From: Dysgonamonadaceae bacterium
GTDB lineage: Bacteria > Bacteroidota > Bacteroidia > Bacteroidales > Dysgonomonadaceae
Assembly: GCA_029975415.1 (NCBI GenBank)
Contig: JARKPE010000135.1
Span: 1 to 35,172, forward strand
Reading direction: 5' to 3'
Length of the DNA: 35,172 nucleotides
Shown one piece after another: positions 1 through 35,172 of this stretch (position 1 is the stretch's first letter; every line of letters starts with the position of its first letter). The notes under the pieces were generated by a model. That model worked only from the letters and a program-made list of their open reading frames with translations, ran no database searches and was not told the origin of the DNA. The translations under genes and the position numbers were made by a program.

Positions 1-101
1 GTCGGTTAGTGATAACCAACTTACAAAGGTAACATTTGTGCTTCGAGCACGGTACGGTAAGCCTTTTAAGTTTTGTGGCCTTGATTTTTATTTTCGCGCG
101 C

Positions 102-132
102 TTGGAAATACTTCTTTTTTCATGTAATTTTG
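102..132 (+). promoter_or_regulatory. Probable promoter of the adk-obgE-pgeF operon
   Basis: A TTG at 102-104 is followed after 20 bases by TAATTTTG at 125-132. This fits the Bacteroidota housekeeping sigma pattern, a -33 TTTG/TTG and a -7 TAnnTTTG about 19-21 bases apart. Transcription would begin near 139, leaving a leader of about 30 bases before the adk start. The match is by eye. The 100 bases before it hold no recognisable gene. Confidence 0.55.
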
Positions 133-169
133 CAATTTATTATCGTTATTCATCGAAAACAGAAAAAAT

Positions 170-745
170 ATGCTGAACATTGTTATTTTTGGAGCACCCG
201 GATCGGGGAAAGGTACTCAAAGCGCCAAGCTGATCGAAAAGTACGGATTGAAACATGTTTCGACCGGAGATTTGTTGAGAGCAGAAATAAAGGCAAACTC
301 ACCGTTGGGTCAAATGGCGGAATCTTACATGTCGAAAGGGCAGCTTGTTCCGGATGAGGTTGTTATCGGAATGTTGGACGAATTGATCAAAAAAAATTCC
401 GATGTCAAGGGATTCATATTCGATGGCTTCCCTCGAACCTTGGAGCAGGGGAAAGCGCTTGACGAAATGCTCGAAAAAAACGGTCAGTCCATCACGCTCG
501 TTCTCAGTTTGGAAGTGAAAGACGAAGAACTTGTTGACCGTTTGCTGAAGCGTGGCGAAATATCGGGAAGAAGCGACGACAATCGTGAAACGATAGAGTC
601 GCGCCTGAAAGTTTATTACAACCAGACAGCTCCATTGAAAGAATTTTATCGCCAACAGGGCAAATTGCACGAAATATATGGCGAAGGTTCCATCGACGAT
701 ATCTTTGCCGAGATGGAGAAGGTGGTTGATTCATTTGTCCAATAA
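170..745 (+). CDS. adk: Adenylate kinase
   Basis: Cytosolic nucleotide kinase that interconverts ATP + AMP and 2 ADP. The 191-residue product has the P-loop GAPGSGKGT at residues 8-16, the AMP-site segment STGDLLRAEI near 32-41, FDGFPRT in the middle, and the arginine-bearing GRSDD...ETI segment of the lid. The lid is the short form without a zinc-binding four-cysteine insert, so the protein is slightly shorter than the 210-220 residue long type. ATG at 170 follows an A-rich stretch typical of this phylum. It is first in a tight operon, ending 6 bases before obgE. A shorter plus-frame ORF starting at 130 is a shadow. Confidence 0.97.
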   Translation: MLNIVIFGAPGSGKGTQSAKLIEKYGLKHVSTGDLLRAEIKANSPLGQMAESYMSKGQLVPDEVVIGMLDELIKKNSDVKGFIFDGFPRTLEQGKALDEMLEKNGQSITLVLSLEVKDEELVDRLLKRGEISGRSDDNRETIESRLKVYYNQTAPLKEFYRQQGKLHEIYGEGSIDDIFAEMEKVVDSFVQ

Positions 746-751
746 AAAATT

Positions 752-1918
752 ATGGCCGAAACCAATTTTGTTGACTACGTCAAGATTTTTTGTCGTTCCG
801 GAAAAGGTGGACGAGGTTCTGCTCATTTTCGGCGCGAAAAGTACATTCCCAAAGGAGGCCCCGACGGTGGCGATGGCGGCGATGGCGGGAGCATTATTCT
901 GCGCGGGAATCGCAATTATTGGACATTGCTTCATCTGAAATACGAACGACATATTTTTGCCGAACATGGCGAAAATGGGGCACGCAGTCAACGAACAGGC
1001 AGGAAAGGAGAAAACAGGGTAATCGATGTGCCTTGCGGAACGGTGGCCTACGATGCTCACACCGGCGAATATCTCTGCGATATCACCGATGACGGGCAGG
1101 AAGTCGTTTTGCTGAAAGGCGGTCGTGGAGGATTGGGCAATACGCATTTCAAAAGCGCTACCAATCAGGCTCCGCGTTATGCACAACCCGGAGAACCTTA
1201 CGAGGAACGATGGGTTATTCTCGAACTGAAAGTGCTGGCGGATGTCGGTTTGGTCGGATTTCCGAATGCCGGAAAATCCACATTGCTTTCGGTGGTTTCG
1301 GCCGCCAAGCCTAAAATTGCCAATTATCCGTTTACCACACTCGAACCCAATTTGGGAATCGTTTCATATCGTGACGGAAAATCTTTTGTGATGGCCGACA
1401 TTCCGGGCATCATCGAAGGTGCAAGTGAAGGCAAGGGATTGGGATTGCGATTCCTTCGCCATATCGAACGAAATTCGCTATTGCTTTTCGTGATTCCTGC
1501 CGATGCGGACGATATTAAAAAAGAATATGAAGTTTTGCTCAACGAGCTGACACAATATAATCCCGAATTGCTCGACAAGCGGCGGGTTCTTGCCATATCC
1601 AAATCGGATATGCTCGATGATGAACTGATTCACGAAATGTCGTTTTCGTTGCCTGCCGATATTCCCTACGTTTTTATTTCCTCTGTCACCGGTTATGGAA
1701 TTTCTGCACTTAAAGATTTGCTTTGGCGAGAGCTAAATGCAGATGATACTGTGAGCCAATTTTCCGTTTCTCGAGACTCGATTGTTCATCGAAGACTCAA
1801 TGTTGAATCTCTTCGTTTCGATGAAGACGAAGATGATCTGCCCGAAGAGTTCGATGATTTGTATGGTGAGAGCGAGGACGATGAGGATGATGCGAATTAT
1901 TTCGAAGAAGATTTTTAG
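752..1918 (+). CDS. obgE: Obg-family ribosome-associated GTPase
   Basis: Essential GTPase acting in large ribosomal subunit maturation and stress control. The N-terminal glycine-rich Obg fold (about 1-158) includes [12 protein letters not shown] near 35-46. The G domain has G1 GFPNAGKS at 169-176, the switch I threonines in PFTTLEPN near 193-200, and G3 DIPG at 216-219. G4 reads SKSD at 283-286, where many families have NKxD. The C-terminus (about 350-388) is a strongly acidic tail of Asp and Glu and replaces the OCT domain found in Firmicutes Obg. It lies 6 bases after adk and 9 bases before pgeF, so the three are probably co-transcribed. Confidence 0.96.
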
Positions 1919-1927
1919 AGCAATTGT

Positions 1928-2737
1928 ATGCATCCACATCCCGAATATCCGACTTTGTTACAATTCGATCTGCTGAGTGCAGAAGCCGAAATCGAACATT
2001 TTTTTACTACGCGAAGCGGTGGCGTAAGCACGGGAGAATTTTCTTCGCTTAATTTGGGAAATTATTCTGATGACGATCCGGTAGCCATTTTCGAAAATCT
2101 GACAATTTTGGCTCGAATGTGGTACATGAAACCTTCCGATTTTATCATTCCGCACCAAACTCATGGTAGCCGTATATTGGCTGTCGATGATAATTTTATG
2201 TCTTTACCCCTCTCGCAAAAAAATGAAATTCTCTATGGAATAGATGTAACGGTGACACAGCTGAAAAATCTTTTTTTATGCGTAACCGTTGCCGATTGTG
2301 TTCCCATTTTGCTTTATGATCGGGTTAAGGGTATAGTGGCTGCCGTTCATGCCGGTTGGCGAGGAACAAGCGATCGAATTGTGGAGAAAACAATTCGCTT
2401 TATGCAAGAGCGGTATTCGTCTTCGGCTTCCGATATTATTGCAGCCATCGGCCCTGCCATTTGCATGCAACATTACGAAGTGGGGCATGAGGTCGTAGAT
2501 ATTTTTCGTGAACGAGATTTCGATTTATCGTTGGTTTCCTTCAAAAATGAGGTTACCGGTAAAATACACCTCGATTTGAAAGAAATTAATCGTCTCGAAC
2601 TTCTCCGTATGGGGATTCTCCCCAAATATATTGAGAAAACGGATCTTTGCACTTACGAAAATCCGGATTTGTTTTTTTCGGTGCGCCGCCAGAGTGTGCA
2701 TTGTGGTCGAATGCTTTGCGGCATCATGCTGGAATAA
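1928..2737 (+). CDS. pgeF: PgeF/YlmD/YfiH-family multicopper-oxidase-fold purine nucleoside phosphorylase or peptidoglycan editing protein
   Basis: Member of the laccase-domain family (Cu-oxidase_4), 269 residues, normal length. Known members act as zinc-dependent purine nucleoside phosphorylase/adenosine deaminase, and the E. coli protein prevents misincorporation of L-Ser into muropeptides. The expected zinc ligands are visible: His79 in QTHGSR, Cys124 in VADCVPILLYD and His141 in HAGWRGT. TTRSGGVS at 27-34 and IGPAICMQHYEVG near 174-186 are also typical. The C-terminus reads FFSVRRQSVHCGRML, with His where many homologues have Thr in the SYRR..TGR motif. It is the last gene of the adk operon. 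Which of the two biochemical roles applies cannot be told from sequence. Confidence 0.92.
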   Translation: MHPHPEYPTLLQFDLLSAEAEIEHFFTTRSGGVSTGEFSSLNLGNYSDDDPVAIFENLTILARMWYMKPSDFIIPHQTHGSRILAVDDNFMSLPLSQKNEILYGIDVTVTQLKNLFLCVTVADCVPILLYDRVKGIVAAVHAGWRGTSDRIVEKTIRFMQERYSSSASDIIAAIGPAICMQHYEVGHEVVDIFRERDFDLSLVSFKNEVTGKIHLDLKEINRLELLRMGILPKYIEKTDLCTYENPDLFFSVRRQSVHCGRMLCGIMLE

Positions 2738-2739
2738 AA

Positions 2740-2771
2740 AAAGGAGCGAATTTGGTGATTTTCGCTCCTTT
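2740..2771 (-). terminator. Intrinsic terminator of sodB, possibly bidirectional
   Basis: The perfect 11-bp stem AAAGGAGCGAA (2740-2750) / TTCGCTCCTTT (2761-2771) has a 10-base loop. Read on the minus strand it is followed by a run of T before the pgeF stop codon, the pattern of a rho-independent terminator for sodB. On the plus strand the tail (CCCTGTCAC) is not T-rich, but the hairpin starts 3 bases after the pgeF stop and could also stabilise that mRNA end. Confidence 0.8.
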
Positions 2772-2819
2772 CCCTGTCACTAAAAAATGTTCAAGTTTGC
2801 CGGAAATGACTGCTTTCAA

Positions 2820-3515
2820 TTAATAACGTTGGCTGACAACGTCCCAGTCAATGATCTTCCACAGCTCTTTCAGGTGGTCGGCACGACGGTTCTGATAATC
2901 GAGATAATAGGAGTGTTCCCATACGTCGAATCCCAGAATTGGAGTTAATCCTTTGCGAACGGGATTACCGGCATTGCTTTCGCTGTTGATTGAAAGTTTG
3001 CCATCTGCGTCTTTAGCCAACCAAACCCATCCAGAACCGAACAAAGCGACTCCGGCTGCAGTGAAATCTTCTTTGAATTTTTCGAACGAACCGAATTGTG
3101 CATTGATAGCTTCGGCCAGTTTCCCTTTAGGTTCGCCTCCGCCTTTGGGTGAGAAAGAGGTGAAATAAAGGTTATGATTCAGCACTTGTCCTGCATTGTT
3201 GAAGATAGCTCCGTCGCTTTCTTTTACAATGGTTTCCAAATCGGAATTTTCGAATTTTGTTCCGACAATTAATTTATTCAGATTGTCCACATAGGCCTGA
3301 AGATGCTTGCCATAGTGGAATTCGATGGTTTGTTTGCTGATAACCGGCTCCAATGCGTCGGTTGCGTAAGGTAATGCTACTTTTTCGAATGTCATAGTTT
3401 TATTGTTTTTAGATGAATTGATTTCTGAATTTTGAGCTTTCACTAAACCACTCCTTCCGATCATCGGTAAGATGGAAGCGATCAAAAGAACCAAATAGCT
3501 GCGATTAATTTTCAT
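2820..3515 (-). CDS. sodB: Iron/manganese superoxide dismutase with N-terminal export signal
   Basis: Converts superoxide to oxygen and peroxide. In the 231-residue reading the Fe/Mn ligands are His67 (FHYGKH), His114 (LNHNLYF), Asp197 and His201 (GFDVWEH). FGSGWVWL at 159-166 is typical. The family normally starts around Met41 (MTFEKVALPY). Here 40 extra residues precede it: a Lys/Arg-containing start, a hydrophobic run at about 7-20 (YLVLLIASILPMIG) and a small-residue region near VKAQ/NS, which reads as a signal peptide. An A-rich stretch before the internal ATG at 3395 could also serve as a start, so cytosolic and exported forms are both possible. It is transcribed alone, divergent from the TonB receptor. 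Confidence 0.93.
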   Translation of the reverse strand: MKINRSYLVLLIASILPMIGRSGLVKAQNSEINSSKNNKTMTFEKVALPYATDALEPVISKQTIEFHYGKHLQAYVDNLNKLIVGTKFENSDLETIVKESDGAIFNNAGQVLNHNLYFTSFSPKGGGEPKGKLAEAINAQFGSFEKFKEDFTAAGVALFGSGWVWLAKDADGKLSINSESNAGNPVRKGLTPILGFDVWEHSYYLDYQNRRADHLKELWKIIDWDVVSQRY

Positions 3516-3581
3516 ATTTATAAAATTATTTTGTTGCTTTTGCTTTCGTAAATATATAACGAATCATGATTTTATTTGTTC

Positions 3582-3608
3582 ATTCTAATTTAGACTGATT
3601 CTCATTAA
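3582..3608. promoter_or_regulatory. Candidate operator with overlapping palindromes between sodB and the TonB receptor gene
   Basis: The sodB/receptor gap holds TCTAATTTAGA at 3584-3594, an 11-base palindrome. It is directly followed by CTGATTCTCATTAA, which repeats the ATTCT/AGAAT half-site. Such TTTAGA..ATTCT arrangements resemble Fur-type iron boxes, and both flanking genes (Fe/Mn SOD, TonB receptor) are common Fur targets. The match is imperfect and rests on visual resemblance. Apart from this and the receptor promoter, the 233-base gap is AT-rich and holds no gene. Confidence 0.35.
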
Positions 3609-3684
3609 TAAAAGCTAAAAACGATAAAAAATAGAAATGTCAATAAAAAACGAGTTCGATAAAAAAAATCACTACAATTAGTGA

Positions 3685-3715
3685 TTGATTTGCACTACTT
3701 TATTCAGTTTCTTTG
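3685..3715 (+). promoter_or_regulatory. Candidate promoter of the TonB receptor-MFS-hemN-hemG operon
   Basis: TTG at 3685-3687 lies 20 bases before TTTCTTTG at 3708-3715, which matches the -7 consensus TAnnTTTG at all defined positions except the A. Transcription would start near 3722, about 27 bases before the first receptor ATG. The candidate iron box lies about 80-100 bases upstream. Confidence 0.4.
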
Positions 3716-3748
3716 CAGTCGAAATAGTCGAATGTAAGTTGCTTCCCC

Positions 3749-5863
3749 ATGATAACAGATCTAAAAATGGAACAATGCAGTATTGATTTAACAATCTTCA
3801 AACGATTGTCGTTATTTATAATCCTAATACAGGTTTTAATATTCCCCTCGAATGCCGAAGATTTGGACACGTTACGCCAATACACGCTTGACAGTATTGT
3901 CGTTTCGAGTTTCAAACTGCCCAATAAAACCTGGACAGCGCCGGTGGCCGCCACCTCGATGAACGCCAAAACATTGGAAAGACGCCAAATAGTTGACATG
4001 AAAGATTTTTCGGCAACGATTCCAAATTTCATCATGGTCGATCGCGATACGCGATTAACGTCATCTGTATTTATACGCGGCATTGGTTCGCTGATCAACA
4101 CACCGGCGGTAGCCATGTATGTGGATGGCGTTCCTCATTTCGAAAAATCTTCTTTTGACATCAACATTGCCGATATCGACAATATTACTTTTTTGAGAGG
4201 ACCGCAAGGAACACTTTACGGAAGAAATGCGATGGGAGGAATTATTTTGGTCAACACGACATCGCCTTTTGTTCGTCAGGGTACCACCATCAAACTTCGC
4301 TACGGCAGTTACAACGATGCTATGGTTGCTTTTTCGCATCTGAATAAAATCAGCGAACAGTTCGCATACGGAATTTCCGGAAATTACAATCATAACGACG
4401 GTTTTATCGAAAATACTTATAAAAACGAGAAAGCCGACCGGCTCAATACCGGTACGCTCAATTTGCGCCTCGAATGGAGACCGACGAACAGTTGGAGCAT
4501 GCGTTTCGTCAACGGCTTTGAATATACCCGACAGGGAGCTTTTGCCTATGGCGTGGTGGATACGGTAAAAAATTACGTAGATTCTGTAAGTCTCGATCAC
4601 GACAGTTATTACGATCGTAAAATTTATGATTCCGGATTGCAAATCGACTATCATAATTCCGTTTTCTGGCTGCGTTCGCAAACCTCTTTCCAGTTGCTGA
4701 ATGATGAATATAACGTCGATCAGGATGCTTCGGCGAAAGATTTATATTACGCCGTTCAAGGCGAAAAACAGCGATTGATTTCGGAAGAAATCAATATAAA
4801 AAATTTGAATGAGAGTTGGTACAATTGGAATTTCGGAATTTTTGCATTCAACCACAACATCGACAGGAGTACGGATGTCTACATGAACATGGCAAAACCT
4901 CCGTACAAACTTGTCAAACGCTACAACGATTACAGTCGAGGACTTGCCATTTATCATCAATCGGAGTTTCAATTCACACCCAAGCTTCGTTTTGTAGCCG
5001 GAATTCGCTACGATTACGAGCACGATCATTCCGATTTTATAGAAAACAAAGTTACAGGCAGCGAAACAAAGCTCAACAATCAATACGACTCCCCGCTCTC
5101 TTTTACGCAATGGACGCCCAAATTTTCGCTGCAATACTGGTTCAGCAGCGACAATCAAGTGTATGCAACCCTGACCAAAGGTTACAAAACAGGCGGATTC
5201 AATACGGTTTTCGAATCGGAGGAGGAACGTACATTCGGTCCGGAAACAAGTTGGAATTATGAAATCGGAGCAAAAACATCTTTTTTCGGGAAAAAACTTT
5301 TTGTTGAAGCCGCACTCTTCTACATCGATATCAAAAATCAACAGATCAAGCAACTGCTCGATTTGCAAGGATTAAAAGTGCACAATGCAGGCAATACGGT
5401 AAGCAAAGGTGCCGAGTTGTCTTTAAGAGCCAATCCTGTACGGCATTTGAGTCTGAGTGCATCTTATGGCTACACACATGCCACTTTTAAGGATTACGTT
5501 TATAACAGCACCGTCAATTACGCAGGAAATTTTCTTCCATTTATTCCGAAACATACCCTTTCCGTAAATCTTGAAAAAATTTTTCCTTATCAATCTGCTA
5601 TTTCGGATCAAATCTTGTTGAATGTCGGTTACACGGGAATGGGCGAAATTTATTGGAACGAGAATAACAATACAAAACAACCGTTTTATGGCACACTCGA
5701 TGCCGGTTTGGGCACGAATAAGGGAAAAGTCAATTTTACTTTGTGGGCTAAAAATATGACCGATACCAAATATTTGGGTTATTACTTTGTGAGTTCCGGT
5801 CGTAAGTTGGGAAAACCGGGAAAACCATTCACGGCAGGAATAAGTTTGAGCTATTCGTTATAA
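3749..5863 (+). CDS. TonB-dependent outer-membrane receptor (siderophore or porphyrin type)
   Basis: Outer-membrane gated channel of 704 residues. A signal peptide ends near FPSNA/ED (about residue 36). A second start at Met7 (3767) gives the same mature protein. The presumed TonB box lies in LDSIVVSSF at 48-56. The plug domain carries VFIRGIGS, VAMYVDGVPH and FLRGPQGTLYGRNAMGG, followed by a 22-strand type barrel ending in an aromatic-rich C-terminus (FTAGISLSYSL). There is no CarboxypepD_reg domain and no SusD partner, so it is of the metal-chelate/vitamin type rather than the glycan SusC type. It lies 9 bases before a RhtX/FptX-like permease and upstream of hemN-hemG, so a ferric siderophore or tetrapyrrole is the likely cargo. 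The ligand itself is inference. Confidence 0.88.
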   Translation: MITDLKMEQCSIDLTIFKRLSLFIILIQVLIFPSNAEDLDTLRQYTLDSIVVSSFKLPNKTWTAPVAATSMNAKTLERRQIVDMKDFSATIPNFIMVDRDTRLTSSVFIRGIGSLINTPAVAMYVDGVPHFEKSSFDINIADIDNITFLRGPQGTLYGRNAMGGIILVNTTSPFVRQGTTIKLRYGSYNDAMVAFSHLNKISEQFAYGISGNYNHNDGFIENTYKNEKADRLNTGTLNLRLEWRPTNSWSMRFVNGFEYTRQGAFAYGVVDTVKNYVDSVSLDHDSYYDRKIYDSGLQIDYHNSVFWLRSQTSFQLLNDEYNVDQDASAKDLYYAVQGEKQRLISEEINIKNLNESWYNWNFGIFAFNHNIDRSTDVYMNMAKPPYKLVKRYNDYSRGLAIYHQSEFQFTPKLRFVAGIRYDYEHDHSDFIENKVTGSETKLNNQYDSPLSFTQWTPKFSLQYWFSSDNQVYATLTKGYKTGGFNTVFESEEERTFGPETSWNYEIGAKTSFFGKKLFVEAALFYIDIKNQQIKQLLDLQGLKVHNAGNTVSKGAELSLRANPVRHLSLSASYGYTHATFKDYVYNSTVNYAGNFLPFIPKHTLSVNLEKIFPYQSAISDQILLNVGYTGMGEIYWNENNNTKQPFYGTLDAGLGTNKGKVNFTLWAKNMTDTKYLGYYFVSSGRKLGKPGKPFTAGISLSYSL

Positions 5864-5872
5864 TTTTGTGGA

Positions 5873-7102
5873 ATGAAATCGAAATCGAGAGCAACGACAT
5901 ACAATCTTTTCACCTTTTTTTCGCTCTACATCGCGCAATCTATTCCGATGAGTTTTTTTGCGACGGCACTTCCCGTGCTGATGCGGCAAGGCAACTATTC
6001 TCTCTTTGCCATTGCGTTGCTCAAGCTCATCAAACTGCCATGGATCGTGAAGTTTTTGTGGTCGCCACTTGTAGATTCCCACACCGATACCGTTCGAGAG
6101 TACAAACAATGGATATTGGGGGCCGAAATCGTGTATGCCGCTATCATTTTTGTCGTAGCCATGCTCGACATCAATACCGATTTTTCACTGATTATTATTC
6201 TTATCATATTGGCATTCATTGCCTCCGCCACCCAGGATATCGCCACGGATGCCATGGCCGCACGTGCTTTCGAACGCAAGGACAGCAGCTTGTTGAATAG
6301 CATTCAGTCGATGGGTTCTTTCACTGGTAGCATGGTAGGAGGTGGATTTTTGCTTCTGCTCTTTCACCGGATGGGATGGTCGAAAATGCTTCCATGGGTT
6401 GCCGTTTTTGTGCTCATTGCATTAATTCCGCTGATAGCTAATAAACAGATTCAACTTCGCGAACGAAAAAATACGAAAAAAGCTTCACCTAAAGACATGC
6501 TTCTCTTCTTTACCCAAAAGGGAATTTGGCGACAAATTGTTTTTCTCGTTTTGTTCTATGCCGGCCTTATTGGCATTCTGTCATCGCTCAGTCCTTTTTT
6601 GGTCGATAAAGGTTACAACATCAAGGAAATCGGTGCAATGGTAGGTATTTTTGGAGTTTCTACGGGAATTTTTTTCTCGTTCGTTTCAGGAATTTTTATT
6701 CGGAAAATAGGAAAACAAAAAGCTCGAAAAATCATCGCTTTTCTCATCCTCATTCCTGCCGCTTATTTCATTTGGCTTATTTCAAATGACAAAACGAGTT
6801 ACGGATTCATATTGACCGGAGTTGCACTCGTTTGGTCTATCTACGGGATGGCATCAACGCTTATCAATACCTCTGCTATGGATATTGTACGCGACGGACG
6901 CGAAGGCACGGACTTCACCATTCAAATAGTACTGACACACTTGGGAGCAATGATTATTACGTTGGTAAGTGCCAAGGTAGGCGATGTATTCGGGTTTAAA
7001 GGTTTGTTTATCATGGAATTGGCTATTGCTGTAATTTCGCTTTTATGTGTATTGTTTACAAAACCTTTTACTGCCGACATAGAAAAGGAATTTTTAAAAT
7101 GA
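5873..7102 (+). CDS. MFS permease of the AmpG/RhtX/FptX type
   Basis: Inner-membrane transporter of 409 residues with about 12 hydrophobic segments. The N-terminal half has the AmpG/RhtX-like pattern: a first helix ending in SFFATALPVLMRQG, LPWIVKFLWSPLVDS, and QDIATDAMAARAFE. AmpG imports muropeptides, while the RhtX and FptX branch is a single-protein carrier for siderophores. Position after a TonB receptor with a 9-base gap favours import of the same ligand, taking it from the periplasm into the cytosol. Its TGA overlaps the hemN ATG (ATGA at 7099-7102), so the two are translationally coupled. A muropeptide role is possible but less well supported by the neighbours. Confidence 0.82.
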   Translation: MKSKSRATTYNLFTFFSLYIAQSIPMSFFATALPVLMRQGNYSLFAIALLKLIKLPWIVKFLWSPLVDSHTDTVREYKQWILGAEIVYAAIIFVVAMLDINTDFSLIIILIILAFIASATQDIATDAMAARAFERKDSSLLNSIQSMGSFTGSMVGGGFLLLLFHRMGWSKMLPWVAVFVLIALIPLIANKQIQLRERKNTKKASPKDMLLFFTQKGIWRQIVFLVLFYAGLIGILSSLSPFLVDKGYNIKEIGAMVGIFGVSTGIFFSFVSGIFIRKIGKQKARKIIAFLILIPAAYFIWLISNDKTSYGFILTGVALVWSIYGMASTLINTSAMDIVRDGREGTDFTIQIVLTHLGAMIITLVSAKVGDVFGFKGLFIMELAIAVISLLCVLFTKPFTADIEKEFLK

Positions 7103-8466
7103 AGCAGCATATCCTCGAAAAATATAACGTTCCCGTACCTCGATATACAAGTTATCCGCCGGCTAACTTTTTCCGCGACGATTTCACGGAAAGGGATTTT
7201 TTGCAGGCAATCGAAGAATCGAATTCGCAACAGCCGCATCATATCTCCTTCTACATTCATATTCCCTATTGTCGGAGAATGTGTTTTTATTGCGGATGCA
7301 ATTCTTATCCGCGAACCGGACAAGCCGACGAAAAAGCTTACGTGGAAGCGGTATTGAAAGAAATAGAATTGGTTTGCAGCAAAATAGGCAAAAATCGTAA
7401 GATCGCTCAAATCCATTACGGCGGCGGATCGCCAAGTTCCATCGATCTCAATTTAATTCGAAAGATCAACGACTCGCTTTTAAGCAAATTCGATTGCATC
7501 GAAAATCCCGAAATAGCGATCGAATGTCATGCCGGATATTTAACGGAAAAAGATTTTCAAAACTTGATTAATGCGGGCTTCAACCGAATGAGTATAGGTA
7601 TTCAGGATTTTAACGAGGCTGTTCTGAAAGCTTCGAACCGTATTCCTACTCTGCTGCCTATCGAACGGATTTTCGAACTGCTTCGCAGCTGCGACCTACG
7701 AATCAATCTCGATTTCATTTACGGGCTGGCTTTGCAGACGGCTGACAGTTTTTCGAAAACGATTGAAAAAGCGGCCGCTCTTCTACCCGATCGATTGGTA
7801 ACATTTTCGTATGCTCACTTGCCTTCGCTTTTCCCGCGACAAAAGTTTCTGGAAAAATCCGGCCTTCCTACGGAGAACGAAAAGAACAAGATGTATCATG
7901 CCGCTCAAAAAATTTTGCTCGCTGCCGGATACAAACAAATCGGCCTTGATCATTTTGTCCGCGAAAACGATGAACTTTTCGAAGCTTGGCAAAGACACAA
8001 TTTGAATCGAAATTTTCAGGGCTATTGTACGCGACGCACCACCGGTCAGGTTTATGCATTCGGCGTAACGGGCATTAGCCAACTGACAGGAGCTTATGCC
8101 CAAAACACAAAAGTAATTTCGGAATACATTGAAACAGTGAACAATGGTCACATTCCCGTAAAAAAAGGTTATCGACTCAACAAAGACGAACAAATTACGC
8201 GTGAAGTGATTACCGACCTGATGTGCAACGACCAAATCGAATGGCAGCAAATTGCTACGCGATTAAATCTTGCTGTGGCAGAAGTAAAAGCTGCTACTGC
8301 CTATTCCGAAGAGAAAATGCAGGAATTCGCCGAAGACGGGATTATTGATTTCGACGACAACCATCTTGTAATGAAAGAAAAAGGTTCGCCTTTTCTTCGC
8401 AATGTGGCAGCATCGCTCGACAAACTGCTTATCAATAGCAATAAATTGTTTTCAAAACCTATATAA
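7099..8466 (+). CDS. hemN: Oxygen-independent coproporphyrinogen III oxidase (radical SAM)
   Basis: Cytosolic radical SAM enzyme of 455 residues that decarboxylates coproporphyrinogen III to protoporphyrinogen IX. The 4Fe-4S motif CRRMCFYC gives Cys58, Cys62 and Cys65. PRYTSYPPANFF at 14-25 is the N-terminal signature of true HemN, as opposed to the HemW-like paralogue. HYGGGSP and GIQDFNEAVLKASNR follow as expected. I chose ATG at 7099, overlapping the MFS stop and preceded by AAGGAA; an in-frame start at 7045 would add 18 residues unlike the family. hemG follows after 6 bases, giving the next pathway step. Confidence 0.93.
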   Translation: MKQHILEKYNVPVPRYTSYPPANFFRDDFTERDFLQAIEESNSQQPHHISFYIHIPYCRRMCFYCGCNSYPRTGQADEKAYVEAVLKEIELVCSKIGKNRKIAQIHYGGGSPSSIDLNLIRKINDSLLSKFDCIENPEIAIECHAGYLTEKDFQNLINAGFNRMSIGIQDFNEAVLKASNRIPTLLPIERIFELLRSCDLRINLDFIYGLALQTADSFSKTIEKAAALLPDRLVTFSYAHLPSLFPRQKFLEKSGLPTENEKNKMYHAAQKILLAAGYKQIGLDHFVRENDELFEAWQRHNLNRNFQGYCTRRTTGQVYAFGVTGISQLTGAYAQNTKVISEYIETVNNGHIPVKKGYRLNKDEQITREVITDLMCNDQIEWQQIATRLNLAVAEVKAATAYSEEKMQEFAEDGIIDFDDNHLVMKEKGSPFLRNVAASLDKLLINSNKLFSKPI

Positions 8467-8472
8467 CAAGAC

Positions 8473-9843
8473 ATGGAAAAAGATGTAACCATCATCGGTG
8501 CAGGATTAACGGGCCTTTCGGCAGGCGTGGCACTGAAGCGAAGAGGCGTTTCGTTTGCAGTTCTCGAAAAATCGGATCGCGCCGGCGGGCAAGTTCGCAC
8601 CATTCATGAAGATGGATTTGCTTTCGAATCGGGACCAAATACCGGTTCCGGAATGTCCGAAGAGCTGATGAATCTTTACGATTTGCTTTCGGATCAATGC
8701 CAAATCGAATATGCTACCAAAGAAGCCGAAAGTCGATGGATTTGGAAAAACGGGAAATTTCATGATCTTCCAAGCGGATTGTGGGGCGGAATCACTACAC
8801 CACTTTTCACACTTTCGGATAAGTTTCGCATTTTGGGCGAACCATGGCGTGCCAAAGGAACCGATCCCGACGAATCGGTCGGCTCGCTTGCCTCGCGGCG
8901 ACTCGGGAAATCGTTTGTCGATTATGCGGTCGATCCTTTTCTTTCGGGCATTTATGCCGGTGATGCCGATGCGCTCGTAACCCGCCATGCGCTACCCAAA
9001 CTTTATGAATTGGAACAAAACTACGGCAGTTTCATTCGTGGTTCCATCGCTCTGGCAAAGAAAGCCAAAGAAAAGCCTAAAACGAGCGGCGGCTCGGCAA
9101 TCTTTTCCACCAAAAACGGCATGGAAGAATTGCCCAAAGCAATGGCTAATTTTATTGGAAAAGAAAATTTGTTTCTTTCCACCGACAATATTTCAATCAT
9201 TCCCGACAGCGAAACCGGCTACTGGATCGTTAAAGGAACTCAAAACGGACAGCCGATCGAAATCAAATCGAAAGAAGTGATTACCACTATCGGTTCGTAT
9301 GCTTTGCATTCGGTGTTACCATTTGTGGAAGCCGAAGACATGTCAAAAATCAGCAATCTTCGCTATTCGCCGGTTGTGCAGGTAGCTGTGGGAGTGAAAG
9401 ATTCTCGTCCACTGAAATTCAACGCTTTTGGCGGATTGTTTTCATCGAAAGACAACGAAGATTTTTTGGGAATCTTGTTCCCTTCGGCTTGTTTTGTGAA
9501 CAGAAGTCCCGAAAACGGTATGCTTTTTTCGTTCTTTATGGGAGGAATGAAGAAAATCGGCATTACCGAACTTCCCGATTCCGAAATCGAAAATAAAGTA
9601 TTAAAAGGATTTCATGAGAAATTGAACTTTCCGGCAAACAAAGAACCCGATTTAATCAGGATTTTTCGTCATAAACAGGCTATTCCTCAATACGAAAAAT
9701 CGTCGGAAGATCGATTCAGAACCGTCGAGAAACTCGAAAAACAATACAGAGGATTGCACATAGCCGGCAATCTGCGTGACGGCATAGGAATGGGTCAGCG
9801 TATTTTGCAGGGCACAGTGCTGGGGAAAGAAGTTTTAAGGTAA
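8473..9843 (+). CDS. hemG: Protoporphyrinogen oxidase, FAD-dependent HemY type
   Basis: Oxidises protoporphyrinogen IX (or coproporphyrinogen III in some bacteria) using FAD, 456 residues. The dinucleotide-binding motif GAGLTGLSAG lies at residues 9-18, followed by the FAD-pyrophosphate helix and GPNTGSGMSEEL near 56-67. The C-terminal FAD-binding stretch is AGNLRDGIGMGQRI. It starts 6 bases after hemN and is last in the receptor-MFS-hemN-hemG operon. It converges on lplA with only 8 bases between the coding regions. The name hemG is used in the broad sense; structurally it belongs to the HemY/PPOX family. Confidence 0.9.
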   Translation: MEKDVTIIGAGLTGLSAGVALKRRGVSFAVLEKSDRAGGQVRTIHEDGFAFESGPNTGSGMSEELMNLYDLLSDQCQIEYATKEAESRWIWKNGKFHDLPSGLWGGITTPLFTLSDKFRILGEPWRAKGTDPDESVGSLASRRLGKSFVDYAVDPFLSGIYAGDADALVTRHALPKLYELEQNYGSFIRGSIALAKKAKEKPKTSGGSAIFSTKNGMEELPKAMANFIGKENLFLSTDNISIIPDSETGYWIVKGTQNGQPIEIKSKEVITTIGSYALHSVLPFVEAEDMSKISNLRYSPVVQVAVGVKDSRPLKFNAFGGLFSSKDNEDFLGILFPSACFVNRSPENGMLFSFFMGGMKKIGITELPDSEIENKVLKGFHEKLNFPANKEPDLIRIFRHKQAIPQYEKSSEDRFRTVEKLEKQYRGLHIAGNLRDGIGMGQRILQGTVLGKEVLR

Positions 9844-9855
9844 AAGTTCTTTTAC
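9840..9855. terminator. Small bidirectional palindrome spanning both stop codons of hemG and lplA
   Basis: GTAAAAG-TT-CTTTTAC is a perfect palindrome that contains the hemG TAA (9841-9843) and, on the other strand, the lplA TAA (9854-9852). It would fold as a 6-bp stem with a 4-base loop in either transcript. It is short and AT-rich, so it is at best a weak mRNA-end structure. No other terminator is visible between these convergent genes. Confidence 0.35.
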
Positions 9856-10580
9856 ATTCGGTAATTCCATTCTCGGCGAACAAATTTTTCGGCTCGAATC
9901 ATTTCGATTCGAGCGATGTCTTCTTCGGTTAACGACGATAAAGCATCCAAACCGAAATAGGCTGACAGCTTTTGCGAAAAAATGGCGAAAAACTCATTTG
10001 AATCAGGGGCAGAGAAATTTTTTTCGAGAAGATAAAATCGAAGATTCCTCACGGGGCTGTGCACAGATTTTGATGCTTTCGCGATAAGGTTAGGAAGTGG
10101 AGGAGACAAAACCTGCTGCAGAATTGCCAAATCGGTATTGTAAAGCAAAGTCCCGTGATGCATTTCTCGATTTTTGGAAACGTGTGAGGCCGTTCCCGAA
10201 ACTTTATAACCCTCCAGCCAAAGGTCTTTTCGCTTTCCCAACGATACGGGCAAATGCATCGATGCAAGCACTTCGATAATCGGGGTTAAGAAATCCGTTC
10301 CAAGAGGATGCTCTGTCTTGTCCGATATAAAACAATAATTAAGATTTCCTGTGTCGTGATAAACAGCTCCACCACCGGACAAACGCCGAAAAACACGAAT
10401 TCCGTTTTCAATACAGAAATCCATATCCACTTCATTTACAACAGCCTGATTCGACCCGATAATCACGCTGGGTTCATCCACATAAAGCAACGCAAAGTCT
10501 CCTTCATTTTCTGCCAAAAAATATTGTTCTGCGGCAAGATTAAATGAAGGATTGGTTGATGGAAAGAAAATGATTTTCAT
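9852..10580 (-). CDS. lplA: Lipoate-protein ligase, catalytic domain only
   Basis: Attaches lipoate to lipoyl domains such as that of the E2 subunit encoded at the other end of this gene run. The 242-residue product has the BPL/LplA fold signatures RRLSGGGAVYHDTGNLNY (65-82) and the lipoate-adenylate lysine Lys126 in GYKVSGTA, followed by HHGTLLYNTD. It ends in FVRREWNYRM, which corresponds to the end of the large catalytic domain in E. coli LplA (338 residues). The small C-terminal domain is absent, and the stop is abutted by hemG. It may need a separate accessory protein or use a different lipoyl donor. A candidate terminator hairpin separates it from the upstream aldolase gene, and TATTTTTG (10593-10586, minus) could be its own -7 element. 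Confidence 0.87.
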   Translation of the reverse strand: MKIIFFPSTNPSFNLAAEQYFLAENEGDFALLYVDEPSVIIGSNQAVVNEVDMDFCIENGIRVFRRLSGGGAVYHDTGNLNYCFISDKTEHPLGTDFLTPIIEVLASMHLPVSLGKRKDLWLEGYKVSGTASHVSKNREMHHGTLLYNTDLAILQQVLSPPLPNLIAKASKSVHSPVRNLRFYLLEKNFSAPDSNEFFAIFSQKLSAYFGLDALSSLTEEDIARIEMIRAEKFVRREWNYRM

Positions 10581-10595
10581 AGTTGCAAAAATAGA

Positions 10596-10630
10596 AAAAA
10601 CGTCCGAAAAAAACTTTATCGGGCGTTTTT
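10596..10630 (-). terminator. Hairpin terminator between the two-domain aldolase gene and lplA
   Basis: AAAAACGTCCGA (10596-10607) and TCGGGCGTTTTT (10619-10630) pair over 12 positions. There is one C-A mismatch on the minus strand, or a G-U wobble on the plus strand. Read on the minus strand, the stem is followed by TTTTTTCTATTTTTG. It lies 21 bases after the aldolase stop, a good place to end the sugar-gene transcript before lplA. Confidence 0.6.
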
Positions 10631-10650
10631 GAATAAGGATTCAATGTCAA

Positions 10651-11949
10651 CTACTTCACGTTGAAAACCACGCGAAGCTCATCGATTTCCTCATCACCGA
10701 TCGGTTTCAATTCACCGATGGCATTAGCCATCACAAGCGAATTTGCCGAAAATTCGGCCACCTCAAGATAATCGAACGTATTCAGGAGTTTATCGCCTGT
10801 CACGAAAACACTATCGTTTTCGACCAGAATCACTCGATGGTGATTGAACATTTCGGCAACCTTGTCAATTTCGTTATAAAGTAATCCGAAAGGAATCGAA
10901 GGAACATCCTGAAGAAAAATCCAACTTTCTGGAATGGTTCTGACGTCGAATTTGGTTCCACTTACCGCATGTGCCATCAGATTCACGGGCTGCGTACAGA
11001 TAATGGAGTTGATGTGCGGATTGAGTTGAAAAATGCGCTGATGCAATGCTACCGCACGACTGGGTATCTTCCCCGCCTCGGCCATTCCGTTCTTTATCTG
11101 AACAATATCTTCGGGCATAATATCCCAACGTGCCACATCACGTGGCGTAATCAAAAAATCGTCCCCCCTCCAACGAACGGAAACCGTTCCGTAAGTAGAA
11201 ATCATCAACTGCTGATCGCATGCCCTGCGGATAATATTCACCATTTCGGTGCGTATGGCACGCTCGTCCGAAGGATGATTAATATCCATAAAATGAGGCA
11301 CATTTGCCGGAATATGTTCTGAATAGCGCGACACATCCTCGTCCGTCAGATAATTGACGCCTCCAAGACGTTTTGCATTCAGAATCGTTCGGCAGCAGAA
11401 CTCGAGTGTTTCGAACCGCTGATAAGCATCCATCATGTTTGTTCCACCCAGCGCCACGCCATGATTTTCCATAATCACCGCCTTGAAACGTGTGTCACGA
11501 AATTCATTGGCAATTTTTCGTCCCAGATCTTCGCTTCCCGGACAACCATAAGATGCAAATCCGATGTCGCCACAAATATTATGGGCTTGCGGAACAATCT
11601 TGGTATCGGGCACCACATGGGCGATGCTGAATGCCACCAATGCAGGCGGATGAGCATGGATGATAGCCGTCAGTTCGGGTCGCGCTTCGTAAATTGCTTT
11701 ATGAAACGGATATTCCGACGAAGGTTTGTGAGGTCCGATAACTGTCCCATCCTTTTTCACACACATAATGTCCTTCGTTGTCAAGTTTCCTTTATCGATG
11801 CCGGAAGGAGTGATCCAGATATCGCCATTTTCATCACGGATGGAAATATTTCCGCCCGAAGTAGTGGTCATTCCACTTCGATAAATACGTCCGATGATCA
11901 CGCAGATTTGTTCCACAGGATGCATCAAATTAACGTCCAATTGTTTCAT
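10651..11949 (-). CDS. Class II aldolase/adducin protein with a tandem duplicated domain, second copy degenerate
   Basis: The 432-residue protein is two class II aldolase (AraD/FucA/RhaD-like) domains in tandem. The first (about 1-215) is complete: SGGNISIR, the catalytic-type Glu79 in SSEYPFH, zinc ligands His98 and His100 in IIHAHP, and His163 in MENHGVAL. The second (about 228-420) aligns motif by motif but has lost them: Ala299 in place of Glu79, IICTQP (Cys318, Gln320) in place of HAHP, and ENDS (Asp379) in place of ENHG. The first domain probably cleaves a phosphorylated ketose or sugar acid, while the second is structural or regulatory. It starts 7 bases after the reductase-like gene, so the two form a unit. 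The exact substrate is unknown. Confidence 0.82.
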   Translation of the reverse strand: MKQLDVNLMHPVEQICVIIGRIYRSGMTTTSGGNISIRDENGDIWITPSGIDKGNLTTKDIMCVKKDGTVIGPHKPSSEYPFHKAIYEARPELTAIIHAHPPALVAFSIAHVVPDTKIVPQAHNICGDIGFASYGCPGSEDLGRKIANEFRDTRFKAVIMENHGVALGGTNMMDAYQRFETLEFCCRTILNAKRLGGVNYLTDEDVSRYSEHIPANVPHFMDINHPSDERAIRTEMVNIIRRACDQQLMISTYGTVSVRWRGDDFLITPRDVARWDIMPEDIVQIKNGMAEAGKIPSRAVALHQRIFQLNPHINSIICTQPVNLMAHAVSGTKFDVRTIPESWIFLQDVPSIPFGLLYNEIDKVAEMFNHHRVILVENDSVFVTGDKLLNTFDYLEVAEFSANSLVMANAIGELKPIGDEEIDELRVVFNVK

Positions 11950-11956
11950 TGAAAAA

Positions 11957-13243
11957 TTATTTTGAATTTTGTAATGACGGATGATTGTTCAGCAGAAACG
12001 TCTCTGCTTCTACGCTCCATAAACCGTTATGGCGCTTGCAGATTTCTGCCAGACTTTCGAAAAAAGGATCGGTTTTGCCCAATTCGGCAAAATCGTCGAT
12101 GGCCGTGAGCGGCATTTCGATGTGGGTATAAATCAATTTTTTTCCACCAGGTATTTCAGGCAGGTGATTAGTAGCTTCGGGTACGGCATTCAATCCCCCG
12201 ATATGGGTGACCAAGCCTGCCGGATCCAGACCTAGGCTCATAATGTCCAAAGCCTCCACCATATCGTCGTTGTTTCCACCGCTCGTTCCCACGATGTGTG
12301 TATAGGCGTAATGCACATTATAAAAATTGAACATTGCACTGAAATTGGGATCACTCGGGCCTGCAAAAAAATTGAGACAGCCATCAAATGAAAGAATGGC
12401 ATCGCCCTGTTCAACCACCGACCTTACAGGGGCAAAAATGAATACATCGTTGAATCCGCTTCCCCCGCTGATTGCTCGCAATTCCTCAACCGGATTTTCC
12501 AAAGCAACGGTGTTGACATAACGCAAATCAATGCCACGTGAAGCAGCAAACTCGACGGTATAAATGGAAGCAGCCCTGTCAAGGCGTTCCTGATTGACAT
12601 CGGTAACGACAAGCAACGAAGGCTTGCGATCGTCGCGATGGAGCACATAGTTGATGGCAGCCAATCCCATCGGTCCCACGCCGGCCAAAATAGCCATCTT
12701 CCCGCCATCCATAATCTCCATTTTATGGACATAACTTCCTGGTGTTGTGTGATAATTGGCATGCATTGCTCCTATTACACATGAAAGCGGTTCGGACAAT
12801 GATGCGGGATAAAATCCTTCGCCATGAAAAGCAAGCAGGCAATCTTTCTCCATCACTTCGTTGGGAATGACGACATAAGTGGCATCTCCGCCTATATACT
12901 TATAGCTATAGCCCGGAGCACTCAAAATGCCTACAGGGCCGTTTTCGTAATACAGCGCGGGCTGTATCGAGAATTTGTCGCCCGGCTTGAATTTGTGTGC
13001 CCATTTCGCACCCACTTTCAACAATTCGCCGGCAAACTCATGTCCGATGATCACCGGATTATCGGCAACATCTTTCGGAACACGTTTATGATCGGCTCCC
13101 TGTGAAGAAGCCTTGTAAGACGACATACACAAGGAATCGGAAACTACTTTGGCTAAAATTTCGTCATCCTTGATTTCGGGCAAATCAAATTCTTCGAGAC
13201 GAAGATCTTTTTTACCGTATAATCTAACCGCTTTTGTTTTCAT
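11957..13243 (-). CDS. Zinc-dependent medium-chain dehydrogenase resembling L-sorbose-1-phosphate reductase
   Basis: MDR-family oxidoreductase of 428 residues. Catalytic zinc ligands are Cys39 (DSLCMSSYK), His68-Glu69 (GHEFAGE) and Glu151 (LSEPLSC). AGVGPMGL at 187-194 is the nucleotide-binding loop. The structural-zinc cysteine cluster of classical alcohol dehydrogenases is missing. The N-terminal VRLYGKKDLRLEEFDLPEI with SLCMSSYKA resembles the L-sorbose-1-phosphate reductase (SorE) branch as I remember it. I chose ATG at 13243; a TTG start at 13264 would translate part of the flanking repeat array. Pairing with the tandem aldolase suggests reduction or oxidation of a ketose-phosphate or of an aldolase product such as lactaldehyde. 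The substrate is inference. Confidence 0.8.
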   Translation of the reverse strand: MKTKAVRLYGKKDLRLEEFDLPEIKDDEILAKVVSDSLCMSSYKASSQGADHKRVPKDVADNPVIIGHEFAGELLKVGAKWAHKFKPGDKFSIQPALYYENGPVGILSAPGYSYKYIGGDATYVVIPNEVMEKDCLLAFHGEGFYPASLSEPLSCVIGAMHANYHTTPGSYVHKMEIMDGGKMAILAGVGPMGLAAINYVLHRDDRKPSLLVVTDVNQERLDRAASIYTVEFAASRGIDLRYVNTVALENPVEELRAISGGSGFNDVFIFAPVRSVVEQGDAILSFDGCLNFFAGPSDPNFSAMFNFYNVHYAYTHIVGTSGGNNDDMVEALDIMSLGLDPAGLVTHIGGLNAVPEATNHLPEIPGGKKLIYTHIEMPLTAIDDFAELGKTDPFFESLAEICKRHNGLWSVEAETFLLNNHPSLQNSK

Positions 13244-13250
13244 TTTTTCA

Positions 13251-13285
13251 GAACCAGGAACCAAGAGTCAAGAGTCAAGACATTA
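13251..13285. repeat. Heptad array GANNCAA, left flank of the four-helix-bundle gene
   Basis: Five consecutive 7-base units (GAACCAG, GAACCAA, GAGTCAA, GAGTCAA, GACATTA) sit directly before the dehydrogenase start and form its leader. The reverse complement reads TCTTGAC-type heptads, the same consensus as the array at 13711-13781 but in opposite orientation. Bases 13258-13280 match the inverse of 13728-13750 at 21 of 23 positions. Confidence 0.85.
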
Positions 13286-13321
13286 GCCAAACTTCTTTTC
13301 TTTAGATTCCTGGATTTTTAT

Positions 13322-13672
13322 TTAATTTAATTTTTCCTTGAAACCGATAATCATTTTTTGAAGTTCACTCAATTTTTCTTCTAAATAATTATATTTATCA
13401 TTATCGATATATGAGAGATTTAGAGATACAATTAATTCCGTTTCCAATTCGAAAGAAGAACCAAGCGACATTTCGAGAAATCTAACAAAATCTTTAGCAC
13501 TTGATTTTGCCGAACCTTCCGCAATATTCGTAGGAATAGAAACTGCAGCTCTTTGCATTTGCGAAACTAAACCAAACCGTTCAGCTTGAGGAAACGTATT
13601 AACAATCTTGTAAATATCTGAAACAAAAGCAACCGACTTATTCCAAATATCCAATTTCTTAAAATTATGCAT
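13322..13672 (-). CDS. Four-helix-bundle protein (S23/IVP, TIGR02436-like)
   Basis: Small 116-residue all-helical protein of the family first seen as ORFs in 23S rRNA intervening sequences and related to the Avd accessory protein of diversity-generating retroelements. The family pattern is clear: FKKLDIWNKSV at 4-14, FPQAERFGLVSQMQRAAVS, IPTNIAEGSAK, then FVRFLEMSLGSSFELETEL. Its molecular role is unknown. It is a lone gene inserted among metabolic genes in the same direction, and both flanks carry inverted TCTTGAN heptad arrays that reach almost to the neighbouring coding regions. It is unlikely to take part in rhamnose use. Confidence 0.9.
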   Translation of the reverse strand: MHNFKKLDIWNKSVAFVSDIYKIVNTFPQAERFGLVSQMQRAAVSIPTNIAEGSAKSSAKDFVRFLEMSLGSSFELETELIVSLNLSYIDNDKYNYLEEKLSELQKMIIGFKEKLN

Positions 13673-13710
13673 TTCAATCTTCTCTTAAATCTTTTATATT
13701 AAATCCTGCT

Positions 13711-13781
13711 TCTTGGCTCGTCTTGGTTCTTGACTCTTGAATCTTGGCTCTTGAATCTTGAATCTTGATTCTTGATTCTTA
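13711..13781. repeat. Heptad array TCTTGAN, right flank of the four-helix-bundle gene
   Basis: Nine TCTTGRN units (GGC, partial TCG, GGT, GAC, GAA, GGC, GAA, GAA, GAT, GAT endings) run from 13711 to 13776 and end in a TCTTA remnant. The array finishes 2 bases from the stop codon of the aldolase/dehydrogenase gene. One slip of 3 bases occurs after the first unit. Orientation is opposite to the array at 13251-13285. Confidence 0.9.
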
Positions 13782-13783
13782 TA

Positions 13784-15745
13784 TCATGCCAACATCACCT
13801 GCCCACCCGTAATTGGAAGAGCCTGTCCGGTTTCTCCACATTGCTCCATCAAATACAACACGCCTTTGGTAACATCGTCAGGAGTGCATCCTTTTTTCAT
13901 AGGAACTTGAGAGAGATAATATTCTCGAACATCTTCCACCGTTTTTGCACCCGGAACTTTACCGGTCTTGAGATATTGCAGAAACAAGCCATTTTCAGGG
14001 TCACTCCAAAGCGGACCTTCGTAAAAATTGCCCGGGCAAATACTATTGACCTTAATACGGTAAGGCGCCAACTCAAGAGCAAACGACTGGGTAAGGCCGA
14101 TTCCGCCAAATTTACCACCTGCATAAGCAAAATTGGCTTTGCTGCCTCTCAATCCCGATTTGGAATTGATCTGAATAATGTCGGCATAATAATCTTTTGG
14201 GGCGAACCGAGTTTGCAATTTTAAGGTTCGGCTCACGACCTTTACGCCATAAAAATATCCGTAATAATTGATTCGAGTAACAAAATCGAACGTTTCGGGT
14301 GTCATTTCGTCCAATCCGCCGGCTCTAAGGACGCCAGCATTGCTTATGTAACAGTCGATGGCACCGAAATTGCAAACCGCATCGTGAACCAAACTTTCGA
14401 GACTTGCAATATTCGTTACATCCGTTTTCACGAAAACAACCCGATTGCCCCCGCAAAGCGTATTTAATTCGCCGGCCGTCTTTCGACCTGTCTCTTCATT
14501 CAAATCGGCTACCACAATATTGGCGCCTTCTTTTACCAGACAGCGCGCGATGCCTTCGCCGAAACCTTGTGCAGCACCGGTAATCACGATGGTTTTGTTT
14601 TCGGCACGACCATTCGATTTTGTCGTTGACACACTTCTCCGATAATTTTCGACTTCCCAATGATCGATGAAATCGATTTGATTTTGCGTCATTGGATGTT
14701 CTCCACCAAACGATTGCGCCAGATAAGCCACTTTCATGGCATCTTCGAATACATCGAGAATGGTTTCGCACTGCTTGGCATTGGGGCCGGCAGCAACAAG
14801 TCCGATTCCCTTCATCAGCAAAACATGAGGATGATATCCCTGTTTTTCGATAAAAACAGGAATTTGCGTTTCGGCTTCGTGAAGCAAAGTTTCTTCCGAA
14901 TTGCCGTCAAAGAACAGATAATTCGATTTGCAATATACAATTTCGTCGGGAGTGAAAGGTTTCGCAATCAGTTGTCGGTTTTCGACATTCTCCGAGAAAA
15001 ACGCTATTATCGGATTATTGCGGACTTTCAGTGTTTTCAGTCCATTGGTTGAAAGCATCATTCTGACCGCAGGAATCACCTTTTCTGCATCCTGGCTTGA
15101 GAGGGTTTCGTCCGAAGGAAGGTTTTTTTGTAACGATTTTTCGAGCGTACCGAAAATATCGGAATAAATATTCTTGATTTCTTCGATGGTATCTGCAGCT
15201 ACAAATATTCCGTGATTTTGCAACCAGATAACATGTGGCTCTTCGCCATAGGCAGCGCGAAACGCTTTTATTTTTTCTTCTACTTTTTTAAATAACACAT
15301 AACCCGGATCGGTATATTCCACAAAAAGTGCTTTTTCACCGAAAAGTTTTTTTAGCATGGATTCGGCTTGTTGCGAACACATCAGTGCATTCACGAGCGT
15401 AGGATGCAAATGCACGACAAAAGCATATTCGATGATGTTGTGCATTGAAGTTTCCACCGACGGGCGTTTATCCCTGGTAAGCGTGGCGGCTGCCAGGTCG
15501 TTTTTAACCTCTTCTTCGCGCAAAGCGACATCGTCGCTGTATTTTTTTTCGGACATCGGACGAAGTTTTGTCCTGTCTAGCAGGGCAAATCCATCTTCGG
15601 TGATGGTCGCCAGCGACACTCCACTGGCCTTTACCCAAATTCTATCCGCATTTTTATACGAAGTATTTCCTCCTCCCGCAATCACATACCGACTGTCTCG
15701 GCCATAAAATTGCGATATTTCTATCAATTGCTCTATCTCTTTCAT
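13784..15745 (-). CDS. Bifunctional class II aldolase/short-chain dehydrogenase, RhaEW-type (rhamnulose-1-phosphate aldolase / L-lactaldehyde dehydrogenase)
   Basis: Fusion of 653 residues. The aldolase part has AGGGNTSYK, Glu98, His112 and His114 in VVHLHP, and His178 in WLQNHGIF. A second aldolase-like segment at about 245-345 (KGIGLVAAGPNAKQC) lacks the histidines. After a linker near 370-383 comes a Rossmann SDR: TGAAQGFG at 389-396, SNAG, Ser528, and Tyr541/Lys545 in YAGGK. Such fusions (B. subtilis YuxG, RhaEW) split L-rhamnulose-1-phosphate into DHAP and L-lactaldehyde and oxidise the latter to L-lactate. This supplies the aldolase missing from the rhaBAT block. I chose ATG at 15745; the longer TTG start at 15772 adds nine unlikely residues. 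Confidence 0.87.
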   Translation of the reverse strand: MKEIEQLIEISQFYGRDSRYVIAGGGNTSYKNADRIWVKASGVSLATITEDGFALLDRTKLRPMSEKKYSDDVALREEEVKNDLAAATLTRDKRPSVETSMHNIIEYAFVVHLHPTLVNALMCSQQAESMLKKLFGEKALFVEYTDPGYVLFKKVEEKIKAFRAAYGEEPHVIWLQNHGIFVAADTIEEIKNIYSDIFGTLEKSLQKNLPSDETLSSQDAEKVIPAVRMMLSTNGLKTLKVRNNPIIAFFSENVENRQLIAKPFTPDEIVYCKSNYLFFDGNSEETLLHEAETQIPVFIEKQGYHPHVLLMKGIGLVAAGPNAKQCETILDVFEDAMKVAYLAQSFGGEHPMTQNQIDFIDHWEVENYRRSVSTTKSNGRAENKTIVITGAAQGFGEGIARCLVKEGANIVVADLNEETGRKTAGELNTLCGGNRVVFVKTDVTNIASLESLVHDAVCNFGAIDCYISNAGVLRAGGLDEMTPETFDFVTRINYYGYFYGVKVVSRTLKLQTRFAPKDYYADIIQINSKSGLRGSKANFAYAGGKFGGIGLTQSFALELAPYRIKVNSICPGNFYEGPLWSDPENGLFLQYLKTGKVPGAKTVEDVREYYLSQVPMKKGCTPDDVTKGVLYLMEQCGETGQALPITGGQVMLA

Positions 15746-15800
15746 TTTTGTTTTTTGCTCCCTATGAGCCAATTTTCTCTATATTCTTTTGTCTTTTTTT

Positions 15801-15931
15801 TCGTGACTTCGCGTCTTTGTGAAACAAACTCATCAGCGATCAAATAAATTTTTTACTTGTCACGAAGGCACTAAGATGCTAAGTTTTTCAAAATCTTTGT
15901 GTTTCTTTGCGCCTTCGTGTCCTTGCGGCTT
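15801..15931. repeat. CACGAAGG-type inverted repeat between the PHP gene and the aldolase/dehydrogenase gene
   Basis: CACGAAGGC at 15861-15869 pairs perfectly with GCCTTCGTG at 15911-15919. The inner arms (ACTAAGATGCTAAG against CTTTGTGTTTCTTTG) pair partly, making an imperfect hairpin about 59 bases long. A third related fragment, CGTGACTTCGCGTCTTTGTG, is at 15802-15821, and CCTTGCGGCTT continues the right arm. The style matches a dispersed intergenic sequence I recall from many bacterial genomes. No ORF is present in this 203-base gap. Confidence 0.75.
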
Positions 15932-15948
15932 ATATCCTTCAATCCAAA

Positions 15949-17166
15949 TCACAAAACTCGGTCGATTAATTCCTTCCCAAAATTCACAAATTCGCTACGC
16001 TTGGAACGATCGGCAAATCCGTTCTCGTCCACAAAACCTCGCAAGCCTTGTTTTACCAAATGCTGATGGGCGGCAATTACGCATGCACCCTCGTAATTTA
16101 TTTTTTTCAATTTTTCAGAAAGCGGAATTCCATTTCGGGCCGAAAGCAAAATCGGCTCCATTGCCGGCGTATTGTGTTCACTTCCGAAAGTAACCACAAA
16201 GCCTTGATCATAAAGATATTCGGCATAATTTTCGAGTAAGTGCAAATCGTTTCGAGTCGAAATAAACTCTACCGAATGGAATCCTCTTTCGGTAAGTTGA
16301 CGAGACACGCGCTCCAAATCGTTTTCGAAATCGGTATAGTTGCCTTTTGCATCATCTGCCAGAAACGGATAAGCAGGAATTCCTCCTCCTGCCAGAATAA
16401 TATTACAAACCGATTTAACGGGAAGAAACGCTGTCGATTCTTCGGGAACAAATGCTGAGCCACCCGCCTTTAGCAAATTCGAACGAATCTCATTTTCCAC
16501 TCCGGCCCAATCTTCCACTGAAGATTTCAGCGGTTTTCCATCAAAAATCATCTCCAAAACCGATTGAATCTTACTTGCATCGTTTTGGCAATATTCATAT
16601 ACCTTCATCCTGAGAGCCTTTGCCAAATGTCGTTCGCGGATCAATCCTTTTGTCAACTCACAAGCAATCTGATCGAAATCGAGTAGGAATCCGATTTTTT
16701 TCTGTTCGAGCACTTCGTTGAGCTTGAAACACATCGCCTCCACCTGTCTGTTGGAAGCTTCACGAACGGTTTGCAATTGCGAAGCAAAAGGTTCTTCGAG
16801 GGAAAACGGTTGTCGCAAACCCTTACCACTTATGTAAGTACGACCCGGATTGGCCGGATCGTTCACACGCAAACCGGCTTTTTGATCATCCTCGTCCAAA
16901 GCGATAAATTCGATTCCGAAAAGCGGATATAACCTTCTTCTGCTACAGCCCTCATCCCACTCGTCATATCCTGCTGTCGAGTAAAAATCATTGATCCCGA
17001 CAACTTTCACATTTTCGGATGCAGCTCTGTCGAGCGCATCGTCGATATCGCGAAAAGCGCTGAAAGAATAGGGCGTATGAAGATGGGCATTCACATTGAC
17101 GACGGCTTCACTACTATCGCTTGAGAAAGTACTTTTAAAGAAATTATTTTTCAATTCCGTATTCAT
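15949..17166 (-). CDS. PHP-domain putative metal-dependent phosphoesterase
   Basis: The 405-residue cytosolic protein has the polymerase-and-histidinol-phosphatase fold. Visible metal-site elements are His28-Leu-His30 in NAHLHTPYSFSAF, Asn59-Asp60 in GINDFYST, Glu86 in FGIEFIAL, and the late GSEHNTP with His331. Residues at about 140-235 form a helical insertion not seen in small PHP phosphatases, so it is larger than histidinol phosphatase. Its position between the coiled-coil gene and the aldolase/dehydrogenase gene suggests that a phosphorylated sugar is the substrate, but no direct evidence fixes this. Repeats fill the gaps on both sides. Confidence 0.78.
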   Translation of the reverse strand: MNTELKNNFFKSTFSSDSSEAVVNVNAHLHTPYSFSAFRDIDDALDRAASENVKVVGINDFYSTAGYDEWDEGCSRRRLYPLFGIEFIALDEDDQKAGLRVNDPANPGRTYISGKGLRQPFSLEEPFASQLQTVREASNRQVEAMCFKLNEVLEQKKIGFLLDFDQIACELTKGLIRERHLAKALRMKVYEYCQNDASKIQSVLEMIFDGKPLKSSVEDWAGVENEIRSNLLKAGGSAFVPEESTAFLPVKSVCNIILAGGGIPAYPFLADDAKGNYTDFENDLERVSRQLTERGFHSVEFISTRNDLHLLENYAEYLYDQGFVVTFGSEHNTPAMEPILLSARNGIPLSEKLKKINYEGACVIAAHQHLVKQGLRGFVDENGFADRSKRSEFVNFGKELIDRVL

Positions 17167-17211
17167 TTTTTAATGTGTTGAGCGCTAGCTGAAATGTCAC
17201 TTTAAGGTCTT

Positions 17212-17261
17212 CTCATCATTTTTGTTGATTCGTTGATTTGTTGATTTGTTGATGTGATGAG
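17212..17261. repeat. TTTGTTGA octad array bounded by a 7-bp inverted repeat
   Basis: Four 8-base units (TTTGTTGA, TTCGTTGA, TTTGTTGA, TTTGTTGA) and a degenerate fifth (TGTGATGA) run from 17221 to 17260. CTCATCA at 17212-17218 and TGATGAG at 17255-17261 are perfect inverted copies that bound the array, so it could fold into a hairpin with the octads in its loop. It lies in the leader of the PHP gene. Confidence 0.8.
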
Positions 17262-17262
17262 G

Positions 17263-17330
17263 TGCCAATGTTAAGAATATGCCAATGCGACCTTTCCTTC
17301 TGATTTCCGACTTCTTCATTTCTCACTTCT
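17263..17330. repeat. TGCCAATG direct repeat followed by pyrimidine heptads
   Basis: TGCCAATG occurs at 17263-17270 and again at 17280-17287, with 9 bases between. From 17302 to 17330 come GATTTCC, GACTTCTT, CATTTCT and CACTTCT, a 7/8-base periodic series with consensus NAYTTCY that ends just before the stop codon of the coiled-coil gene. Together with the octad array, this gap is made almost wholly of short-unit repeats. Confidence 0.65.
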
Positions 17331-17331
17331 C

Positions 17332-18342
17332 TTATTCCTTCACCTTTTCGCGTTCAACAAACTGCGTTTTGCCGGCACTTTCGATAGCCTTCAAAGCAAT
17401 ATCTTTCACTGTTTTTTCCGAAACATCCACTTTGGACGATGCTTCTCTCAATTGCTGTTCCATTTCCTTTATTTTGGATTGAAGCGTCTGAATCTGATGA
17501 TCTTTCAGATTGATAATTCCTTCCACTTCTTTTTCGCGAAGCTCCTTTTCGTAAGCATAAACAGACTGTAATCTTTTCTCCGTTTCGGCTTGAGCTTTTT
17601 GAACAGCTTCAGCCAACTTCGTTTCAAAACTTTCAGCTTGAGCTCTAAGAGTAGCCAACTCGTTTTCACTCTCTTTCAACTGCTTTTCGCGCTCGGCAAC
17701 TTCCTTTTCGAATGCAATCTTCTGCTCCTTTAACTCGGCCTCCTGACGATTTTTCATCTGAAGGTATTCATCTTCTTCTTTTTTTCGCTTCTGTTGAGTG
17801 TTATAAGCATATTCTTCCTCTTCGCGGCGACGCATTTTGGCAAGATTTTCTTTTTCCGCCTTCAGCACAGCCTCATGCTCGGCCTTCTCTTTTTCCCATG
17901 CCGCACGGGTTTGTGCGATTTGCGAAGACAACTCCTCTTTTCGGGCAGCCATTTCCTGTTCGAATTGCTCTTTCTGCTCTTTCTGTGCCAAAAGGATAGC
18001 CGAAAGCGAATCGGCATTTACCGAGATGCCATACAGATCATCAAGTCGTTTTTCCTCAATTCGAATGGCATTTTGAATCGTTTCGAGTTTCTTACGCTCG
18101 TCAGCCAATTCTTTTTCGATAATTTCGAGTGCAGCGACAAATTCCGATTTAATTTTCGCAATTTGTGCTTCAATATCGCCTTCGGTCGTTTTGGTTGCCT
18201 TTTCTACCGTTTGCACATCCTGCTTTCGCTGTTGAACTTCTTTGGGATTGTCGTTCGATTTCTGCTCCACTTTTTTCAGCAGTTTTTCGTAAGCCTCCAA
18301 AATTTGAGCTTTCGTATTTTTTTCGGATACCGGCTGTTCCAT
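17332..18342 (-). CDS. Long coiled-coil protein of unknown function
   Basis: The 336-residue protein has no signal peptide and no membrane segment. It is very rich in Glu, Lys, Gln and Ala. Two long heptad-type coiled-coil regions (about 45-105 and 118-315) are interrupted near 104-115 by DLYGISVNADSLS, which may form a hinge. The C-terminal segment (SEKTVKDIALKAIESAGKTQF) is less charged and may be a small terminal helix pair. I do not recognise a named family. It follows the fused E1 gene by 98 bases in the same direction and may have its own -7 element. A structural or scaffolding role is inference; similarity to myosin-like proteins would come from the coiled coil alone. Confidence 0.75.
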   Translation of the reverse strand: MEQPVSEKNTKAQILEAYEKLLKKVEQKSNDNPKEVQQRKQDVQTVEKATKTTEGDIEAQIAKIKSEFVAALEIIEKELADERKKLETIQNAIRIEEKRLDDLYGISVNADSLSAILLAQKEQKEQFEQEMAARKEELSSQIAQTRAAWEKEKAEHEAVLKAEKENLAKMRRREEEEYAYNTQQKRKKEEDEYLQMKNRQEAELKEQKIAFEKEVAEREKQLKESENELATLRAQAESFETKLAEAVQKAQAETEKRLQSVYAYEKELREKEVEGIINLKDHQIQTLQSKIKEMEQQLREASSKVDVSEKTVKDIALKAIESAGKTQFVEREKVKE

Positions 18343-18407
18343 TTTTACATAAAATTTTAAGGGTGATACAATTACTTTTATTAATGTCCAGTTTTTTTGA
18401 ACTGTTA

Positions 18408-18415
18408 CAAAAGTA
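18408..18415 (-). promoter_or_regulatory. Candidate -7 element for the coiled-coil gene
   Basis: On the minus strand these bases read TACTTTTG, an exact TAnnTTTG match, 65 bases before the ATG at 18342. A -33 TTG at the right distance is not present (the nearest is 12 bases away), so support is partial. A 5-bp hairpin (CAGTT/AACTG, 18389-18404) lies just downstream. Confidence 0.35.
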
Positions 18416-18440
18416 ATATAAGTAATTCAAAATTATTCTT

Positions 18441-20900
18441 TTAGATTCCCTTTTTCGCTCTTCTTGCCATTTCACCATCGGTGAAGTTCTGCGACGGAAT
18501 ATATCCTTGGAGCGGCTGAATGCGCTGGTGAATCATATCGAGAAACCAACCGGGTTGCGGGAAAAAAGCCGTTTCGAGTTCGTGAGCCGGAGTGATCCAG
18601 TTGCGCGATCCCAATACACACACCGGAGCATCGAGATAATCGAAGCAGAGCGAACCGATATTCGCGGCTAGATCATTGAGGAACGAACCTCTTGCACATG
18701 CATCACTCGCGACTATTATTTTCCCTGTCTTTTTCACCGATTCGATTACTTTTTCATAATTAAAAGGAACCAACGACCGTGCGTCAATGACTTCAGCACT
18801 CATGCCATATTTTTCTTCCAGTTCTTTAGCTGCTGCCAATGCCTGATACAACGTATATCCGATCGTAAGAAAAGTGATATCTTTTCCTTCTTTTTTGATA
18901 TCGGGTTCGCCAATAGGTATTTCATAATATCCTTTGGGTACACCCCCCTGATGAAATTGCTCACCGATATCATAAATACGTTGACTTTCGAAGAATACAA
19001 CCGGATCGGTTCCCTGCAAGGCGGCATTCATCAGTCCTTTGGCATCGTAAGGTGTAGCGGGAAAACAAACTTTGATTCCCGGAATATGTGTCAAAAGTGA
19101 AGACCAATCCTGCGAATGTTGAGCGCCATATTTCGAACCGACTGATACGCGAACTACAACGGGCATTTTCAGCACATTCCCACTCATGGCCTGCCATTTG
19201 GGCAGTTGATTGAAAATTTCGTCGCCTGCGCGTCCCAGAAAATCGCAATACATCAGTTCTGGAATCACGCGACCACCACACATGGCATACCCAACGGCCG
19301 TCCCAATAATCGATGCCTCTGCAATAGGTGAATTGAAAAGCCGATGATATGGCAACGCCTCCGTCATTCCGGCATAAACGCCAAAAGCGCCGCCCCAATC
19401 ACGATTTTCTTCGCCGTAGGCGATAAGGGAGGCATCTTTATAAAACCGATCCATGATGGCTTCAAAAATAGCGTCACGCAACTGAAATTGCTTCATTTTA
19501 CTGTAAGGTTTGCCTTCGGCATCGAATGCAAAGCGTTCCTTAGTAGCAATTTTTTTCACACGCGAATTTTCTTCGAGCGGCATCAGAACTTCCGGTTTCG
19601 CATCAGAGAAAGAATCTACCGAGCCATTCGAAAACATCATGTCGCCAATTACCTCAGGATTTTTCAAACGGGGCGAAATATTGTCATCGATAGTTTTTAA
19701 AAATAACTCGTAAACAAGGGCTTTTACATCCTTCCATACATTATCCAAATCGTCTTGAGTAGCCACTCCGGCTTCGATCATCTGCTTGCCGAACGAAGCA
19801 ATGCAATCGTGCTTTTCCCAAGCCTCAACTTCTTCTTTAGTCCGATACGAAGAAGCATCCGAAGGCGAATGGCCGCTATAGCGATAAGTCAGTACATCGA
19901 GCAAGACTGGCCCGTTTTTGTCTTCAATGACTTTTCGTTTCCGTTTATAAGCATCAATCACAGCAAGCGGATTATACCCGTCCACGCGCTCGGCGTGCAT
20001 TTCTTCCGGATTAACACCTGCTCCAATCCGGGCTGCAATGCCATATCCCATCGTTTCGCCACAAGTTTGTCCGCCCATGCCATACTGATTGTTCATGATA
20101 TTGAAAATGATAGGCAATCCGCCTTTCATGTCGCCTTCCCAAAGCTGTTTGAACTGATCCATAGCCGAGAAAGTGATTCCTTCCCACACGGGGCCGCAAG
20201 CCAATGCGGCATCGCCGATATTGGCAACGACCAAGCCGGGTTTGCGATTAACTTTCTTAAACAGGGCTGCACCAACGGCAATATCGCCCGAACCACCTAC
20301 AATGGCATTGTTGGGATAAACGCCAAATGGCGTGAAAAATGCGTGCATCGATCCGCCCAAGCCCTTGTTGAATCCCGTCTCGCGCGCAAATATTTCGGCC
20401 AGCGTTCCATAAACCAAAAATCGACGAGCGAGCTCTTTTGTTGTTCCGTTGAAATCTTTTTGAACGATTTTCAAAATAGTTCCGTCGAAGAAATTCTCCA
20501 TGATTTGCACCAATTGCTCATCGTCGAGTTTGTGAATTGCCGACATCCCTTTTGCAAGAATTTCTCCATGCGAACGATGACTTCCAAAAATAAAATCTTC
20601 AACAGTAAGTGTCCAAGCCATGCCGACTGCTGCCGATTCCTGACCAATGGAAAGGTGTGCAGGTCCGGGATGGTTGTAGGGCGTTCCGTTATATTCGCCT
20701 TTGGTTTTGATGAGATTGATCATGGTTTCGAACTCGCGAATCAAAACCATATCATGATACATGGCCTTAAATTCGCCATCTGAAAAATTGTTTCGTTCAT
20801 CCTTCACCGTTTTTTGATACTGGTTGACAGGAATAGCTTGAAATTCGATAAATCCCGGTTGTCGTACTTGATTGGGATCGATAAATTCACTTTTTGGCAT
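18441..20900 (-). CDS. 2-oxoacid dehydrogenase E1 component, fused alpha and beta subunits
   Basis: Thiamine-diphosphate enzyme that decarboxylates a 2-oxoacid and passes the acyl group to the lipoyl arm of E2. The 819 residues hold an E1-alpha part (about 40-410) and an E1-beta part (about 460-815). The ThDP motif starts with GDAALACGPVWEG at 229-241 and ends with the Asn pair near 270-271 (NIMNNQYG). GSHRSHGE and GLGGSMH are typical of alpha. In the beta part YGEENRDWGGAFGVYAG and HSQDWSSLLTHIPG are typical. Such fusions are common in Bacteroidota. Whether pyruvate, a branched-chain 2-oxoacid or acetoin is the substrate cannot be decided by eye. E2 and E3 lie upstream, with a GxxExxY gene between E3 and E1. 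Confidence 0.93.
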   Translation of the reverse strand: MPKSEFIDPNQVRQPGFIEFQAIPVNQYQKTVKDERNNFSDGEFKAMYHDMVLIREFETMINLIKTKGEYNGTPYNHPGPAHLSIGQESAAVGMAWTLTVEDFIFGSHRSHGEILAKGMSAIHKLDDEQLVQIMENFFDGTILKIVQKDFNGTTKELARRFLVYGTLAEIFARETGFNKGLGGSMHAFFTPFGVYPNNAIVGGSGDIAVGAALFKKVNRKPGLVVANIGDAALACGPVWEGITFSAMDQFKQLWEGDMKGGLPIIFNIMNNQYGMGGQTCGETMGYGIAARIGAGVNPEEMHAERVDGYNPLAVIDAYKRKRKVIEDKNGPVLLDVLTYRYSGHSPSDASSYRTKEEVEAWEKHDCIASFGKQMIEAGVATQDDLDNVWKDVKALVYELFLKTIDDNISPRLKNPEVIGDMMFSNGSVDSFSDAKPEVLMPLEENSRVKKIATKERFAFDAEGKPYSKMKQFQLRDAIFEAIMDRFYKDASLIAYGEENRDWGGAFGVYAGMTEALPYHRLFNSPIAEASIIGTAVGYAMCGGRVIPELMYCDFLGRAGDEIFNQLPKWQAMSGNVLKMPVVVRVSVGSKYGAQHSQDWSSLLTHIPGIKVCFPATPYDAKGLMNAALQGTDPVVFFESQRIYDIGEQFHQGGVPKGYYEIPIGEPDIKKEGKDITFLTIGYTLYQALAAAKELEEKYGMSAEVIDARSLVPFNYEKVIESVKKTGKIIVASDACARGSFLNDLAANIGSLCFDYLDAPVCVLGSRNWITPAHELETAFFPQPGWFLDMIHQRIQPLQGYIPSQNFTDGEMARRAKKGI

Positions 20901-20933
20901 GATGTCTGAACTATGATTTATTTGATTAATTGA

Positions 20934-21347
20934 TTATTTTGACAAATTTGGTATATATTTTTTGTTCGTCAATCTTTTAAAATTTAAACTCCGCTCTCCA
21001 AAATTAATCAGTAAGCCGATTTCTAAATTATATGCTTCCAAATAATTTATTGCTTGAGCGAGATGAACATCTTCCAATTTGATGACAGCTTTTATCTCAA
21101 CTGAAATTACATTTTCTACCAAGAAATCGACACGTCTTAACCCTACTTGTATTCCCTTGTAAAGAACGGGCATATCAAACTCTCGATAGAATTGTAATCC
21201 ATTCAATTCAAACTCATATTCCAATGCACGCTGATAAATCACTTCTTGAAAGCCATTCCCCAAATATTTATGTACTTCCAATGCACATCCAATAATTCGA
21301 GAAGTGAGTTTGGAATATTTGTATTCTGTTTTAATTGTTGAGCTCAA
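20934..21347 (-). CDS. GxxExxY protein (PD-(D/E)XK-like fold)
   Basis: The 137-residue protein has the family motif in LGNGFQEVIYQRAL (Gly-x-x-Glu-x-x-Tyr) near 29-42. RRVDFLVENVISVEIKA follows, an Asp...Glu-x-Lys arrangement like a PD-(D/E)XK nuclease core. LAQAINYLEAYNLEIGLLINFGERSLNFKRL is the usual C-terminal part. The start is TTG at 21347; no in-frame ATG is closer. The function is unknown. It sits alone between E3 and E1 of the dehydrogenase complex in the same direction, as such genes often do, and has no evident link to that complex. Confidence 0.87.
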   Translation of the reverse strand: MSSTIKTEYKYSKLTSRIIGCALEVHKYLGNGFQEVIYQRALEYEFELNGLQFYREFDMPVLYKGIQVGLRRVDFLVENVISVEIKAVIKLEDVHLAQAINYLEAYNLEIGLLINFGERSLNFKRLTNKKYIPNLSK

Positions 21348-21424
21348 GATGCAATCAATCTAAAAAATGATTATACTGAAAACGATGTTGCGATTTAATC
21401 ATAAGAATCATTTGATCAGCAAAA

Positions 21425-22783
21425 TCATAGTTCTGACGTGATTGTTTCCTTGATTATCTCGCTAACGGTTGGATGCGGAAAAACAACTTCCTGTAATTCT
21501 TTTACGGTCATTTCCTGTTCGATAGCCATGCAAGCGCCATAAATGATTTCGCTCGATGGATTTCCTAATAAATGCACCCCGATAACTTCGCCGTATTTTT
21601 CTCCAACCAGCACCTTGCAAAGACCGTTGCCTCCTTCATTTTCGGCTACGAAACGTCCGGCATAAGACATCGGAAGTTTGGCAACCTTGTAGGCAATGCC
21701 TTTGGCTTTGGCGGATTCTTCGGTTTCGCCCACGCCTGCTACTTCGGGATTGGTGTAAACCACGCCGGGAATGGCGTTGTAACGCATCCTGTCCTGACGT
21801 CCGACAAGATTATTGACCACCACCTCCCCTTCGCGACTTGCCGTATGAGCCAACAGCGAAAAACCTGTAACATCCCCGGCTGCAAAAACTCCGGGCACAT
21901 TCGTGCGCATTTTCTCGTCGGTCTTGATGCCGCCTCTGTTCAGTTCCACGTTCAGATTTTCCAATCCGAATCCTTGTATTACGGGACGACGGCCGACACT
22001 TAGAAGAATTTTTTCTCCTTCAACCGTTTGTGTTTTGCCTTCTTTTTCGAAAACCACTTTATGTCCGTCCACCTGCACCACTTTCGCATTCAGATGGAAA
22101 TCAATTCCTTTTTTGGCATAAATATCGCGAAGCATCGCCGAAATCTCGAAATCGAGACCACCCAATATTTCGGGCAACATTTCTACAATCGTAACTTTCG
22201 TTCCCAAACTGTTGAAAAAACTAGCAAATTCCATTCCGATAACGCCTCCGCCGATCACAACGAGCGATTTTGGCTGCTGTTTCAGTTCGAGTATCTCCCG
22301 ATTGGTAACCACGACGTCACCCGCTTCCTTTAGGCCGGGAATAGGAGGCACGGCTGCCTCGGAACCGGTGCAAATCAGCAGATTTTTACCTTTATAGATA
22401 TTGCCATTGCAGGAAACTTCTATCCCGTCTTGTCCACGACCGACTATTGTGGCAGCGCCTTCGATAACAGTTACTTGATTGGCTGTCATTTTACTTTTGA
22501 CGCCTGCAACCAGTTTTCGTACTACTTTATTTTTCCGGCTGATGATCTTTTCGTAATCATATCCAACATTTTCGGTCTGTATGCCATATTTATCTGCATG
22601 CAATGCGTTTTCGTAGGTTTTTGCACTGTAGAGCAAAGTTTTTGTGGGAATACAACCTTCATTGAGGCACACTCCGCCCAAGGCCTTTTTTTCGAAAAGC
22701 GTAACAGACAATCCATGATGTCCTGCTCTTTCAGCCGCCACATATCCTGCCGGGCCGCCGCCGATAATTAATAAATCTGTCAT
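21425..22783 (-). CDS. lpdA: Dihydrolipoamide dehydrogenase (E3)
   Basis: FAD flavoprotein of 452 residues that reoxidises the E2 lipoyl arm with NAD. It has the FAD motif IGGGPAGYVAAERAG near 7-21, the redox-active pair Cys39/Cys44 in GGVCLNEGCIPTK, the NAD motif VVIGGGVIGMEFASFF in the middle, the second FAD contact FAAGDVTGFSLLAH, and the C-terminal His437/Glu442 dyad in HPTVSEI. I chose ATG at 22783; an upstream TTG at 22795 would add four residues. The gap to the E2 stop is then 13 bases, so E2 and E3 are tightly coupled. Confidence 0.95.
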   Translation of the reverse strand: MTDLLIIGGGPAGYVAAERAGHHGLSVTLFEKKALGGVCLNEGCIPTKTLLYSAKTYENALHADKYGIQTENVGYDYEKIISRKNKVVRKLVAGVKSKMTANQVTVIEGAATIVGRGQDGIEVSCNGNIYKGKNLLICTGSEAAVPPIPGLKEAGDVVVTNREILELKQQPKSLVVIGGGVIGMEFASFFNSLGTKVTIVEMLPEILGGLDFEISAMLRDIYAKKGIDFHLNAKVVQVDGHKVVFEKEGKTQTVEGEKILLSVGRRPVIQGFGLENLNVELNRGGIKTDEKMRTNVPGVFAAGDVTGFSLLAHTASREGEVVVNNLVGRQDRMRYNAIPGVVYTNPEVAGVGETEESAKAKGIAYKVAKLPMSYAGRFVAENEGGNGLCKVLVGEKYGEVIGVHLLGNPSSEIIYGACMAIEQEMTVKELQEVVFPHPTVSEIIKETITSEL

Positions 22784-22796
22784 AAGGTGTTTCAAT

Positions 22797-24137
22797 TTAA
22801 AAAAGTTCGATTTCGAGATTTTCTATTTCCACCGCAATTTGTTTTAAAAAGCGTGTAGCCTCGCCCCCGTCAATCGAACGATGATCATAGGTGAGGCTCA
22901 ATCCGATGTATGGGACAAATCCATAAACTCCATCTCCCAGATCTTTCGGGCGAGGCACAATTGTATTCACTCCCAAAATTGCCGATTGAGGCAAATTGAT
23001 GATTGGCGTAAAAATCTCTACACCATAATTTCCCAAATTGGATACGGTAAACGTACCCGCCTCTGATGAAAGAATCTCGGGATTCACATTCCCTTTTCGA
23101 CATAAAGCTGCCACTTCCTTAAGCTGGCTTGCCAATCCGATAATGGACAAGTCGTCGGCATTGCGCACCACCGGGACCATCAATCCCCGATCGGTATCGA
23201 CCGCCAAACCGAGGTGAATTTTCTTGAAATATCGAATGCTGTCGCCCAGAAAATGTGAATTTACATTCGGAAATTTTTGCAAAGCCTTGATCACGGCAAA
23301 GCAGACAAAATCGTTCAACGTGATATTCACCTGCAATTGTCCGCTCTCGTAGGCAGCTTTTGCCTTTTTGCGAAGTTGGAGAATGCGTCGGGCATCGGCA
23401 CCCAAATGATGCGTCAACTGAGCAGAATTTTGAAGTGAAGCCTGCATCGATTTTGCAATTAGCTTGCGGATATTAGGCAATTTTCGATCTTCGTAATCCA
23501 AGCCATAAAATGCATTTGTCGGAGCTGATAAATCTACCGATTTTGCCATTCCATTTAATCCGCTTCCCGATGTAGTTGGTTGCAAACCTTCTTCCGAAGC
23601 AAGTTTTTTTGCCAACGGTGTCAATTTGGGACGATTTTCGAGTGCAGCCCGAACATCTTTTTCGATAATACGACCATTAGGTCCCGAACCTGCAAGAGCA
23701 GACGTTTCGATTGCTTCTTTCTCGGCCAGATGTTTGGCTCGCGGTGAAATCGGAGCATTATTCTTTGATTGAGGTTCTGTAAGAGTAGGTTGTGCGGGAG
23801 AACTCTTGACCTCGGCAACAGATTGTTGCGTTTTGATTTCGGGTTCTTCCTTTACCGATTCCGAAATATGGGTTTGTGCAAGCAAATCGGAATAATTTTC
23901 ACCGGGTTCACCGATAATCATCACGTTTCGCAACACGGGAACTTCGTTTCCCTCACTATAAAAGCATTCGAGAACAGTTCCGTCTTGCGGTGACACTTCC
24001 TCAAAAGAAGCCTTATCGGTTTCGTAAGAAAAGATAACTTCTCCTTTTTTTAATTTATCGCCTTTTTTCTTGATTTCTGCAATAATACAAGATTCAACCG
24101 ATTGCCCTTGTTTGGGCATAATAATCGATACAGCCAT
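22797..24137 (-). CDS. 2-oxoacid dehydrogenase E2 (dihydrolipoyl acyltransferase)
   Basis: Core of the dehydrogenase complex, 446 residues. One lipoyl domain (1-80) carries Lys42 in ETDKAS. A linker rich in Pro, Ser and Gln follows. The E3/E1-binding domain is at about 129-166 (PRAKHLAEKEAIETS...GRIIEKDV). A second, similar segment at about 171-203 (TPLAKKLASEEGLQPTTSGSG...) looks like a degenerate extra binding domain. The acyltransferase domain ends in DHRSIDGG at 418-425, with the catalytic His419 and Asp423. It is the first gene of the minus-strand run and diverges from rhaB. Acetyl-CoA formation from pyruvate is likely but not proved. Confidence 0.93.
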   Translation of the reverse strand: MAVSIIMPKQGQSVESCIIAEIKKKGDKLKKGEVIFSYETDKASFEEVSPQDGTVLECFYSEGNEVPVLRNVMIIGEPGENYSDLLAQTHISESVKEEPEIKTQQSVAEVKSSPAQPTLTEPQSKNNAPISPRAKHLAEKEAIETSALAGSGPNGRIIEKDVRAALENRPKLTPLAKKLASEEGLQPTTSGSGLNGMAKSVDLSAPTNAFYGLDYEDRKLPNIRKLIAKSMQASLQNSAQLTHHLGADARRILQLRKKAKAAYESGQLQVNITLNDFVCFAVIKALQKFPNVNSHFLGDSIRYFKKIHLGLAVDTDRGLMVPVVRNADDLSIIGLASQLKEVAALCRKGNVNPEILSSEAGTFTVSNLGNYGVEIFTPIINLPQSAILGVNTIVPRPKDLGDGVYGFVPYIGLSLTYDHRSIDGGEATRFLKQIAVEIENLEIELF

Positions 24138-24229
24138 TCATTTATGATTTAAGTCGTTATACTTATTTTTCAATATCAAAACACTGAAGAAGATTTTTTT
24201 ACGATATGTGAAAAAAGACTTTACGAGTG

Positions 24230-24255
24230 TTTTGACGCAGATTTTTGACACAGAT
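24230..24255. repeat. 13-base tandem duplication
   Basis: TTTTGACGCAGAT (24230-24242) is followed at once by TTTTGACACAGAT (24243-24255), one mismatch. The ACGCAGAT/ACACAGAT style resembles a dispersed intergenic repeat I recall from other bacterial genomes. It lies in the predicted E2 leader. Confidence 0.7.
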
Positions 24256-24276
24256 ATTAATTCTGTTTAGTGATTA

Positions 24277-24284
24277 CAAAAATA
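24277..24284 (-). promoter_or_regulatory. Candidate -7 element of the E2-E3-E1 operon
   Basis: The minus strand reads TATTTTTG, an exact TAnnTTTG match, 140 bases before the E2 ATG. TTGTTG lies 14-16 bases upstream, slightly closer than the usual 19-21, so the -33 element is uncertain. Confidence 0.4.
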
Positions 24285-24332
24285 GACATTCTCAAGTCAA
24301 CAATCGTTATAATTATTGATTTAACGACTATG

Positions 24333-24408
24333 ATATTTGATATAATTTCATCGGAAACTCGATTTTTCTTTTGAAATCATTCAATTCATACAAAATAATA
24401 TCAAATAT
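24333..24408. promoter_or_regulatory. Long inverted repeat upstream of rhaB, candidate operator
   Basis: ATATTTGATAT at 24333-24343 is the exact inverse of ATATCAAATAT at 24398-24408. The arms extend inwards to 14 of 15 matching positions. The near arm ends 48 bases before the rhaB -7 element. The rhaB promoter lacks a good -33, which fits dependence on an activator such as the AraC-family protein encoded downstream. Binding is inference. The sequence is AT-rich, but two 11-base exact arms are unlikely by chance in this short gap. Confidence 0.5.
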
Positions 24409-24433
24409 TGCAGTTATAAAATCATTTTTTCAA

Positions 24434-24464
24434 TTACAAACTTAATTTACATTGTTTACTTTTG
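24434..24464 (+). promoter_or_regulatory. Promoter of rhaB-rhaA-rhaT
   Basis: TACTTTTG at 24457-24464 is an exact TAnnTTTG match. At the -33 position (24434-24437) only TTAC is found, a weak match to TTTG. Transcription would begin near 24471, about 31 bases before the rhaB ATG. Confidence 0.5.
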
Positions 24465-24501
24465 TCATGAACATTTATTTAATCTTTATTATTTCAGCCT
24501 G

Positions 24502-25983
24502 ATGGGAAACAAATCAGCATCTTTTTTTGCAATCGATCTCGGAGCCTCGAGTGGAAGAGCCATGTTAGGCATCGTAGAAAGTGGAACATTGGAATTGCAT
24601 GAGATTAATCGTTTCAAAAATCCGATTATCGACATTCACGGACGTTTATATTGGGATTTATTTCATCTGTATTCTCAAATTTTGAAATCGCTCAAAATAG
24701 CAAAAAACGAAGGAATCGAACTCGCCTCCATCGGAATCGATACGTGGGGCGTCGATTTTGTATGTTTTGGCAAGGATGGCGAACCGCTGAAAATGCCATA
24801 CAGCTATCGCGACACGCACACTTTCGGAGCACCCGAGAAATTCTTCGAAAAAATTTCGCGGTTCGAAGTTTATCGAAAAACGGGAATTCAAATCATGAAT
24901 TTCAATACACTTTTTCAGTTGGACACCCAACTGAGAGAACAAAATCCAATTTACCCTTGCATCAATAAAATACTTTTTATGCCCGATGCCTTGTCTTATT
25001 TGCTTACGGGGAAAATGGTTACCGAATATACCATTGCATCTACTTCGCAAATGATTGATCCGTATGCTCGGAGGTTCGATGCCGATTTGCTTTCTGCAAT
25101 CAAATTGAATGAAAATCACTTTGCCCCCATCGTGTTTGCCGGCACACCAATCGGAACATTGTCGAAGGAGGTACAAAGCCAAACAGGATGCGGCAATATT
25201 CCGGTAGTTGCAGTTGCCGGACACGACACTGCTTCGGCTGTATTGGCAACGCCGGCTGCAAATAAACATTTTGCTTACCTCAGTTCGGGAACGTGGTCGT
25301 TAATGGGAATCGAATCGGAACAGCCCGTGATTAACGATAACACATTTGCCCTCAATTTCACTAACGAAGGTGGCGCAGACGGCTCGGTTCGACTGCTTAA
25401 AAATATTTGTGGAATGTGGCTAATCGAACAGTGCAAAAAAGAATGGGACAACAACGGCGAAATTTCCTATCAGGATATCGTGGATGCGGCCAAACAAGCT
25501 CGACCTTTTAAATGCTTCATCCACCCTGATGTCCCGATTTTTGCAAGTCCAGATTCGATGATCGATGCCATTCGCCAATTTTGCAACGAAACCGGTCAAT
25601 TTATACCGCAAACAATGGGCGAAATTGCCCGTTGCATCTACGAAAGCCTGGCTTTTCGTTACAAACAGGTATTGAATGATTTGCAAAAATTAGCCTTATT
25701 CCCGATTGATATTCTTCACATTATCGGTGGAGGATCGCAAAACGACCTGCTCAATGCTTATACTGCCAACGCTATTGGCAAAAAGGTGGTCGCCGGACCA
25801 TCGGAAGCTACAGCCATCGGAAATATTCTCGTGCAGGCTCAAGCTGCAGGTTTGGTCAACAACAAACAGGAAATGCGCAATATGGTAGCCCGATCTTTCG
25901 ATTTGAAAACCTTTCTGCCGGAAGACACCCAAAATTGGGATTCGCATTATGCCGAATATCTTGAAGCCACGCATAATTTTTAA
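24502..25983 (+). CDS. rhaB: L-rhamnulokinase
   Basis: FGGY-family kinase that phosphorylates L-rhamnulose to L-rhamnulose-1-phosphate, 493 residues, close to E. coli RhaB. The first phosphate-binding loop is AIDLGASSGRAML at about 8-20. DTWGVDFVCFG near 83-93 holds the substrate-side Asp, and GHDTASAVLATPA carries the catalytic Asp. YLSSGTWSLMGIE and the adenosine-site GGGSQNDLLNAYTANAIG are typical of rhamnulokinases. It is first in the rhaBAT operon, 28 bases before rhaA. Control by the upstream inverted repeat is likely. Confidence 0.95.
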   Translation: MGNKSASFFAIDLGASSGRAMLGIVESGTLELHEINRFKNPIIDIHGRLYWDLFHLYSQILKSLKIAKNEGIELASIGIDTWGVDFVCFGKDGEPLKMPYSYRDTHTFGAPEKFFEKISRFEVYRKTGIQIMNFNTLFQLDTQLREQNPIYPCINKILFMPDALSYLLTGKMVTEYTIASTSQMIDPYARRFDADLLSAIKLNENHFAPIVFAGTPIGTLSKEVQSQTGCGNIPVVAVAGHDTASAVLATPAANKHFAYLSSGTWSLMGIESEQPVINDNTFALNFTNEGGADGSVRLLKNICGMWLIEQCKKEWDNNGEISYQDIVDAAKQARPFKCFIHPDVPIFASPDSMIDAIRQFCNETGQFIPQTMGEIARCIYESLAFRYKQVLNDLQKLALFPIDILHIIGGGSQNDLLNAYTANAIGKKVVAGPSEATAIGNILVQAQAAGLVNNKQEMRNMVARSFDLKTFLPEDTQNWDSHYAEYLEATHNF

Positions 25984-26011
25984 ATTTTCACATAATTAAT
26001 ATCATCATCAA

Positions 26012-27274
26012 ATGAAAGACGAACAAATCAAGAAAGCGTATGAAGCCGCAAAAGAACAGTACGCTACGTTAGGAATCGATGTCGATCAGGCTATCAAAAA
26101 ATTAAACACAGTATCCCTTTCCATACATTGCTGGCAAGCCGACGATGTTTTGGGCTTCGAAAATCCCGAGGGCGGTTTGTCGGGAGGAATTCAGGCAACC
26201 GGCAATTATCCCGGAAGAGCTCGTAGCCTAGAAGAGTTGCAAAAAGATATCGAAAAAGTATTAACGCTCATTCCCGGTAAACATCGGTTGAGTCTTCATG
26301 CCATATATGGAGATTTCGGAGGTCAATTCGTTGATCGTGATCAAATCGAGCCAAAACATTTTCAAGTATGGATGGATTGGGCTAAAAAAAATGACGTGAA
26401 ACTCGATTTCAATTCCACTTTCTTTTCCCATCCTAAATCTGATAGCGGATACACACTTTCGGATTTCGATCCCGAAATCCGAAAATTTTGGATCGAACAC
26501 CTGCGTCGTTGTCGCCGAATTGCCGAAGAAATGGGGCGTCAACAAGGTGATGCCTGCATCCACAACATTTGGATTCCCGACGGCGAAAAAGACAAAACCG
26601 TTTCGCGAATGAAGCATAGAGAATTGCTCAAGCAATCTCTCGACGAAGCATTGGCCGATAAAATCGATACGAAATATTTGAAAGATACTGTTGAATGCAA
26701 ACTTTTCGGCATTGGTAGTGAAAGCTTTGTGACAGGTTCTCACGAATTTTATATGGGCTATGCTGTCAAAAACAACATGATGCTTACGTTGGATGCCGGA
26801 CATTTCCATCCGACGGAAGTGATATCGGACAAAATTTCATCGATGCTGCTGTTCGTTCCCGAAATCAATCTTCACGTCAGTCGTCCCGAACGCTGGGACA
26901 GTGATCACGTAGTGATTCTCACGGACGAATTACAGGCACTGTCGCAGGAAATTGTTCGCTCGGGACAAATCGATCGCGTACATATCGGTCTTGACTATTT
27001 TGATGCTTCCATCAATCGACTCGGCGCTTATGTCGTTGGAATCAGATCGGCTCAAAAGGCGATGTTGCAAGCAATGCTCGAACCAACAGAAATGTTGAGA
27101 AACTTCGAATTGCAAAACAAAAATTTCCAACGTATGGCCTATCTCGAAGAACTAAAAGCTATGCCGTGGAATGACGTTTACAACTACTATTGCCTGCAAC
27201 AGGGTGTTCCGGTTGCCGACGAATACATTGCAGGCATTCAAGCCTACGAAGATGAAGTAACATCTAAAAGATAA
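26012..27274 (+). CDS. rhaA: L-rhamnose isomerase
   Basis: Metal-dependent TIM-barrel isomerase converting L-rhamnose to L-rhamnulose, 420 residues. Predicted metal-site residues are Glu237 in GSESF, Asp261 and His264 in LTLDAGHFHPTE, and the later Asp pair in RPERWDSDHV. HIGLDYFDASINR near 329-341 and HCWQADDVLGFE at 39-50 are strong RhaA signatures. It lies between rhaB and rhaT, 5 bases before the latter, in the order kinase-isomerase-permease known from Bacteroides. Confidence 0.96.
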   Translation: MKDEQIKKAYEAAKEQYATLGIDVDQAIKKLNTVSLSIHCWQADDVLGFENPEGGLSGGIQATGNYPGRARSLEELQKDIEKVLTLIPGKHRLSLHAIYGDFGGQFVDRDQIEPKHFQVWMDWAKKNDVKLDFNSTFFSHPKSDSGYTLSDFDPEIRKFWIEHLRRCRRIAEEMGRQQGDACIHNIWIPDGEKDKTVSRMKHRELLKQSLDEALADKIDTKYLKDTVECKLFGIGSESFVTGSHEFYMGYAVKNNMMLTLDAGHFHPTEVISDKISSMLLFVPEINLHVSRPERWDSDHVVILTDELQALSQEIVRSGQIDRVHIGLDYFDASINRLGAYVVGIRSAQKAMLQAMLEPTEMLRNFELQNKNFQRMAYLEELKAMPWNDVYNYYCLQQGVPVADEYIAGIQAYEDEVTSKR

Positions 27275-27279
27275 TCGAA

Positions 27280-28311
27280 ATGAACACTATTATCGGGTTG
27301 ATTATTATTGCAATAGGGAGTATGGGCCAATCGAGCTCATACGTCCCTATCAATAAAATCAAAGATTGGTCGTGGGAAAACTTCTGGCTCATGCAGGGAG
27401 TTTTTGCCTGGATCGTTTTTCCATTCTTGGGAGCATTGATGGCAAATTCGTTTCCGGAACTAATGCAAATTTATGGGGCTAATTCGGGTGCGGCACTCGC
27501 ATCAGTCGGGTATGGCGTCTTATGGGGAATCGGAGGATTAACATTCGGCCTTAGCATGCGATTCCTCGGGATTGCTCTGGGACAATCCGTTGCATTGGGA
27601 ACCTGTGCTGCTTTTGGAACGCTTATTCCTGCGGTGCTTAGCGGCACCGATCTGTTTTCGCCCAAGGGGCTGATACTATTGTTGGCAGTCGCCGTAACAC
27701 TTGTTGGCATAGCGTTGGTGGGATACGCAGGCAGTCTTCGTTCGAAAAACATGTCTGAAGAAGAACGGAAAAAAGCGATCAAAGATTTTGCGCTGAAAAA
27801 AGGATTGCTCATTGCACTTCTCTCGGGAGTGATGAGCGCTTGCTTTAGTTTGGGACTGAATGCCGGAATTCCCGTAAAGGAAGCAGCCATTGCTATGGGA
27901 GCTCCAGAGCTGTTTGCACAGAATCCTGTTACATTGTTGGTTACAATTGGCGGTTTCTTCACCAACCTTATTTATTGCCTCTATATGAATGCTAAAAACA
28001 AAACCGGTGGTGAAATCAAAAAATCCTCGAAATCGGTTTTAATCAACAACCTGCTTTTTTGTGCGCTTGCCGGACTCTTGTGGTATTCGCAATTCTTCGG
28101 ATTGGGAATGGGACAAAGTTTCTTTGAACCCGACAGCGTGATGATGGCATTTTCGTGGAGCATCCTTATGTCCTTAAACGTAGTTTTCAGCAATGTTTGG
28201 GGAATCATTCTGAAAGAATGGGTCGGTGCCGGCAAAAAAGCCGTATTTTTCCTGGCTATAGGAATGGCAACGCTCATCTTTGCGCTGATTATTCCGAATT
28301 TGTTTAGATAA
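27280..28311 (+). CDS. rhaT: L-rhamnose/proton symporter
   Basis: Inner-membrane permease of 343 residues (E. coli RhaT has 344) with about ten hydrophobic helices. The N-terminus GLIIIAIGSMGQSSSYVPINKIKDWSWE and the segment GGLTFGLSMRFLGIALGQSVALG are typical of RhaT. The second half repeats the helix pattern (LLSGVMSACFSLGLNAG; WGIILKEWVGAGKK). It takes up L-rhamnose released by the two exported rhamnosidases. It is the last gene of the rhaBAT block; an inverted repeat and the regulator promoter follow. Confidence 0.94.
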   Translation: MNTIIGLIIIAIGSMGQSSSYVPINKIKDWSWENFWLMQGVFAWIVFPFLGALMANSFPELMQIYGANSGAALASVGYGVLWGIGGLTFGLSMRFLGIALGQSVALGTCAAFGTLIPAVLSGTDLFSPKGLILLLAVAVTLVGIALVGYAGSLRSKNMSEEERKKAIKDFALKKGLLIALLSGVMSACFSLGLNAGIPVKEAAIAMGAPELFAQNPVTLLVTIGGFFTNLIYCLYMNAKNKTGGEIKKSSKSVLINNLLFCALAGLLWYSQFFGLGMGQSFFEPDSVMMAFSWSILMSLNVVFSNVWGIILKEWVGAGKKAVFFLAIGMATLIFALIIPNLFR

Positions 28312-28342
28312 TCGAACGCAATTACCTTTAATTTTCATTTCG

Positions 28343-28390
28343 GCACAATACGGTTATCGGCAAACTTATCTGTTTATTACTGTATTGTGC
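28343..28390. promoter_or_regulatory. Inverted repeat after rhaT overlapping the regulator promoter
   Basis: GCACAATACGGT (28343-28354) and ACTGTATTGTGC (28379-28390) are inverse copies at 11 of 12 positions, separated by 24 bases. The right arm contains the TTG used as the -33 element of the AraC-family gene, so a bound protein would affect its own promoter. Alternatively the RNA hairpin ends the rhaBAT transcript; a TTTTTT run begins 7 bases after the right arm. Confidence 0.5.
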
Positions 28391-28413
28391 TTCAGATTTT
28401 TTACTTATATTTG
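28385..28413 (+). promoter_or_regulatory. Promoter of the AraC-family regulator
   Basis: TTG at 28385-28387 is followed after 18 bases by TATATTTG at 28406-28413, an exact TAnnTTTG match. The predicted start of transcription near 28420 lies too close to the GTG at 28425 for that codon to be the likely start, which supports the ATG at 28452. Confidence 0.55.
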
Positions 28414-28451
28414 CCAGAGAATAAGTGATACCATATAACCAACAGGAAGAC

Positions 28452-29342
28452 ATGCGGTATAATGATTTTGGTATCGATTTTAAGTATTTGATAGTAAACG
28501 AAAAAGACAAAAGTTTCGGTCTTACTGTCAATACAGTCGGTTTTCAACCAATCCCGCCTCATACTTTATATCCTTCTACTCAACACCCGAAAAGCTACTA
28601 TTTTGATCCCTGCAAGGGACGGGTGTTGTCGGAATATCAAATCCTCTATATCAGTAAAGGTAAAGGAACTTTTACTTCGGAATCAACAAAAAAAACTTCT
28701 ATTGGAAAAGGACAAGCTATTATTTTGTTTCCAGGTCAATGGCATACCTACTGTCCTTCCTCCGGAACAGGATGGAACGAATATTATATCGGATTTGAAG
28801 GCAGCATCATCGACAATCTCGTTGCCAACGGATTTATTTCAATCTCTAATCAGATACTTGATGTTGGCGTAAATGAGGAACTTGTAAATTTATTTTCAAT
28901 GGCAATCAAAGTTGCCAAAGAGGATAAAAAAGCGTCTCAACAATACTTGGCAGGGATTGTTCTCAATATATTAGGATCTATACTTTATTTGTCGTATAAT
29001 AAAGATTCTGAATCCAAGGAAACGACTCAAATAGTTGAGCGGGCAAAAGTGATCATGCTCGAAAATATCAATAAAGAAATTGATATTCATGAGATAGCAT
29101 CCAACTTAGGAACGAGCTATTCGTGGTTCAGAAAAGTATTCAAAGAATACACCGGATTTGCTCCATCTCAATATTTTCAGGAATTAAAACTCAGAAAGTC
29201 TAAGGAGCTTCTTGTCGAATCAAACTTATCGGTCAAAGAAATTGCCTACCATCTCAAATTTAGTTCCTACGAATATTTTTTATCATTCTTTAAGAAAAGG
29301 GTCGGCCAGACCCCGTTAGAATATCGGAATATGGGAAAATAA
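28452..29342 (+). CDS. AraC-family transcriptional regulator, probable rhamnose activator
   Basis: The 296-residue DNA-binding protein has an N-terminal cupin-like sensor (about 30-125; QILYISKGKGTF, GQAIILFPGQWHTY) and a C-terminal pair of helix-turn-helices (about 195-292; IHEIASNLGTSYSWFRKVFKEYTGFAPSQY, then VKEIAYHLKFSSYEYFLSFFKKRVGQTPLEYR). I chose ATG at 28452 because AGGAAG lies just upstream; GTG at 28425 would sit almost on the predicted transcription start. Its place between rhaT and two rhamnosidases makes L-rhamnose the likely effector, as for RhaR of Bacteroides. It may act at the inverted repeats before rhaB and before its own gene. Confidence 0.9.
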   Translation: MRYNDFGIDFKYLIVNEKDKSFGLTVNTVGFQPIPPHTLYPSTQHPKSYYFDPCKGRVLSEYQILYISKGKGTFTSESTKKTSIGKGQAIILFPGQWHTYCPSSGTGWNEYYIGFEGSIIDNLVANGFISISNQILDVGVNEELVNLFSMAIKVAKEDKKASQQYLAGIVLNILGSILYLSYNKDSESKETTQIVERAKVIMLENINKEIDIHEIASNLGTSYSWFRKVFKEYTGFAPSQYFQELKLRKSKELLVESNLSVKEIAYHLKFSSYEYFLSFFKKRVGQTPLEYRNMGK

Positions 29343-29440
29343 ATTTCCCTCCTGCGTATTCTCCAATATAAATATAAATAAAGACAATATTAAAATATTC
29401 CTTTGAGATTTCGCTCTTTTATCATTTCAAATTTATTTGC

Positions 29441-32224
29441 ATGAAAACATATTTCACAACACTCTTTTTTTTATTTTTTCTACTTCTCACGGTTAATGGT
29501 CGGCAAATCTGCACGGTCGCTCCCAAAAATCTCACCTGCGAATATCTTTCCAATCCGACAGGTTTGGATGTGAGTCACCCACGATTTAGTTGGAAACTCG
29601 AAGCTGTAAACAGCAACGATTTTGGCCAGCGACAAACGGCTTATCGCATTTTGGTGGGGACATCGGAACGACAAATTCATCAAAACACTGGCGATTGTTG
29701 GGATTCGGGATGGGTAAATTCCGACGATATGCAACTGATTCGTTATCAGGGTAAACAGTTGCAATCGGATAAGGATTATTTTTGGAATGTAACCGTCAAA
29801 GACGAAAAGGGAAATATTTCCGCTGCAAGTGAGACTGCAACTTTCAGCACAGGTCTTTTCAATCAATCGGAATGGACAGCCAAATGGATCGGAACCTCTG
29901 AAGTATATGATCCCACCAGAGACAGTAATCAAATGTACGATCCATGGTTCAGGAAAAATTTCGAGCTGAAGCAAAAACCTGAAAGAGCAATTCTCTTCGT
30001 AGCTTCGGTTGGCTATCATGAAGTCTATGTGAACGGTCAAAAAATCGGCGATCACGTGCTTGCTCCCGCAGTAACAGATCATACTAAACGAGCCCGCTAT
30101 ATTGCTTATGACATTGCTCCCGCCTTGAAAAAAGGTAAAAACACGATTGCCCTTTGGCTCGGAACTTCATGGTCGATCTTCGGAGCTTATGCCACTCCCG
30201 ATAAACCCAGAGCGCCCATTGTCATTGCTCAAGTCGATATCTATGGCGACAACGGCCACAAGCTTGCCAGAATCATTACCGATGAATCATGGCGAACCCA
30301 TCCCAGTCCCAATAAGCTGATCGGAAATTGGGATTTTGGGGCTGGAGGTTATGGTGGAGAGATTTGGGACGCCAATCGAGAAATTAACGGTTGGAATCTG
30401 CCAAATTATAATGATCAGTCATGGCAAAAAGCAATTGTTTATACTCCAAAACTCGAGTTATCGGCTCAACGAGTGGAAACAAATAAACTGTTTCGTGAAA
30501 TTCAGCCCGTCAGCATTGAAAAACGTTCCGACGGAAGTTATCGTGTAGACATGGGTGTGAATTTTGCCGGATGGACTCAGATTCACGTGAAGGGAATTCC
30601 GGGTGATACAGTTCGTTTCCTATTTTCCGAACGGGAACAGAACGATATGACTTTTGGCCTGCATAATGCTTTCGTTATCGGACAGACAGGCGAAGGCGTT
30701 TTTCACAATCGATTCAATTACAGTTCCGGCAGATGGATCACTATTATAGGGTTGAAATCTGAACCTCGAAAGGAAGACATCAAAGGTTGGAATGTCCGAA
30801 CGAACTATAAGGATGCAACGACTTTCGAATGCTCCGATGATCTGCAGAACTGGATATATAGAACAATCCGATGGACTTTCGAAAATCTGACCATAGGAGG
30901 CTACGTTGTGGATTGTCCACAACGCGAAAGGCTTGGCTACGGAGGCGATGCGCATGCTACATCCGAAACCGGTATGTTCAATTATCAATTGGGAGCTTTC
31001 TACAGCAAATGGCTCGAAGACTGGCGCGATGTACAAGGAACGGAACCTATGGTCGGTAATATGAATGACCCTAATTGGGCTCGAAAGCAGGTTGGCAGCG
31101 GCAGACTGCTTGGAGGTGGCATTCTTCCACAAACTGCGCCGACCTATCATGGCGGTGGTGGACCGGCTTGGGGCGGAATAGTGGTAACCTTACCTTGGTT
31201 TATGTATCAGCATTACGCAGACACGGACGTCCTTCATGAAAATTTCGAAATGATCAAAGGGTGGTTGAGTTTTCTCGATACGAAAGTCAAAGACAATATG
31301 CTCACGCGTTATGGTGGAGATTGGGACTTCTTGGGAGACTGGCTATGGCCTCAGGCTACCGAACAGGGTATGAACAACAACTCCGATGAAAACCTGTTTT
31401 TCAACAATTGCTATTGGATTTACAACCTGAAGACTGCAGCTAAAATTGCTCGAATCATCGGCAAAACCGAGGAAGCTGAACAATGGGAACATCAAGCTGA
31501 CTTATCAAGCGATATTCTCCATGCAAAATATTATCATGCGGACGATCACAATTATTCCGACGGAACTATGCGAAGTCTCGCAGCCGCATTATATGGAGAT
31601 ATCATGCCAAAAGAATTGCACTCTGCAGTGATGAAACGACTTGAGTACGAAATACTCGTCAAGCAGAAAGGGCACATCGATGTTGGAATCACCGGTGGTG
31701 CTATGCTCTTCAAAGTTTTGCGCGAAGAAGGTCGTGATGATCTGATTTATTCCATGACCTCGCAAACCACTTATCCAAGTTGGGGATTTATGCGCGAAAA
31801 CGGTGCTACGACAATGTGGGAAATGTGGGAAAAGGACTTGCAGGGACATTCACTCTTGCACAGTTCTTATCTTTATCCCGGAGCATGGTATATTGATGGC
31901 ATGGCAGGAATAAGACGTGATCCTGAAATTCCCGGATTCAGAAAATTCATCATTCGCATCCCTCTTTTGACAGAAACACAGATTTCGTGGGCAAAAGCTG
32001 AATTCGATTCTCCCGCAGGTCTCATCAAATCACATTGGGAACGTAACAATGGTAAAACAGAATTAAACGTAACCGTACCACCGAATTGTACGGCTACGAT
32101 TTATTTCCCTGATGAGAAAGGAAAAACGATTCACGAAAAGTCCGGATTGGCAAAAAAAATCGGCAAGAAAGACGGATATTTGCTTTACGAAATTTCGACA
32201 GGCAATTTCCTCTTTACGAATTAA
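29441..32224 (+). CDS. Exported alpha-L-rhamnosidase, GH78 (DCPQRERLGYGGD type)
   Basis: Hydrolyses terminal alpha-L-rhamnose from plant or bacterial glycans. The 927 residues begin with a hydrophobic signal peptide (about 1-20) lacking a lipobox cysteine, so the protein is periplasmic or released. An Ig-like N-domain (LTCEYLSNPTGLDVSHPRFSW) is followed by the Bac_rhamnosid_N carbohydrate-binding-like region (EWTAKWIG...) and the (alpha/alpha)6 barrel. Catalytic-site residues by family alignment are Asp491, Glu496 and Asp503, with the late Glu794 in TTMWEMW. The motif lacks the extra Asp present in its neighbour, indicating a different GH78 branch. Only 30 bases separate it from the second rhamnosidase. 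Confidence 0.92.
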   Translation: MKTYFTTLFFLFFLLLTVNGRQICTVAPKNLTCEYLSNPTGLDVSHPRFSWKLEAVNSNDFGQRQTAYRILVGTSERQIHQNTGDCWDSGWVNSDDMQLIRYQGKQLQSDKDYFWNVTVKDEKGNISAASETATFSTGLFNQSEWTAKWIGTSEVYDPTRDSNQMYDPWFRKNFELKQKPERAILFVASVGYHEVYVNGQKIGDHVLAPAVTDHTKRARYIAYDIAPALKKGKNTIALWLGTSWSIFGAYATPDKPRAPIVIAQVDIYGDNGHKLARIITDESWRTHPSPNKLIGNWDFGAGGYGGEIWDANREINGWNLPNYNDQSWQKAIVYTPKLELSAQRVETNKLFREIQPVSIEKRSDGSYRVDMGVNFAGWTQIHVKGIPGDTVRFLFSEREQNDMTFGLHNAFVIGQTGEGVFHNRFNYSSGRWITIIGLKSEPRKEDIKGWNVRTNYKDATTFECSDDLQNWIYRTIRWTFENLTIGGYVVDCPQRERLGYGGDAHATSETGMFNYQLGAFYSKWLEDWRDVQGTEPMVGNMNDPNWARKQVGSGRLLGGGILPQTAPTYHGGGGPAWGGIVVTLPWFMYQHYADTDVLHENFEMIKGWLSFLDTKVKDNMLTRYGGDWDFLGDWLWPQATEQGMNNNSDENLFFNNCYWIYNLKTAAKIARIIGKTEEAEQWEHQADLSSDILHAKYYHADDHNYSDGTMRSLAAALYGDIMPKELHSAVMKRLEYEILVKQKGHIDVGITGGAMLFKVLREEGRDDLIYSMTSQTTYPSWGFMRENGATTMWEMWEKDLQGHSLLHSSYLYPGAWYIDGMAGIRRDPEIPGFRKFIIRIPLLTETQISWAKAEFDSPAGLIKSHWERNNGKTELNVTVPPNCTATIYFPDEKGKTIHEKSGLAKKIGKKDGYLLYEISTGNFLFTN

Positions 32225-32254
32225 TTTCATCTATTCATATTAAATTTCTTTACA

Positions 32255-34993
32255 ATGAAACGCATTTGTTTATTTATCGGTATTTTATTTGCTATTGCCA
32301 TGAGTGCATGTCAGGGAGAAAAACCAACTGTTTTCTCTCTGAAAGTTGAAATGCAGGAAAATCCCGAAGGGGTGGGCACAACTCAGCCCCGATTTTCTTG
32401 GCAAATAGCATCGAACACTCAGGATTTGATGCAAACGGCCTATCAAATTCAGGTAGCAAGTTCTGAGGAGGATTTGATGCAGGGTAAGAATCTGCTTTGG
32501 GACACAAAGAAGATGAAAAGTGATCAATCAATACTTGTTCCTTACGAAGGTAGCGAGCTGTCCTCGCGTCAAATTTGTTTTTGGCGGGTGAAAGTATTTA
32601 CAAACCAAGGAAGCAGTGACTGGAGCGCAATTGGTCGTTGGTCGATGGCACTGCTCAACGATGCCGATTGGCAGGCCAAATGGATCGGCGAAGATTCGCT
32701 ATCGAATCCCGGCGAAACCATGAAAGGAGATACACGATTGGCCGCTCGCTACCTTCGTAAACCATTTACTGCAAACAAAGAGGTAAAAAGAGCTGTTATC
32801 TACATTTCGGGTTTGGGGTCAAACGAAGCCTACATCAACGGAAAACGAATATCGGAAGACGTTTTTGTCCCCACAGTTTCGTGGTATCCCGAAAGAGTTT
32901 ACTACAACACATACGATGTAACCGATCTGGTTGCAAAAGATGCGAACGTAATTGCCATTAAGCTCGGCAACGGACGATATTTCGGTATGCGTGGATCGGC
33001 GTTCGATTTCGATAATCTGCAAGTCTTTGGACTGCCTAGCTTGCTTGCGCAATTGGAAATAGAGTACACAGACGGCACTTCTCAGATCGTAGCAAGCGAT
33101 GAATCGTGGAAAGTTATCTCAAAAGGGCCGATTGTGGCCAACAACGAATACGACGGCGAAGAATATGACTCCAACCTCGAAATGCCCTGTTGGAACACAA
33201 CCACTTTCGATGACAATTCATGGCTGCATGCCGACTTGATGCCCGTACCAAAAGGGAAACTTACGGCTCAACCCAATCCCAATCTACGAGTGATGGAGGA
33301 AATAAAACCGGTAAAAATCACCGAACTTCCTAACGGGAAATACATCCTTGACATGGGGCAAAATATGGTGGGTTGGTTGAAAATCGAAAAACTGAACGGT
33401 AAAAAAGGCCAACCTGTTACCATGCGCTTCGCCGAACTGCTCAATCCCGACAGTACGCTATATTTGGCAAACCTTCGCGGAGCTAAAGTTACGGATATCT
33501 ATACGCCTGCAAAAGACGGAGAATTCGCTTGGGAACCGTCGTTTGTGTATCACGGATTTCGATTTGTGGAAATTTCGGGATTGAAGGAAAAGCCTGACTT
33601 GTCTGCATTTACAGGAAAAGTGGTATATGACAAAATGGAGACTACCGGACAATTTGAAACCAACAACGAAATCATTAATCAGACTTTCAAAAATGCCTAT
33701 TGGGGCATTCGCGGCAACTATCGCGGCATGCCAACTGACTGTCCGCAACGCGACGAACGCATGGGCTGGTTGGGTGATCGTGCTACGGGATGTTTCGGCG
33801 AAGCATTCGTTTTCAACAACGCATTGCTTTACAGCAAATGGATACAGGATATCGAAGACTCGCAAAGTCCCGAAGGAAGTATTTCGGTAGTTTCACCGCG
33901 TTATTGGACTATCTATAACGATGACGTAACCTGGCCGGCCGCTTACTTTTATGCAGCAAATATGCTTTTTCATCAGTATGGCGATAGCAATCCTATCAAG
34001 AAGCACTATGGTTCAATGAAACATTATCTGCAACGCATCCAGCAAGTTTCGATGCAGGACTACATTCTTACAAAAGACACCTATGGCGATTGGTGCATGC
34101 CTCCCGAAAGGCAGGATCTCATTCACTCTCAAGATCCTGCGCGTAAAACTGCCGGACCTATCTTAAGCACGACCATGTATTACAGTCTGCTGAACTTGAT
34201 GACGGACTTTGCTCCTATTAGCGGGAATCAAGAGGATATTCCCGAATTTAAGAATATGGCTGCAAAAATCAAGGAAGCCTATAATAACAAATACTTCAAT
34301 GTCGATTCGGCTAAATATGACAATAATACGGTAACGGCTAATATTCTTTCGCTCCGGCTGGGGCTTGTTCCCGAAGGATACGAACAAAAAGTTTTCGATA
34401 ATGTGGTGAAGAAAACCGAAGTCGATTTCGACGGACATGTAAGTACAGGTGTACTGGGAATCCAACAATTGATGCGCGGACTCACACAATACGGAAACGT
34501 CGATTTGGCCTACAAAATTGCAACAAACGATACCTATCCGAGTTGGGGATATATGATCCGTAAAGGTGCTACTACTATTTGGGAGCTCTGGAACGGCGAT
34601 ACTGCCGATCCTGCCATGAACTCGGCTAATCATGTAATGCTGCTGGGCGATCTGATCATCTGGTACTACGAAGATCTGGCAGGCATCAAATGTGCACCCG
34701 GAAGTGTAGCTTACAAAAAGCTGTGGATGGAGCCGAAATTTCCCGAAGGATTATCGCATGTAAAAGCATCTTATAATTCGGTTTATGGCGAAATCAAAAG
34801 CGAATGGACAAAAGATAACGGTTCTTTCGTTTGGGATATAACCATTCCAGGAAATACTTCTGCCACCGTCAAACTGCCGAAGCAACTCAATATCATTTCC
34901 CCATCGGGTAAAGGCATACACAAAGTGATCGAAATCGATAATGCAATTGAAATCGAATTAGGCTCGGGAAGTTATCAGTTGAAAAGCAAGTAA
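32255..34993 (+). CDS. Lipoprotein alpha-L-rhamnosidase, GH78 (DCPQRDERMGWLGD type)
   Basis: The 912-residue protein has a lipoprotein signal: positive start, hydrophobic run and lipobox with Cys19 in MSACQGEK, so it is membrane-anchored, perhaps at the cell surface. The domain order matches the upstream enzyme: Ig-like N-domain (NPEGVGTTQPRFSW), Bac_rhamnosid_N region (DWQAKWIGED...), a middle beta domain and the (alpha/alpha)6 catalytic barrel. Active-site residues by family are Asp495, Glu501 and Asp508, and the late Glu777 in TTIWELWNG. Overall similarity to the first enzyme is limited to these landmarks, so the pair are old paralogues with probably different linkage or aglycone preference. 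There is no SusCD pair nearby. Confidence 0.93.
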   Translation: MKRICLFIGILFAIAMSACQGEKPTVFSLKVEMQENPEGVGTTQPRFSWQIASNTQDLMQTAYQIQVASSEEDLMQGKNLLWDTKKMKSDQSILVPYEGSELSSRQICFWRVKVFTNQGSSDWSAIGRWSMALLNDADWQAKWIGEDSLSNPGETMKGDTRLAARYLRKPFTANKEVKRAVIYISGLGSNEAYINGKRISEDVFVPTVSWYPERVYYNTYDVTDLVAKDANVIAIKLGNGRYFGMRGSAFDFDNLQVFGLPSLLAQLEIEYTDGTSQIVASDESWKVISKGPIVANNEYDGEEYDSNLEMPCWNTTTFDDNSWLHADLMPVPKGKLTAQPNPNLRVMEEIKPVKITELPNGKYILDMGQNMVGWLKIEKLNGKKGQPVTMRFAELLNPDSTLYLANLRGAKVTDIYTPAKDGEFAWEPSFVYHGFRFVEISGLKEKPDLSAFTGKVVYDKMETTGQFETNNEIINQTFKNAYWGIRGNYRGMPTDCPQRDERMGWLGDRATGCFGEAFVFNNALLYSKWIQDIEDSQSPEGSISVVSPRYWTIYNDDVTWPAAYFYAANMLFHQYGDSNPIKKHYGSMKHYLQRIQQVSMQDYILTKDTYGDWCMPPERQDLIHSQDPARKTAGPILSTTMYYSLLNLMTDFAPISGNQEDIPEFKNMAAKIKEAYNNKYFNVDSAKYDNNTVTANILSLRLGLVPEGYEQKVFDNVVKKTEVDFDGHVSTGVLGIQQLMRGLTQYGNVDLAYKIATNDTYPSWGYMIRKGATTIWELWNGDTADPAMNSANHVMLLGDLIIWYYEDLAGIKCAPGSVAYKKLWMEPKFPEGLSHVKASYNSVYGEIKSEWTKDNGSFVWDITIPGNTSATVKLPKQLNIISPSGKGIHKVIEIDNAIEIELGSGSYQLKSK

Positions 34994-35045
34994 TCAAATA
35001 CCTAAAATCCGCAAGTCAATTATTTTGGGACAAGCAGGTATATTT

Positions 35046-35070
35046 CGGCAGACATTCAAATTGCCGTTTT
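35046..35070 (+). terminator. Candidate terminator after the rhamnosidase genes
   Basis: CGGCA (35046-35050) and TGCCG (35062-35066) form a 5-bp stem, 6 with a G-T pair, followed by TTTT. It lies 53 bases after the second rhamnosidase stop. The stem is short, so this is a weak call. The rest of 34994-35172 shows no gene. Confidence 0.4.
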
Positions 35071-35172
35071 CAAGATTTCACGCTTTTCTTTTCTCGATGC
35101 ATAAAATTGTCAGGGAAAATGTGCATCCTGTTTGCAAATTTAAGGGCAGAAAAAGAGATATTTCATCCTATT

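What the first reader, a model, noticed from the sequence alone, without database searches (positions are those of the whole stretch)
13247..13783. Four-helix-bundle gene framed by inverted heptad arrays: a possible non-autonomous cassette
Directly visible: the S23/IVP-type gene is flanked by short-unit arrays with the same 7-base consensus (TCTTGAN) in opposite orientation. Bases 13258-13280 and 13728-13750 are inverse copies at 21 of 23 positions. The block runs from 2 bases after one metabolic stop codon to 7 bases before the next start codon, so it fills the gap with no leftover ordinary spacer. In mRNA the arrays could pair and loop out the gene. Inference: the unit is mobile or was copied in by an outside recombinase, or the arrays are recognised by the helical protein itself. 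The arrays recall the heptameric STRR repeats of cyanobacteria, and the protein family is known from rRNA intervening sequences and as a relative of DGR Avd.
Basis: partly seen in the sequence, partly recalled or inferred. Interest (0 to 1): 0.72.

Follow-up and report, generated by a model that had tools for sequence, protein, structure and literature searches.

The report
Small genes framed by mirrored repeats
A small gene of unknown role sits between two bacterial metabolism genes inside a pair of mirror-image repeats built from 7-letter words, and the same gene family often lies in the same kind of frame, with other words, in other bacteria, which points to an undescribed kind of gene cassette.

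Summary
A PF05635/TIGR02436 (S23, four-helix-bundle) gene at 13322-13672 lies between inverted heptad arrays that fill the 540 nt between two co-oriented genes; the mirror match beats 3000 of 3000 shuffles.

It is no local oddity. Of 162 S23 loci from Bacteroidota, 137 of 154 with both neighbours called are co-oriented with both; 101 of 159 have inverted flanks scoring >=16 (control genes 0 of 40, RidA genes 0 of 26, mismatched flank pairs 3.2%). Arms have a 7-nt period; the word differs between junctions. Other phyla show it too. GxxExxY nuclease-like genes have the same layout with 9-12 nt spacing.

This junction holds S23 in 9 of 47 cases, at most 40 nt in 22, something else in 16. S23 genes mostly stay in place.

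Arm mismatches show no G.U bias, so selection for RNA pairing is unsupported.

Best reading: an intervening-sequence-like cassette inside operons, its arms copied into each other at DNA level. Function is inferred.

The parts
13784..15772 (-). upstream gene: bifunctional aldolase/short-chain dehydrogenase-like (PF00596 + PF00106)
   Evidence: (best NCBIfam models below their cut-offs)
13721..13780 (-). upstream arm of the cassette: heptad array, CAAGANN on the transcribed strand (TCTTGNN on +)
13322..13672 (-). S23 / four-helix-bundle gene (PF05635, TIGR02436), 116 aa; nearest solved chains 2gsc and 2rld
13250..13280 (-). downstream arm: inverse heptad array, TCTTGNN on the transcribed strand (CAAGANN on +)
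13244..13783 (-). whole cassette (540 nt), stop codon to start codon; relatives without it have spacers from 10 nt up
11957..13243 (-). downstream gene: zinc-dependent alcohol dehydrogenase-like (PF08240, PF00107)

Best explanation
An intervening-sequence-like cassette in a protein operon: an S23 gene in the loop of a potential long hairpin whose two arms are arrays of one 7-nt word, set between the stop codon of one gene and the start codon of the next. Shown: the layout is real, characteristic of S23 genes (and, with other spacing, of GxxExxY genes) against two kinds of control gene, recurrent at up to 89 junctions in Bacteroidota and seen in other phyla; arms of one locus match each other better than those of relatives at the same junction; many relatives lack the cassette. 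Inferred: (1) the arms are kept alike by copying one into the other at DNA level (slippage within arrays plus template switching between inverted arms) more than by selection for RNA pairing; (2) the gene is mostly inherited in place under selection on its protein, is lost now and then (leaving remnants or solo arrays), and rarely settles at a new junction, where the arms carry another word; (3) in the transcript the arms fold and allow the S23 segment to be cut out or isolated by a double-strand-specific RNase, as known for S23-bearing IVS of 23S rRNA, so that the host operon tolerates it.
For: Co-orientation 137 of 154 and inverted score >=16 in 101 of 159 S23 loci, against 15 of 159 in direct orientation, 3.2% of cross-paired flanks, 0 of 40 control genes and, for RidA genes, 6 of 26 co-oriented and 0 of 26 >=16. 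One locus per junction group: 61% and 79%. Period 7 or 14 in 125 of 156 significant arms of 318. Arms run from the stop codon to about 7 nt before the next start (80 loci). Within-locus arm match 19.7 vs 14.7 across species at one junction, 65 of 92, p 1.5e-8. No G.U bias, 141 vs 164. Occupied, near-empty and otherwise filled forms of the window's junction 9, 22, 16 of 47, one of them (L188) reading as a remnant. Protein under selection: S23 identity 0.68 where 4-fold sites are saturated, 0.41, over 199 pairs. Similar S23 at unrelated junctions in other words, 25 pairs. Short mirrored pairs without an ORF at other junctions. Fold z -4.6. IVS precedent with S23 and RNase III excision: PMC4990558.
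Against: About a third of S23 loci lack a clear inverted pair at this threshold (58 of 159). Most arrays in relatives are not beside S23, and other co-oriented gaps in the same loci hold arrays in 31 of 128. The G.U result speaks against RNA-level upkeep, hence against the IVS-like step 3 being what keeps the arms. No transcript data. The loci are the best-scoring S23 matches, not a random draw, and many are orthologues.
Confidence: 0.5

Rival explanations
1. The S23 protein (and the GxxExxY protein for its own kind) recognises, builds or spreads the arrays: protein and array are two halves of one system, tuned to a spacing (7 nt; 9-12 nt) and not to one word.
For: Spacing follows the cargo family: S23 arms peak at lags 7, 14, 21 (117 loci), GxxExxY arms at 9-12 with no 7 (22 loci) (0 of 26 GxxExxY loci with a period-7 array). 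Period-7 arrays fill 11 of 230 gaps in stretches of two S23-bearing genomes, 0 of 262 in two S23-less ones. Within genus g10 TCTTGNN arrays occur in 16 of 21 S23-bearing and 5 of 18 S23-less genomes, p 0.004.
Against: G080 has 32 TCTTGNN hits and no S23 match (91% complete). G165, with at least 11 S23 genes, has one array in 112 gaps. S23 identity and arm likeness between junctions correlate weakly (rho 0.22, 3400 pairs). GxxExxY peaks are low (excess 0.06 at lag 9). No phylogenetic correction; four genomes only.
Confidence: 0.22
2. Heptad arrays are an independent repeat class of the host (like cyanobacterial STRR or the TAACTGA arrays of Beggiatoaceae), and S23 genes merely settle in or next to them, because both are tolerated in the same operon gaps.
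For: Solo arrays and short mirrored pairs without S23 are common; TAACTGA heptamer arrays are described without mention of S23 (PMC4679880). Related S23 genes at unrelated junctions sit in unlike words.
Against: Arrays frame S23 beyond background: 57 of 154 and 67 of 141 S23-side gaps against 31 of 128 other co-oriented gaps in the same loci and 11 of 230 gaps in unselected stretches of two S23-bearing genomes. The frame is mirror-symmetric and locus-specific. GxxExxY genes have another spacing.
Confidence: 0.15
3. A regulatory or processing hairpin kept by selection on RNA: the arms pair in the operon mRNA, RNase III or a like enzyme cuts, and this is why complementarity is preserved.
For: Fold of the window cassette z -4.6; arms co-vary within loci; co-orientation with the operon 137 of 154; rRNA IVS precedent (PMC4990558).
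Against: No excess of G.U over A.C mismatches, 141 vs 164, p 0.21. A sense-strand C-to-T bias could also shift this ratio, so the test is not clean. No Rfam family (16 loci).
Confidence: 0.1
4. A non-autonomous transposon-like unit moved by a recombinase acting on the arrays.
For: Patchy occupancy of the junction, at least 6 changes on the aldolase tree; a few same-junction pairs in which S23 looks younger than its neighbours.
Against: Ends differ between copies of one genome; S23 stays at its junction (85 of 92); the identity profile shows no sharp unit boundary.
Confidence: 0.05

Closest known systems
Intervening sequences (IVS) of 23S rRNA with an S23 ORF (PMC4990558)
   Same: S23 ORF between complementary arms, inside a transcribed host unit; patchy occurrence at fixed places; ORF-bearing and ORF-less forms (ORF-less: recalled)
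   Different: Here in protein operons, not rRNA; arms are heptad arrays with a word of their own per junction; excision not shown
Heptamer arrays: TAACTGA repeats of Beggiatoaceae, Cyanobacteria, Bacteroidetes (PMC4679880) and cyanobacterial STRR (recalled)
   Same: 7-nt direct repeats in gaps between genes, often just before start codons
   Different: Here mirrored pairs around an S23 gene, many words; the paper does not mention S23 (find)
Avd of diversity-generating retroelements
   Same: Related fold family: weak bAvd match, E 1.4e-4, under its cut-off
   Different: The window protein scores far better as PF05635; none of the six neighbouring proteins scanned is a reverse transcriptase
GxxExxY (PF13366) cassettes found here
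   Same: Small gene at an operon junction between inverted arrays
   Different: Array spacing 9-12 nt instead of 7; unrelated protein

Membership tests
S23 / 23S_rRNA_IVP protein family (PF05635, TIGR02436) | sequence profile over the curated cut-off | tested here: met
   129.4 bits against 33.8; 122.3 against 24
23S rRNA intervening sequence | lies inside an rRNA gene | tested here: not met
   lies between two protein genes
23S rRNA intervening sequence | S23 ORF (in some) between complementary arms | tested here: met
23S rRNA intervening sequence | excised from the transcript by RNase III without ligation | not testable with these tools
   needs RNA data; known for Coxiella IVS (PMC4990558, abstract and introduction)
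STRR / heptamer arrays | tandem 7-nt units in intergenic DNA | tested here: met
STRR / heptamer arrays | dispersed copies of one word through the genome | tested here: inconclusive
   own genome: this locus and one solo array; relatives: up to 77 hits per genome
Transposon or MITE | terminal inverted repeats of one sequence shared by copies | tested here: not met
   three S23 cassettes of the own genome have three words
Transposon or MITE | target-site duplication | not tested
   no duplication noticed in the junction sequences; no systematic test
Diversity-generating retroelement | adjacent reverse transcriptase and template/variable repeats | tested here: inconclusive
   six proteins, three on each side, hold no reverse transcriptase by Pfam; rest of the genome not searched

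The most novel reading that the evidence does not exclude
S23 and GxxExxY proteins are the agents behind short-period repeat arrays in bacterial operons: each family builds, spreads or binds arrays of its own spacing (7 nt; 9-12 nt) and lives between mirrored copies of them. That would be a class of mobile or semi-mobile cassette defined by the spacing of its ends and not by their sequence, and would supply the missing agent of the heptamer arrays of cyanobacteria, Beggiatoaceae and Bacteroidota.
Probability: 0.22. Interest if true: 0.92.

Novelty: new variant of a known kind. Interest (0 to 1): 0.78.

Why it matters
PF05635 genes are common (298 of 395 sampled Bacteroidota genomes) and their function is described as unknown (PMC4990558). 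Heptamer arrays have been reported without an agent; PMC4679880 suggests that a repeat-binding protein may be the mobile element and asks for its gene neighbourhood. Tying S23 genes to mirrored heptad arrays by layout, in several phyla, with a second gene family that has its own spacing, makes that directly testable. It also shows that operon junctions such as sdhA-sdhB, nuoC-nuoD, mraY-murD and hutI-fchA carry these cassettes.

Tried and rejected
TCTTGAN as the signature of S23 cassettes: rejected. The own genome has it here and, with one mismatch, at one solo site; other S23 genes have other words; relatives have it mostly without S23.

Recent homing of the cassette into this junction: suggested by 4-fold sites (S23 0.72 vs neighbours 0.38 for L034/L035), but identity profiles show only a mild rise over the gene and no sharp boundary; S23 codon bias could cause it. 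Left open.

Selection for RNA pairing: the fold is good, the G.U test negative.

S23 recognising its own word: weak correlation (rho 0.22, 3400 pairs). The 75 pairs over 60% identity do have more similar arms (13.8 vs 7.6), but some of these 'different' junctions are one junction split by a poor neighbour call (e.g. L115), and 25 pairs with no similar neighbour have mostly unlike words.

A polarity rule for solo TCTTGNN arrays (CAAGA nearer the stop, TCTTG nearer the start): 12 of 17 and 11 of 15, p 0.03, weak; 10 arrays in gaps that are not co-oriented, 6 at edges and 2 beside S23 were set aside there.

Rfam gave nothing. No structure prediction was run: relatives have solved structures. PMC6749651 (passages) and PMC8934634 (passages) had no bearing.

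Rows dropped before counts: L152 (no S23 ORF called) and two rows with short flanks; 4 of 30 GxxExxY and 4 of 30 RidA loci without a called ORF; 5 of 80 named S23 loci without one; 10 of 59 dehydrogenase matches not fetched, L175 replaced by L223 for the same place; 2 of 49 junction loci without the aldolase in view, 3 more left out of the tree for short sequence. The S23 loci are the best-scoring ones and part of the further listed ones, not a random draw.

Full report
What is there. The 540 nt between the stop codon of an aldolase/short-chain dehydrogenase gene and the start codon of a zinc-dependent dehydrogenase gene hold an S23 (PF05635) gene between two heptad arrays in mirror orientation.

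The own genome. G000 (2.03 Mb, 84% complete) has three S23 genes. The other two lie in hutI-fchA and mraY-murD junctions in mirrored arrays of other words, AAGTGAA-like and AATTGAT-like. In a first scoring the three gave inverted 24, 19, 21 against direct 13, 14, 12. The TCTTGNN pattern occurs, with at most one mismatch, at the window locus and once elsewhere, in a solo 3-unit array.

The phylum. S23 genes were found in 68 of 101 genomes of the family (66 over the cut-off) and 298 of 395 of the phylum sample (279 over the cut-off), often several per genome. I took 162 loci (3 own, 29 and 30 given by the searches, 100 fetched); one gave an S23 ORF. 137 of 154 with both neighbours called are co-oriented with both. 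The inverted-flank score is >=16 in 101 of 159 (median 18), the direct score in 15; cross-paired flanks reach 16 in 3.2%, 40 control genes of the same loci in none. Neighbour similarity sorts the loci into 89 junction groups (an upper bound, since a poor neighbour call can split one, as for L115). With one random locus per group, 61% score >=16 (15% direct) and 79% are co-oriented with both. A control family of similar size, RidA, has 0 of 26 and 6 of 26.

The arms. 156 of 318 flanks carry a short-period repeat above the 1% level of shuffles (about 3 expected); best period 7 in 96, 14 in 29, 8 in 23. In 80 loci the arms run from the stop codon (median 0) to 7 nt before the next start codon, median length 35. 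The word belongs to the junction: GTTACGA-like in one group of sdhA-sdhB loci, CAAGANN at this junction; another group of sdhA-sdhB loci has weakly matching arms (scores 9-11). At one junction, arms match within a locus better than across species: 19.7 vs 14.7, 65 of 92, p 1.5e-8, rows not independent. Arm mismatches that would be G.U in the transcript number 141, A.C 164 (99 loci), so pairing in RNA is not visibly what is selected; I infer copying between arms at DNA level.

Inheritance. In groups with more than one locus, S23 genes have their best relative at the same junction in 85 of 92 cases. Where neighbours are saturated at 4-fold sites (199 pairs) S23 is too (0.41), yet its protein identity is 0.68: old residence under selection. 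At the window's junction, 47 cases in 46 genomes with both genes in view have S23 in 9, at most 40 nt in 22, something else in 16. Among the 9 are the window itself, two in which only part of S23 falls into the gap as delimited (L190, L221) and one with a 1535-nt gap (L223). L188 (138 nt) reads as the upstream array and the start of the S23 gene, a decayed cassette; L194 (27 nt) may be a shorter remnant. On a tree of the aldolase (44 rows) the S23 state needs at least 6 changes, 5 forced by well-supported branches. 25 of 38 pairs of S23 proteins at least 68% identical and in different groups have no similar neighbour on either side, mostly with unlike words: the gene seems to reach new junctions, and the word does not travel unchanged.

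Other phyla. 80 named loci were returned, the best of 501 relatives, some of them the same loci as above; 75 gave an ORF. By record title 21 are not Bacteroidota (Planctomycetota, Verrucomicrobiota, Cyanobacteria, Chloroflexota, Desulfobacterota, Fibrobacterota, Melioribacter, one unplaced): 18 of 20 co-oriented with both, 14 of 21 scoring >=16, often with NGTTAGC words. Two of the 21 are Melioribacter, one of which (L340) has the contig length of G445 from the window's phylum sample; without those two the counts are 16 of 18 and 14 of 19. For the 54 Bacteroidota of this set: 48 of 51 and 35 of 53.

Arrays without S23. In 200 kb each of two S23-bearing genomes period-7 arrays lie in 10 of 118 and 1 of 112 gaps, in two S23-less genomes in 0 of 129 and 0 of 133. 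Of the 14 period-7 or -8 arrays listed in the first two, 2 are S23-adjacent and one is a CT run. In the S23 loci themselves arrays occur in 57 of 154 and 67 of 141 S23-side gaps, 31 of 128 other co-oriented gaps, 2 of 15 divergent and 0 of 19 convergent gaps. TCTTGNN arrays occur in 37 of 101 family genomes, up to 77 hits; of 30 (the first listed in each of 30 genomes) one is beside S23 and two have a strict inverted partner. Within genus g10 they occur in 16 of 21 S23-bearing and 5 of 18 S23-less genomes, p 0.004, uncorrected for kinship; G080 has 32 hits and no S23 match. Several junctions without S23 hold a short mirrored pair, e.g. L085 3306-3447 and L086 419-520: an ORF-less counterpart. 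The reversed control pattern was not neutral everywhere: G064 has 108 hits of it.

A second cargo. GxxExxY (PF13366) genes, 4 in the own genome and found in 75 of 148 phylum genomes, show the same layout: of 26 usable loci (30 fetched) 20 are co-oriented with both, 19 score >=16 inverted (8 also reach 16 in direct orientation), none has a period-7 array. Arm spacing: best lag 7 in 85 and 8 in 26 of 117 S23 loci; 9 in 8, 12 in 5, 11 in 4, 10 in 3, 8 in 2 of 22 GxxExxY loci; excess identity 0.22, 0.20, 0.14 at lags 7, 14, 21 for S23, at most 0.06 (lag 9) for GxxExxY. The spacing follows the cargo family, the best hint that the protein has to do with the array; for GxxExxY it is loose.

Literature. 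IVS with S23 ORFs in 23S rRNA, excised by RNase III, are described in PMC4990558 (abstract and introduction read). PMC4679880 (abstract, sections 10 and 23, passages) describes TAACTGA heptamer arrays in Beggiatoaceae, 15 Cyanobacteria and 5 Bacteroidetes, mostly just before start codons in one Beggiatoaceae genome, suspects transfer without a known mechanism, and suggests that a repeat-binding protein may be the mobile element; a search of its text for S23 gave nothing. PMC5524665 (passages) lists a four helix bundle gene between guanylate kinase and a nicotinate-nucleotide adenylyltransferase in Flavobacterium columnare under phage elements. PMC8700078 (passages) lists four helix bundle genes as unique to one Arthrospira strain, two with closest hits in Chloroflexi. 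No paper joining S23 or GxxExxY genes to mirrored arrays appeared in searches, which cover open-licence full texts only.

Verdict. Real, general, and as far as searched undescribed as a whole; close in build to rRNA IVS, hence 'new variant of a known kind'. The mechanism is inferred; the boldest open reading is that the cargo proteins act on their arrays.

Noticed in passing
L374-L403 (PF13366 loci); own genome G000:C28:1371-1721, C4:102-446, C138:11646-11972: GxxExxY (PDDEXK_3) genes sit in mirrored arrays with 9-12 nt spacing at operon junctions. The own genome has 4 matches, one listed with an internal stop; their own flanks were not analysed.
   Followed up: partly
L180 and L187, the aldolase/dehydrogenase junction of G039 and G044: Other inserts at the same junction: CCCCTAAATCCCC/AAAGGGG-like inverted stretches of about 100-112 nt.
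   Followed up: no
L115 and L223 (G092:C36, inferred Seramator thermalis): The S23 cassette at this junction is broken up by about 1 kb with another ORF in a same-genus genome; the ORF looks like a transposase (impression, not tested).
   Followed up: no
L045, L066, L136, L138, L148, L150, L154, L172, between upstream arm and S23 start: Recurring TTTGTAAG...CTTAC-like leader before S23 (seen); no Rfam match in the seven of these scanned (L066 was not).
   Followed up: no
G080: 32 TCTTGNN hits but no S23 match in a 91% complete genome: arrays can stand without a detectable S23 gene.
   Followed up: no
L003 and L040 (mraY-murD junction in two genomes of the window's genus): Visibly unlike S23 proteins with unlike arrays at the same junction: replacement or independent arrival.
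   Followed up: no
L444 (G044:C17): Two successive junctions of one gene row carry the same word, one with S23 and one as a solo mirrored pair.
   Followed up: no
window 17221-17253: Tandem 8-bp repeat TTTGTTGA, 4.1 copies.
   Followed up: no
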